Assembly: GCA_009602725.1 (NCBI GenBank)
Contig: WELB01000240.1
Coordinates: 130,438 to 194,437 of the forward strand
From: Spirogloea muscicola
Lineage: Eukaryota > Streptophyta > Zygnematophyceae > Spirogloeales > Spirogloeaceae
Direction: 5' to 3'
Length of the DNA: 64,000 nucleotides
Positions 1 to 64,000 of this stretch are shown in pieces (within the stretch, counting starts at the first letter, position 1; each line of letters starts with the position of its first letter). The translations under genes and the position numbers were made by a program. The notes under the pieces were generated by a model. It was not told where the DNA came from. It ran no database searches and worked only from the letters and a program-made list of their open reading frames with translations.

Positions 1-124
<124 letters not shown>

Positions 125-182
125 GCCGCCGCGGCGAGCGGCAGCGAGGAAAGGGGGCCTCGCCGGCGCGGTGCAGGTGGCG

Positions 183-596
183 ATGGCGACCGAGGAGAAG
201 CCCCCGGCGGCGGCGGCGGACGGCGGGCAGAGCAAGCGCCTGGCGGCGCTGGAGAAGGCGCGGCAGGCGCGCCAGAAGAAGAAGGACAAGAAGGCCGCCG
301 CCAGCGCGCGCCTGAAGAAGGCCCGGGAGGACAAGCTGGCGGCGTCGCGGAAAGACGAGCCGGCGGCGGCGGAGGCGGCGCCGGCGGAGGCGGCGGCGGC
401 GGCGGCGGCGGCGGCGGGTGGCGAGGAGGGCAAGGAGGCCAACGACGCCAACGGCGTGCCGGCCAAGGAGGCCAACGGGGACGTGGAGGCGAAGGCGGCT
501 GAGGCGGAGGCCACCAAGGAGCCGGAGAAGGAGAAGCCGGCGGAGCCCGCCGCTGCGGACGCCAAGGCCGGCGACGCCAAGAAGGAGACAAAGTGA
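183..596 (+). CDS. Small Ala/Lys/Glu-rich low-complexity protein (137 aa)
   Basis: A single uninterrupted frame starts at the ATG at 183 (MATEEKPP) and ends at TGA 594-596; the frame is open further upstream to a GTG at 171, but 183 is the first ATG. The protein is nearly all Ala, Lys, Glu, Asp and Pro. Residues about 20-65 are strongly basic with charged helical character (KARQARQKKKDKK), followed by an Ala run near residue 75 encoded by a GGC/GCG microsatellite, then an acidic and Lys mixed tail ending KKETK. No domain is recognised. It could be a histone H1-like or linker protein, or a chance frame in GC-rich DNA; the regular third-position G/C and absence of stops favour coding. No splice signals are needed. 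Confidence 0.5.
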   Translation: MATEEKPPAAAADGGQSKRLAALEKARQARQKKKDKKAAASARLKKAREDKLAASRKDEPAAAEAAPAEAAAAAAAAAGGEEGKEANDANGVPAKEANGDVEAKAAEAEATKEPEKEKPAEPAAADAKAGDAKKETK

Positions 597-2090
597 GGCC
601 GGCTGCCTCGCCACGACAGGAGGCGTGTCCCGACCAGCCGGAGAAGCGCCGAGCCGAGGCGAGCGGGGCGTCGCTCAGCTCGCCCGACTTAGCCAGCAGC
701 ATGGCGCGCTCTGGGTGTGGCATGCGCTTATGAGAGCCGCCAGTGTTGAGGGTGCTCAATTGGTGTTGGGCAGGTGAGGAGCTGCCTCTATGGCGAGTCC
801 TCGATGGTGGGGCAAATCTACACCGGCATGCTACTCCCTGCTGCAGCCTCTGTTGCCGTGGCAACGGCCTGTAGAATGTAAAAGTAGAGGACAAAGCCTC
901 ATGGACACTTTGGAAAGTAGCAAATCTTTGATACAGGAGAGAGATTTCTCCAGCAACTTGCGTAAAGCTCCAGGGTATGCAGCTCAGTGCATGGCGGCTC
1001 CCCGGGCTGTGGAGGTGGTCAAAGGCCTCTAGCTCTAGGGACCTCCACTACATTGGAAGTAAAGTGTGCCCTTGCGCGACGGTAAGCATGAGTATCATGG
1101 CAGACCTGTGTGCTACATCTTGTCGCTCTTGGATCACAAGCGCTTCCTGCTCTACGTATGCAGCTGTGTGAAGTATCTGCTCCTAGTCCTCCGCCCATCC
1201 GCCAATATGCCTTGGCTTTTCTACCTCGTGGTGGATACTTGTGGATGACCATGTGCACTGTGAGGGCGTCGATGGGTCTAAGAGTAAGCAAGACATGATA
1301 TTAGGTGTTTTAAAGCAAACACCATGTTGTCACCCTAATGCACTGAAAGACACTGCTCACTGACTAGCCACCTCTTTTAACAAAGTTTGCTCGTGCACTA
1401 GCATCAGCGTGCCGTGGTCTCAGAGACCTTTTACCAAAAATTTGAGGATGTTACTGGAGCACAAGGATGCTGTGACCTTGTTCAGCACAGACTTATGAAT
1501 TAGCATACACAAAAGCTTTGCTAATTGGATACCTTCAAGATCATTTCACGCAACTTTGAATTGGAATTCTAGCTAATACGCTCCTTGAAGTCGTGCAGGT
1601 GCGCTCTACAAGTAAGCTAATGTTATAATGCACGAATACGATGATGACTTACCAGCGCACCACATCCTTAAGCAGTCGGTGATGCTAGTCAGTGAGCACA
1701 CATCCTCCAGTGAAGACTTGAAAGTTCAACACATGCATGAGATGGTGTAGGGCACAGCAGTCTGAGCTACAAATGCTTGAGTGCCTGAGTTCTACCACAG
1801 CATAGTGTTGCTGCTCCTTTGACTGCATTTGCTGTTTCATATGCCTGAAATCTATCGACCTAAAAGGTCTGCATCTGAAATTCCTATACCAGGGGCCTAA
1901 CGTTAAAGGTGACTTGAGCGATTTCCACGCTGTCATATTGCAGCTACTTGTGAGGAGCTTCACGACACTGCATCGACATTCCTCAGAAAAGATGGTGGTT
2001 TCATATTTGTGGAATGTTGTTAATATAGTGAATCAGCAAGTCAGATTGGGTGACCATCTGACTCAGCCTATTGGGCCGTGGGAGCCTCCC
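597..2090. other. Intergenic, no supported gene
   Basis: Only short overlapping frames occur, none with domain-like composition or paired splice sites. Base composition falls from GC-rich to about 45% GC. Confidence 0.5.
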
Positions 2091-2099
2091 TGTAGAAGG

Positions 2100-2960
2100 G
2101 AGGCCCCGCCACATCGGCGATCGCGCTGCTCTGTGCGCACTAGCTATGGCTGCAGCTTGGCGACCAAGGCTGGCAAAGGTCCCCGTCCTTGGTCCACGTA
2201 CTTGGCCTCTTTGCCACGAGCGACAAGCGCTGCTGCATGCCCAGCCTTTGAAGCTGAGATCCCCAGATTGGAGCAGTCAACCACATCTGTATTGACCACA
2301 TTGGCAATGATGCGGTGGCCCCCGCCCGGCGAGGTGGCCACCAGGTCGATCCTCTGCATACGGAGTCCGTCAGCCCTGTGCTGGATGGGCACGATGGACC
2401 TATTTTCGACAGCCACCATATATCCACCTCCAGGTTCCTGGAGATGGGGTTCAGGGTTTAGCCTATACCAAACATGGCCAAACATGGCATCCCTGAGGAG
2501 GTCATGAGCTGCCGTTCGCTAGCCTTCGTGTGCACAGCGGAGGACGTGCGCCGCCAATTGATGGATTTGCCGCCCATTCGCCACACTCACAATGCACCCC
2601 AGAAGACAGGGAGGGGGAAGGCCCAGGAGGCTTTGGACGGCCGTGCGGAAGACCTTGACTTGCAGCTGCAGGGCATCGAATGATGGAAGAGCCGAGAGCC
2701 AGGCCGCCACACCAGGTGATACACTGACCGCAGCCGTGCATGTCAGCGCATGACCATCTCCAGGAGGAGCAGCAACGCGGTCACGAAGGTCGCCTTGTCG
2801 AGCTCTCGGTCACATAGCGCGCTTGCGCCTACAAGTCGGCGGTGTGCGCGAGGTGCGCAAAGCGAAGGCGCTCCCTGCCAGGGCCGCTTGCTCTTCAAGC
2901 AGCGCTTGTTGAGCCGAGCGAAGTGCCACTTCGGAGAAGAGAGGAAGTGTGTACTCCTGA
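2100..2960 (-). mobile_element. Degenerate LINE fragment (endonuclease-like C-terminal part)
   Basis: Read on the minus strand, pieces match the large LINE copy at 24.4-25.7 kb in order. They are the HLAHTADL..AQARY segment near 2850, a segment with HVLRCAHEG near 2530, and IDLVATSPGGGHRIIANVV followed by SASKAGHAA at about 2180-2330. The frame is broken by several stops and shifts. The fragment lacks both the RT-proximal part and the LLTRGY end, so it is truncated at both sides. Confidence 0.75.
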
Positions 2961-3330
2961 AGAAGAAGTGGCTCTCTTTTCACAGCCCTTGCCCCCATTG
3001 GGAGTGCCACTTCTCCTAGAGGAAAGCAAGCGCGGCCAGATTGACTGGTGGCTGGGAGAAGCTAGCCCAAAGAAGCAAGCGCGGCCAGATTGACCGGCGG
3101 CTGGGAGAGGCCAAAGGAATGGACAAGGTAAGAAGGAGCCGGAGTGCGAAGGACTCCGCGTCCGAGGAAATGGCTCCCCCAAAGGGGGCAAGAAAGGGCT
3201 CGCCCATTGAGGATAGGGGCTGGACAAGCCAGCCCAAAAAAGAATGAACAAAGAACGAGAAGGGGGCCAGAGGAAGCCAGAGGAAGCGCTAAGAAACCAA
3301 AGCAGACAAAGAAAGAAAGCAGCTACAAAT
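2961..3330 (-). repeat. Stack of LINE 3' tails (types A, B and C)
   Basis: Several 3'-terminal stem-loop cassettes abut. A type B tail (CCCCCATTGGGAGTGCCAC) lies at 2975-3015 on the plus strand. Two consecutive type C tails lie at 3023-3120 on the minus strand (CACCAGTCAATCTGGCCGCG when read on that strand). A type A tail lies at 3199-3245 on the minus strand and belongs to the LINE ending at 3334. The two type C copies are nearly identical to each other. Confidence 0.75.
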
Positions 3331-3333
3331 CAC

Positions 3334-3690
3334 TCAGTAACCCCTGCTAAGCAGCCGCAAATCAGAGAGGCTAGGGTCCTGGAAGTGGGTCCCCTGGACA
3401 GAGCCAGAGGCAGCAGCGAGGGCTCTCCCGGCACGAAGGTGCAGCGCACGGGCCATGGACCTCTGCAGCGAGACGGCCAAGCGCATGCGATACACTTGCG
3501 CCAGCGACCCGGCTGCAGGAAAGTCTACCGGTTCACCATGGAAGCGACGGGCGATTGCGTGGCGGGCGAGCTGGTTAAGTAGCTCAAGCCACCGAGCGCC
3601 CAGTGCCCCATGGATGTCAATTGCCAACGGGAAGAACTCGTCTTCCGGTGGATGGTCGGCGTACTTGATCTCTTTTGCCCGAGCAAGGGC
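3334..3690 (-). mobile_element. LINE 3' end, type A, minus strand
   Basis: The frame reads KYADHPPEDEFFPLAIDIHG, then ARWLELLNQLARHAIARR, the VYRMRLAVSLQRS block and SLSDLRLLSRGY before a stop at 3334. This is the standard LINE C-terminus of this window, 5'-truncated. Upstream of KYADH, at about 3690-3840, the tail of another LINE copy has been inserted. Confidence 0.8.
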
Positions 3691-3895
3691 TGTGAGAGAC
3701 GAAGAAAGAAGAAAGTGCTCGCCCATTGAGAATAGGGGCTGGAACAACCAGCCCGAAAAAGAATGAACAGAGTACGAGAAGGGGGCCAGGGGAAGCGCCA
3801 AGTAACAGAAACAAAGCTGCTACGAGACACTCAGTAACCCCTGCTAAGCAGCCGCAGATCAGAGATGCTGGGCTCCTGGACAGGAAAGAAAGACG
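3691..3895 (-). mobile_element. LINE 3' terminus inserted into the preceding LINE copy
   Basis: The minus strand reads SISDLRLLSRGY and a stop at 3831, then the usual 3' UTR and a type A stem-loop at 3718-3760, ending in a TTC-rich tail. It lies immediately 5' of the KYADH segment of the neighbouring copy, so one LINE 3' end landed in another. Confidence 0.7.
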
Positions 3896-4103
3896 GGACA
3901 AGGTCCAAACGGCCGAAAGGCGCCAAGACTGAACGCGTATTTGCTCGATTCGGCCTTCCTTCCATTCCGTGCGACCCGCGCGCGCTTTCCCCCGTTTCGA
4001 ACGTGTAACCGCGTGGGAAAGGCACCCCCTCCCAAAGGCAGCCGCCGCACCACCCCCCCCGCGGCGCCATCGCCATCGCCGGAGGCGCGACTGCGGCGGC
4101 GCC

Positions 4104-7100
4104 ATGTGGCCCCGGTGAGTCCCCCGCCGCTTCTCAGACGGCCGAGCCGGCGCGCTGGTTGGCGTCGGCGGCGCGGCGGCTTGGCTCCGGGCCTCAGCTG
4201 TGTATCTGCTTGATGCGGCTCCCCTCTCTTCTTAGCTTCTCCAAGTCCGTGTCTCGCTTGAGCGCAGGAGACGTAACGCGCCGCCGCCGCCGTCGGCAGC
4301 CGCTGCGGCGGAGCCCTTGGCGAGAGCCCGGCCGCAGGACGGCTCGGCGCGGCCAATCCGGCTGCTGCACAGCGACGACAATGGCCGCTTCGTCGTCGAC
4401 GACGAGGCCGTCGCCGCGCTGCGCTCCGTCAAGGGCCCCGTCGGAGTGGTCGCCGTCTGCGGCCGGGCTCGCCAGGGCAAGAGCTTCATCCTCAATCAGG
4501 TATACGGCCACCGTGTCCTGCCATTCTCAGCTGGAGGCGCTTCATCGCTGTCTCTCGTGTTACTTACTCCAGTCCTCCACACTCATCACTGAGGCAGCTC
4601 AGCAGCCTATCCGCAATGGAGGAGTGCGAGCAGAAGCTTCTGTGGCTTCCCGAAGAAAGAGCAGCTCCTTGTGTGGTTGGCTGCGGGCTGTGGGGGAAAG
4701 GCACCCGTGAAAACCCCTCCGGGTGCCCGACATCGGGCCTATGGGCAATATTGCCTTGTTGTCCTTATAACCCAATCAGGGCACTTAATGCTATATTATT
4801 GAATACTGCCCTAAGCCTAAGTAGTAAGTGGTGTCTAGCCACTTACGCCGGCTCCTGTACTCTGCAGCTGCTGGGGCGGAGCAGCGGCTTCCAGGTTGCG
4901 CCGACGCACCGCCCGTGCACCAAGGGCCTGTGGATGTGGAGCGCTCCAGTCCAGCGGGAGCTCCCAGACGGCACACGCTTCCACCTCGTGCTGCTCGACA
5001 GCGAAGGCATCGACGCATACGACCAGACCGTGAGCTCCACCTTCCCGACTTATTCTTCAATTCGGGGTTTTGACGGACTTTCTAGGCAGTCAAGCTGGGA
5101 TCCTTAGCATGAGTGCCTCGCTTACAACCCTTAACAGTTGTCTTTACTTCTGCCAATGGACGCAGGGGACATATAGCACGCAGATTTTCTCGCTGGCGGT
5201 GCTCCTGTCCAGCCTCTTCATCTACAACCAAATGGGCGGCATCGACGAGGCGGCGCTCGACCGGCTCGCGCTCGTCACCGAGATGACCAAGCACATCCGC
5301 GTGCGAGCCGGCGAGGCCGCTGCCGGCGACGAGCTTGGCCACTTCTCGCCCACGTTCTTGTGGCTCCTCCGCGACTTCTACCTCGAGCTCTCCGAGGATG
5401 GCCGCCAGATCACGCCGCGAGAGTACCTAGAAGCGGCGCTGCGGCCGACGGCTGCCACTGGTGCAGCGGCAGCCGCCAAGAACCAGGTACAGCATGTTCT
5501 GGCATGGCCAAGAAAGCTCAAGCTGCAAATGACCATGACCCTTCTCAAGAAACGATTAGTCTTGCGATTGAGGATAGCCACTTTGTGATGCTGTTCCATT
5601 GTCAGAGCCCAGCTCTTGTGGCTACGCCTCTTGGCAGATCCGTACTTCCATCAGGGCTCTGTTCCCTGACCGGGACTGCTTCACGCTGGTGCGGCCTGTC
5701 AACATGGAGCGGGACCTCCAGCACCTCGACCAGCTCACTGTATGCAGCTGCCTGGTGCCCATGCTCATGGTGCCTGGCTGCTATCTGTGCATGATTCGTG
5801 ACATGATTTAAGACTGAGTATATGACGGTTCACAGCAACTTGCTGTGAATTGGACAGAATTGTGATATGCCTCCCTTTCCCATGGCTGCAAGAACACAAA
5901 CATCACAATGTAGAGTCTTCTGGAGCCACCGAATGACTGGAACAAGAGTCTGTGCAGGTAGACCAAATGCGGCCAGAATTCCTGGCTGGACTAGACAGCC
6001 TCACAAGGCTGGTTTTTAGCAAGGCAAGGCCAAAGCAGGTGGGCGCGACGACGCTCAACGGCCCAATGCTCGCTGCGCTGGCTCAGTCATTCATTGCCGC
6101 CATTAACTCCGGGGCGGTGCCAACGATTGCCACGTCTTGGCAGGTTGCTCAAACTAGTCATCTTGTCCTCGCTTAGTTGTCATTCCAGTTGCTCATGGTG
6201 GTGCTACAATCACAGACTTGTTGGCTGTTTACTGATGGCACCATCGCCATCCTACTGTAAAGACTCTCTACAAGGCATAGCAAAGCATGCACCACAGATG
6301 CAACTCAATGTATATCTGTGAACCAGCAGTTTGGGAAAGCTTAAGGTGAACCATAATGAAGGGCCATTGGCAGCAGTCGTGTAGGCTGCAGACCATGCAA
6401 TATTGCAGCTTCTCCTTGTTGTCTCAGCAGCAGTAAGGTCAAAGGCTTGGCCTCTGATCCTACACTGACCTGAATGCTTCATCCAGAGCGTGGAGGAGAG
6501 CGAGTGCCGGCGGGCTCTGGAGGCCGCCAAGCTTGTGTATACCAAGGCCTTAAACATCACCGGCATAGTTGAGGAGGTAATTACTGTCAGCTGAGAGTTC
6601 GAAGCTTTTATTGGATGACTTTACACGTACTGCTTCAAAATTTTCTTGATTGTTCTAATGATCATACAAGGATGTTGTTGCGGCCACTGTAGTCAATTCA
6701 AGCTCGGCCATACGCATCCTGCAGAGTGCTCTAGTAGAAGGACATTCACGGGCAGTGAAGGTGGCCCATGAAGAGTTTTCAAGAGAAGCAATGGGCGTGG
6801 GGCCAACTAAGCAGAAATTCGAGTCAGAGCTTTACGATTTTGCTCAGAAACGATTTGAGGCAAGTGGTCAACTTTCTTCTATCCAAGGGTTTAGCTCTTA
6901 GAGGCAGGCAGATATCTGGTATGGTGAATTTAGTAGACCAGCTGCTTTCTGCATGGTGGCATTTACGTTTCCAATCTTTTATATTGGTGTTCGAGCAGTG
7001 GTCCAGCAACACTGACATACATTCAATTTTTAATCTGTAGATGCACGTTAGCAGCCTGTATTGCTACCTTTCACCTCTGAGGTTCACATACTTAAGCTGC

Positions 7101-10100
7101 CCAATGTGGCCCCATCACAGGAGTTGAAGGCCCGCATGTTTGTTGAATCCGAGAAAGACTGCTTGCAGCGCTTGACTGTAGTGGAGGATAGGCTAGGTTC
7201 TCTTGTGAACAAGCCAGAAGCGACTGTCGACGAGGTTTTCAAGGTGAAATGATTTCTTAAAGCAGAAATGTCTCCAGCTCCCCTTCATCCACAATGAATG
7301 ATGTACGAGGTATTTGACAAGCCAGTACTAAGTCGCAAAAACCCCATGAAAATTTAGGACAGACGTCAACATCACACTGCTGTTCAGTAAGCAAATTTGA
7401 TGGTGATGAATAAATACAAGCTGTTGCAAAACGCTGAGCTATGGTTGTGCATGCTCTCAGGCTTTGGAGTCTTCAGTCGAGGATTACTGTCAGAATTCTT
7501 CAGGGCCCGCCAAATGGAAGAACTTGGCCAACTTTTTACGCAGGAGGTATTTGTTCGCTTTCTTCTGAATACAATCATTCAGTATATGCAACTATTACAC
7601 TGTGCGGAGCAATTGTTGTGCTGGTTGTCTCACAGTGCAGTATATCATGCTAGTGCCTACTTTGCACCTGCAAGAACCCTGTAGGAAGTAAGCAAAGATT
7701 GTCAGCCATCCAGGTTACCTTGCTCTGGTCACTAGCTGCATTAAGCATGTCCATGCTTGTTGTTTTCAATGTTCTGTGTCACGCATATGGTTGTGCTTGC
7801 AGCTTGACAGGGATTCTGCTCTCCTTCATCCTGAGGTCCCAGGAGCACTTGAAGGCCAGCCAGACGCTGTCGAAAGCCGAGGTGGTCTCAGCTAACGACA
7901 AGCTTGAGGCCAGCCTCCGCGAGGTCGCAGCAGTAGAGAGGAATGCTGAGGAGCTCAAGTCCATGCACGCAAGAGCCTTGCGAAGAATAGAAGAGCTTGA
8001 GAGGAACAACAGGGACCTCAGTGACAAGCTCACTACTGCTGAGAGCAGGTCTGATAAGGTACAGTAAGTGGACAAATTCTCTTCCAGGATGCTGCTCAAT
8101 GATGAGCTTAACTAGTGACTTAATATCACTGCTGCTTTATCAAAATGGGGCTTCGTTGCATCTGCTTGTCCCAGTCATTTGTAACATGCTTTTCTGTCTA
8201 TGTGGTACAAATAGGCTCAACCGCTTATTTGTGTAGTCCATCCACTTGTTGTGGTAGTCTGTAGGAAAGACCAGCATAACACCTTCTAGGCTCAACCGTC
8301 TTGCTTGGCCAGGAGGGCCATGCGCTGAGAGTCAGATATGACCATCTTCTTGAACTGAAAGCTGCCGAAGTCCAGAGGCACGTGTCGGAGATTGAGCAGC
8401 TGAAGTTGGGCTCTAAACAAACTTCCCAAGAAGTCATGGAACTTCAGAGCAGATTAATGGCATCAGCACAGGTACATATTCACAATATTTTCAATTTTCT
8501 CCTATGCCAACATCCTCCTGTTCTGCTTACTTGCAAGTCTTGCATTGCTGAGTTGCTCAACAAATTGCTCAACAAGAAGCATGTGCCTTGTCCAGGAGGT
8601 AGCAACTTGGAAAAGGAAATTCGAGGTGACAGCAGCGGAGGTGCAAGAGTCTGCTGGCAAGACGGAGGAGGTGTCGTCCTTGAGCCGCCAGCAGGAGGCT
8701 CGTCTAAAAGCTGAATCTGCTAGCACAATCGTGCGCAAGGTCGGTGCCTTGCTCGTAATTATCATTGACTATCTGATAGACTTGCCCTGCGAAGTTGATC
8801 TGGACGAAGCATCGTCCCATTGCACTTCTGAATGCAAGGTTTGATGAAGACTTTGTTGAAGAATATCTCGTCTTATTACTGAAAAGATGACAACCTCACC
8901 CACATGTTTGCAAAGTGTTGGCCTCCTTCCATCCTCTCTACCCTTCTTGTTGTCTCGCACGTTAAAAGGAAGAGGGCTCCTGCTCTTTTCTCCGTCGATA
9001 GCCGTTTGTGAATGTGCTTTAGGGTCTAGTCTGTACTTACAAGAAATGCATGTCCTCATTGCAAGCGTGTGATGCAGGACCAAGAACTTGAAGACGCACT
9101 ACAGCATGTATCACGTAGCAGGAGTGAGGCAGATGTCCTCAGAGGTCGTTTGAGGGTGAGAAATCCCTGCCTCACAAAGCAGATGCTTCACATTGTTCTA
9201 CGAGACTGCATCTCAAGCGGAGCATTGCAGCATCATGATTGATGAGCAGCATGTCCTCTATCAGACTAACTGGAAAGGCTTGTACGTACTCTTTTGTTAC
9301 TGCAGGAAGCAGAGCAGAGACTGCAGGAGCTCCAAAAGGAATATGCCCTCTCACAGATCCAGATGAAGGAGAAACTTGCTGCAGAGAGCCTGGTATTCTT
9401 GCTCCTGTCTTTCCTTTCCTCACGATCTTTTAAGATTTTTAACTGGCTTCAGGAACTTGTAGGCTCTTCCATTCAGAACTTCATCTGCATGATGCAGGTG
9501 CCAGCTATGTCAGCTTTGGCACCCAGAGATGCTAAGATGGTGAAGAATCTTGTGTGCCTCTGTGTGTATCTCTGTGCTTCGTCAGGCAGAGCAGAGAGCT
9601 GAGGAGGGCATGCGCCAGATCAGCCAGCTCCGGGAGGAGTTGATGGCCATGCAGGAGGAGCTCCTGCAAGCTCGTGAGGCAGCCGCTGCAGCTTTGGCAG
9701 CTCCAGCTATGCAGATAGAAGACAATAGGGAGATTGAGATGGAGGAAGGAGGGGAGGAGGCCCCCTTTGAGGATGCTCCCAGTGAGTCTGGCATCCTGAC
9801 ATTGATTGCCCAATACTACTCTTGATACTGTGCTATTATGTAATGTGCCTGCATTGTACTGCAAGGCATCTCTTGCTTCCATATGCAAACAAGCTCTGGT
9901 AAAGGGCATCACGACGAGGCAAGCAAAAGAGATTGGTGAAGTTGCTGCTAAGCTTTCCCTCACCTGCCTCTTGTGCAGACCATAGTGGAAGTTATGCCAA
10001 GGATCTGAAGAGCATGACTGTGACCGAAATCAAGCAGGAATTGACCAGCCATGGTTTTGGCAGTGAGGTAATTGAGTTGTATCAGGACAAGAAGAAAAGG

Positions 10101-10154
10101 CCACTACGCAAGGATTTTGCCACATTGTATGAGCGCCTTGTGCTGAAGACTTAG
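4104..10154 (+). CDS. Guanylate-binding protein, plant type (dynamin-like large GTPase), 17 exons
   Basis: Spliced from ATG 4104: exons 4104-4114, 4268-4499, 4868-5029, 5166-5486, 5638-5739, 5958-6143, 6487-6576, 6725-6859, 7121-7243, 7461-7546, 7803-8058, 8313-8471, 8596-8739, 9078-9155, 9306-9392, 9586-9781, 9979-10154. All phases agree, giving about 847 aa. GTPase motifs are all present: P-loop GRARQGKS at residues 69-76, switch I Thr in PCTKGLW about 97-103, DSEGID at 125-130 and the RD motif (LLRDFY) near 204. The helical domain follows (IRALFPDRDCFTLVRP, GAVPTIATSWQ), then a long Glu/Lys/Gln coiled coil. A C-terminal SAP-like segment (MTVTEIKQELTSHGF ... LYERLVL) closes the protein, as in Arabidopsis GBP-like proteins, which are about 1050 aa; this coil is shorter and a small coil exon may be missed around 8770-8840. 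Plant GBPs act in stress and immune signalling. Exon 1 is only 11 nt (M-W-P-R) and begins the only start that keeps frame with the P-loop exon. Confidence 0.93.
6860..7120 (+). other. GC-AG intron of the GBP gene
   Basis: Exon 8 ends CGATTTGAG and the intron begins GCAAGT, the classical GC-donor context. The acceptor is CATCACAG before GAGTTGAAG. Splicing here joins QKRFE to ELKARMF in frame, matching the conserved KKFE..K...F region of plant GBPs. No phase-compatible GT donor lies at this point. Confidence 0.85.
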
Positions 10155-11095
10155 GGCCTTCTTTCCTACTTGAGCACCTAATTGGGACATGACCTGATAG
10201 TTTCGAAGGACCCCAATAGTCTTGTAAATTTTTTATAGGTGGATGTTATGCAGATTGGACTTATTAGCGAGGCATTGTATCTTTCTTCATTGCCATTGGT
10301 TGGCACACTTATATACAATTCTCAAAGAAGATCATGGCTGAAGGGCAGGTAGGCCCTAATTTATTTGCATAGCTGTTGCTGGTTCACCTGTTGGCTTGGC
10401 CATCACAAGTGATCAGGCTTCCTCAGTTCAAAATTACGGCTCATTGATTGGCGCTCAGGAGCGTCACAACCCTGTGCCTATGATTACTCATGGCCAGCCG
10501 CTACTTATGCACTTGCTTTTGCAGCTTCCGGGCTGAATTGTAAACTGGTGATGCATGACTTCTATGTGACGAACGCTTTCAGGTCTAGTTGAACACTAGT
10601 GACTACATTCAAGGCAGCAGAGTAACCACAGCACTTTAAGGTATCAAACAGTGCCCCTGAGGCACACTGCTGACAGCATGTTACGGGGACCCACTACTAG
10701 GCCGTCCCAGCTGCAGGCCTACTTTCTTGGTGCCATTCAATTGAGAAGGTGGACAAGGGGCTGCCGTTGCCAGTGACTTGTTGATTGTAAGATTGATAAT
10801 GAGGTCTTTCTAAGTTGGAGGTCTAAGATGACTAAGCTCCTCGGCCGGGTGGTGGCAATGCCTACATGCTCTTGCCAAGGGCAAGCAGCAGCAGTTCGTA
10901 CAGACTGTACACTCTTGCAGTGGAGGGCTATGGCTGTGATTGGCCAGCCTTCAGATAAGAAGATGGCCAATGTCCGAAAAGAAGAAAAGACGAGGCCAGC
11001 CCACACGACTGAACAAGGGGTATTGAGCTTCCTGTGATTTCGTCGTGTCTTCTTCTCTAGCTGCCTAGCTGTGTGTTTTTGTTTTTGTGTTTTTT
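10155..11095. other. GBP 3' flank, no gene seen
   Basis: AT-richer sequence that probably holds the GBP 3' UTR. The longest frame (10737-11114, minus) has low-complexity content with no recognisable domain. Confidence 0.5.
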
Positions 11096-11099
11096 GGCT

Positions 11100-11178
11100 T
11101 TTGACATTGTCCATTCTTTCTGGGCTGGCTTTGCTGGCCCCCTTTCTCTATGGGCGCGCTCTTTCTTCTTTTTCTGAA
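11100..11178 (+). repeat. LINE 3' tail, type A variant
   Basis: Reads GGGCTGGCTTTGCTGGCCCC then CTTTCTCTATGGGCGCGC and a TTCTTCTT end. It is the stem-loop cassette without any LINE coding sequence, a tail-only insertion. Confidence 0.75.
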
Positions 11179-11262
11179 CAAGGTCCAAATAGCAACTGCA
11201 GCTGCTAGCTTTCCGCCGCTCGCTCGGGCTGCAGCAGCCCCAGGAGAGATCGTGTATTAGAA

Positions 11263-11760
11263 AGAAATGTAGGCCAAATGGCCAGGTACAAAGGCAAGCA
11301 CATCTAAAAATCTACAGAACCTACAGCAGATCGACCCGCTCAATAACCACGGGTCAAAACATAAAGGTCACTACTCGATGCATGAATACTAGATGCCAGG
11401 AACGGAGCCCTTCTGCCGAGCCTTAGCTGCTGGCACAAGAGCTAGTCAATTGCCGTCCGGTATTCGAGCGTCAGCTAGCGACCTCTATGTGCTGACTCGT
11501 GGTTACTGAGCGGGTCAGCTTAGCAGCAGGTGACGTACATTTGTCCAATGTGCTTGCCTTTGTACTTGGCCACACATGGCCTCCCCATCTCTTAATATAC
11601 ACGCATTTTCTTCTGCCACCTACTAGAGCTCGCCCAGCTTTCTGGTGCAAGGCACTAGCCTGAGCACGCTGCAAACAGGCCGAAACTCGACGTCGCAAGA
11701 GCGACAGATATGCAGCTGGCGAGCCCATCTCAGCCGGAAACACATCTCAGCCCAGGCCGG
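11263..11760. mobile_element. Three LINE 3' fragments with type D tails, both strands
   Basis: Minus strand 11263-11400 ends SSSDLYVLTRGY and a stop, then a tail with GTACCTGGCCATTTGGCC. Plus strand 11390-11620 ends ASDLYVLTRGY and a stop at 11507-11509, then a tail with GTACTTGGCCACACATGGCC. Minus strand 11612-11743 holds the upstream VSACLQRAQASALHQKAGRAL block. This subfamily has its own 3' UTR (GAGCGGGTCAGCTTAGCAGC) and no GGGCTGGC stem; its tail hairpin is GGCCA/TGGCC. Confidence 0.75.
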
Positions 11761-11814
11761 CGGCGGCGGCGGCGACGGCGGCGACGGCGGCGGCGGCGGC
11801 GACGGCGGCGGCGT
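11757..11814 (+). repeat. (CGG)n / (CGA CGG)n microsatellite
   Basis: About 58 bp of GGC units interrupted by GAC, open in several frames on both strands. It lies about 800 bp upstream of the copy A start, in a GC-rich stretch (11690-11960) that may be its promoter or 5' UTR. Confidence 0.85.
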
Positions 11815-12609
11815 GACGGGAGGGCGGCAGAAGGAAACGGTGCCTCTTGAGCACGCCGGGCAACGGCGGCAGTGGAGGAGACAGGCGAGGGTGACCAGGG
11901 GCAGCCTCCCCCATGCGCATCATTCCACAATCGGCCGCAACGGCGGCACCTGGTGAGCCTCTCATGCAAGTAGCCTTGGCCATTGGTCCTCGTTCATTGG
12001 AAGCACTGGCTGTGCTCGAGCGTAGGCAGGGCTTGGTGCTCCACGAATGCTGCCTCTCTTAAGGGCGGCACCAGGAGAAGGCAACGCCCTCAGCCCATGC
12101 CCCTTGCTTTGCTTTCATACGATTGATACAGCTTACAAGCCACAAGCTTGTACAAGCACACTTCGGTTTCTGGTTTTTCCTTGATGTAACGCATTACTGC
12201 ATGACAACCCCTTTTCAATGTCCCATTGTCAATGGTTTTTGTGCTCGAGATGAGCAGTTGCTGTCTCACTAGGCTAAGAGATCATATAAGCAGATAAGCT
12301 CGTACGTTAATTATAGCTTGTATAGCAGAAGTGCTAATTAGCTTGTGGCAGACACAATCTCTAGTCTGTATCAAGCTGAGGGTACTCAATAGGAACATCT
12401 CTCTGGCGTATATGCTTCAGCTCCTTGTGATGCGCTTCTGGGTACCTGGTACAGGATTGCTAGCCATCAGTCCAGATGTCTTGGTCTGACCCTTGTGGCC
12501 AGTAACACATGGTTCGCCTGCATCAGCACCTGACCTATGGTTGCTGATGATAGCTTCTCTGTGTGGCAGTGCTTGACAGTGCAAAATCGTGACGACCTCA
12601 AGGGCAATC

Positions 12610-15600
12610 CTGGCACACAGACTTTTGGAAGCCGTACTCCTGGCAGGAACTCTGTGCTTGTCCAGTGCAGAATTGCTTGCTTCTGACCGTAATGTTTCTC
12701 ACCCTCCATGCAGAAATGCTAGTGGGCCATGACAGTATATTACTTGAGGTCCTTCAATGTGGGAACAGTTCTCTAATATTGACGATCTTGACGTGATGTA
12801 AAGTTTGTACTACATGTGGCAGGTACTGTGTTGCTGGAGCTTCGACGGCACATTACAAAAGATCCCACTGGTTATTTAAGTGGCTGGAATGCCACAACAG
12901 ATCCATGCACTGATGCTTGGAATGGGGTGAAATGCTGCGTCGAGAAAGGTTCCAGCTGTGAATATTGGCCTGGTGGAGCAGGCAGTCGCTTGCGGGTCAC
13001 GGCGTTGTAAGTTACCTTCAGCGTGTCAAATTTGTGAGACACAGATTGAGGCATTCACACCTCACACTTCACTGTTTGCTGGGCATCGTCGGTGTCTAAT
13101 GCTCTGAGATTCTCTAACATACTATGGTTTATGTGCAGGTACCTTGGAAGCCAGTATCAGCCGCTCGATCTGAAGTTGGAGGGGACGCTGCCTCCACACT
13201 TGAGTTCTTTGAAGTGGCTAACTCAAATGTCAGCACACCATTTGTCAGCCCTGTCTTTTATAAGCTTAGCCCTGGAAATGACTTATGCTTACATAGGCTC
13301 ATTCGTTTGTGAGCATAGCATTTGCCAATACTGATCTTGTGGGACTACATGCTTGCAAGTACCTTGCAGTAAGAAGCTGTTGAATTGTACCTTTGGATGC
13401 ACTAACAGAGATTGCCTTGTGACTTGCAGAGACTTCAGCAATAACCGGCTGACAGGAACTTTGCCATTATTACCAGGACTCTCAAACCGTTTACAAATGT
13501 AAGCATCTGTTGAGATCTTGCATGTCAAATTTGCTGCATTGAGGTCCTTCACACATATGTATACTCAGTTTGCATCTATACCATTGTGACGGGCATGTAT
13601 GGGGAAACCCTGTGTTACGACAACAGTCAGCTTGTACTTCATGTAGGTATTGCTAACTCCTGGATGACATGGTGAATGCTGATCCGAGATATGACATATT
13701 CTATCCTTGATAAGAACACTTGTCCCATCTTGCTGTCAGATTCTTGAATAGTAATAATTTATTTGGGAGCCTACCTTATCACTCATGGACTGGGCTGGTG
13801 ATCTTGTGAGCTATTCTCACGCCCTTCCACTTCAAAATGTTCAGCTGGGCTTCACTTCCTCAAAGGCCGGAGCTGTGACTTGTCTAACACATTGCCAGGC
13901 TATGAAGCAATCTGCTTGTGCATGTATTGGGTGTATTCAAGGGGGGTGGACCCTGTTGACCAACCGCAGTGTTGCTACAGGGACCTGTCTTGCAACAATT
14001 TCACAGGGCTGCTTCCAGGGAGTCTGTTTGTGGAGGCTCTCAGTTTCTTGTAAGAGAGAGCAATCGCTACTCAACATGCTGTCACTGTGCAGGGTTTCTC
14101 TTCAAGACACCTGCATGAGCGAGGAGCAGACAAAGGCAACCACCTTGTATTCTCAACTACACCTGCATGTCTTAGTGGGGAGGCGTTCTGCAATCAGTGT
14201 TCCAGCACATTGTCACCAAGATTTGAGTTGGCTGTTTGCAGAAATGTCTCATTCAACAACTTCGAAGGTCCGCTTGCTACACTCAAAATGCTCAAGCATC
14301 TGGTCCACCTGTAAGATCGAGTTCTAACTCAATCTGCATGCAACCGTTGGCATCCTGATTAAATGTACCACAGGGCTGAGTAAGCATGGAGCTTTCTAGT
14401 CACTTTGTGATCGCTTGAGTTGATTCCCACAAGGACAACATGCTCCATGTCTATCACTCGCGATCTTTGCATGGTACCCTCATAGTGGACATTTGCATGT
14501 CACCTTGTGACGTGAACGGCTCATCTGTTATTGGGCACTTAGAAGTATAATGCAGGCAAGTATGTGACAAGCTTACAGTGAGTCAGGTTTGCATGCAGTG
14601 ATTTATCACACAACGCCTTGTCAGGATTATTCCCCGAGGACCTCAGTTGCCCTCCTCTAAGTACCATGTGAGTGTGAGATGATAATGAGGTGCTGCAAGC
14701 TTACAATATTGCATGCCAAGGCTGAGTTACATGGATCTGCGGAAGTATTTACAGGATAGGGCTTATGCAGAGTATGTCTAACTTTGTGGCAATGAATCTT
14801 ATATGTTACAATATCCATGCATTTGAGATACTCATGAGTTGGAAGACTTCTGCAGCAATATCAGCAATAATAGGCTGGGAGGAAAATTTCCAGACTCACT
14901 TGTTGGTTCACATCAACTGTATTCAATGTACGTTATTCTACTGATCACCATTGTCAATCTAATAAATTGCTGATCACAGGATATGCATATTATGCTGCTG
15001 AGAAGGTACATTGTCCATATTACTGTCACTCAGATGAGAGGCAATGTATGATATGTGTTTCTTGATCTTGTGGGTTAGTGAAGTGATGTACATGCCAACA
15101 AGTTTTCTGGCAAGCTTCCCGCAACTGTTTTTGAAATAGTCAGAAGCACAAGCATACCCTTGTACCTGTGAGCTCATTACACCAACTTGACTAGCCTCAC
15201 TTTTGGCAACTTGTGTACATTTCTCTTTGAGCAACCAAGTATATATAATGGTGGCCATAACTCCACGATTTTGCTTGTCTTCTATCCTTTTCGTTGCTTG
15301 CTGCCAGACATGTAGCACACATCTGCAGTGACTTTGAACGCAAATCGTGATATCTTGTGCCAGGAATGTTGCAAACAACAACTTTACTGGGAATATTCCA
15401 GCCCAAATCGTCCAGGATTTATCAATTAATGCTGTTAGCGAAGACGAAATCTACATAAAAGCGCAACTCTTTCCAACCTTGTGAAGATGTAGAACCACCA
15501 CAGATGTCCACTGCATGTGCATCATCACGGGGCTATGAATCAAGCTGGAGTTTATGCTCACAATGTGCTGGCTCACATGAGTAGCACAGAGGCATGGAAT

Positions 15601-18332
15601 GTAAATGCAAAGCCAGAAATCGCTGCATGTGCGCTGGCCATACTTAGAGTCTCTGACAACCGCCATGCTGAAGTCTTGCTGATATTGGAACATGTCAATT
15701 GCACAGGGACATGAGAGCTAACAATCTGGAAGGACCCATACCCAAACCTGATAGCACTTTGGTGAAGCTCTTGTAAGGAAGATTGACATTGCCTTGTATC
15801 TTGGACCTGAGGGTTAGCTAGGACAATTAGATTTCTGGATCTAGTGCCCGGTTGTCAGAAGCTTTTATGACATTTGCTACAAAATCATTGCAATATATGT
15901 CTGCTCTTATCAAGCATCTAACATCAACTTCTTCTAGCACAGCTAGATAGCGTGGAAAGACATCACTTGAATGTAAAACTGCAGCTGTCGAAAAGTATAT
16001 GGCATGTCCAGCATATGCACAATGCTACCCTGACAGTTGTATTCATACTGAATCAATAAACAAGATGTGATCTATCATTTCTCTGTATCCATCTTGCAGC
16101 TATGGACAAAATGAAGGTTTATGTGGAGCGCCTGGTTTACCCTTTTGCCCATTACCAAGTCCAGCTTCAATGAGCAGCTCAACAAAGCATCCAAGCCCAC
16201 CAACCAATTAGGAGCTCCTCCTGGAACTCCTGCTACCTCACAAATGAACGTGAGACACAAAGCAGCAGCTTTGTCAGCCTTGGCTATCGCAGCTATTGCA
16301 ATAGGCGCAGTAATTTTGACTGCTATAGCTGCTGGAATTTTGACAAGAAGAATACCTTGGCGTACGCGGCAAGAGCAACAGGACATGGATGGTGATCTAA
16401 ATCAAGGTGAAGATGATATACTTGACCTTCTTTTAAGATAGACACTGCTTTAAGTTTTGGACATGCCTAGGCCTAAATGAAGCTGAAAAGGGTCATGATA
16501 TGCATTGTAGTTTGGTCCTGTTCTGCTGTTATCTACTGACCTGATTGACTTCTAATCAGCACATTGCAGGAGCCCAGCTTGTTGATTGCCCTCTCTTATG
16601 CAAGCTGTTAGGCCCTGCGTCGCATCAAACATCTGCTGATATCCTACTTCATCTCTTGGATGCCAGAGCTTCCCCTTGTACAGGACGAGGGGCAGCTGTT
16701 CTCCTATGAAGCCTTAAGGAGGGCAACCAACAATTTTTCTCTTGAACAAAGGTTAGGTAGAGGAGGTTTTGGTGATGTGTTTTTGGGAGTCTCCCAAGTG
16801 GTGACAGGGTTGCTGTGAAAGTCCTGCACCCTACGGGTGACCAGCGACACAGACAAGTGGAGTACACAGCAGAGGTGGCAGTCCTAAGCAGAATCCATCA
16901 CCGCAATCTAGTCAAGATACTTGGACACTGCACTCATGGAAGTCATCAAATATTAGTCTACGAGTTGAAGGAGCAGGGCAGTTTATATGATCGACTGCGA
17001 GGTCCGCAGAGGACAAAGTCATGGCTGCTCTTTGTGGGCGTCAAGCAGGTCATCGATGCTAGCAGATCATGATATGCTATCAACCTGTGTGAGCTAGATT
17101 CAAGCTGCAGATTGTGTGCACATCCGTTCTGATGCTGTGCTAAAGCTCGCCACATATTGCAGACACTTCATCTCTTCTGAATTGGCCAATACGAATGAAG
17201 ATAGCTCAAGGGGCTGCAAAGGGACTTCTATATCCTCGAGAGATAGCAAAAGTGCATGTATAGATGTTGACATTGATCCACCATGTAGCAGTTGGAAGCA
17301 AAGGAGAAGGAGCAGAGTTGACTTTCCCTTAGAATGAGTCGATGTACACACTGCATACTTTAAGTGGATGTCCTCCTCATGTGGATCTTTTCAGCTAATT
17401 CTGGCCCCACCGCAGTTCCTTCCTGACCGAAAGCCCATGCACCTACTTGCATGAAGAGTGTAGACCACGCGTTATGCATCGTGACATCAAGCCGGCCAAC
17501 ATTCTTCTAGATGCAAACTTTGAGCCTGCCATGGTGACTTTGGTTTCGCAAAACTCTTGCCAGAAGGTGTGGTCGACGTTTCTACCAAGGTGTGCATGCT
17601 AGCATGTTCTTGGTGAAGATGTCTTCCACATCCATGTCATATCTTTGTCTTGCAGACTGGGGCTACATGTGTGTGCGTGGTCAAGCTTGATCTTACAAGA
17701 GGAGCACGTCATGCAGGTGTTTGGTACACCTGGCTATGTTGCCCCAGAAGTGACACAGGGCAAGGTGGGGTATAAGGCAGATGTTTGGAGCTTTGGAGTT
17801 GTCTTTTTGGAGCTTGTGACTGGCCTACGATCCATCAGCAACGATGACATGTTGCTACAGGTATATACGCGTGTGCACTGAGCCTTGTACACTGAGCCCG
17901 GTCACTTTGTTGGATGTAAGCTTGCTTGCTAAAGGACTCCACAAAGGCTCAGGTTGATATATGACTCAGATATGAAGAGCGGAGCTGGTGAGGGATATGG
18001 TTTGCTGTTAATCCGTGCAGTATCTGACATGACACGAGATGTGCACCATGCAGGCTCGAGTAGCATTGGCAAAGAACGAGGTTGAGAAGGTGTTGGACAA
18101 GAGGATCAATAGCACGGTCAATATTTCAGAAGCAAGAGATATGTTGCTTGTGGCAATGGCATGTCTGGCAAGCACTGCCAACGATAGGCCATCCATGCGT
18201 GCGGTTGTTCAGTATCTGTGTGGCACCTATCCTCCTCCTTTGCTTCACGATGTCATGCTATCTGCTTCCACCTCAACTTATGGTATGACGACTTCCTCCC
18301 TAATCACGGACTCATTAGACAATCTACTATGA
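12610..18332 (+). pseudogene. LRR receptor-like kinase copy A, decayed paralogue of the gene at 46.6 kb
   Basis: Exons match copy B one for one: 12610-12688, 12823-13006, 13139-13228, 13430-13498, 13740-13805, 13981-14049, 14242-14310, 14599-14667, 14856-14927, 15084-15167, 15364-15480, 15707-15772, 16100-16406, 16667-17001, 17163-17229, 17443-17589, 17717-17860, 18054-18332. Encoded order: signal peptide, LRRNT (TGYLSGWNATTDPC), about ten LRRs, transmembrane helix ([20 protein letters not shown]), kinase. HRDIKPAN and [10 protein letters not shown] are present. Three exons (13, 14 and 16) are each one base short of the B frame: near 16195 before the membrane helix, near 16790 after [11 protein letters not shown], and near 17533 at the ADFG segment. 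The start codon position holds CTG where B has ATG, with an otherwise identical 79-nt exon. Splice sites remain usable. It is either a young pseudogene or a gene hit by consensus errors. Confidence 0.85.
17230..17442 (+). other. U12-type AT-AC intron in copy A
   Basis: Donor ATATCCTC after GGACTTCT, acceptor ATGCAC before CTACTTGCATG, with CTTCCTGAC as a candidate branch site about 17-20 nt upstream. Removal joins AKGL to LYLHEE. It lies at the same codon as the AT-AC intron of copy B. Confidence 0.8.
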
Positions 18333-19145
18333 CAGAGTCAGAACCTAGGCAGGATGTAGACTCTCAGTGTGCAGTAGATAGCAGATTTTTGCTGTCAGTC
18401 TCAATGAGGAGCCCTGCTCCGCCCCTTGCGTACAAACGTCACATATAAGGGTCGAAGGGACATTTTTGAGCAAGGATAGCTTGCCATTCTCAGATGCCCT
18501 CTCCAAGGGGTTGTGTCGGTTGGGACTTGATCTTGGACCAGCAGTGTCCCCGTCTCCTAGTCCCCGTTTTCTCCATCTTTTCCACCCCAACGTCTTTAAA
18601 TGTCTCGGCTGTCCTCACGCACAATTTTCGAAGAGAAAGTCTATGTAGGACCATCAATCGTGCGTCCAACATACCATGCTACAGTTTAGTGCCAATGTTG
18701 GGTTCCTGGCTCATAGCAGCTATGGAGCGTCCTTTCTGTCTGCATGCCTTGCACCTTTCTCATTCTCTGTCTCAGGCAGTGGCTTAGTGGTAGCCAAGAT
18801 TCGAGAGGGAGTCACCTTGTTATTTGCAGGATTGTAGCATGTTCAGAATGAGATTGGTACACTATGTAATATCCAGGTATAACAAGCTAGAATGAAAGAG
18901 CCAAGCATCAGGAGCTAAGAGCCAGAACCACGCGCAAGGATGTGCAGCTGTCATACTGGCAAGGTGCTTGTTGCGTATGTTACTGCTTAGCAAGTGAACC
19001 TAGGTTGCATATACTGCTAACGACAGCTTTTCATAAGTGGCTTGCATGCTTCAAGTATGGTAAAAGGCGTCCCTTGCTAGGGTCAAGGTTGGCCGCATTG
19101 CCTAAGATGAGGGCTCTGTACTGGGCAATAGTGCCCCTGGCTACT
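18333..19145. other. Copy A 3' flank, no gene seen
   Basis: No domain-like frame or repeat recognised; moderate GC. Confidence 0.5.
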
Positions 19146-19373
19146 CTGAATATGCATTGATTGCCCTGCATGTACTGCAGAGTATAGTGAGCTTGCAAGG
19201 CCTTGCTATTAGTGGTACACGAAATCGTAGAGGACACTGCAGCCTTCTCTCGAGTGCCACTGAATACGCATCGACTGCCCTGCATGTACTGCAGAGTATA
19301 GTGAGCTTGAAAGGCCTTGCTATTAGTCGTACACGAAATCGTAGAGGACACTGCAGCCTTTTCTCGAGTGGCA
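19146..19373. repeat. Tandem duplication of a 114-bp unit
   Basis: Two head-to-tail units, each containing CCCTGCATGTACTGCAGAGT (at 19164 and 19278), about 95% identical. 114 is a multiple of three and the repeat is open on both strands (19157-19411 plus, 19031-19423 minus), so each strand would encode a 38-residue repeat. Confidence 0.9.
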
Positions 19374-19571
19374 CTCCCTGCCATCCTGAGAGAGTATCTT
19401 GCAGCAGGTGATGAATCTAACAATCAGGAAGAGAAAGCCGCCTGGGATTGTTTCACATGGCACGCTTCTCATAAGGATTGGTTACAGTGCCCAGCTGGCA
19501 CATTTGTCATGGGAGGCCTTCTCAGCAGGATGGGGTTGATTGCCAGATCATTTAAAGGTGTCAATCTTTGA
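19317..19571 (+). CDS. Possible exon, unknown protein (weak)
   Basis: A frame running out of the second 114-bp unit has protein-like composition: VVHEIVEDTAAFSRVALP, then DCFTWHASHKDW and CPAGTFVMGG. The W..CP.GT.V.G pattern vaguely recalls VMO-I-type repeats, but this is too little to assign a family. No start codon context or splice partner was established; an alternative is that the minus-strand 130-aa frame over the repeats is the real one, or neither. Confidence 0.25.
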   Translation: MLLVVHEIVEDTAAFSRVALPAILREYLAAGDESNNQEEKAAWDCFTWHASHKDWLQCPAGTFVMGGLLSRMGLIARSFKGVNL

Positions 19572-19974
19572 AGAAAGCTGAAGTGTAGGGGCCACACGAA
19601 TAATACACCAGGTAGAAAACGTATGTCACCATAGCTAGGCTGATTAAAGAGGCAGGGTAAAGTGCCAATAGTGACACGAGACGACAATTTGCAGAATACA
19701 GATAGCAGACTGTGCTTGACAGATGCCTGAACCTGGACCTGAAGCTATCTTCCTCCATCCGCAAGTGAATAAGGACCAGCAAGTGACAGAATGGCTAGCA
19801 ACAAGGAACCAAGATTCTAACAATGCAGGTCAAACGAATTATCCAAGAAGAGATCGTAGACGCCCCTTAAATGAGCCAAAGAAGTCCTCTGGAGGAAGGC
19901 GCTACTTACACGTGTTAACGAACTGCACATATACTGCAGACATTGTAAGCCTGCAACCTATCGGTCCTTGCCAA

Positions 19975-20035
19975 TTCCTTTCGGGTTGGCTTCTCACAGC
20001 CCTTGCCCCCATTTGAAGAGCCACCTCTCTACTGG
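19975..20035 (+). repeat. LINE 3' tail, type B
   Basis: GGGTTGGCTTCTCACAGCCC followed by TTGCCCCCAT and GAGCCACC, a tail-only copy of the type B stem-loop. Confidence 0.7.
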
Positions 20036-20239
20036 AGGACCATGGGTCTTCATTAATGTCGTCGTTACGGAGGCATACAGAAATCCAGCGTCGACCACAT
20101 GGCTGGCCAAGCAGTGGGTAGTGCACAACAAAGTAAGCTGCAGCACTACATCGACTACCCTTATTGCGATCAGGTCCTGCCAGTTGCAGTCTATGTTTGC
20201 GGCTGTATAGGTCGATATCACACTCTCCTTCAAAACTTT

Positions 20240-20527
20240 GCCAATCTAGGCTATGCACGAAGCGCAGATGTGCTTCCGGCTGAGATGGGCTTGCCAGCTG
20301 CAAATTTGTAGTGTGTTTGCCGTCCAGTGTCGCCCTATTTGCAGGGTGCTCAGGCTCATGCTTTGCACCAGAAAGCTGGGCGAGCTCTAGTTGGTGGCAG
20401 TAGGGCTTGGACTTTGCCATCTGGTCTTCAGGCATCAATAGCAACCTTCGTGTGGTGACCCATGGTCGATGAGCGGGTCAATTTGCAGCTGGTAATGTAC
20501 GTCAACAGATGTCCTTTGCCGTTGTAC
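20240..20527 (+). mobile_element. LINE 3' fragment, type D subfamily
   Basis: Plus-strand remnants VLPAEMGLPAA, GAQAHALHQKAGRALVGG and the 3' UTR GAGCGGGTCAATTTGCAGC match the minus-strand fragments at 11.6 and 44.4 kb. It stops at the MITE, which is inserted after the words CCGTTGTACTTA of its tail. Confidence 0.65.
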
Positions 20528-20530
20528 TTA

Positions 20531-20659
20531 GGGCCAGTTTACACCAGGTCGGTCGGTCGCAAATTGCCTCGACTTTGGCATGTTTTGACCCCAGGCGTTC
20601 ATACAATGCGCGACACGTACTCCTCGGCCGCGTCCGACCGACCCGGTGTAAATTGGCCC
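20531..20659 (+). mobile_element. Tourist/Harbinger-like MITE, 129 bp, copy 1
   Basis: Terminal inverted repeats begin GGGCCAGTTTACACCAGGTC and end in the imperfect complement (GGTGTAAATTGGCCC). TTA is duplicated at 20528-20530 and 20660-20662. A TTA target and GGGCC end suggest the PIF/Harbinger group. The interior is the reverse complement of the copy at 27076, so the two sit in opposite orientation. There is no coding capacity. It lies inside the tail of a LINE fragment. Confidence 0.85.
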
Positions 20660-20679
20660 TTAGCCACTTTGGCTTTCAA

Positions 20680-20945
20680 GACACGCAAGTAACATTCACA
20701 CAGTCAGGGGTCAGAATGTCCTCATTCTTTTTGGTCCATTCTTAGGGGGTTCAGAAGCAACCTGCCCCACAGAATGAAGCACCACATAAACGAACGCATC
20801 GGAACACGTAGCCCTGCAACGGTGCCGTCAGGTGGCAACTCCACATCCTGGGCACAAGCCAGCAACTTGTGCCGTAGGGGAGAAAGATGAAGGTCCTCAA
20901 CTCCCGTAAGCAAGACTGGATGACGTTCACTCGTAGACAGGATGA
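20680..20945 (+). mobile_element. LTR fossil, partial
   Basis: Shares the LTR order CACACAG..GGGTCAGAATGTCCT, then the GGTTC...CAACC and tandem GC segments with the LTR at 57.5 kb, but is diverged and incomplete. No internal retroelement genes lie beside it. Looks old and broken. Confidence 0.55.
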
Positions 20946-21074
20946 TCAACCGCTACCATTGCTTCTCAAATCGCTTGCAGTATCACAGGTTTAGATCAGT
21001 GTGAAGGAGTGGACTGTGCAGTTTCATACGTATTTCAAGGTAAAGCTATCTACCAAGTGCAAGCATTGCTTATC

Positions 21075-21792
21075 ATGTCGCGTGCGGACCTAAACAGGCA
21101 GGTCAGAGCCGAATGCGTCCTTTTTAAGATTGAGTGCTTGGGGATTTAGGGACAACCACCCGCCTCGAGGAAGCACTCCGACACAGCGGAAGACTTGCCC
21201 TGTGGCGCTGCCGCCAGGCAGCAGCTGCACCTCCCGGGCACGCGCTGCAGACTTGCCTCTAGCGGGACGCCGCCAAGGTCTCCTCAGCAGAGCCGGCAAC
21301 GAGCCACGCGCGGCAGCGGTGTATAGCAGCAGGCAGCCGCAGGGCTGCGCCTCCCAGAGCTTCACTGAGTCCCCGGCCCTCCGGTCGGGTCTCTCTCTCT
21401 ACTCCTTCCTCTGGTGCTTCTTCGTGCCACCCTCCCTCCAGGGTGCATGGGGGTCGCCCCAAGGCTCTGCCCGCGAGGAGCGTGCCTGACGAGGGAAGCA
21501 TGAGCTGTCTCCAGCAGGCGCCATGGCGCCGAGCATGGCCGCGGCGGGGCATGCCGGCAGGCATGGCCGAGGCCGCACATGCCGCCGGGGGCGTCCAGGC
21601 CCACACATGCCGGCGAGCATGTCTGACGGAGCATGACGGGAGCATGCCAGGCCACCTGGACGAGCCCGGACGGCACGACAACGGCACGAGTGCCAGGGCG
21701 GTGCGTAACGTCGAACGATTCGAACGGCCAAACGAACATCATGTAACCGGTAACGACACCGTTAGGCGCTCACAAACCTGGGAACGTTACAC
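21075..21792 (+). mobile_element. LTR fossil, ending GGGAACGTTACA
   Basis: Contains the LTR landmarks CGACACAGCGGAAGACTTGC, a GC-rich CAGCAGGCAGC region and the terminal GGGAACGTTACA at 21781-21792, as in the 57.5-kb LTR. The 5' part is diverged. Solo, with no gag or pol seen nearby; clearly older than the 57.5-kb copy. Confidence 0.6.
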
Positions 21793-21941
21793 AGGCTGTG
21801 CATCCAAAGCGGGCAAGGCACACTTCGGAGCATTGGGCCGACCCTTACGCATAGTCTTATTACATCAGCAGAGGCACAAGGGACGCCCTCGACCACAATT
21901 ACTGGGTCCCCTCGACCTTGAAGGCGGAGCAGGTGGTCGCC

Positions 21942-22042
21942 GGTTTTCTTAGCGCTTCCTCTGGCCCCCTTCTCGTACTTTGTTCATTCTTTTTTGGGCT
22001 GGCTTTTCCAGCCCCTATCCTCAATGGGCGAGCCCTTCTTCC
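21942..22042 (+). mobile_element. Tail-only LINE insertion, type A, 101 bp (empty site known)
   Basis: Starts GGTTTTCTTAGCGCTTCC, passes the stem GGGCTGGCTTTTCCAGCCCC and TCAATGGGCGAGCCC, and ends CTTCTTCC. The duplicate segment at 27.4 kb reads GGTCGCCAAAAGCG without it. Only CC is duplicated. Confidence 0.88.
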
Positions 22043-22324
22043 AAAAGCGCGCCCCCGGATCAGGGATTATGCACAAACACAGCCTCAACATGGAAGAGCT
22101 TCTTCTTACAATCAGTCAAGGTTCACAGCAACAAGATCACCCACATTGACCTCCTCACCAATGAGGGTCCCAAGCGGCACAGAAGCGATGCCACGGCTCG
22201 GGCAGCAGTGGAAGTGGAGTGGGGGCCTCCTCGCCCCTCCGCCCCACTGCACCGCCGTGCTCGGGCAGGCGCCGGCCTCGCGGACCGCTCCGCCTGGCCC
22301 CTCGCCGCGCGGCGCGGTCCCAGT

Positions 22325-22458
22325 CATCCTCAGGCCCCTTTTGTAGCTGCTCAACGCTCTTAGGCCCCTTCGAACCTTTGTCAATTCTTTTGGGCTGGCT
22401 TTTCGCAGCCCTTGTCCATTCCTTTGGGCTGTCCCAACACGACATAAGTCCACATGAG
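22325..22458 (+). mobile_element. Tail insertion, type B followed by type C-like stub
   Basis: Absent from the sister copy, which reads straight from CCCAGTCAT into GGGCCGGGG near 27770. The insert begins CCTCAGGCCCCTTTTGTAGC and contains GGGCTGGCTTTTCGCAGCCC. The duplicated target is AGTCAT. Confidence 0.75.
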
Positions 22459-23249
22459 TCATGGGCCGGGGCGGGTCGAGGTCGGTCAAGGGCCGTGTTT
22501 GTTTCAAATACACGAAATTTTCTTTAAAGGGCCGGTGGCCCGGGCGCCCGAATCTCGGCTGGCCGGCCGGTGGCGGGCCACTTCCGTGGAGACCGTGGAG
22601 TGGCACCGCCGCCATGGCCGCGCCACGGCCCCCCTCCGCCCGCGAGCCTCGGCCGCGCTGGCGGGCCCTCCACGCCCGCGCGGCGGCGGAGGAATCCCGC
22701 AGCCAGCTGCAGCTGCGCTGGATACCCGCAACGGGAGGGGCGGCCCGGCGCCGCCGGGTCCAGCCCCACCCGCCGGCGCCGCAGCACGCCCAGGCCGGCC
22801 TGTATCGCTGGCGTTTGGAGCCCGCCACCGCACGTCGGTCCTGCAGCGCGCGCGAGCATAAAGGCGAGAAGTGCCTGGACGCCATCACTTCTCTCAGCGG
22901 CTTCGCAGCCAGGGTTCGGAGGCCGCCTCCTCCGCCAGCAACTCCGCAGACCCTCACTGCTACACGCGAATCCGTCCGGCCCCGCAGTCGGCTGGTATGT
23001 CTGCGGTCGCTCTTGCCTGTCCATCGTGTCCCACCTCCTCTCCGATGTCCCTCGCTCACCCCTCCCCGTCCCCTCCCCTCTTTCATGTGTTCTCCTTGGC
23101 TCAAGCCCCCCTCCCCCCACCTCTTCGACACTTCCAGTCTGAGACTTGGCCAGTCTGTTGCACGTGTCTCGCCTTTGCATCGCGACACTTCCGCCTCAAC
23201 GTGACAGCTGCGACCTTCCATGAGGTGCAGGTGCTTTGCAGTCTGGATC

Positions 23250-23504
23250 ATGGGTTCCTTGAAGCCAAGCACGCACCCCACGATCGCGGCGTGTCTGCTG
23301 CTTCTGGTGCTTGTGGGCGCCACATGTACAACGGTGGCAGCAGGCGGTCCTGGGTCGACGGACTGCGTGGGCCTCGACTGCATCTGTACCAGCGCTCAGC
23401 GCAGCAGCACTGCCAGTGCATGGTGCAGCTGCGTCCGTGCATGTGCCTCCTTCAACGCTAACACCATCCACAAAGCAGAGTGTTCCTGCCTCCCTGCTCC
23501 GTAG
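23250..23504 (+). CDS. Small secreted cysteine-rich protein, copy 1 (84 aa)
   Basis: ATG 23250 opens MGSLKPSTHPTIAACLLLLV, a basic-then-hydrophobic signal peptide with a likely cut after VAA near residue 31. The mature 53 residues hold eight cysteines at 39, 44, 46, 59, 61, 65, 78 and 80, arranged C-x4-C-x-C, C-x-C-x3-C, C-x-C, ending CLPAP and a stop. This resembles secreted defence-type or other disulphide-rich peptides, but I do not recognise the family and no function is claimed. A further in-frame ATG-type start lies ten codons upstream; 23250 fits the signal peptide better. The identical protein is encoded at 28576, showing the whole gene was carried by the segmental duplication. The upstream 900 bp is a GC-rich repeat also found at 61.3 kb. 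Confidence 0.6.
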   Translation: MGSLKPSTHPTIAACLLLLVLVGATCTTVAAGGPGSTDCVGLDCICTSAQRSSTASAWCSCVRACASFNANTIHKAECSCLPAP

Positions 23505-23691
23505 ACCGATCACCCATCATAATGGCCTTGAGAGCGACACGGGCATGCCAAGGGCAAACTGCCGCCACTCTGGGATTGAGCAGCAGTGACTCACAAGCTG
23601 CGCTCCGACAGCCCTGTACCTCTCCAAATAGTGCTCCCTGAAAATTGATTCGACCTGTATCTTGTGACTCAACGATTGCGAGACTCTTGTG

Positions 23692-24016
23692 CCCAGGTCT
23701 ACCGTATGAGACTGTCTGTATCCCTTCAGCGGTCCATGGCCCACGCTCTGCATCTGGGTGCTGGCCGTGCTCTTGCTGCGGCCTCTGGCTTTCGTCAGGG
23801 GGATAGTGTTCCGGCAGCTAGTCTGTCGGATCTGAGGGTCCTCACTCGTAACTACTGAGTGATCCATCCTCCCCCTGCTCTACCATAGCATCTTCAGACC
23901 CCTTTGTAGCTGCTCAATGCCTTTTCGGCCCCTTCGAACCTTTGTCAATTCTTTTTTGGGCTAGCTTTTTGCAGCCCTTGCCCCCATTGGGAGTGCCACT
24001 TCTTCTTCTTCTTGTG
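23692..24016 (+). mobile_element. 5'-truncated LINE, type B, 325 bp (empty site known)
   Basis: Begins CCCAGGTCTACCGTATGAGA (the VYRMRL block), encodes LSVSLQRSMAHALHLGAGRA and ends ASLSDLRVLTRNY, then 3' UTR, the stem GGGCTAGC...GCAGCCC, GGGAGTGCCAC and (TTC)n. The target TCTTGTG is present at 23685-23691 and 24010-24016. The sister copy at about 29020 has the uninterrupted site, so both ends are exact. Confidence 0.92.
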
Positions 24017-24181
24017 CGTTGTTGGACCTTAAATGCAGCATCTGCCATGTTCATGCCGCGCGGCATTTGCATTTGTGATCGCTTGCACCGTGCTGCATGC
24101 CAACGGTGTCAGCAGCGTGAGAAAGCATGTGCTCGAGACTTGACTTGGAAATCACACTCGAATGACTATGTTCCGGTGGGA

Positions 24182-25676
24182 AGGAGTGGCACTCCCAACG
24201 GGGGCAAGGGCTGCGAAAAGCCAGCCCAAAAAGAATTCACAAAGGTTCAGAGGGGCCTAAGAAGAAGGCTCGCCCATAGAGAAAGAGGGGCTGGCAAAGC
24301 CAGCCCAAAAAGAATGGACAATGTCCAAAGCCGAAGAATGAGATGCCGAGGAAGGACTCCTCTACTCTACCAATCACGACAACATACTAGGGAAGCTCAG
24401 TACCCGCGAGTGAGCAACATCAGGTCCAAGTAGCTCGAGGCAGGGAAGGAGGCACTCCGCCGAGACCCGGAGGCAGCGGCCAGAGCGCGTCCTGCGCGCG
24501 TGTGGACAGCGTGGGCAAGGGATCGCTGGAACGATACCGCCAAGCGCATGCGAAAGACCTGGGCGAGCGACCCGGCGGCGTTGAAGCCGGGCAGCGCCCC
24601 GGGCGGACCCGACCGCCGATCAATAGCCTGACGAGCAAGCCGCTGGAGGAGATCCAGCCAGCGGCTGCCGAAGGCCCCGTGAACATCTATCGCCAGGGCC
24701 GCGAACTCATCACCGACCGGGTGATCGGCATATTTTTTCTCTTTTGCCCGGGCTGCCAGGCCGACCGCATGCCCTGCAAACGACGCCGACCTGGTGGGGT
24801 TGCCGGAGTCGTAGCTGTCCGTTGTCACCACATCAGTGATGATGCGGGGACCGCCGCTGGGCAGGATAGCGACCAGGTCGGCGCGCCGGGTGTGCGACCG
24901 GCCGTCCTCGCCCCGCAGGATGGGCATGACTGAGGAGCACTCCACCGCCACCTTGAAGCCCGCCTCTATGAACACCCCCTGCATACCATCGCGCAAAAGA
25001 TCATGGGAAGCGGTCCTCTCGCCTCCGTGGGCGCAACGGAGCATGTGCGCGGCCAGCTCCGCAGGGTCGGCGTGCCGGGCGCCGCACTCGCACTGTGTGA
25101 CACCTGTAAGGCAGGGAGGGAGGAGCCCCAAGAGCCGATGCACCGCCGTCCGGTAGACCTCGTCGGGCATGGTAAGTGCGGCATAGAGTGGGAGCGCTTG
25201 GAGCCACGCCGCCGCCCCAGGGGAAGAGGCGGAGAGAAGCCGAGCACGCCCGCGAACGTCAGACGGAGGGAGAAGCTCCACCGCCTGGTCGGAGGCCGCC
25301 TTCTCGACCAACGCCGTGAAGCGTGCCTGAGCCCGCAGGTCTGGAGTGTGGGCGAGGTGCCGGAAAGGAACAGTCTGCTCGGACATGTTGGGGTGGACCT
25401 GCAGGAGCCTGTCGCGGGCAGTGCGGAGGGCGACTTGGAAGGGGAGTTGGCCTGTCTCCACATCGGCTGCCGCCCGCTCCAGGGCGCGTTGTCCGTGCAC
25501 GAGGAACCTCTGACACATGGGGGCGGCCACCTGCGCCCAGCTTCCCAGGAAGGCCGCCTCACAGACGCGGGCAACTGAGCGGCATCCCAAGCCGCCACGA
25601 CTGATCGGCAGGCTGGCCTGCAGCTGCGCAGCTTGGGTGGTGAGGAACGCCGGGTGCTGCACGAGGGGGTGCTGCA
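24182..25676 (-). mobile_element. LINE copy, 5'-truncated, 1.5 kb
   Basis: Inserted into duplication copy 1: the sister copy reads GGGAAGGGGTTTCAC where this one has GAAGG, the element, then GAAGG again. On the minus strand it runs from a region just past the RT to the LLTRGY stop at 24397, then a 3' UTR carrying a type A variant stem at 24271-24310 and a type B tail ending at 24182. It is the longest LINE copy in the window and its coding part is open. Confidence 0.88.
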
Positions 25677-25677
25677 C
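24397..25677 (-). CDS. LINE ORF2 C-terminal region (zinc finger and endonuclease-like), 426 aa
   Basis: Open from the 5' truncation to the stop. Residues about 25-50 hold LPISRGGLGCRSVARV, the segment that follows the RT domain in many algal and animal non-LTR elements. Around residue 200 there is C-x-C-x12-H-x3-C (CECGARHAD ... HMLRC), followed by HDLLRD, then TRRADLV and IITDVVTTD. These resemble the zinc finger and restriction-like endonuclease that close R2-type ORFs, with conserved Asp residues; this reading is by pattern only. The rest (KKYADHPVGDEF, AIDVHGAFGSRWLDLLQRLA, RMRLAVSFQRSLAHAV, YLDLMLLTRGY) is the block found in every truncated copy here. The RT itself is not in the window. 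Confidence 0.75.
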   Translation of the reverse strand: MQHPLVQHPAFLTTQAAQLQASLPISRGGLGCRSVARVCEAAFLGSWAQVAAPMCQRFLVHGQRALERAAADVETGQLPFQVALRTARDRLLQVHPNMSEQTVPFRHLAHTPDLRAQARFTALVEKAASDQAVELLPPSDVRGRARLLSASSPGAAAWLQALPLYAALTMPDEVYRTAVHRLLGLLPPCLTGVTQCECGARHADPAELAAHMLRCAHGGERTASHDLLRDGMQGVFIEAGFKVAVECSSVMPILRGEDGRSHTRRADLVAILPSGGPRIITDVVTTDSYDSGNPTRSASFAGHAVGLAARAKEKKYADHPVGDEFAALAIDVHGAFGSRWLDLLQRLARQAIDRRSGPPGALPGFNAAGSLAQVFRMRLAVSFQRSLAHAVHTRAGRALAAASGSRRSASFPASSYLDLMLLTRGY

Positions 25678-26480
25678 GAAGGGGTTTCACTTAGCAAGAA
25701 GTACCTCACAGTCGAGCCAAGGGGCATGGAAAACCGTGTCAGGAGAAACAATGACCGTCCAGGCCGGCAAGACCAGAAATGGGAGCCGGGAGAAGCCCTC
25801 CACACCCTTGTTATGCCCGGTCAGGCCGACATCTGGATATGATCTTGGGGCAGGCCATCTGGCACCCCTTGATCCCAATTGCCAGCGTAGCCTGGGACCG
25901 TGTCACGTCCACCACAAACTACCATCACCCGCCATGTAGCCTAGCCGGTTCCTGCCAACACTCCTATAAGTGGTTCCTACCCGTCGAAGCGGGCTTAAGC
26001 TGTTCGGCTTATATCTGGGCTTCCCTTGGAGCGAGTGTTGCGGGCGGCATAATGCTTTCGTCCTCGGATGCCATTCGTGGCACGGGCAGACTGGGAATAT
26101 ATCATGACCTAAGCGGAGCCGGAGGTGCCGTGTTTGCGACTCCTTTGAATGACAGACCAAATGTGAGTCGTTATACTTTCAAGAGTGCCGTCACCTCACC
26201 ATCCTCGTCAGACCGACACAAATGAGCCACCGACGACTTATCGCACGACAGCTAAGATAAGTGTTCGCGTATTCTGGCAGCGTGGAGCCTCTAGACCGCT
26301 TTGGGCACCGGGTTGCAACTCCGACACCCTTGTTCGAGGACCTGAGTCTCTGCAGCGGGTATGCAACTTGTACACCCGGGTCGGCATTCAGTGCACCCGC
26401 ATTGGTACATGCAAATCCAGGCATATAATGTTCTTGGCAGCAATCAGCCAGGCCCCCAGGTTCGCCGTTGGAAACCACCA

Positions 26481-27072
26481 CGCTTCTACCACCATGGCAC
26501 TCGCCTTGCTGCTTGACCCAGATTCGCGACGCTATGGCCGCCGCGACCTGTTGGAAGCACCGAGGGGCCGATTTCATAACTGGGCTCGGGCCAAGGAGCT
26601 CAAGTAAGCCGATCATCCGCGGGAAGACGAGTTCTTCCCGCTGGCTATTAACACGCATGGGGCGTTGGGCGCTCGGTGGCTTGAGCTGCTCAACCAGCTC
26701 GCCCGCCACGCCATCGTCCGCCGCTTCCATGGGGAGCCAGTGGACTTTTCTGCAGCCGGGTCGCTAGCGCAAGTGTACGACGTATGCGCTTCGCCGTCTC
26801 GCTGCAGAGGTCTATGGCCGGCGCGCTGCACCTGCGTGCCGGCAGAGCCCTCGCTGCTACCTCTAGCTCTGGCCAGGGGACCCGCTTCCAAACCCTAAAG
26901 CCCAGCTTCTCCGACCTGCTTAGCAGGGGTTACTGGGTGCTTCGTAGCTGCTCTGATTCCATATTGTGCTTGTTTTTCTTGGCGCTTCCCCTGGCCCCCT
27001 TCTCGTACTTTGTTCACTCCTTTTTGGGCTTGCCTTTCCGGTCCCTATCCTCAATGGGCGAGCCCTTTCTTC
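26481..27072 (+). mobile_element. LINE 3' fragment, type A
   Basis: Plus-strand pieces ARWLELLNQLARHAIVRRFH, GEPVDFSAAGSLAQVY and MRFAVSLQRSMAGALHLRAG end in SFSDLLSRGY, where the usual TGA reads TGG. The 3' UTR and a diverged type A stem (27026-27062) follow, then the MITE. Frame shifts separate the pieces. Confidence 0.8.
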
Positions 27073-27075
27073 TTA

Positions 27076-27216
27076 GGGCCAATTTACACTTGGTCGGTCA
27101 GTCATGGCCGAAGGGTACGTGTCGCGCATTGTATGAACGCCTGAGGTCAAAACCTTGCCCATTTGCGGCCAAGACGAGGCCAATTGACGACCGACTGACC
27201 AGGTGTAAGTTGGCCC
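27076..27216 (-). mobile_element. Tourist/Harbinger-like MITE, 141 bp, copy 2
   Basis: Starts GGGCCAATTTACACTTGGTC and ends CAGGTGTAAGTTGGCCC, with TTA at 27073-27075 and 27217-27219. The interior (CGTGTCGCGCATTGTATGAA) is the reverse complement of the 20531 copy. It sits directly at the 3' end of a LINE tail. Confidence 0.87.
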
Positions 27217-27662
27217 TTAGTTTTACAAAGGGCCGTGAAGACTTTTGGCCTTCCGCTTGCCGGCCAGGCCGTGCATCCAAAGCGGGCAAGGCACACTTCG
27301 GAGCATTGGGCCGACCCTTACGCATAGTCTTATTACATCAGCAGAGGCACAAGGGACGCCCTCGACCACAATTACTGGGTCCCCTCGACCTTGAATGAGG
27401 AGCAGGTGGTCGCCAAAAGCGCCCCCGGATCAGGGGTTATTCACAAACACAGCCTGAACATGGAAGAGCTTCTTCTTACAATCAGTTAAGGCTCACAGCA
27501 ACAAGATCACCCACATTGACCTCCTCACCAATGAGGGTCCCAAGCGGCATAGAAGCGATGCCACGGCTCGGGCAGCAGTGGAAGTGGAGTGGGGGCCTCG
27601 CCCCTCCGCCCCACTGCACCGCCGTGCTCGGGCAGGCGCCGGCCTCGCGGACCGCTCCGCCT

Positions 27663-27721
27663 GTTCATTCTTTTTCGGGCTGGTTGTTCCAGCCCCTATT
27701 CTCAATGGGCGAGCACTTTCT
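27663..27721 (+). mobile_element. Tail-only LINE insertion, type A, 59 bp (empty site known)
   Basis: Starts GTTCATTC, stem GGGCTGGTTGTTCCAGCCCC, then TCTCAATGGGCGAGCAC. The target TCCGCCT is duplicated at 27656-27662 and 27722-27728. Copy 1 reads GCTCCGCCTGGCCCC at this point. Confidence 0.92.
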
Positions 27722-27852
27722 TCCGCCTGGCCCCTCGCCGCGCGGCGCGGCCCCGGTTTTTCTTTCCCAGTCATGGGCCGGGGCGGGACGAGGCAGGGCC
27801 GGTGGCCCGGGCACCAAATGTCGGCTGGCCGGCCGGTGGCGGGCCACTTCCG

Positions 27853-27912
27853 TTCCTTTTGGGCTGGCTTCTCCCAGCCACCAGTCAATTCGGCCGCGCT
27901 TTTCCCTTTTCG
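27853..27912 (+). mobile_element. Tail-only LINE insertion, type C, 60 bp (empty site known)
   Basis: Stem GGGCTGGCTTCTCCCAGCC followed by ACCAGTCAATTCGGCCGCGC and a pyrimidine tail. Copy 1 reads CCACTTCCGTGGAGACC; only CG is repeated at the edges. Confidence 0.85.
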
Positions 27913-28575
27913 TGGAGACCGCGGAGTGGCACCGCCGCCATGGCCGCGCCACGGCCGCCCTCCGCCCGCGAGCCTCGGCCGCGCTGGCGGGCCCTCCACG
28001 CCCGCGCGGCGGCGGAGGAATCCCGCAGCCAGCTGCAGCTGCGCTGGATACCCGCAACGGGAGGGGCGGCCCGGCGCCGCCGGGTCCAGCCCCACCCGCC
28101 GGCGCCGCAGCACGCCCAGGCCGGCCTGTATCGCTGGCGTTTGGAGCCCGCCACCGCACGTCGGTCCTGCAGCGCGCGCGAGCATAAAGGCGAGAAGTGC
28201 CTGGACGCCATCACTTCTCTCAGCGGCTTCGCAGCCAGGGTTCGGAGGCCGCCTCCTCCGCCAGCAACTCCGCAGACCCTCACTGCTACACGCGAATCCG
28301 TCCGGCCCCGCAGTCGGCTGGTATGTCTGCGGTCGCTCTTGCCTGTCCATCGTGTCCCACCTCCTCTCCGATGTCCCTCGCTCACCCCTCCCCGTCCCCT
28401 CCCCTCTTTCATGTGTTCTCCTTGGCTCAAGCCCCCCTCCCCCCACCTCTTCGACACTTCCAGTCTGAGACTTGGCCAGTCTGTTGCACGTGTCTCGCCT
28501 TTGCATCGCGACACTTCCGCCTCAACGTGACAGCTGCGACCTTCCATGAGGTGCAGGTGCTTTGCAGTCTGGATC

Positions 28576-28830
28576 ATGGGTTCCTTGAAGCCAAGCACGC
28601 ACCCCACGATCGCGGCGTGTCTGCTGCTTCTGGTGCTTGTGGGCGCCACATGTACAACGGTGGCAGCAGGCGGTCCTGGGTCGACGGACTGCGTGGGCCT
28701 CGACTGCATCTGTACCAGCGCTCAGCGCAGCAGCACTGCCAGTGCATGGTGCAGCTGCGTCCGTGCATGTGCCTCCTTCAACGCTAACACCATCCACAAA
28801 GCAGAGTGTTCCTGCCTCCCTGCTCCTTAG
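28576..28830 (+). CDS. Small secreted cysteine-rich protein, copy 2 (84 aa)
   Basis: Same 84 residues as the ORF at 23250, including the signal peptide (LLLLVLVGAT core) and all eight cysteines. The codon before the stop differs silently (CCT here, CCG there). Retention of an identical protein while the flanks took insertions fits either a very recent duplication or constraint; the flanks are also highly similar, so recency alone may explain it. Family and function unknown. Confidence 0.6.
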   Translation: MGSLKPSTHPTIAACLLLLVLVGATCTTVAAGGPGSTDCVGLDCICTSAQRSSTASAWCSCVRACASFNANTIHKAECSCLPAP

Positions 28831-30430
28831 ACCGATCACCCATCATAATGGCCTTGAGAGCGACACGGGCATGCCAAGCGCATACTGCCACCACTCTGGG
28901 ATTGAGCAGCAGTGACTCACAAGCTGCGCTCCGACAGCCCTGTACCTCTCCAAATAGTGCTCCTTCCGGATCTGAAAATTGATTCGACATGTATCTTGTG
29001 ACTCAACGACCGCGAGACTCTTGTGCGTTGTTGGACCTTAAATGCAGCGTCTGCCATGTTCATGCCGCGCGGCATTTGCATTTGTGATCGCTTGCACCGT
29101 GCTGCATGCCAACGGTGTCAGCAGCGTGAGAAAGCATGTGCTCGAGACTTGACTTAGGAATCACACTCGAACGACTATGTTCCGGTGGGAAGGGGTTTCA
29201 CTTAAAGCAGAAAGTACCTCACAGTCGAGCCAAGGGGCATGGAAAACCGTGTCAGGAGAAACAATGACCATCCAGGCCGGCAAGACCAGAAATGGGAGCC
29301 GGGAGAAGCCCTCCACACCCTTGTTGTGCCCGGTCAGGCTGACATCTGGATATGATCTTGGGGCAGGCCATCTGGCACCCCCTGATCCCGATTGCCAGCG
29401 TAGCCTGGGACAGTGTCACGTCCACCACAAACGACCATCACCCGCCTCTAGCCTCGCCGGTTCCTGCCAACACTCCTAAAAGTGGGTCCTACCCATCGAA
29501 GCGGGCTTTAGCTGTTCGGCTTGTATCTGGGCTTCCCTTGGAGCGAGTGTTGCGGGCGGCATAATGCTTTCGTGCTCGGATGCCCATTCGTGGCACGAGC
29601 AGACTGGGGATATATCGTGACATAAGCGGAGCCGGAGGTGCCGTGTTCGCGACTCCTTTGAATGACAGACCAAATGTGAGTCCTCATACTTTCAAGAGTG
29701 CCGTCACCTCACCATCCTCGTCAGACCGACACAAATGAGCCACCGACGATTTATCGCACGACAGCTAAGGCGAGTGTTCGCGGATTCTGGCAGCGTGGAG
29801 CCTCTAGACCGCTTTGGGCACCGGGTTTCAACTCCGACACCCTTGTCCGAGGACCTGAGTCTCTGCAGCGGGTATGCAACTTGTACATCCGGGTCGGCAT
29901 TCAATGCACCCGCATTGGTACACGCAGATCCAGGTATATAATGTTCTTGGCAGCAATCAGCCAGGCCCCCCGGTTCGCCATTGGTAACCACCACGCTTGT
30001 GATCGAGTGCGGCGAACGGTCGGCGGACCCGGCGGAGCTGGCGGCGCATGTCCTCCGCTGCGCCACGGGAGGTCAACGCACCGCTGCACACGACCTCCTC
30101 AGGGATGCCATGTTTGGCATATTTGTGGAAGCCGGATACACGGTGGCGATGGAGAATACTTCTGTCTTTTCAATCTTCCAGAGGGCCGACGGACTCCACA
30201 CGCGCCGCTTCGACCTGGTGGCTTCCACGCCTGGAGGCGGCGCGCGCATCATTGCTGATTTGGTCACCACTGATGTGGTCGACGGCTCCAACCCGGGGCT
30301 CTCTGCCTCGCGGGCTGGCCACGCTGCGGCGGAGGCCGCTCGCAGCAAGGCGGCCAAACACGCCGACCGCCCGGCTGGATACGAGTTCGTACTCCTGGCC
30401 GTGGACGTGCACGGGGCTCTCGGGTCCCAG

Positions 30431-31246
30431 TGTGAAACGTTCCTAACCCTTAGGAGCACAATCAAGGGTCAGTAAGTCCTGATTGGTTTCGGTCATTGGG
30501 GTTTAGAGACAAACCCCAAGCACAGCGAAGCACCACGTGATCTACACAGCGGAAGTCTTGCCCTGAGATGCTGCCGACAGGCAGCAGCTCACCTCTCAAG
30601 TGCGGGCCAGCGACTGCAGGCACAGTCTTTACTTACAAAGAGCCGATGAAGATCCGCGACGACAGGATGCGGCGACGGGCTGCGGCAGCAGGCAGCAGCA
30701 GGGCTGCGTCGGCAGGCTGCGGCAGCAGGCGGCAGCAGGGCTGCGCGCCTCTCTCTCGCGTGGGCTTCACTGACTTGGACCGACTACCCTGAGCCTGGTC
30801 TCAGCCCTACTTGTAGTGCTTCATGTGCCACACTCCCCAGGGGTCTCTGGGAGGTCCGTCTCAGGGCCCACCTTCGAGAAGGCGGGCCCGACAAGGGGAA
30901 TCTAGTACGTGGCCAGGCCACGCGGCTTCGTTCTGGAAGTGGCGGCCAGTGGCGGCCAACGGCGGCCAGCCTGCGGCGCCGCCGAGCGGCGCCGGCTTGC
31001 GGCGCCGCCAGTGCGTCACGGGTGTGGCGCGGCGTCACGGGCGCGCCACACGTGTCACAAACACGTGATCATGAGTGTGTCGGCAGATACCACATTACTG
31101 TATGCCGAGGAGCTTCTCTCCGGAAGTCAGGAATCCGCCGCATCTGCTGGAGGCGGCGCGCCTGTGCGTCACTTTGCTGACAGGCGCGTCACACCGCGCG
31201 TCACATCGCGCGGTTAAACGACACGTAACGGTGGGAACGTTACACA
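30431..31246 (+). mobile_element. Solo LTR fossil, about 0.8 kb
   Basis: Bounded by TGTGAAACGTTCC and GGGAACGTTACA, with inverted ends and the LTR landmarks ACACAGCGGAAGTCTTGCCC and GCAGCAGGCAGCAGC. It splits a LINE between GTCCCAG and TGGCTCGACC, with CAG repeated at the far side. It belongs to the same family as the 57.5-kb LTR but a different, older-looking subgroup. No internal genes; broken remnant. Confidence 0.75.
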
Positions 31247-31294
31247 GTGGCTCGACCTGCTGGCCAGGCTTGCGCGGCGCGCTGTGTCCCGCAG

Positions 31295-31876
31295 CTACAA
31301 AGGGGCCTGAGGATGCTATGGTAAAACAGGGGTAGGATGGATCACTCAGTAAGTACGAGTGAGAAGCCTCAGATCCGACAGACTAGCTGCCGGGAAGCTA
31401 TCACCCTGACGAAAGCCAGAGCCCGCAGCGAGAGCACGGCCAGCTCGCAGATGCAGAGCGTGGGCCATGGATCGCTGCAGGGATACAGAGAGGCGCATCC
31501 GATATACCTGAGCCCACGAGCCCGCGGCGTTGAAGTCGGCTGGCTCGCCGCGTCTGCGGAACACAGCCCGCCGCGCGAGCCTAGCCAACAGGTCAAGCCA
31601 CTGGGACCCAAGAGCCCCGTGCACGTCCACCGCCAAGGGGACGAACTCGTCGGCAGGTGGGTGGTCGGAGTGCTTGGCCGCCTTGCAGCGAGCGGCCTTC
31701 GAGGCAGCGTGGCCGGCCCGCGAGGCAGAGAGCCCCAGGTTGGAGCGGTCGACCACATCGGTGGTGACTACATCGGCTATGATCCACGCGCCACCTCCCG
31801 GCGTGGACGCCACCAGGTCCACACGACGCGTATGGTGTCCGTCAGCCCTCTCGAGGATGGGCATGACCGAGGCGTT
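31295..31876 (-). mobile_element. LINE 3' fragment, type B, nested in the plus-strand LINE
   Basis: CCGCAG is duplicated at 31289-31294 and 31877-31882. The minus strand reads HTRRVDLVASTPGGGAWIIA, DVVTTD, KAAKHSDHPPADEFVPLAVD and ends SLSDLRLLTRTY with the stop at 31346. The encoded 186 residues are open except for the 5' truncation. Confidence 0.85.
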
Positions 31877-31934
31877 CCGCAGGCGAGGTGAGCCGGCTGA
31901 CTTCAACGCCGCTGGCTCGTGGGCCCAAGTATAT

Positions 31935-32066
31935 CAGCTGCTTTCTTTCTTTGTGTGCTTTGTTTTCTTAGCGCTTCCTCTGCCCCCCCCCCCCCTTCTC
32001 GTACTTTGTTCATTCTTTTATGGGCTGGCTTTTCCAGCCCCTATCCTCAATGGGCGAGCCCCCTCT
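31935..32066 (+). mobile_element. Tail-only LINE insertion, type A, 132 bp, 9-bp duplication
   Basis: CAAGTATAT is present at 31926-31934 and 32067-32075. The insert starts CAGCTGCTTTCTTTC, includes a run of Cs, the stem GGGCTGGCTTTTCCAGCCCC and TCAATGGGCGAGCCC. It splits the AQVYRMRL codons of the host LINE. Confidence 0.9.
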
Positions 32067-32236
32067 CAAGTATATCGCATGCGTTTGTCAGAGCGTTGGT
32101 CGCTCGCTGGCTAGAACTCCTCAACCTGCTCGCCCGCCACACCATCGCCCGTCGCTTCCATGGGGAGCCGGTCGACTTTCCTGCAGCCGGGTCCCTGGCG
32201 CAAGTGTACCGTATGCGCCTGGCCGTCTCGCCGCAG

Positions 32237-32766
32237 AAGAAAGAGCTCGCCCATTGAGGATAGGGGCTGGAACAGCCAGCCCAAAAAAGAATGAGCAGAG
32301 TACAAGAAGCCCAAGAAGAAGGGGGCCAGGCGAAGCACTAAGGCGAAGCACTAAGAAAGAAGCACACAAGAAGAAACAAAGCAGCTACTAACTACTCAGT
32401 AACCCCTGCTAAGCAGTCGCAGGTCAGAGAGGCTATGTTCCTGGAAGGACGTCCCCTGGCCAGAGCCAGAGGCAGCAGCGAGGGCTCGGCCGGCACGCAG
32501 GTGCAGCGCACGGGCCATTGACCTCTGCAGCGAGACGGCCAGGCGCATGCGATACACCTGGGCGAGCGACCCGGCTGCAGGAAAGTCCACCGGCTCCCCA
32601 TGGAAGCGGCGAGCGACGGCGTGACGGGCAAGCTGGTGGAGCAATTCGAGCCACCGAGCACCCAACGTCCCGTGTGTGTCGCTAGCCAGCGGGAAGAATT
32701 CGTCGGCCGGCGGATGGTCAGCGTACTTCAGTTCTTTTGCCCGAGCGGCGCAGGCGACCGGTGCAG
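32237..32766 (-). mobile_element. LINE 3' fragment, type A, nested in a plus-strand LINE
   Basis: The minus strand reads ELKYADHPPADEFFPLAS, ARWLELLHQLARHAVARRFH and ends HSLSDLRLLSRGY, stop at 32396, then a type A tail ending at 32237. GCAG is repeated at the borders, and the host LINE continues from CGCCGCAG to AGGTCTATGGCCCG. Confidence 0.8.
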
Positions 32767-32966
32767 AGGTCTATGGCCCGTGCGCTGCACCTTCGTGCCG
32801 GCAGAGCCTCGCTGCTGCCTCTGGCTCTGGCCAGGGGACCCACTTCCAGGAGCCTAGCATCTCTGATCTGCGGCTGCTTAGCAGGGGTTACTGAGTGATT
32901 TGTGGCTGCTTTGTTACTGTGTGCGCTTGTTTTATCTTAGCGCTTCTTCTGGCCCCCTTCTCTTGC

Positions 32967-33018
32967 CTTTGTACTTGGCCATTTCGCCTTCGTTTGTTTC
33001 AAATACAAGAATTCTGGC
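32967..33018 (+). repeat. Type D tail inserted in a type A 3' UTR
   Basis: TTTGTACTTGGCCATTTCGC followed by CGTTTGTTTCAAATACAAG interrupts the usual CTTCTC/ATACTTTGTTC context. CTTCTC occurs on both sides. The same CGTTTGTTT sequence recurs at 39.86 kb and as a stub at 22.5 kb. Confidence 0.7.
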
Positions 33019-33095
33019 CTTCTCATACTTTGTTCATTCTTTTTTGGGCTGGCTTTTTCCAGCCCCTATCCTCAATGGGCGAGCCCTTTCTTCTC

Positions 33096-33806
33096 CGTGT
33101 GTGCGTGCTGGCCGTGCTCTCGCTGCGGCCTCTGGCATCCTCAGGCCCCTTTGTAGCTGCTCACCGCTCTTAGGCCCCTCTGAACCTTTGTGAATTCTTT
33201 TTGGGCTGGCTTTCCGCAGCCCTTGCCCCCACTGGGAGTGCCACTTCTTCTGGCTTTCGGCAGGGGGATGGTTTTCCGGCAGCTAGTCTGTCGGATCTGC
33301 GGCTCCTCACTCGTAACTACTGAGTGATCCATCCTCCCCCTGTGCTGACATGACATCTTCAGGCCCCTCTGTAGCTGCTCAACACTTGTCGGCCCCTCCG
33401 AACCCTTGTCAATTCTTTTTGGGCTGGCTTCTTACAGCCCTTGCCCCCATTTAGAGTGCCACTTCTCTCTGTGTCCCCGCAGGCGAGGTGAGCCGGCTGA
33501 CTTCAACGCCGCTGGCTCGTGGGCCCAAGTATATCGCATGCGTTTGTCAATCTCCCTCCAGCGGTCCATGGCCCACGCCTTGCATGTGCGTGCTGGCTGT
33601 GCTCTCGCTGCACGCTCTGACTTTCGTCAGGGGAATTGATCTCCGGCAGCTAGTCTTCGGATTTGAGGCTCCTCACTCGTAGCTACTGAGTGGGGAGTGG
33701 TCCATCCCACACCCGTTCTGACAGCGCATTAGGCCTCTCCGTCATTTGGCCCTTTCGAACCCTCTTTTTCGGGGTGGCTTTTCACAGCCCTTGCCCCCAT
33801 TAGAAA
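33096..33806 (+). mobile_element. Two type B LINE 3' ends, one split by a type B tail
   Basis: 33096-33140 (RAGRALAAASG) is cut by a type B tail (33141-33250), then resumes with the end ASLSDLRLLTRNY and a stop near 33322. A second copy, 33475-33683, reads GEPADFNAAGSWAQVYRMRL and SISLQRSMAHALHVRAG before degenerating. Each is followed by CAGGCCCCT..TGTAGCTGCT and the type B stem. Confidence 0.75.
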
Positions 33807-34840
33807 GAAGTGGCACTCCCAAATGGGGGTAAGGGCTGCGAAAAGCCAGCCCAAAAAGAATTGACAAAGGTACGGAGGGGCCTACAAGCGTGTAGCTGGG
33901 CTGTGAAAAGGGCTGTGAAAAGCCACCCCGAAATTGCAGCATCTGCCGAGTCTGTCTGGCTGGGCGCCGGGGCAGGCTTAGTACGGGTGAGCCCGGGGCA
34001 GGAGCCCCAAAAAGAAAGTGCTCGCCCATAGAGAAGGGGGGGCTAGCAAAGAGCCCATGGAGAAGAGGGGCTGGCAAAGCCAGCCCAAAAAGAATGGACA
34101 ATGTCCAAAGCCAAAGAAAGAAATGCCGGAAAAGGACTACACTACAAAGCACGAGACGTTGCAGAGGGAGATTCAGATGGATGCTCAGTATCCACGTGTG
34201 AGCAACAGCAGATCTGAGTAACTCGAAGCAGGAAAAGCGGCACTCTGCCGAGACACGGAAGCAGCAGCCATAGCGAGACCAGCGCGCTCGTGGACCGCAT
34301 GAGCCAGAGAGCGCTGGAGCGAGACCGCCAGCCTCATCCGAAAGACCTGCGCGAGGGAGCCGGCAGCATTGAAGCCTGGCGAATCCGGCCGTCGCTCGTT
34401 GGCCTCCCGGGCAAGCCGCTGGAGGAGATCCAACCAGCCACTGCCGAAGGCCCCGTGTACGTCAATGGCCAGGGCCACGAAGGCATCGCCTGGAGTTTGG
34501 TCAGAGTACTTGCGCTCCTTACTCCGAGCCGCCAAAGCGACTGCGTGCCCGACGAGCGTCGTCGACTTTGCGGGGTTGGCGGAATCAACGCAATCTGCAG
34601 TCACCACATCAGCGATGATACGCGGACCTCCTCCGGGCGGGATGGCAACTAGGTCCGCGCGGCTGGTGTGAAGCTGTCCGTCAGCGTATCAGGCTACAAA
34701 GACAAAGGGGCCTGAAGATGCTATGGCAGAACAGGGGGAGGATGGATCACTCAGTGTTACGAGTGAGGAGCCTCAGATCCGACAGACTAGCTGCCGAAAA
34801 ATTATACCCCTGACGAAAGCCGGAGGCCGCACCGAGAGCC
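33807..34840 (-). mobile_element. Minus-strand LINE fragments with type A-variant and type B tails
   Basis: A type B tail (33807-33865) and two type A-variant tails (34019-34100) lead into a LINE end whose stop is at 34185 (YSDLLLLTRGY). Upstream codons read RADLVAIPPGGGPRIIADVV, ERKYSDQTPGDAFVALAIDV and LQRSLAHAVHERAG to about 34684. 34690-34840 is the 3' end of another minus-strand type B copy. Confidence 0.8.
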
Positions 34841-35165
34841 GCATAGGCGAGCACTTTCTTCATTGGGAGAGCCACTTCTTTCCACACCCGGGGTTACTAC
34901 TCCAGCGCACTCGGCGGGTGGCCTCGGCTCAAGTACGCTTGCTGCTGCCTCTGGCTCTGGCCAGGGGGCCCATTTTCAGGACCCTAGCCTCTCTGATTTG
35001 CGGCTGCTTAGCAGGGGTTACAGAGTGATACGTAGCTGCTTTCTTTCTTTGTGTGCTTTGTTTTCTTAGCGCTTCCTCTGGCCACCTTCTCGTACTATGT
35101 TCATTCTTTTTTGGGCTGGTTTTCCAGCCCCTATCCTCAATGGGCGAGCCCTCACTTTCGGCTCA
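34841..35165 (+). mobile_element. LINE 3' end, type A
   Basis: LLPLALARGPIFRTLASLIC-type sequence from 34940 corresponds in the proper frame to the SLSDLRLLSRGY end. The 3' UTR follows (CTTAGCGCTTCCTCTGGCC) and the stem at 35113-35150. Confidence 0.7.
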
Positions 35166-35351
35166 TCGCCGATGTGGTCACGACTGACTGCGTTGTCTCC
35201 GGCAGCGCCAAGCGATCGTCGGAGGAGGCGGGCTACGCAGCCCGCCAAGCGGCGGGCGCAATGGAACGGAAATACAGTAAAACCTGTCTAAGATTATGGG
35301 GTCGGTTGGGGGAGTTTGTATAACGATACAAAGGATATTCCGATAAGCAGG

Positions 35352-35416
35352 GCACTGGGTTTAGGGTTAGGGGTTAGGGGTTAGGGGTTAAGGGTTAGGG
35401 GGTTAAGGGTTTAGCG
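35352..35416 (+). repeat. Telomere-like TTTAGGG/TTAGGGG tract inside transposon 1
   Basis: GGGTTTAGGG followed by several GGTTAGGGG and GGTTAAGGG units, just inside the left end of the transposon. A shorter match (GGGTTTGGGTTTAGGGTTTA) lies at 44129-44149. It is interstitial, as transposon sequence continues on both sides. Confidence 0.8.
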
Positions 35417-35857
35417 TGACGTCACGTGACATCACGTGCCCTTCTGTACACCTGGTCCGGCTACTTCCTGGTAATTGCGTAGTGCAGCGAGGAGCCGCCA
35501 AGTGGCGGCACCAAAGGGCCTGGCCACCTGGTCTTGGGCGGTGAGCAGGTAAGGATAGGTCAAGCGTTGACTAAAGGCAGACCATTGTAGGCGCCGTCCA
35601 TTGTCAACCAGACCTTGTTGACCCGGGTCACCCGACGCGCTTTGGCGCAGAGGCCCGGACACCCACATAAGGCGGGCACTTGCCCCCCCCAGCTCAGTCG
35701 AGCCGGGGTTCCCTTCCACTCTCTCAGGGTTCCTTTCCACACTCAGGCTCTGTCGCCCTTGCCTCCTGCTGCTTCCTGCGCCGCTGCCAGCGGCTGCCCA
35801 GACGTTCTTGCTCAGCCCTCGCTTAGCCGACCCCTCCACGCTTTCGCAGTTAGCAGT

Positions 35858-37864
35858 ATGGAGACTGCTAACCTTTCAGATAAAACCACAGTCGCTGGTG
35901 GCATGAGCGAGAGCGGCGGCGCGCCGACGCCACTCGAACTTCGGTGTGACGAGCAAGACTGCCAGTACGCGATCTACGACCCGTGCAGCACGTGTCATCG
36001 GGAATACTGCGTCAAGCATCTCGATCAGCACGGCAACTGCCGCATGAATGACATTGGGGCACCGCCGCCTTCAAGAGTCGTTACCACGAAGAGTACTACA
36101 GCAGCCAGCACTGCTACAAGTGCGTGCCATTCTTGTCTCGCAACATGTTCCAAGATTGGCCTAGTAGCCTGCATCGTAGACTTACTTTATATCGCAATAA
36201 GTAACATCAGATGTTGGCCGTTGCAGCGTTGTCTCTTGCGCAGAAGAAGAAGATTTGCGACAAGAGGGCTGCCAATCCCCGGATGACGCAAGTCGAGTTG
36301 TGCCGATGGGCGCAAACCAACTTCAACCTGGTCAAGCAGCCGACACAACCGGTCATTTCCGGCATCCTCAAGCGCTCAGCAGAGTACGCGGCCATCGGTG
36401 ATTGCAATTCGGCCAAGCGCCGTGTGAGGAAAGTCAAAGTTCCTGAGATAGATGAGGAGCTTGCAAACTGGGTCATTGCTTGTGAGCACAAGCATGTTCT
36501 GATCACCGGCGAGCTAATCAAGGCAAAAGGGCAAGCACTCGTGGTGGCTCGAGGAGAGGACGTTATCATTCTCCAATGGATGGCTCCAGTCCTTTCTGCA
36601 GCGCCACGGCTTTCGGTCCATCAAAAGTCATGGAGAAAGTGGGTCTGTTGACAGAGCCGCTGTCGCCGCAAGCCTCCCGGGCCTGCGCGCAATCGTTGCA
36701 CCTTTTCCCCTGTGCAACGTTTACAACATGGACGAAACAGGCCTCTTCTATTGCATGGCCGCCGACCGCACCATCGCTCGCCAGCAAATTGAAGGCCTGA
36801 AAAAGAACAAAACGCGGTTCACAATCGCGTTCACATGCAATGCGGACGGTTCCGACAAGCGCGCTCCATTCATCATCGGGCATGCGGATAAGCCCAGCGC
36901 ATTCAATGGCAAGACCGCCCTCGAACTCGGGTTTTCATACAAGCACAACACCAAAGCGTGGATGACTGGGCTATACTTCCGTGAATGGCTCGCTGCCTTT
37001 GATGGAGACATGCTACGACAGAACCGCCATGTTCTTCTTCTCTTGGACAACGCTCCAAGCCATGCAGTCGGCGACCTTGTGACTAAGAGGACGCAGATTG
37101 TCATGCTTCCACCCAGGACCACATCAAAACTGCAATCAATGGACGCAGGTATCTTTGTCAGTTCGGACTCCGAACCTTTGTCAATTCTTTTTGGGCTGGC
37201 TTTTCGCAGCCCTTGCCCCCATTGGGAGTGCGATACTGACAGGCGCATGTTACAAATGGACGCAGGTATCATAGCAAGCTTTAAGAGGCACTACCGCCGG
37301 CTTCACCACCAGCACGCCGTTGATCGCGACGAGGCCCAGGAGACCGACCTTTAGAAGGTCGACCAGCTACAAGCCATGCGTTGGACGCTGCATGCTTGGG
37401 ACAAGGTTGGGCAGCAAACCATTGCCAACTGCTTCAAGCATACAGGTTTGTGGACGGACGAGGTTCCGCGGCCGCCGCTGGTGGCATCCGACGTCGCCAT
37501 TGAGGAAGACATTGTCGGCCTGATAGAAGATCTGCGTGTCCGGGATGCGCTCACCTTGGATGAGCTCTTGGAGCCCGACATTGAGCTTCAAGGATTGCAC
37601 GTCGACTTTGACATTGAGAACGACGCCGAGCCCGTCCAGACGGTGGACGCGCCCGCGCCGGCTGACACGGACATACGGGCGCTTCCTTTGGAGGGGCGGG
37701 GCGCCTTGCCGCTCTCCGAGCTGTCGCCTACATGCTTGATGTGTCGGACGCGAAGCAAGCGACGGCGCTCGCCGTCATCCGTGGCCTTCAACATGACACC
37801 CGCGTTGAGAAAAGGCGGCGGCTCTCGCAGCCACCCATTACCGCCTATTTCTGAGTCGTCATAA
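35858..37864 (+). pseudogene. Pogo transposase with N-terminal zinc-binding segment, broken
   Basis: From ATG 35858 the frame gives a Cys/His cluster (LRCDEQDCQYA, DPCSTCHREYC, VKHLDQHGNC) of AN1-like spacing. A splice probably leads to the frame at 36244. That part holds a pipsqueak/CENP-B-like helix-turn-helix (KKKICDKRAANPRMTQVELC) and a second DNA-binding segment (FSNGWLQSFLQRHGFRS). The DDE core follows: NMDETGLFY near 36728, LLLDNAPSHA near 37044 and LQSMDAGI near 37135, all three acidic positions kept. A frame change lies near 36560, an in-frame TAG at 37352, and a 117-bp in-frame insertion splits the last catalytic segment. Codons resume LQAMRWTLHAWDKVGQQTIA, the usual pogo tail. The zinc segment on a pogo protein is unusual. 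Confidence 0.8.
37154..37254 (+). mobile_element. Tail-only LINE insertion, type B, 101 bp, 16-bp duplication
   Basis: AATGGACGCAGGTATC occurs at 37138-37153 and 37255-37270. The insert contains GGGCTGGCTTTTCGCAGCCC and CCCCCATTGGGAGTGC but then ends in GATACTGACAGGCGCATGTT instead of the CTT tail. With the duplication it adds 117 bp, 39 codons, and no stop. Confidence 0.95.
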
Positions 37865-37946
37865 CGGATTGCTTATGCCAGAGTCCTGTTCAAGGGCGGC
37901 AACCAGACGGCCACGTTGAAGTAGTAATTGCGCACTTAATCATAGG

Positions 37947-38042
37947 CCCCTCCAAACCTTTGTCCATTGTTTTTGGGCTGGCTTTGCCAGCCCCTCTTCT
38001 CTATGGGCGAGCACTTTCCTTTTAGAGTGCCACTTCTTTCTT
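37947..38042 (+). mobile_element. Tail-only LINE insertion, type A variant, 96 bp
   Basis: ATCATAGG is duplicated at 37939-37946 and 38043-38050. The insert has CCCCTCCAAACCTTTGTCC, the stem GGGCTGGCTTTGCCAGCCCC and TCTATGGGCGAGCAC, then AGTGCCACTTCTTTC, combining type A-variant and type B endings. Confidence 0.88.
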
Positions 38043-38503
38043 ATCATAGGGCCATACACTACATTCAATCTTTTCAAGTCACTACGTATAGTCCGCTTAT
38101 GCTGGTCGCGGGGTCAGATGGATGGTCGCGCGGTCTGTACGTAGGTATAAGCTTATATTTGAGAAAAACATATAAAGTATGGAAGTATAGAGGATAATAA
38201 GCTTACGCCACTAAACCGACTCAGTTTGCCAGAATCTGATAACGTTATACAGGATATAAGCTAATGGAAGATGATCTTAGACAGGTTTTACTGTACTCCG
38301 ACCACCCGGTGGGCGACGAATTTGTCCTACTGGCTGTCGACGTCCACGGCGCCTTTGGCACCAAAGGGCTGGACCTGCTTCACCTTGCGCGGCGCGCAGC
38401 GGCCCGCCGCCACGGGCAACAGAGTGAGCAGCCTGGCTTTAACGTGGCCGGGTCCCTCGCTTAGGTCTACCGGATGCGCTTGGCTATCTCTTTGCAGCGG
38501 TCC

Positions 38504-38646
38504 TCCCCCTGTTTTACCATTGCATCCTCAGGCCCCTTTGTAGCTGCTCACCGCTCTTAGGCCCCTCTGAACCTTTGTGAATGCTTTTTGGGCTGGCTTT
38601 TCGCAGCCCTTGCCCCCATTGGGAGTGCCACTTCTTTCTTTCTTCC
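38504..38646 (+). mobile_element. Tail-only LINE insertion, type B, 143 bp, 16-bp duplication
   Basis: CTCTTTGCAGCGGTCC occurs at 38488-38503 and 38647-38662. The insert starts TCCCCCTGTTTTACCATTGC, then CAGGCCCCTTTGTAGCTGC, the stem GGGCTGGCTTTTCGCAGCCC and GGGAGTGCCACTTCTTTC. It splits the codons SLQRSLAFAVHLRAG of the host LINE. Confidence 0.95.
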
Positions 38647-38785
38647 CTCTTTGCAGCGGTCCCTTGCCTTCGCGGTTCACCTGCGCGCCGGCCGCGCTTT
38701 GGCTGCGGCCTCCGGTTACCGTCAGGGCGACGTGTTTCCGCCGTCTAGCTATTCAGACTTGCATCTTCTGACTAGAGGTTACTGA

Positions 38786-39075
38786 GTGTCCCCTTGTTGC
38801 TGTCTTAGTACTTGGCACCCAGGATTCTTCTGTCCTTGTCCATTCCTTTTGGGCTGGCCTCTCCCTGAGTCACTACTGTCACCACTGAGTGATCCATCCT
38901 CCCCCTGCTCTACCATAGCCTCTTCAGTCCCCTTTGTAGCTGCTCCACGCTTTTTCGGCCCCTTCGAACCTTTGTCAATTCTTTTTGGGCTAGCTTTTCG
39001 CAGCCCTTGCCCCCATTGGGAGTGCCACTTCTCCCAGCCACCAGTCAATCTGGCCGCGCTTGATTACTAATTAGC
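38786..39075 (+). repeat. LINE 3' UTR with type C and type B tails
   Basis: After the LINE stop, a type C-like stem (TCCATTCCTTTTGGGCTGGC) is followed by a LINE 3' UTR (GATCCATCCTCCCCCTGCTC), a type B tail at 38986-39030 and a type C half (CACCAGTCAATCTGGCCGCG) at 39039-39058. Confidence 0.7.
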
Positions 39076-39089
39076 TCCCAGTCAGTGGG

Positions 39090-39735
39090 AGAGCCACTTC
39101 CCGGGCGGCGGCGCGCGCATCATCGCTGACGTGGTCACCACTGATGTGGTCGACCGCTCCAACCCGGGGCTCTCTGCCTCGCGGGCTGGCCACGCTGCGG
39201 CGAAGGCCGCTCGCAGCAAGGCGGCCAAACACGCCGACCACCCGGCTGCAGATGCGTTCGTCCCCCTGGCTGTGGACGTGCACGGGGCTCTCGGGTCCCA
39301 GTGGCTCGACCTGCTGGCCAGGCTTGCGCGGCGCGCTGTGTCCCGCAGTTGGAGTGCCACTTCTCTCTGTGTCCCGCAGGCGCGGTGAGCCGGCTGACTT
39401 CAACGCCGCTGGCTCGTGGGTTTAAGTCTATCGTATGAGATTGTCTGAATCCCTTCAGCGGTCATGGCCCACGCTCTGCATCTGCGTGCTGGCCGTGCTC
39501 TCGCTGCGGCCTCCGGCTTTCGTCAGGGAGACAGTTTCCGGCAGCTAGTCTGTCAGATCTGAGGCTCCTCACTCGTCACTACTGAGTGATCCATCCTCCC
39601 CCTGTTCTGCCATGGCATCTTCAGGCCCCTCTGTAGCTGCTACACGCTTGTAGGCCCTCCGAACCTTTTGTCACTTCTTTTTGGGCTGGCTTTTTGCAGC
39701 CCTTGCCCCCGTTGGGAGTGCCACTTCTTCCTGGT
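39090..39735 (+). mobile_element. LINE 3' fragment, type B
   Basis: Encodes RIIADVVTTDVVDRSNPGLS, SRAGHAAAKAARSKAAKHAD and VDVHGALGSQWLDLLARLAR. After an 18-bp insertion it continues RRGEPADFNAAGSWV and, with shifts, to the LTRxY end at about 39580. The type B 3' UTR and stem follow (39680-39730). Confidence 0.82.
39349..39366 (+). mobile_element. 18-bp tail remnant with 13-bp target duplication
   Basis: CTGTGTCCCGCAG is present at 39336-39348 and 39367-39379. The 18 bases between, TTGGAGTGCCACTTCTCT, are just the last bases of the type B tail. The host LINE codons RRAVSR and RRGEPADF continue on either side. Confidence 0.85.
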
Positions 39736-39739
39736 AGCG

Positions 39740-40124
39740 GGTCCCCTGGCTTCTCACAGCTACTGGCTGTCGATCTGGAAGCGCTTTTTCCTTTTGCTTG
39801 TTTTTCTTAGCGCTTCTCTATAGGCGAGCTCTATCTTTGTACTTGGCCATTTGGCCTTCGTTTGTTTCCCCTGGCCCCCTTGTCGTACTTTGCTCATTCT
39901 TTTTGGGCTGGCTTTTCCAGCCCCTATCCTCAATGACCGAGCCCTTTCTCTTTTTCCTGGCCAGAGGCTGCAGCTAATCACGAACGAAAGAAAGAAATTG
40001 CTCGCCTATAGAGAAGAGAGATGGCTCGCCCATAGAAAAAGAGGGGCTAGCAAAGCCAGCCCAGAAAAGAATGGACAATGTCCTCAAGCCCTCAAAGGCC
40101 ACAAAACAGTGCCTGGAAAGACAG
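39740..40124. repeat. LINE tails: type A with type D inserted, then minus-strand type A variants
   Basis: CTTAGCGCTTCTCTATAGGC, a type D piece (TTTGTACTTGGCCATTTGGC) and a type A stem at 39905-39940 on the plus strand. At 40000-40075 two minus-strand type A-variant tails (GGGGCTAGCAAAGCCAGCCC). This is LINE 3' UTR sequence, and pogo transposon 2 sits in it. Confidence 0.7.
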
Positions 40125-40801
40125 TACAGTCATACCTCGATGTATTTACACAGGTCGGTTTGGCAAAAATGCGTAACTACATCGAGGTGTTCCTACGCAG
40201 CCACATAGGTACATTTGGGGGCAAAAGTACGCATAGCAAAACAATCCACAAGTGGCCAAATTCTTTTTCAGAATGCCAATGGGCAAGTTTATCCCACAAT
40301 GTGGAGTCAAGCATTCGTCCCCAGTGTCTTTACAAGCATAGAAGAAAGGGCTCGCATACAAGCATAGGCATCCCATATCGACCAAGATAAGGACACACAT
40401 GCATACAACCACTTGAGGTGATCCAATTAATATTCACCATGTGCACACTAGCGGAGGTATCGCACATTGACCAACATGAGGTAAGTCAAGCATACGGACA
40501 ACAATAGCTATCGCATCCAAGGTGGGGGAAAGGGAAGAACGGAGGAGGACGATAGGGGAGTTGAGACGAGGGGAGGGGAGCCAAGGTGAAATGGCAACCA
40601 CCGCTGAAGTGGTGAGCACGAGTGAGCAATATGTCCGTGTCGAGCAAGCCGAAATTCGAACCAAGGGACCCCCACTCAACCTATGCCACCCTCAATCGCC
40701 CCAGCACTATGACGATACAATGGAGGAAGGGGCTGATGAAGAGGGTGAATGGAGAGGGAGGATGTGTCGACGGTGATGAAGTAAGTCTAATGTCATGTTA
40801 T

Positions 40802-43193
40802 CTACTTGTCGTCAATTCTTTCCGCGGACATGCATGTCGAGATCTTAGCCTGCTTCCTGCTAAGCATGTGTAGAACCGCATCGTTCGCCGCCATATTTTG
40901 CCAACGCTCGCACATCAAGATGTCCTGTTGTGTGAAGCGATGCATTCCTTGTGCAAGGTATCTACCTACTTGCCCTATCAATACAGTCGCTTCATTGTGC
41001 GTTATCCATCGAGAGGGAGGATCATCGGAGTCATCGTCTTCACCGTCGTTGCTTGTTGAGGGTAGGATTTGAGAAACGATCTGTTCATCTGTGAGTGTGG
41101 ATGGAGCCTCAACCTGATTCAACACATCGAATGTCACCATATATGACGATGACAGCATCATTCATGCTTCAACATTCATTCTACATTGCATATGCCATAG
41201 AAGCTTAAGAAGGAAGCATAAGTTGCAAGTGTCACTTACTTCGTCTTCCCCTGGAAGATTAAGATATTCTTCGGCACTGAGCCCATTTGGCCCGAGCTTC
41301 AGGTCGGCGATATCGCGTTCAAGCTCTTGGCAAGTCGGCGGCCTCATCATAGGGCTCAAGTTGATCTTGATCAAGCATGGCACTGTTCTGATCCCACTTC
41401 GGAAGGATGGCTGCCTTCTTCCAGCAGTTTTGGATTATCGCAGCAGGAATCTCCGCCCAAATCGCGACAGTCCATAGAATAGCCTGCATCCATGAAAAGC
41501 CACCAACTTCAGTACACACTTCGATGTCACAAGCATGGAATCCAATCAAACCAAAAGAAAGATTGGATCCTACCTTATAGATGGCTTATCTTCGTTGAGG
41601 GGGTCGCTGCACGGTGTATCATTTGCCAAGCCGCTCTGCGTGGACTCGGTAGTCCATGTTGTCTCATCCATGGAGCGCAATTCCCACTTCACCAATCTGG
41701 ACTTGTAGCGAGACTTGAAGGATGTAATGATCCCTGCGTCAAGTGGCTGGACTATTGAAGTTGTGTTGGCAGGCAAGAACACCACGGTGACATGTGACAA
41801 ACGAGCGGACTTCAAGCCGTGCACTTCCATAATCTCCAGCTCAAGAGCATGACTGCTGGCATTGTCAAGCAGTAGCAAGATGCATTCTTCACGCTTCTTC
41901 ATGTCATTGTTGACATTGTGCAACCACTCCCGGAAAATCTGCATTGCAAATAGCAAGTTGCACATACACAATGCGGATATGAGTGTAACGACGTCAGCAA
42001 TACCTGCAAAAGTGAAATTGTACCACCATCTGCATGTCTCGTATTTGGTCCAAAGCAATAGACGACATATACAACATATCTGGATTGGACACAAGCGCAT
42101 GGACTGACCTCTCCGGTCATCCATGCGCTTGTGTTGTGTCGGTAATAGAACATCTCCTTTGGTTTGAAACCTTCAGGGAAAGCTCGCGGACGCGCTGCTT
42201 TGGTGATGAAGACTGGCCGCATTCGTAGTGAACCACTTGCGTTGGTACAAAATCCAATTGTGAAGCGGTCCTTTTCAGCTTTCCCACCTCGCACAGATCC
42301 TGTAAATCACCAGAACACCAACGTTGAGGACAACGGGAAGTACAATCTTTGGTCACCAAACCAACACATGAGGCTGTGCGAGCATCATGCTTTCCCGACC
42401 CCTTACCGGTGGCGTTGCATCTAGCTGGCTTAGCCCTCCAAAAATGTCCAGTCTTGTCAAAGTTAAAGACAGTGTTGGCTGTGAAGCCTCCCTCCTCGAT
42501 AATCAACGGTACAGCTTGCCTTGCTAACTCAACCCCCCCTGGATCTGCTGATTGTGCCTCTCCATGTAAATAGTGAAGCTTGATCTTATGCCTTCGTTTG
42601 AAATTTGAGAGCCAGCCTCGGGAACCAGTAAGCCCATTGATCTTGAACATCTTAGCAAATTTGCATGCCATGCCCACAAGCTGGTCGTCCGCCACGTGTT
42701 GCTTCGTCTTGCGCCTCTGCAATGATTCACACCAATGTTCGAATCAATCAATCAATCATATGAGTTGCTATGCATATGATTTATCCCACTTCTCTGGCGG
42801 ATATGCACATTAGTGCCATGGGCTTGGATTGTGTGATTGTATCATGAGCATGAGCATGAGCACGGGCATGAGCATGCGTCAAGCAGCTTGTGAAATGTGA
42901 CTCACGTCCTCAAACCATCTAAAGGTGGCAGCTTCCACGTCCTTCCATTTTGGTTCCTTATGGCGCATTGTTTTGAAAGTGCTCTCGGCAACGTTCAACC
43001 ACCTGGTCGCCTCTTCGAGGAAGCGGCACACAACGACTCGACTGATCTGTTTCTTCAATGTCTTCGATGCTTCTGTAGCTATCTGGTCTTGTGTCATGGA
43101 TGGATTGTCCCTCTTCAGCTCACAGATACGTTTGCGGTCCAAGTCAGTAAACATGACCCTAACATCTCTCTTCCTCGTTGCTTGGCTAGCCAT
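40802..43193 (-). CDS. Pogo transposase (CENP-B HTH plus DDE), 6 exons
   Basis: Minus-strand exons: 43193-42906, 42716-42407, 42299-42109, 41938-41574, 41483-41240, 41113-40802, all GT-AG with matching phases (about 500 aa). Exon 1 (from MASQATRKR) carries a pipsqueak-like helix-turn-helix (DLDRKRICELKRDNPSMTQD). Exon 2 carries the CENP-B-type segment (GLTGSRGWLSNFKRRHKIKL) and the first catalytic Asp (VFNFDKTGHFW; most relatives have DET, here DKT). Exon 4 carries LLLLDNASSHA and IVQPLDAGIITSFK. Exon 5 shows a clear protein frame (AILWTVAIWAEIPAAI, NCWKKAAILP) that is out of phase with both its splice entry and its own 3' part (LERDIADLKLGPNGLSAEEY), implying two compensating single-base shifts or a misread junction. 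Otherwise it looks coding. Confidence 0.8.
42844..42878 (+). repeat. GAGCAT hexamer microsatellite
   Basis: ATGAGCATGAGCATGAGC-type units with one GGGC variant, located in the first intron of the transposon 2 gene. Confidence 0.8.
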
Positions 43194-44054
43194 CCTTGTA
43201 TACCTGCATGAGAAAGGATGTGGTGGTCAATCAATAGAAGAGTAGGGTGGATACGCATGTGCACGGCCTGCAGATTTCGTGTCATTGCCATTCGTGTCCA
43301 ACCATCGAGCACTGCAAGCGGCCAATACTTGCAGCCATAGGAAGACCCCCCGCGACCTTTACATGGCAATGGCTACGATCCAAGGTCCGCCGCCGTTGCA
43401 AAGAAGATGGGCAAGAGCAACAAGAAGTTCACAAGCATGGCTGTCGGATGAGGGGCTCACACGGAGGTGTCGAGAGTGGAGGAGACCCGCTCGCAGTTGA
43501 GCTCCAGGCCGTGCAGCTAGTGAACAGCCTCCGGCGGCAGCGGCGACACGGCCTCACCTCGCCAGGAGAAGGGGAGGGGGTGACGTCCACGGGAACGTCC
43601 CGACGGAGCGCGCGGAGTGGGAGCGCATGGTCCGCAGGAGCTCGTGGGCGAAGGGCTCGTGGGGGCTTGTGCTGCGCGTCGCTGGCCCCGAGCGGCGGGG
43701 GACGAGAAGGGTGGAGACGGGAAGAGGAGGGACTGGGAATGGGGCGGAAACGACAGTGCGCGCCGCGGCGGCCCGGCGAGACGAGGCGAGACGGCGTACT
43801 GGGCGCTGAAGGCTTGAGGCATGAAGCCGTGGCTCATATACCCAAACCTCCAAAGAATTTGTCTAATGCATAGATTTGTCTTGATGTAGTTACTCTTAGT
43901 GGGGAGATTTTGCCCGAAAATATGTACGTGTTAATATAGGTACGTTCCTTTATCGAGACACTTTTGCCTGGGGACAAAACTGTTTCGGGCATTTTGTTGC
44001 CTACATCGAGGTTGTTCCTTTTTCCTTGGGTAACTACATCGAGGTATGACTGTA

Positions 44055-44470
44055 CTACACACCAAGACACGAAATGATGCAGATGGAAGCTCAGTATCCA
44101 CGATTGGGCAAGAGCAAGAAGAGGGTTTGGGTTTAGGGTTTAGGGCAAAGCCAGCCCGAAAAGAATGGACAAAAGTCAAAGAGTCAAAAATGGTGCCGAA
44201 AAGATAAGCTACACAGCTAGGCAGAGACAACGAAAAGGATGGGACAGCACGCAGATGCAGCGCGCGTGTCCAAAGAACAATTTGCTCGCCCTTGGAATGG
44301 AGTGTGTATTAAGAGATGGAGGGCCTGCGTGGCCAAGTACAAATGCAAGCACATTGACATGTGTACATCACCTGCTGCTAAGCTGACCCGCTCAGTAACC
44401 ACGAGTCAGCACATAGAGGTCGCTAAGTGATGCCCGAGAATACCGGACGGCAATTGACAAGCTCTTGAGC
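44055..44470 (-). mobile_element. LINE 3' fragments, type A variant and type D, minus strand
   Basis: 44055-44175 continues the LINE 3' UTR interrupted by transposon 2, with a telomere-like tract at 44129-44149. From 44460 down to 44290 the minus strand reads a type D end (DLYVLTRGY, stop near 44395), GAGCGGGTCAGCTTAGCAGC and a tail with GTACTTGGCCACGCAGGCC. Confidence 0.72.
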
Positions 44471-45300
44471 TACCAGCTAATGCTCGACCAGCTTTCTGAT
44501 GCAACGCATGAGCTCGCTGCAGACGAGCTGACACTCGACGTCGCAAGAATGACAAGTAGAAGAAAGTGCTCGCCCATTGAGGATAGGGGCTGGAAAAGCC
44601 AGCCCAAAAAAGAATGAACAAAGTACGTGAAGGGGGCCAGGGGAAGCGCTAAGAAAAACAAGCACAAGAAGAAATGAAGCAGCTACTAATCACTCAGTAA
44701 CCCCTGCTAAGCAGCCGCAGATCAGAGATGCTAGGCTCCTGGAAGTGGGTGCCCTGGCCCTGAGTGATTCGTAGCAGCTATGCTTCTTGTACTTGGTTCA
44801 TTCTTTTTTGGGCTGGCTGTTCCAGCCCATATCCTCAATGGGCGAGCCCTGGCCAGAGCCAGAGGCAGCAGCCAGGGCTCTGCCGACAAGTAGGCTGCCG
44901 GCGTGCCCATCTGAGCTGGAAGCATAGCCTCACGTCGAGCATATCGCATTCTGCACACTTGGAAGAAGTGAGCATATCCCAGACTTGCAATATTCTCAAG
45001 TAGGGTAGAGAAGAGGGGCTGGCAAACCAGCCCAAAAAGAATGGACAAAATCCAAAGAGCCAAAGAGGCCGAAGAAAGAAAGAGCTTGCCCATAGAGGAT
45101 AGGGGCTGGAACAGCCAGCCCAAAAGAATGAGCAGAGTACAAGAAGCCCAAGAAGAAAGAAGGCTCGCCCATAGAGAAAGAGGGGCTGGCAAAGCAAGAA
45201 GAAGGGGGCCAGGCGAAGCACTAAGGCGAAGCACTAAGAAAGAAGCACACAAGAAGAAACAAAGCAGCTATTAACTACTCAGTAACCCCTGCTAAGCAGT
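44471..45300 (-). mobile_element. LINE 3' ends, mostly type A, minus strand
   Basis: VSARLQRAHALHQKAGRALA (type D relative) at about 44480-44560, then a type A end whose stop is at 44697. The coding part runs to 44880 but is split by a plus-strand tail (44760-44845). More type A and A-variant tails follow at 45006-45040, 45087-45130 and 45165-45200, and a 3' UTR to 45300. Confidence 0.72.
44760..44845 (+). mobile_element. Tail-only LINE insertion, type A, 86 bp, 9-bp duplication
   Basis: GCCCTGGCC occurs at 44751-44759 and 44846-44854. The insert begins CTGAGTGATTCGTAGCAGC, which is the LINE stop codon and start of the 3' UTR, then the stem GGGCTGGCTGTTCCAGCCCA and TCAATGGGCGA. It lies opposite in strand to the LINE it entered. 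Confidence 0.9.
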
Positions 45301-45301
45301 C

Positions 45302-45333
45302 GCTTCTTTCGGCCAAAGGGCCGAAAGAAGCCA
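45302..45333. repeat. Near-perfect palindrome
   Basis: TTCTTTCGGCC and GGCCGAAAGAA flank a 4-nt loop, 11-bp arms. It lies where LINE sequence ends and the LRR kinase B upstream region begins. Confidence 0.8.
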
Positions 45334-45339
45334 AGACCA

Positions 45340-46603
45340 CACAATTATGCAAGAGACCACAGCGAACGGGAGCTTAGAAAGCCCGAGGCAGCAGCCGCAA
45401 GTTGGAGTAAGCAGCTGGAAACAAAGAGAGAGAAAGAGTGCTGGAAGTTGTCAGGAAAGAGTATGAAAAGAGCATGTAGAGAGTAGTGGCCGGCACAGCG
45501 ACGGCGGCGAGCACCCGCAGCTCGCCCGGCCCGCGAGTCCTTCCGAGGCACGGCGGCAGCGGCAGCGCGGTCAAGGCGCCGTGGCGGAAGAGGCGGCGGA
45601 GGTGGAGGCTCCTGCACTGACCGCACAGCCGCGCTGCCGGCAGCCTTGTGCCACAGAGAAGACGGGCAGGGGACATGCTGCAAGTCCCATCAGGGCTGAT
45701 GTTCTCCCCTGCTATCGGCCACTGCGGCCTTGGTTAGCCTCTCCGAAACAGTCGGCCGAGGTGGCCTCTCTCCTCGACACAGTGGTTACTTATACCCGTG
45801 GAGCGCGTCATCCTCCGTGCAAAGCAGACCTGCTGACTTGTTGGTCAGGTAGGTCATCAGCACGCGGCAGTATCTGAGCATCAGCCCCAGCCCACTCCTG
45901 TCTGCACTCCTCTTGTGTTGTCCCAGCTCAGCTCGTGTCAGTGCAGGCCTTGATTCATCAACGTTCTCCTAGATTGGCATAGCTCCCTATGCCACAATGT
46001 GCCGCTTTGCTGCTTTTTGTCTTCCATGATCCTGTACCTCTTCGCACAGACCGTAAGCTACAGAGTCAACAGGCTGTTGAGCCTGATCATTTGTAAGAGG
46101 CATCACACAATGGTCGTTGATTCATAGTTGCAGAGCCATGATTTGATGGCTGGTTTTCCCTGGTCTGAATCGTTATGAAGTCCAGCAAGGTTTTCCTTAT
46201 CTGCTACTAGCACTTACTATGCTAATACGCAAATTGTGCACAACAATCGACATGCCTGTTGTCAATATTTATCTGATTAGTGATCGTTTTGCTGCCTGTG
46301 ATCTAGAGAGTAGTTGCTACAACTTGTGGAGAATACTGCAAATGTGAGTAGCGGATACGGGAGGGTTCTCTTGTGAATGTGAGAAGGAAGCCGTGAAAGG
46401 CTGAATCCTCTTGCAGTGATGGCACATGTATTCGGGCACGTGCTTCTTGTATTGGCTGGAAGGTAGCTGGACAGTGGTTGATATAATTCCTTGCAACAAT
46501 ATGAAATACGTCGTCTGCATCAGCAGCTGATGCTACTGATGCTGTGTTGATGTTGCAGTGCCTTGTAATGCTGATGACACCTTGGAATGTCCACACATAG
46601 GCA
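45340..46603. other. Upstream region of LRR kinase B
   Basis: A GC-rich block at 45480-45690 could be the promoter or a 5' untranslated exon; a similar block lies upstream of copy A. The frame 45581-45877 in it has no domain. No clear TATA box was found. Confidence 0.4.
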
Positions 46604-49600
46604 ATGGCACACGCACTTTTGAAGGCATTGCTCCTGGCAGGCACTCTGTGGGGCTCTAGTGGACTACTACTGGCTGCTGATCGTACTGCCACTTACCCTA
46701 CATGACAATCTTCACCACTGTGCCTCAAATTACCTTTTCTCTTTGGAGTCCTTCCTGTGAGCCCATCCTTAGGCCAAAGCTTGGCCGATTAGCCTTGTCG
46801 CTGTCTGGAGGTACACTGTGATCATTGCAAGCGCTGGCCTGCTCGCAGTTGCTGTTCTTCTGGAGCTCCGAAGGCACATCGTAAAAGATCCCAGTGGTTA
46901 CCTAAGTGGCTGGAATGGCACAACAGACCCCTGCCTTGATTCTTGGAAGGGCGTGACATGTTGCATCGAGCAAGATTCCACATGCGAAAGCTGGCGTGGT
47001 CAAGCAGGCGGTAACCTGCGGGTTGATTCCTTGTGAGCCACCCTTCTTACTACATAAATCGAGTCACAAAATTCCGGTCTATTGTCGAGGAGGGCAACTT
47101 CTTGCGCCATTGCTTGCCAGTCCTCTGGGATGTGGCTAAGACTTGGCAGAAACCCTGCCTCTGCAGGTACCTAGGAAGCCAGTCTCAACTAGATCTGAAA
47201 TTGGAGGGAACACTTCCTCACAATCTGGATAGATTGGAGTGGCTTTCACTTTTGTAAGATATCTTGATCACTTGCGCATTTGCCTCTTGCAGCTTATGAC
47301 CGGATGAAGAAAGGCAATGCTGCTTCCAGCATCGTATGCAACTTCGTCATCCCATTCTATGTCTCAGCCATGCTTGCCGTAGGGTATGCAGTGAAGAAGT
47401 AATGAGTGCTTTTTTGGATCTCTGACCCTGAAAATATTGTCACTGACAGAGATGTTAGCAACAATCGACTGACCGGACCACTGCCCTTGTTACCAGTCCC
47501 TTGGAAAGGTTTGGACCAGTACATGTAAGGCTTTCTGCTGAATTAGTTCCCCCCCTTGTTGACATCATGTGGTGCCCTTGAAGTTAGGCGGAGTAGTAAC
47601 AAATGGACAGTGTGGTATAATTTTCACTCATATCCCGTGGTGGCTGAAGACGAAGAAAAGACTGAAACTGGTAGTGTGCCTTGTTGCCCACAATTTCTTA
47701 TCAGATACTTTAATAGGAATCAATTCACTGGGTCCATTCCTGATCAGCTGCGGGATGGGCTGCAAGTCCTGTGAGTTGACTGACAGTATATTCAGCTCAT
47801 CTCTCGTACTTCGTCATAGTAAGCAGGCTCAATCGCAATCAAAGGGTGCCTTTTTGCCCTACAATGTGTTAGGTTGCAACACAAGTGGCTCTATTTGTAT
47901 CGTCGCTCTAGAATTGTGCAAGCATACACTGAAACCGTTCATGCTACTTGCAGAGATTGTTCATCCAATAACTTGGATGGGCTGCTTCCAGCAGGGCTCT
48001 TCGTGCAGTCTCTTCAAGCGCTGTAAGCACAGAAATAGCTGCAATGTCATCTCGGCTTACAAAGACGAACGATGAAAGACAAATACACCTGCATGTTTTG
48101 CCAATTTAATGAACGTCGTCGCAATGCAACTGTGGAATTGTGTCACGAAGATTTAAGTGTGTTGCTGCAGCAACGTCTCTTTCAATCGCTTTGGAGGACC
48201 ACTGCCATCCTTCAAAATGCTCAGAAATTTGGGCATTCTGTAAGATAGACCTCTGCACCTATCATCCTGGTATTGGTTGAGAGTACAGACCATTGCATAA
48301 ACGAAACAGTCGCAAAGGCAAGAGTGGGTCACCTGTATGCTATAGTGAGAGACTCTACTGGTGGTCTTGCCCATGTTGTCAAATCAGATGTCACTGCTGA
48401 TTTGGAAGCTGGATGATGGCCTGAGTATCATGTTTGTTGTGATAAGTGGTGTTTGCCTGGGGCCCTTAATGTTATGCTGAAAGAAGGAATAGTGATTTCT
48501 TTCATAAGGACACGCTGGCTACATATGTTCAGTATGAGAGGAGCTTGTAGCAAGTAAGTGCGTGAGGTCGATTTGAACTGTGTGCTTGCAGCGACCTTTC
48601 TCAGAATGCATTGGCAGGAACATTTCCTGGGGACTTGTATGGTGGGGAACTGTCTGCCATGTGAGTCTTGCTACCTTTGCTGGCAGCGTAGAGAGGATCG
48701 TGTTGTGATAAGCTGGAACACTTGGACACTAGTACTTGTCAGGGGCGTTGTTCTGCACACAGTCTCACACTGGCATGAGTGTCTGTTCATGCTTGAGTCA
48801 GTGCCATTGCACTTGGGTTTGCTAATAGGGTTGTTGCAGAGTCAGCAATACGGGTAGAGCAAGCTATGCTATACTAAGCAAAGCATGCATTTTGTTAGTT
48901 GTTTATGTGTTGTGCTGTCGCTTCCATGAGCTGCTTGTCAAGCAATTTGTACCGTGTGTTTGCAGAAACGTCAGCAATAACTTCTTGGAAGGAGGCTTTC
49001 CAGGTTCACTAGTTGGGCTCCCTAAATTGTTGTCTATGTAAGCCCTGCTACTCCTGACTGTGAAGGGCTGCTGATGCATATATGCGTATCTGCTTCTTGC
49101 TGTAGAAGTCAGTGTTTCTTGCTTCTAAGTATGTGCAGAAGAATGCTCACTGTCATCCTCTGTGGGCTTTCTAGTGACCTCCATGCCAATAATTTCTCTG
49201 GCGAATGTCCGAGCAATGTCTTTGCATTGGTCAGAGAAACACAATATCCCTTATATCTGTGAGATTCATATGCACTCATACCAGCTCCTTGATTATAAGT
49301 GCACCTTTCAAGTGGTTACTGTGGGAGTTGTGATAGCCGCAAACTCCATCGCATGTTCCCTGGTTGACTTGCCTGCTACCAGCTACTTAAGAGTGCTTTT
49401 ATAACATGTTACATGTGTTTCTGTCTATATGTTCTTTTTGACTGTGAGTGCACTCTACATCAGAAATATTGCACACAACACTTTCACTGGAAACATACCA
49501 GAACAAGTTGTCCAGGATTTATGTATCAATGCTGCTAGCGAGAGTCAGCTTGACATCGAAGCGGCCAGATTTCCAATTTTGTAAGACATGCCTTTGACAT

Positions 49601-52412
49601 CTGATGCACAAGCATTGTATGTATCTGACGCTGTGCACCCTACTGCTCTGCTTCAAGCCTCTAGGCATGCTGCAAAGAAGAAGCAGAAGCAGAGGCTCAT
49701 TAGCTTTATAAAGTACTTGAAGTGCGATTGCTTGCAGGACCAGGGATCCTGAGGATACTAGCACTGCTGCACTGGCTTGGTCCTTGAATCAGGTAGCTGG
49801 AAAACCAACTGATGGGTCCGTGCATTCGTGCAGGGACATAAGTGCCAACAATCTCACAGGACCCATACCTTCTTGCAGCAGCAAGCGTGTGAAAATATAG
49901 TAAGGAATGCTCCGCTCTTATCCCTTGTGCTACATCATCAGACATTGGAAGATTAAGAACAACTTGCCTTGCTTTCTTGTGATGTCCTTCTCGGACTTTA
50001 ATGTGCGCTTTGTCAGTCAAACACAAGGCTGCTCACCCTCTCCTTTGTCTACTGTGTCAGTCCAACCGTTTTAGATTGCTTGAGAGCTTCTATGTGCAAG
50101 GGTCAAATTGGTCATTCAGCATGCCGGATGCTATGATATGGTTACTGCAGTTCTATGTGGACATCAAGCCTATCAACATTGGCTCCCTGTAATGTCGGAG
50201 TGACCATAATCTGCCAGATCATCTCTTACTTTGCAGCTATGGTCAGAATGAAGCTCTCTGCGGTGCTGATGGTTTACCTTCTTGTCCACCACCAAATACA
50301 ACTCGAAGTGATAGTCCAACTAGGCGAAGCCCACCAGTACGGACATTGAGATCTCCTCTGCATGCTCCTGCTACTTCACCAATCACTGTGCAACATGGTA
50401 CAGTGGGTAAAGCTGCTCCACTATCAGCTCTGGCTATTGCAGCTATTGCTATCAGCACAGTCATTGTCCTTTTGGTACCTGCTGGCATTCTGCTCAAGAT
50501 CTCAGCTCGGAGGCGGAGGCAAGAGCAAGAGCTCATTGATCAACATTTTGGTCAAGGTGAAAGAGGACTCACACGACCACTTGGGCTAAGCATAGGCTAA
50601 GGAAGCAAAGTACTCAAGATCAGAGCTTGCAAAAAGCCGTGTAGAAAATCTTTGACCCAGTGACGTTCTTACTTGGTCTTTTTCTTTCTCAGCCTTTTGT
50701 GGATACGCATTCAGTGTCGCACAATTGGCTGATGTCCACATAGTACACGGAGTGGTTATGACTTTCACTAGGAAGCAATTAGGCAACTTCTTTGAGGACA
50801 GCATAGCAGACATCTCATTGTTCTGTTTTTGGATGCCAGGACTACCCCTTGTACAGCAAGAAGGCCAGATGCCTTACGAAGCTCTGCAAAGAGCAACCAA
50901 CAACTTTGCTATGGACAGAAAAGTTGGGAGAGGTGGCTTTGGCGATGTGTACCTTGGAGTTCTCCCAAATGGCGACCAGGTCGCTGTGAAGGTCTTGCAC
51001 CTGATGGAAGATTATACACAGGCACATGTAGCATTTGAGGCAGAGGTGGCAATCATCAGCCAAATAAATCACCGCAATCTCGTCAAAATTGTGGGTCACT
51101 GTGCCTATGATCGTCAGCGGTTACTTGTATATGAGTTCAAGGAGCAGGGAAGCTTGCTCGACCGATTGCAGGGTTGGTCAAGTCGAACCCTATATTGCCT
51201 TACTGCAGCGACCGTGTTTTGATTATAAGATGCTATCTGTGAGTCTGAAGCTTAGACAGCAAGACATTTATCCAACACTAGGCATCTTTGCTGCCTAACT
51301 GGTGTTCATAATGTTCAGGTAGTGCGCCTCACCTCACGTGGCCAGTACGGGTCAGGATAGCCCAAGGAGCCGCAAAGGGACTGATATATCCTTACAATGA
51401 GCAATGCCTATACTCTTGACAATGTGATACTTGCAAAGTGGAGTTTGTCAGAAATGTCAATGAGCATGGGACTCACCTCATTGAGGCATCTTGTAGAGCA
51501 GTCGTCATTCAGGAATTATGCAGCTTGCGGCCCACAGGGCCAAGCTATTACTCATTGCACTCCCTTGACAGGAAGACCTGCACGTACTTGCATGAAGGTT
51601 GTTCACCCCGCATAATACATCGTGATATAAAGCCAGCTAATATCCTACTGAATGCAAACTTTGAACCAGCAATTGCTGACTTCGGTCTTGCAAAGCTGGT
51701 GCCAGAAGATGTGATCAACATCTCAACAAAGGTGTGCATCTTTGCCTTCCCTAGCTTTTCGATGAACTTGATGGGATTCTGGTGTCATGAGATTCTAAGC
51801 ATTGACAGAGACCGCATTGCTCAGTGCGCTCATAGGAGCAGTATGTTTGTCGCAGATGTTTGGAACACCTGGCTACATTGCGCCAGAGGTAGAATCTGGC
51901 AAAGTGGGAGACCAAGTAGATGTCTGGAGTTTTGGAGTTGTCCTCTTGGAGCTCGTCTGTGGCCTTCGGTCTGCTGGTCACCAAGGATTACTGAAGCAGG
52001 TATGCTTAATCTTGACTCAAGCTGGCTTCCACGCTAGAAAGGTCTGACGAAGTCCACTAAGCCCTCTACTGATGACAAGGATTGGGAACAATTGTAGCTC
52101 ACAGTATGCTCATGTTCTGCTTCGTTCTCTCATTTCGGCTTGTCAATGATGCACGCGTTGCAGGTCAGAGAAGCGTTGGCAAGGAATGAGGTTGAGAACG
52201 TGTTGGACCGGAGGATCAGAAGCACGGTAAATATTGCAGAAGCAAGAACTTTCCTCCTTGTGGGACTACTGTGTTTGGCAGATGATCCTGAATTTCGACC
52301 AACCATGCGTGCAGTGGTTCAACACCTTTGTGGCATATACCCTTCTCCCCTTCTTGAGGATGTCCTGCAGACTAGCACTTCCATTTCTGGCCTCGAATCT
52401 TCTTCCTCATAA
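46604..52412 (+). CDS. LRR receptor-like kinase B, 18 exons, 765 aa
   Basis: Exons 46604-46682, 46849-47032, 47167-47253, 47450-47524, 47705-47770, 47954-48022, 48171-48239, 48592-48660, 48966-49037, 49175-49258, 49464-49580, 49834-49899, 50237-50556, 50840-51172, 51319-51385, 51584-51731, 51856-51999, 52164-52412; all phases agree. Signal peptide [15 protein letters not shown] to about residue 26; LRRNT with [14 protein letters not shown]; about ten LRRs, most on single 66-84 nt phase-2 exons; [13 protein letters not shown] cap; membrane helix about 406-433; juxtamembrane RRRRQEQE. The kinase starts near 475: GRGGFG about 482-487, AVK Lys about 503, HRDIKPAN with Asp about 600, DFG about 618-620, [10 protein letters not shown], and a C-lobe Arg in [10 protein letters not shown]. 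All catalytic residues are present, an RD kinase. It should be a plasma-membrane receptor; the ligand is unknown. Copy A is its decayed sister. Confidence 0.93.
51386..51583 (+). other. U12-type AT-AC intron in LRR kinase B
   Basis: Donor ATATCCTTAC, branch site TCCCTTGACA and acceptor CCTGCAC, 198 nt. The donor and branch fit the minor-spliceosome consensus and the branch lies about 13 nt from the acceptor. Splicing gives AKGLMYLHEG, the conserved AKGL.YLH motif of plant receptor kinases. Reading on without it meets TGA at 51417 before any GT appears, so no GT-AG alternative works. Confidence 0.9.
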
Positions 52413-52835
52413 TCATCAATTTATGTGATACTCTATTGTGACGATCAACTGAAAGAGTCACCAGTAAGTCAATAGTGATCAAGAAGTAGTCGGAGCACAG
52501 CAAATACTAGAAGCATAAGAAGCCATGCCCGCCAAGCTGAGCGCCTGCAGGCCATCACCCCTTCTTTGAGGACTTAGGTCGTGGTCATTGAGATTGGGGT
52601 TGACATGTATTAGAAGCTCTATGTCGTGCAAATCCCGATGGTGGGTTGTGTGTGTCGATCTGACAAGGATGGTGAGGTGGCGGCACATGTGGATATATAA
52701 GTTGGATTCACATTAGTCTGGTTGAAAAGGAGTCGCGAACACAGTACCTTCAGCTCAGCTCCGGTCAGGAAAGATGCGCACCTGCCACCGAGCCGTGATT
52801 TGGCATTGGCGCGCAATCCTATCCTGCTACCCAAA
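52413..52835. other. 3' flank of LRR kinase B
   Basis: No gene seen. The 3' UTR probably ends in the AT-rich part to about 52470. Confidence 0.4.
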
Positions 52836-53190
52836 CAGGTTGAAGAGAAGCCCGAGAAGAAGCCAAAAGTGAAAGTTGGTGCTCTGGCCGCTCCTGTGCC
52901 TGCTCCTGTCTACTGTAATCAGCATTCTCAGATTCTTCCTTTCTCCAGTCGGAGTCCTCCATCGGACGTTTGCCCTTGTCCACGGGCGCAGTAGACCGCC
53001 CTGATGCGGCGGCACAGATGCAGATGCGCTCATGGCGGCAGAGAGATCCAGATCTGAGACAATCAATCAGACAGAAAGCACAGGCTCCGCCATCACCCAA
53101 GGTGGGTGGCAGCCATGGCTAGGGCGCAAGGGATCACCGCACGGCCTCAGATGTGGAGAGTAAGCACGATGGGTGCCCGAGACCTCCCTT
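52836..53190. repeat. Dispersed repeat R2, copy 1
   Basis: Shares GCTCCTGT...CTCCAGTCG, CAGATGCAGATG, GGTGGGTGGCAGCCATGGCT and CTCAGATGTGGAGAGTAAGC in order with 56640-57000. The 56.7-kb copy has an extra GC-rich stretch. Identity unknown; it may be a piece of a retroelement UTR. Confidence 0.7.
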
Positions 53191-53194
53191 GTCG

Positions 53195-53555
53195 AGAGAA
53201 AGACGCTTCCAGGAGAGGGCGGTGGCTGGAAGAGGCCATCCCAGACCAATGAATGAACAAATTTCGAAAGGGCCAGGGAAAACGCAAAAACATACACGGG
53301 ATCAAGAAGCTGCGAAACACTCAGTAACACCTCATCTCTTCTTTTTTGGGCTGGCCTTTCCAAATCGAAAGTGGTTTCCCAGCAAGAAAGTGCTCGCCCA
53401 TTGAGGATAGGGGTTGGAAAAGCCAGCCCAAAAAAGAATGAACAATAGTTTCCCAGCCCCTCTCGGACTCGTGCTTCTCCGGGCTGGCTTTTCTAGCCCT
53501 TGCGCCCTCTAGGAGAGCCACTTTCTCGTGCCCTTGCCTTGCATAGCTGTTGTCC
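53195..53555. repeat. Old LINE tails, both strands
   Basis: A diverged minus-strand type A end at 53195-53335 (GAATGAACAAATTTCGAAAG..AACACTCAGTAACACC), a plus-strand stem piece at 53341-53365, a minus-strand type A tail at 53391-53440 (GGGTTGGAAAAGCCAGCCC) and a plus-strand type B-like tail at 53484-53530. Confidence 0.7.
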
Positions 53556-53559
53556 CCTC

Positions 53560-53953
53560 CACTCCGGGGTCTCTGCCTCGAGGGCTGGCCATGCTGCGGC
53601 GGACGCCGCTCGCAGCAATGCGGCCAAACACGCTGACCACCCGGCCGGGGAGTTCGTACCCCTGGCCGTGGATGTGCGCGGGGCTCTAGGATCCCAGCGG
53701 CTCGACCTGCTGGCCAGGCTTGCGCGGCGCGCTGTGGCCTGCAGGCGAGGTGATCAGGCTGACTTCAACTCCGCTGGCTCTTTGGCCCAGGTACACCGCA
53801 TTGGGCCTGTTCATTTCCCTTCGGCGGTCCATGGCCCACGCCTTGCACCTGCGTGCTGGCCCTGCTCTCGCTGCAGCCTTTTGCTTTCGTCAGGGGGATT
53901 GTTTTTCGCTAGCTAGTCTGTCGATTTTCGGATTCCTCACTCGTTGCTATTAA
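53560..53953 (+). mobile_element. LINE 3' fragment, type B
   Basis: SASRAGHAAADAARSNAAKH, VDVRGALGSQRLDLLARLAR and ADFNSAGSLAQVHRI, then a frame shift, RSMAHALHLRAGPALAA and ASLSIFGFLTRCY with a stop at 53951. A 3' UTR and type B stem follow to about 54085. Confidence 0.82.
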
Positions 53954-54339
53954 GTGATTCATTCTACCCCAGTTCTGAGATTGCGCTTCTGGCCCCTTCG
54001 TACTTTGACCACTCCGAACCTTGTCAACTCTTTTCGGGCTGGCTTCTCACTGCCCTTGCCCCCATCGGGAGAACCACTTCTCTTGGCAATGTCAGAGCTG
54101 AGGTATGTGCTAATTACCCGATGACTGTCCTCGCCCTGAGCTGCTTGTGGTGCACCGAGCTCCGCCGTCCGCACCAGCTTGCGACGGGCCCGCTTGGCCG
54201 GGGTTCGCGCGAGCACGGTGGTGAGACGCGGCAGATAGAATGTGGCTGCTGATGCTAGAAGAGCGGGCTGTGAAAGCCAGCCAGATGCATACAGGTGTTC
54301 ATGACGGAGCAACCAGGCTAGGCAGACGGGGCGCTCTTG

Positions 54340-54570
54340 ATAACCAGTGTTAGCAGTAAGAAGTCAGATGAGCCGAGGGGAGGAAGAGCAACCCGCTGCG
54401 CAAATCAGAGGCTGCTGCAAGGGCGCGACCGGCTCGGCGGTGCAAAGCAAGCGCTTGGGATTGCTTTGGCGACAGCCCAGGCTAATGGCTTCCGTGGTGG
54501 TGGCTTGGCTCCTCAGCTTAGCTTGTCAGATATGCATGTGCTCACTCGGGGATATAAGTGTCCCCCTTAG
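54340..54570 (+). mobile_element. LINE 3' remnant, type D-like
   Basis: The frame ends QLSLSDMHVLTRGYKCPP; the LSDxxVLTRGY motif is the LINE terminus, with the normal stop replaced by AAG and a stop four codons later. Upstream match is weak, so this is an old copy. Confidence 0.55.
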
Positions 54571-54904
54571 CTAGCTCATCACCCCGTAACAGGACATTTA
54601 TTAGGCTAGAACTGGCCTCCCTTCCAATGTCATGCGGACCGCGCGCCTTCTCTCTTTAGAGACAGATGAATGCATGCGGTAGCAGGACACAAGACCCAAG
54701 GGCACCGAGCCTCCAGGAAGTGCTGCACCCTATCTCTCCCAGGGGGACGCCAAGCAGATCGACAGGCCTTGTACGCGGAGGCAGGGCTTCGACTCAATAC
54801 TTCCTGCAGCCCTGGGCCGGGACCACGGCCAGTAAGCGTGGCCCTTTCTTGTGCCCAATGGTCGGTCCAGGTCACACTTTGTCGTGGCTATGTGAGCACG
54901 TAGA

Positions 54905-55045
54905 AGGAAAGGACGCTTCCAGGAGAGGGCGATGCTGTGAGAGGCCAGCCTAGAAAAGGAAACAAACATAGTTCGAAGGGGCCAGAGAAAGCGCTAAAGC
55001 ACATAGGGAATGAAGTAGGCACGATTACTCAGTCATCCCTGTCGT
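54905..55045 (-). repeat. Diverged LINE tail, type A-like
   Basis: GACGCTTCCAGGAGAGGGCG and ACATAGTTCGAAGGGGCCAG ... ATTACTCAGTCATCCCT match the 53.2-kb minus-strand tail. These two share a subgroup in which the stem loop is degraded. Confidence 0.55.
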
Positions 55046-56500
55046 GCCGTATCCTGTCGACTGCCTATTTGTGTCGATCTGACTAGGACCGCTGACTGGG
55101 CTTCACACCTGCAACAAGTGTTTGAGCATCACGGCGGCCTCGCTTACAGTTGGTCTTCAGCCCCTCTAACGTGGCCCGCTTCGACTCCATCAAGGACATG
55201 GTCCTGCCAAGGTGTTCAGATAGTCCGGCCTCGTCCTGGACTGTGTCATGATATCTACTTATTATACGGTGGCCTTACTAGGCTGACTCATTCACTTCGG
55301 TGGGTGATTCACGCTGAGGATGAAGGACCACTTTTCTCCTATGTGGCTCCTAGGCTGGGTCATACACTTTTGTGTGTGATTCACGCTGACAATGGAGGTT
55401 CCACCCACCTCTGACTCTCTCTCTCGGCGACACCGACTTTCTCTCTCGGCGACAACAACGACATCGACCGCTCTTCTGATGCGGATTACACCAACAACAA
55501 CATCAACCGCTCATCAAATGCGGACAACCACAACAACGGCGTGACTACAAGGGCCCAAGCCCACGCGCAACGCTAACCAGCCGAAGACCGTTCAAGGCGC
55601 AACGAGGAATGCCCATCTACAGGTACCTCAACCACCAACAAGACCGTCAAGGTGGGCGCTATCGAAGCGGTGGCGGGGCGACCGTGCAGCAGACCATTGG
55701 ATATATTCATCTACGGTCAAGACGACTCCGGGGTCGGGAGCGGTCCACGAAGGCCGACAATCCAGCTTAGCCAACCAGCGTAGCCAACGGCCCGCATCTG
55801 GCCTATCAGTAGCGCTAGGGTTTCACCGCGTCGGGCCCATGTCGAGGCGCGCGCTCTAGGCCAGGCAGTCCGCTTGGCAATACTCAACCTCCTGCCGCGC
55901 CTGCGCCCACCGCGCCTGCGCCGATCAAGCCTGCGTCTACTCGCGCCTGCGACCGCGAGAGAGCAGAGCCCGGCGCGTACGGCGTGCGCGCATAGCGAGC
56001 CTTGCGTGCGGACCCGCTGCGACTGCGAGAAGTCGTCATATCTGAGCCGTGAGTAGTCTCGACATTGGACTGTTCTTGCAAGTCTTTATATCTGGAGTGT
56101 TGTGCTCATTGTTTGAGTGCACGTTTCGATTCCGCTTGCTTGCGTGCATCTATTGGCTGCATTGCTTGCCACGAACACAGAAAAGGGGCGGGCTTGCCCG
56201 AGAATCATTGGAAGACTAGGGTAGCGGCCGCCCTTGGGGGTTCCTCGCACGCGTAGTGCTAGGAACAAACATACAAGTAGACAGCGATACCTTGAGACTC
56301 CATACGAGTAGATAGGGAGACTTTGAGACTTCAGATACTGGATACCAGTTACTGGGCACTGTCGCGCTTTCCTTTATACTACATAGTCAGATTTCACACG
56401 TTCTTGAGTTGTTTATCTGTTGTGATCTTTGGCAACTGACGACAATTGTTGACCTTTATCAGACAGTTCTTCCTGTCAGCTGGCCAAGGTTTGTTATCGT
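55046..56500. other. No supported gene
   Basis: Holds a short near-tandem stretch (CTCTCTCTCGGCGACA twice near 55420-55460) and a GC-rich stretch at 55860-56030 with GCGCCTGCG repeats. No domain-like frame. Confidence 0.45.
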
Positions 56501-56639
56501 CTAGACCTATCGACGTCATTTCGCACCGACGCCTACTCGCATGACATCCCTGTTAAGCAGCCAGAGGTCGGGGACTCTCATTTCTGGGTAGCGGGCACGT
56601 AGAGGCGTTGCTGGGCTGGGTTCCAGGGTGTAAAACTTC

Positions 56640-57005
56640 CTGGGCTGCGCGGTCTTGCACCTGCTCCTGTACCTGACCTGCGTTGTACACAGCGTGCTCA
56701 GCATCTGAATCTCTCCAGTCGTGCTCCTCCGTTGGACGTCCTTCAGGTCCAGCAGATCTCCTTCGTTGAGGCGGCGGCCCTCGTTGAGGGGGCGGCCAGC
56801 AGAGCAACCTCGTCGCAGCGGCTCAGATGCAGATGTACTCATGGTAGCAGACAGATTCAGATCTCAGACAGACAGTCAGACAGCACAGGCGCCGCCCTCA
56901 CCCAAGGTGGGTGGCAGCCATGGCTAGGGCGCACGGCGCACCGCGTGGCCTCAGATGTGGAGAGTAAGCCCAACGGGTGCCCGAGGCCTCCCTTATCCAG
57001 GGGAG
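56640..57005. repeat. Dispersed repeat R2, copy 2
   Basis: Counterpart of 52836-53190, ending with the shared GGTGCCCGAG and CCTCCCTT segment. Confidence 0.7.
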
Positions 57006-57084
57006 ACTCTCAGGGCCCAATAGACGGGCGGGATGGTCACCCAACCCGACCCGCCGATTTTTTCCTTATTTTCATCTCGAATTG

Positions 57085-57538
57085 GCAGCTGGCCACGTTT
57101 GACTATGAATCCTTGCTGCGTACGTACGCTCCAAAGTCCTCCACATCGACACGTTGTAAAGACGCGTTGACTGCTGGCTGCGATGCTCTCGACCTTGAAT
57201 GCACACGCAACACCCATGTCGTGTCCGAGGGGCTCGCAGACCCCCAAACGCGGTGTCATGACATCTCCGCAGTGCAGGCTCTTAGTATGGCGCAAGAGAC
57301 GCCATCATCCAAGCATGACTCCCTCGCAGACCACGGCTCCTACTCTGCGGAGCCTCCAGCAGATCTTAGCTGCAACGTCCCTGAGATACAGAGTCAGAAA
57401 TCTAATGTTTCTCCTACGTGCGGTGACAGGGGTTTCGGAAGGCGACCATTTGCACGCGCACGCGCCATCGTGCTTGAAACGGCTTGCAGAGTGCAGCAGC
57501 AGGAGTGCAGCCATTGGCAAGCTTTTGCTGGCCCAGCA
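57085..57538. repeat. Direct repeat R1, copy 1 (flank of an LTR)
   Basis: Nearly identical to 63192-63646 (GCAGCTGGCCACGTTTGACT to GCAAGCTTTTGCTG). In both places the repeat runs without a break into the same LTR, so LTR and flank move as one block of at least 800 bp. The frame is open over 57183-57695 but has no recognised domain. Confidence 0.85.
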
Positions 57539-58434
57539 TGTGACATCTCTGTTCCTAATCACACAGTTAGGGTCAGAATGTCCTGTTTGGGTTTCGGACA
57601 TAGGGTGTTTTGGAGACAACCCCCTTACAGAGTGGAACGCCAGCGCACACAGCGCACACATGCGCGCACAGAGCGCAGCGGAAGTCTTACCCTGAGGCAC
57701 CGCCGGAAGGCGGCGACTCACCCAGGGTCAGCGGCTGTTCCCGCAAGGGGCGCAGGCATGGTACTTACAGAGAGCCGTCGAGGCCCGCAGCGACGAGCCG
57801 CAGCGACGGGCTGGGCAGCAGGCGGCAGCAGCAGAGCTGTGGCGGCGGCTGCGGCAGCAGGCAGCAGCAGGGCTGTGCCTCTCTTGGCGTCACGGGTCCG
57901 ACTGAGGAGTCTGGCCTCTGCCTACTACTAATTAGCGTTCCATCTGCCACCCCTCCCCTGAAGGTGTGACGAGGGTCGCCCCCAAGGTCCTCCCCGGAGG
58001 GGCGGGCCTGACAAGGGGACACGACGGGCGCACAGGGCCAGAGGCCTGTAGCACGAGTCCAAGTGATTAGCGCCAAGGAGGTGGCGCGTCAAGCCAAGAG
58101 CCTGGCTCACGGGGCCAAGGGACTGAGGACATGAGGACTGTGGCCATGTGGCATTAAGAAGAAGTGGCACTCCCAATGGGGGCATTAGGCCAAGCTGGCC
58201 CACAGCCCGCAGGACGTCGGCCTGAGGGACAGCTGTGGCCCACCTGGCCAACCCGCAGGGCGTGGGCCCGAGGCGTGCGCACGTGGTACGGAGCCCGGGA
58301 CCTCGAACCGTACTTAGCTACATACAGTGGAGCAAAACCTACCGGTACCGTTTGGGACTTCCAAAGGGTAGATATGACACAATCATGTAATGTTACCGGC
58401 ACCGTTGGCACTCTCAACGGAAGGGAACGTTACA
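57539..58434 (+). mobile_element. Solo LTR fossil, about 0.9 kb
   Basis: Starts TGTGACATCT.., ends GGGAACGTTACA, flanked by CAGCA (57534-57538) and CAGCG (58435-58439) as a near-matching 5-bp duplication. Landmarks: CACACAGTTAGGGTCAGAAT, a short CA-rich stretch, a CGGAAGTCTTACCCTGAGGC box and GCAGCAGGC repeats. A small type B tail (minus) sits at 58157-58195. No internal genes adjoin it. Broken remnant; looks fairly young, since it closely matches the 63.6-kb copy. Confidence 0.72.
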
Positions 58435-58439
58435 CAGCG

Positions 58440-59040
58440 TACAACTTGGCAAGCAATCGCGCTTTCATAACAGGCTGGAAGGTGCCAAGCTAGTTGGGAA
58501 GCAATGTGTTAAGACGTGCAGGAATAAGCATAAGCGCAACAATGCACGATTCGATGAGGTAAAGAACCAGAGTACGAACAGCCAGGGCTGTCGTGTGTCA
58601 TAAGCCTGCAAAAACAACCAACAGATTCCAAGGAGCCGGGGGTGCTCAGGCTCGCTCAGACACACTCACACATCCCCTCCTGACAGAGTACTTCCTCCTC
58701 TTTGAATATTTCACACCCATTATCGCCGGCCCGACTGGCCAGCAGTATCTGCCAAGGTGTCCACCTGGGCGCCATCTAATAAGTCGGCGGTGATGTGCCT
58801 TTTGACCGCTTTTTTTTAAAGCACCGGATTGCAGATTTGACTCACTCGCTGGAGGACCCAAGTCGACGCAGCCCTATCTCCAATACTGTCTTCTTATTAT
58901 CCCGTACAGTCGGGTCGGCTTTTGAAACACCCATGCTGGCAAAGCCGACTCGTGGGTACATAATGTACGTACTTGCAGCACTCTCCATTCCCGGGTCCAC
59001 TGGTCGCTCTCAAATCCATTGAGTATATTATTGCCTCCAA
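58440..59040. other. No supported gene
   Basis: Low-complexity frames only. Confidence 0.4.
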
Positions 59041-59084
59041 AAGATGAAGCACTCGCCCTTCCGCTCGGACGGAGGTTCGCCACG

Positions 59085-59260
59085 CTACGGCTGCCGTGAC
59101 GCACTCAATGCAGCCATGGCCAATCACGTCAAGGATCTACCGCTTGCCTGCTCGCGGGCAGGCTGTTCATCCAGGAGCGCAAGCACATCTCCTGGCATTG
59201 GGCCGACCCCTAGCCGAGCCTCGAGCAGACGCACAAGTGACGCTTTCGACCACAGCAGGC
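59085..59260 (+). repeat. Dispersed repeat R3, copy at 59 kb
   Basis: CTACGGCTG.., GTCAAGGATCT, GCTTGCCTGCTCGCGG and GGGCCGACCCCTAGC recur on the minus strand at 62285-62465 and, more diverged, at 21790-21910 and 27230-27400 (GACTTTTGGCCTTCCGCTTG). In the 62-kb copy one frame reads NFVKDLEDFWPSACLLAARL, so the family may derive from a coding element. Confidence 0.65.
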
Positions 59261-59336
59261 AGGTCCTGTCGGCCATGAAGTAGGGAGCAGACGGTGGCAC
59301 TGATCCCCCAGGTCAGTGGCCTAAGTACACCAAATG

Positions 59337-59651
59337 TCCAGTTGGGGTTGAGTACGTCCCATTAGTTCTAGATGTCCAAGAAGCGTTTAAGGCTCGGTGG
59401 CTTGACCTCTACCTGGTCGTGCGACAAGCGGTGGCGCCACGGTGAGGCAGCAGGGTGAGCAGGATGATAGCCACATGTCAAAGCGGTGCACATTTGGCCC
59501 TTGTTCCCCGCACGCGCTTATCCGCTTTGCTGCAGCGATCCATTCTGGCATCTGCTTGCTGGAGGTACCTTTGGCGGCCTTCTCAGGTTACGAGATGGGG
59601 CGACACACTCCCTGCCGCTATTTTCAGGACTTGAGGCTGACCATCTACTGA
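59337..59651 (+). mobile_element. Ancient LINE fragment
   Basis: VEYVPLVLDVQEAFKARWLD and LYLVVRQAVAPR match the VDVHGAFGSRWLDLL..LARQAV block. After a frame change, FAAAIHSGICLLEVPLAAFS and YFQDLRL with a stop match the C-terminal block. It is far more diverged than the others. Confidence 0.6.
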
Positions 59652-60410
59652 CTTGCCGAAATGGCGTAGTGGTCTCCGCCTTCCTCAGTGGTCTGCAGTT
59701 TCGTGTGGGGGCCCTCCCTTGACCTATGCATCCTTCTTGGCTGGCCTTTCACAATCACCGCCTTCCTTTCAAAGAGCTTCTTACAACCCGCAACGTCTGA
59801 CCACGAGGACTAAGAAGTGGCGAAAGTTGCTTTCAAGCTGGCGGCTGCACGCTTGCAAAGGGGCAACAAAGCAGCCGGTGACGAGCGCGACGGGGGCAGA
59901 CAGGTCCCTGCTTGTGGGCTCTCGGCTGCTGGCGTTGCCGCCGCGCAGCCGCTTGCACGCCGGGGGGGAACTCAAGAAAGAGATGATTGCAGCAAGGCAG
60001 CTCGCAAGAGGCTGGTCGCGCGCCAGGCGCGACAGCCATGGCGGCCTTGCCCACGCCGCCTTGCCATGGCCAGTGTTCGGATCCCAGTGTGTGCCTCCAG
60101 GGCGCCCTGGGCTGGCTTCAGCCAGCGCCCCGACGGCCCCCTGTTCGCAAGGTCCGCGCGATGCCCTCGATTTGCACCGCTTTGTACCTGCTTGTCATGT
60201 CGACGGACTAGAATCTGTGTCGAAGTGGGGACCGAAGCTGCGGGGTTGGGATGTAAAGTGGGCCTCACGAGCGGGCAAATTCTTCTAATTCGCAGCCGCC
60301 CGCCGGGGACCGCAAACCACGTCACGGAGGAGCGGCGGGCCTGCAAGCCTCAGGCCGGATAACTGCCGGGCCACAGGTTCTCCACGGCGCCGCGGAGAGC
60401 CCAGGTCCTT
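59652..60410. other. GC-rich stretch, no supported gene
   Basis: Long overlapping frames on both strands (59653-60288, 59817-60362, 59972-60346) exclude one another and lack domains. They are attributed to GC content. Confidence 0.45.
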
Positions 60411-60418
60411 CCACAGGC

Positions 60419-60770
60419 AAGCGCGGCCAGATTGACTGGTGGCTGGGAGAAGCCAGCCTGGGAGAAGCCAGCCCAAAGGAATGGACAAGGTCTGAAGGAG
60501 CCGGAGTGCGAAGGACCAAGACATCAGCAAAGGGGACTCTCACCACAGTGGCCTTCCAAAGCAATCAAGAAGAAGAAAGTGCTCGCCCATTGAGGATAGG
60601 GGCTGGAAAAGCCAGCCCAAAACAGAATGAACAAAGTACGTGAAGGGGGCCAGGGGAAGCGCTAAGAAAAACAAGCACAAGAAGAAACAAAGCAGCTACG
60701 AATTACTCAGTAACCCTGCTAAGCAGCCGCAGATCAGAGATGCTAGGCTCCTGGAAGTGGGTCCCCAGCA
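60419..60770 (-). mobile_element. LINE 3' end, type A, with type C tails
   Basis: 60419-60490 holds a type C tail with a partly doubled stem (CTGGGAGAAGCCAGC twice). 60573-60770 holds a minus-strand type A tail, 3' UTR and the LLSRG(Y) end region (stop near 60710) of a 5'-truncated LINE. Confidence 0.75.
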
Positions 60771-60884
60771 ATCGCCTTCCGTCGCTGTCCCTCACGCCAG
60801 ATCCTTGCCTGCTCGCGCCGCGACTCGAATCTGTGCCTCTCTACATCTCGCAAAATAGCTCAACCTATGTAAGGCAGCGGCTGT

Positions 60885-60960
60885 GAAAGAAGAAGTGGTC
60901 TCCCATTGGGGGCAAGGGAAAGGCCAGTGTGAAAGGCCAGCCCAAGAGGAATGTACAGGA
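60885..60960 (-). repeat. LINE 3' tail, type B variant
   Basis: AGAAGTGGTCTCCCATTGGG and a doubled AAGGCCAG stem, a minus-strand type B tail without coding sequence. Confidence 0.6.
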
Positions 60961-60978
60961 GTCTGAAAGAAGAAGAAG

Positions 60979-61325
60979 TGTGTAACGTCCCTGTCCCTAA
61001 TCACACAGTTAGGGTCAGAACGTCCTGTTTGGGTTTCGGACACAGGGTGTTTTGGAGACAACCCCCTTACAGAGTGGAACGCCAGCGCACACAGCGCGCA
61101 CGCACGCGCACATAGCGCAGCGGAAGTCTTACCCTGAGGCACCGCCGGAAGGCGGCGACTCGACCAGGGTCAGCAACTGTCCCCGCAAGGGGCGCAGCCA
61201 TGGTACTTACGGAGAGCCGGCGAGGCCCGCAGCGACGAGCTGCGGCGACGGGCTGGGCAGCAGGCGGCAGCAGCAGAGCTGTGGCGGCGGCTGCGGCAGC
61301 AGGCAGCAGCAGGGCTGTGCCTCTC
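60979..61325 (+). mobile_element. LTR fossil cut by the assembly gap
   Basis: Starts TGTGTAACGTCCC and follows the 57.5-kb LTR closely to GGGCTGTGCCTCTC, where an N interrupts it. What lies after the N is unrelated to this LTR. Partial, no genes. Confidence 0.72.
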
Positions 61326-61326
61326 N
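61326..61326. other. Ambiguous base (probable assembly join)
   Basis: The only N of the window. Left of it is LTR sequence, right of it a different repeat; the LTR should continue TTGGCGTCA here as at 57.9 and 64 kb. Confidence 0.9.
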
Positions 61327-61339
61327 TAAATTCGGGCGA

Positions 61340-61945
61340 GCCTCTCTCGCCCCACGAGCCGCGGCCGCGCTGGCAAGCCCACCGACGGCCTGCGCTTGCC
61401 CTCCGCGCGGCGGCGGAATATTTCCGCAGCCCCGCCGCGGCGCCGGCCCGCAACGGCGGCGGCCCGCTACGGCCAGCCCCAGCCCCGCCCGCCGGCGCCG
61501 CAGCAGGCCGGGGCCGACCTGTCTCATTGGCGTCTGGAAGCCGGTGGCTGCGCCTGCCCGCCACCGCACGTCGGTCATGCACGCGCCTCCAGAGCACGTC
61601 GAACCCGCTCGCACCTGCTCATCAGCGTCCAAGCTAGCCACCTTCGCACGGCTGACACACGCCCGCAGGCCAGCCTGTCGGTCGGCCACAGGCACTCCGC
61701 GCCTATGTAGTGAGGTCCTGCACAGCGGCTGAGCGAGCCTGTAGTTCCTGCAGAGTAGCTGTATGAGCAGCGCTTCCGAGCATAAGGGGTCCCGGGGGAC
61801 TCCGGACGCCACCACTTCTCTCAGCGGCATCGCAGCCCAAAGACCGCCTCCTCCGTCAGCTACTCGGCAGACCCTGACGACTGCTAAACCAACTCCGTCC
61901 GGTCGCGCACTCGCTAGGCTGGTATGGCTGCTGTTCCCGCCAGCC
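61340..61945. repeat. Third, diverged copy of the GC-rich block of the segmental duplication
   Basis: Shares CCGCGGCCGCGCTGG, GCCCGCCGGCGCCGCAGCA, CGCCACCGCACGTCGGTC, ATCACTTCTCTCAGCGGC-like and TCGGCAGACCCT segments in order with 22620-23010 and 27950-28330, with indels. The secreted cysteine-rich ORF that follows in the other two copies is absent. Confidence 0.75.
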
Positions 61946-63191
61946 AAGAGAGATCAACGATGAGCATCGCGAGAGCGCTGAAAGGCCGTTGCTAGAACGG
62001 ATCGCTGCAGCATATTGGGCAACCGCATGCGGTGCAAAAGGGCCGGAGTGTGCACCGCTTTGACATGTGGCTGCTCACCCTGCTGTCTCTTCCGGGGGTC
62101 CACCGCTTGTCGGACGACTAGGTGGAGGTCACCGAGGTGCAGACGTCCCTTGGACGTCTCAGAAAGGAGGACGTGCTCAATCCCAACCGGTATTCTGGTG
62201 TACTTCGGCCACTGATCTGGGGGGATCTGGGCAACCGCCTTCTCCGTGTCTAATGACTTACAGAACCTGCCTGCTCTGATCGAAAGCGTCCCTTATGCGT
62301 CTGCTCGTAATGGTCAGCTAGGGGTCGGCTCAACGCGAGGAAGTGTGCATTGCCCTATCTGAATAGATAGCCTGGCCGCGAGCAGGCAAGCGGAAGGCCA
62401 GAAGTCCTCAAGATCCTTGACGAAATTGGCCCCTGGACAGCCGTAGCGTCGCAAACCTCCGTCCAACAGAATGGACGAGTGCCTTGGGAAAGTAATGCTT
62501 ATAGGTTTGGACCAGTCGGGCCAGGACTAGAAAGTGCTGCTAAGTACGTACGTTATGACCCTCGACTCGTCTTGCCAATTTTGGTGTACCAAAAGCCGAC
62601 GTGAGTGTAACGAAATATCAAAGTGCAGTATCGGATATATAACGTGAAACGAATGCTGTGGACCGCCAAGCCCGAGCTGCCGGCGGCGCAAGGAAAAGCG
62701 GGGAAGCATTGGAATGGGGCTGCAACGGTTAAAATCGAGCAACGGTTACTGCAGGGGCAAGGGTCCAGGGGTCCGAGGTTGGGTGAAGAACTCACCCCCT
62801 CTCCCATCTCGGGTGCCCCCTATATAGCCCAACAGACTGCGAGCCCGGCCACAAGGGCCCGGGTGGGATAAATGGCAACCAGTCTAGCGTTCACGACCCG
62901 TCCACGATCTGTCGACGGCTATCAACGGGCTACCACCGACAATCTACTCATCCATGAGCAACCACTGACATACTGACGGCCCCCCCTGTCACTAGCAGCT
63001 GACGATCACTACCCCCAGGCTATCGTGAGCCGTCTACGTTCCCGTCAACATACGGCTAACAACGCCGTCAAGGCAGTCTACACTGAGCCCCACTGACGGC
63101 ACTGACCCCTGGAGAATGCTGCCACGCCATCATCATCTGCAGCATGAACAAATTTCCCTCCTTGAGTATGCGGTATGTACGTGGACCCTTA
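61946..63191. other. No supported gene; contains repeat R3 on the minus strand
   Basis: 62285-62465 is the reverse complement of the R3 repeat at 59 kb. The remainder shows no gene, tail or LTR signature. Confidence 0.5.
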
Positions 63192-63646
63192 GCAGCTGGC
63201 CACGTTTGACTATGAATCCTTGCTGCGTACGTACGCTCCAAAGTCCTCCACATCGACATGCTGTAAAGACGCGTTGACTGCTGGCTGCGATGCTCTCGAC
63301 CTTGAATGCACACGCAACACCCATGTCGTGTCCGAGGGGCTCGCAGACCCCCAAACGCGGTGTCATGACATCTCCGCAGTGCAGGCTCTTAGTATGGCGC
63401 AAGAGACGACATCATCCAAGCATGACTCCCTCGCAGACCACGGCTCCTACTCTGCGGAGCCTCCAGCAGATCTTAGCTGCAACGTCCCTGAGATACAGAG
63501 TCAGAAATCTAATGTTTCTCCTTGCGTGCGGTGACAGGGGTTTCGGAAGGCGACCGTTTGCACGCGTACGCGCCATCGTGCTTGAAACGGCTTGCAGAGT
63601 GCAGCAGCAGGAGTGCAGCCATTGGCAAGCTTTTGCTGTCCCAGCG
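63192..63646. repeat. Direct repeat R1, copy 2
   Basis: Matches 57085-57538 with few differences. Confidence 0.85.
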
Positions 63647-64000
63647 TGTGACATCTCTGTTCCTAATCACACAGTTAGGGTCAGAATGTCCTGTTTGGGT
63701 TTCGGACATAGGGTGTTTTGGAGACAACCCCCTTACAGAGTGGAACGCCAGCGCACACAGCGCACACATACGCGCACAGAGCGCAGCGGAAGTCTTACCC
63801 TGAGGCACCGCCGGAAGGCGGCGACTCACCCAGGGTCAGCGGCTGTCCCCGCAAGGGGCGCAGGCATGGTACTTACAGAGAGCCGTCGAGGCCCGCAGCG
63901 ACGAGCCGCAGCGACGGGCTGGGCAGCAGGCGGCAGCAGCAGAGCTGTGGCGGCGGCTGCGGCAGCAGGCAGCAGCAGGGCTGTGCCTCTCTTGGCGTCA
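63647..64000 (+). mobile_element. LTR fossil running off the window
   Basis: Begins TGTGACATCTCTGTTCC after CAGCG and matches the 57.5-kb LTR to the window edge at CTTGGCGTCA. Its other end and any internal part are outside. Confidence 0.72.

Follow-up and report, generated by a model that had tools for sequence, protein, structure and literature searches.

The window analysed here is a 64-kb stretch of a 153-Mb genome (471 contigs), and at positions 38504–38646 of its forward strand we found a 143-bp, 5'-truncated fragment of the 3' end of a LINE, assigned to family A and ending in the 3' terminus CTTCTTTCTTTCTTCC. The fragment is bordered by a perfect 16-bp target-site duplication, CTCTTTGCAGCGGTCC, whose left and right copies occupy 38488–38503 (+) and 38647–38662 (+). 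It sits in what is left of the C-terminal reading frame of an older LINE (38294–38782, +), recognised by alignment with amino acids 1249–1359 of P0001. Joining the flanks gave one block of 111 columns with 1 gap and 71% identity, and the same alignment was split by 54 gap positions when the insert was left in place.

The first-pass annotation had listed this and four other tail insertions with target duplications, and all five were present, with exact duplications of 16, 10, 9, 8 and 8 bp. A family-B tail insertion of 131 bp (31936–32066, +) lies between copies of CAAGTATATC at 31926–31935 and 32067–32076, which measure 10 bp and not 9 bp as first recorded. An 86-bp insertion with a family-B-type tail (44760–44845, +) is flanked by the 9-bp sequence GCCCTGGCC at 44751–44759 and 44846–44854, and a 96-bp tail insertion (37947–38042, +) by the 8-bp sequence ATCATAGG at 37939–37946 and 38043–38050. 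The shortest, a 58-bp insertion consisting of the hairpin and 3' end only (27664–27721, +), has TCCGCCTG at 27656–27663 and 27722–27729; this duplication is 8 bp, corrected from 7 bp. The lengths of 16, 9 (at 44751) and 8 bp given earlier held, and the description of the duplications as long did not, since only one of the five exceeds 10 bp. Flank joining restored a continuous LINE alignment at two of the five sites, the focal one and 44760, where the insertion splits a LINE remnant and a 38-amino-acid alignment was recovered. At 31936 it improved a weak LINE alignment only, and at 27664 and 37947 no LINE frame surrounds the insert. In the 37947 insert the hairpin is of family-C type, and the 18 bp that come after it (38025–38042) match the family-A end exactly; the insert is possibly a chimaera of the two LINE families.

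A tail profile search detected 38 tails in the window, in agreement with the high density noted initially. One subfamily tail 30-mer had 3146 matches in the genome at up to 2 mismatches, 7 of them in the window, where their density is roughly five times the genomic mean. These tails include family-A-type 3' UTR and tail sequence at 39594–39732 (+), 86% identical to the focal copy, and, on the reverse strand, a family-A tail at 24181–24256 (−) situated 7 bases behind a family-C tail at 24264–24325 (−). The latter follows a family-C LINE frame (24397–25686, −), a 3' part of 429 amino acids whose identity to frames at other places in the genome, the longest of 1433 codons, is 99–100%.

To evaluate the duplications as a class, we reduced 48 distinct copies with an exact family-A tail to a young set of 43 and compared them with 1806 mismatched pairs of left and right flanks. 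The copies dropped were L036 and L044, which are copies of one another, and L013, L017 and L038, in which long N runs lie on the 5' side of the LINE copy. Both L036/L044 and L017/L056 share copy and flank, suggesting that they are haplotype or assembly duplicates. Junction-anchored duplications of at least 6 bp were seen in 27 of the 43 young copies and in 16% of the mismatched pairs; at a minimum of 7 bp the values were 23/43 and 6.5%, and at a minimum of 10 bp 10/43 and 0.4%. The longest duplication seen was 22 bp, and none of at least 14 bp occurred among the 1806 mismatched pairs. When the last four letters of the tail were excluded, 21/43 young copies still showed at least 6 bp, against 173/1806 mismatched pairs. 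In a wider, older sample, duplications of at least 8 bp were found in 40/226 copies (17.7%) versus 5.2%, an excess smaller than in the young copies. Target duplications as a class are therefore beyond chance, and the young set does not bear out the possibility, raised in the first-pass annotation, that most copies lack them. The 16 young copies in which a duplication of at least 6 bp is absent do count against the explanation that we favour below.

Family C provided the coding capacity of the parent element. Six genome matches gave reading frames of 1386–1433 codons at 99–100% identity, and the 1433-codon single frame, measured stop to stop, contains a reverse transcriptase (RVT_1, E = 2.3e-13). 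The C-terminal domain is predicted to follow the order a-b-b-b-a-b, at a mean pLDDT of only 58.5, with a KX2KY motif in the second helix. Its best seven PDB matches were all R2, and K186 of the nuclease is present in at least 90% of alignment rows; PDB searches with the single sequence and with the C-terminal profile returned no match, nor did Pfam for this domain. A Cys-His knuckle, CX1CX11–12HX3C, is complete in five of the eight rows that reach it (in two the first Cys is missing, and one begins downstream of that residue). Near the N-terminus two C2H2-like motifs could be discerned by eye, with Pfam E-values of 0.025 and 0.056, below the cut-off. Searched at E ≤ 1, neither the family-C frame nor the 179-amino-acid frame before it showed any APE family, a result that covers family C as far as the start of locus L058. 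By its reverse transcriptase, the predicted R2-like nuclease at its C-terminus and the lack of an APE match, the parent looks like a LINE of the broad R2 group, which encodes a restriction-like endonuclease (RLE). R2 itself was rejected, as the young copies are dispersed over many different flanks on many contigs and insertion specific to 28S rDNA was not encountered; the window contained no rRNA. The L1 clade and RandI/Dualen were likewise set aside, as no APE domain was found in family C.

Insertion sites were rich in CTT. This trinucleotide occurred within 24 bases to the left of 31 of the 43 young copies, compared with 18, 19 and 18 of 43 in three outer windows and 30% of random 24-mers; AAG occurred in the same interval at 8/43. 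Moreover, in 9 of the 43 young copies the insertion point is no more than 10 bp away from the 3' end of a resident tail that runs in the same direction, a placement shared by 0.68% of random positions and 3.1% of CTT positions (p = 6e-6 and a roughly seven-fold excess versus the latter). As this background was taken from the window and from sequence flanking the young copies, it controls for local clustering partly, not fully. The resident tail at L048 is a partial match, and with the remaining eight cases the excess over CTT-matched sites persisted (p = 5e-5). Without the nine resident-tail cases, CTT was found in 22/34 copies versus 12, 12 and 12 in the outer windows. CTT also stood at the start of 19 of the 27 duplications, but mismatched pairs gave 230/291; the signal is biased by the duplication search itself and was withdrawn. 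With tail letters excluded, CTT was no commoner at the duplication start in true pairs (13/21) than in mismatched ones (96/173), and pairing between RNA tail and target thereby loses direct support. The preference for CTT and for tails may reflect such pairing or a plain site preference of the nuclease.

The first-pass annotation had left two origins open for the short fragments, a separate SINE using the same tail or a LINE whose reverse transcriptase is of very low processivity, and the distribution of 5' ends bears on both. The tail profile gave 332 matches in the window and fetched loci, of which 229 passed filters for length, N content and duplicates and 227 could be assigned a boundary. 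The 5' ends of these 227 copies have a median of 128 bp, with extremes of 22 and 649 bp, and we observed no fixed 5' start among them: the fullest 4-bp bin contains 11 copies, and a smooth distribution gives as many in 58% of simulations (P = 0.58). Longer copies run into the LINE frame (45/56 of those above 240 bp, as against 0/107 of those up to 120 bp). Such continuity favours truncated LINEs in the SINE-versus-LINE comparison that the annotation had proposed. A SINE with the LINE's tail, mobilised by the LINE protein, would suit the many fragments of 50–150 bp, and there are precedents for SINEs that share a LINE's tail, among them a Chlamydomonas element ending in (CTTT)n (in the available text of PMC3747384). 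The absence of a discrete start, the entry of longer copies into the frame and the lack of any tRNA or any Rfam family at gathering score in the 64-kb window give no sign of one, the check for a Pol III body consisting of this tRNA and Rfam scan of the window. Even the 22 of 79 copies above 180 bp that have no frame match looked by eye like last-codon LINE ends or tails behind older tails, and we regard a separate SINE as hardly credible. In family A itself, exact matches to young 30-mers fell from 823 in the genome at 21–50 bp from the 3' end to 284 at about 100–130 bp, 56 at about 560–590 bp (61 at up to 2 mismatches) and 1 at about 2.1 kb, where the probe was drawn from a single copy. As the tail 30-mer may be common to sister subfamilies, this drop overstates truncation. 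The 47 young family-A copies (45 measured, 2 censored) have a median of 140 bp, with four above 600 bp and the longest at 2161 bp, and no full-length family-A copy was seen; the pattern is ordinary, at the short end.

An enzyme with intrinsically very low processivity, whose random fall-off sets the length of each insertion, would account for median lengths of 128–140 bp and for the passage of only about a tenth of young family-A copies beyond 575 bp (4/45 above 600 bp; one censored at 581). Constant fall-off, however, described the family-A lengths less well than a declining hazard (Weibull shape 0.76, likelihood ratio 7.5), in a fit that had no access to copies below 38 bp and in which N runs censored two others; only L044 was dropped from this set, the length of L017 was taken from its duplicate L056 and four other lengths were reset by hand. 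The long, nearly identical family-C frames also speak against such an enzyme, with the proviso that families A and C may differ. The 5' junctions suggest a different cause. Microhomology averaged 1.85 bp at 20 clean junctions against 0.69 bp under a null that allows chance extension on both sides (a simpler control, 0.35 bp, omits chance extension on the other side), and 11 of the 20 had at least 2 bp where 16% was expected (p = 8e-5). Among the 27 duplication-bearing young copies, five had 3–7 unaligned bases at the 5' junction and two had 1–2. Microhomology above chance suggests premature capture of the cDNA end, which, given also the behaviour of the zebrafish element ZfL2-2 described below, would explain truncation better than weakness of the reverse transcriptase does. 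A very low processivity is thus not needed, and we consider it unlikely. A further reading sees many of the short tails not as separate insertions but as the outcome of tandem duplication, recombination or template jumping. It would explain why head-to-tail tails are common, why nine of the 43 young copies adjoin the 3' end of a like-oriented resident tail, and how the 37947 insert came to join a family-C hairpin to a family-A end. At L029 (11 bp), L018 (10 bp) and L019 (8 bp), however, the duplication covers bases of the resident tail together with flank beyond it, and at L032 (22 bp) it falls wholly inside the resident tail. Since these duplications consist of bases of the resident tail or flank, the four copies are nested insertions, as expected of independent events and not of template jumping, and we hold the by-product reading to be very improbable.

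The fragments are, with high probability, 5'-truncated insertions that target-primed reverse transcription has made from a set of LINEs related to one another, here families A, B and C. This agrees with the initial reading of tail-only insertions, and is supported by the common 3' end, the continuous 5' ends, the duplications, the microhomology at 5' junctions, the CTT-rich sites and a parent with a reverse transcriptase and an R2-like nuclease. In such a scheme, the LINE protein would bind its RNA, perhaps through the tail hairpin, and open target DNA at CTT-rich sites on the strand matching the element, where the RNA tail might pair with the target. Reverse transcription would begin at the extreme, pyrimidine-rich 3' end of the RNA and stop within a few hundred bases in most events. 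The cDNA end would then be joined across the break, often at microhomologies of 1–6 bp, leaving a short target segment duplicated. Truncation would probably result from early capture of the end and not from weakness of the reverse transcriptase.

The inner tail hairpin GGGCTG/CAGCCC, predicted at 38590–38609 (+) in the focal copy, is common to most tails. In an alignment of 34 of the 39 non-redundant tails (five were left out by choice), none of 5 pairs showed two-sided change; because the sequence of the inner stem is conserved, covariation gives evidence neither for nor against the hairpin. An outer helix of 7–8 bp encloses it in families B and C (family-B tails; L058, 5346–5411). Across 139 tails, this helix was favoured over shuffled sequence in B and C and weakly in A, and it was not favoured in the 44 unclassified tails. 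The focal tail folds unremarkably (z-score −0.23); the scores of a B tail, the C tail and an unclassified tail were −2.5, −4.1 and −2.0.

Retroposition of tails alone is an established phenomenon, and the parent element here looks like a little-described relative of the insect R2 element in a green alga or plant. L2 LINEs carry an APE nuclease, unlike the R2-like nuclease predicted here. The L2 element ZfL2-2 nevertheless resembles the present one in 5' truncation, seen in most of its copies, and in 5' microhomology, reported at about 50% of its 5' junctions; its insertions lengthen upon loss of end-joining genes (available sections of PMC2666801). The same text gives about 80% microhomology at 3' junctions, whereas here the 3' signal was no better than in mismatched pairs. 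Known RLE-encoding LINEs comprise R2, R4, NeSL, HERO, CRE and Utopia, HERO holding many non-specific families (PMC4640811 and PMC5678591, in the portions at hand). With these the present element shares a single frame, a reverse transcriptase, a putative C-terminal Cys-His knuckle, complete in part of the rows, and a restriction-like nuclease with KX2KY; it differs in its dispersed insertions and in a knuckle spacing of CX1CX11–12HX3C versus CX2–3CX7–8HX4C as given in the excerpt of PMC5678591. Zepp and ZeppL of Coccomyxa and Chlamydomonas are comparable as green-lineage LINEs that accumulate in nested clusters, but Zepp belongs to the L1 clade, and most of the fragments sampled here are short and scattered across numerous contigs (PMC3446292, PMC8226300, from partial text). 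Stringent-type LINEs have a similar 3' end, with a conserved hairpin ahead of short terminal repeats (partial text of PMC3747384), although the inner stem here is conserved in sequence, so that covariation is no proof of it, and a SINE partner was not found.

Two features are more unusual, namely an R2-like lineage in a host that is probably green and the preference for the tails of resident copies (9/43). The genome contains 24 matched pieces of SBP-box genes, a family not known outside green plants and green algae. A 2013 table for the green lineage lists only L1, RTE, RTEX and RandI LINEs, as far as the accessible text of PMC3747384 goes, and in the open-access literature we found no paper on a restriction-like endonuclease LINE in a green alga or streptophyte. 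We tentatively suggest, as a reading that we ourselves find rather unlikely, that an RLE-only, R2-like LINE without site specificity in a green plant or alga uses its own tails as preferred landing pads through RNA-tail pairing and so builds nested arrays. Were this true, every short insertion would be a new target and nested tail arrays would fill the genome. Standard truncated target-primed reverse transcription explains the fragments and removes the supposed new kind of retroposon. What remains of value is an R2-like LINE not targeting rDNA and a large natural set of recent junctions, which allow tests of target choice and 5' capture outside animals.

Other features of the window were recorded alongside. 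Remnants of DDE_1/Tc5-type transposases lie at 36518–37354, 41570–42172 and 42117–42743. Inside the first, Tc5-like frame an exact 16-bp duplication (37138–37153 and 37255–37270) surrounds a 101-bp insert, a LINE tail cut at both ends with extra bordering bases, which is not a plain 3'-tail insertion. The segments 22582–22881 and 27908–28207, about 5.3 kb apart, and their neighbouring blocks are 94–99% identical, apparently through recent duplication. The window starts with an unbroken run of 122 A (1–122), and a short GGGTTAG/GGGTTAA array at 35357–35411 is possibly an interstitial telomere-like repeat. A kinase-domain exon (Pfam PK_Tyr_Ser-Thr) occupies 50656–51222, and the frame downstream of it appeared kinase-like by eye.
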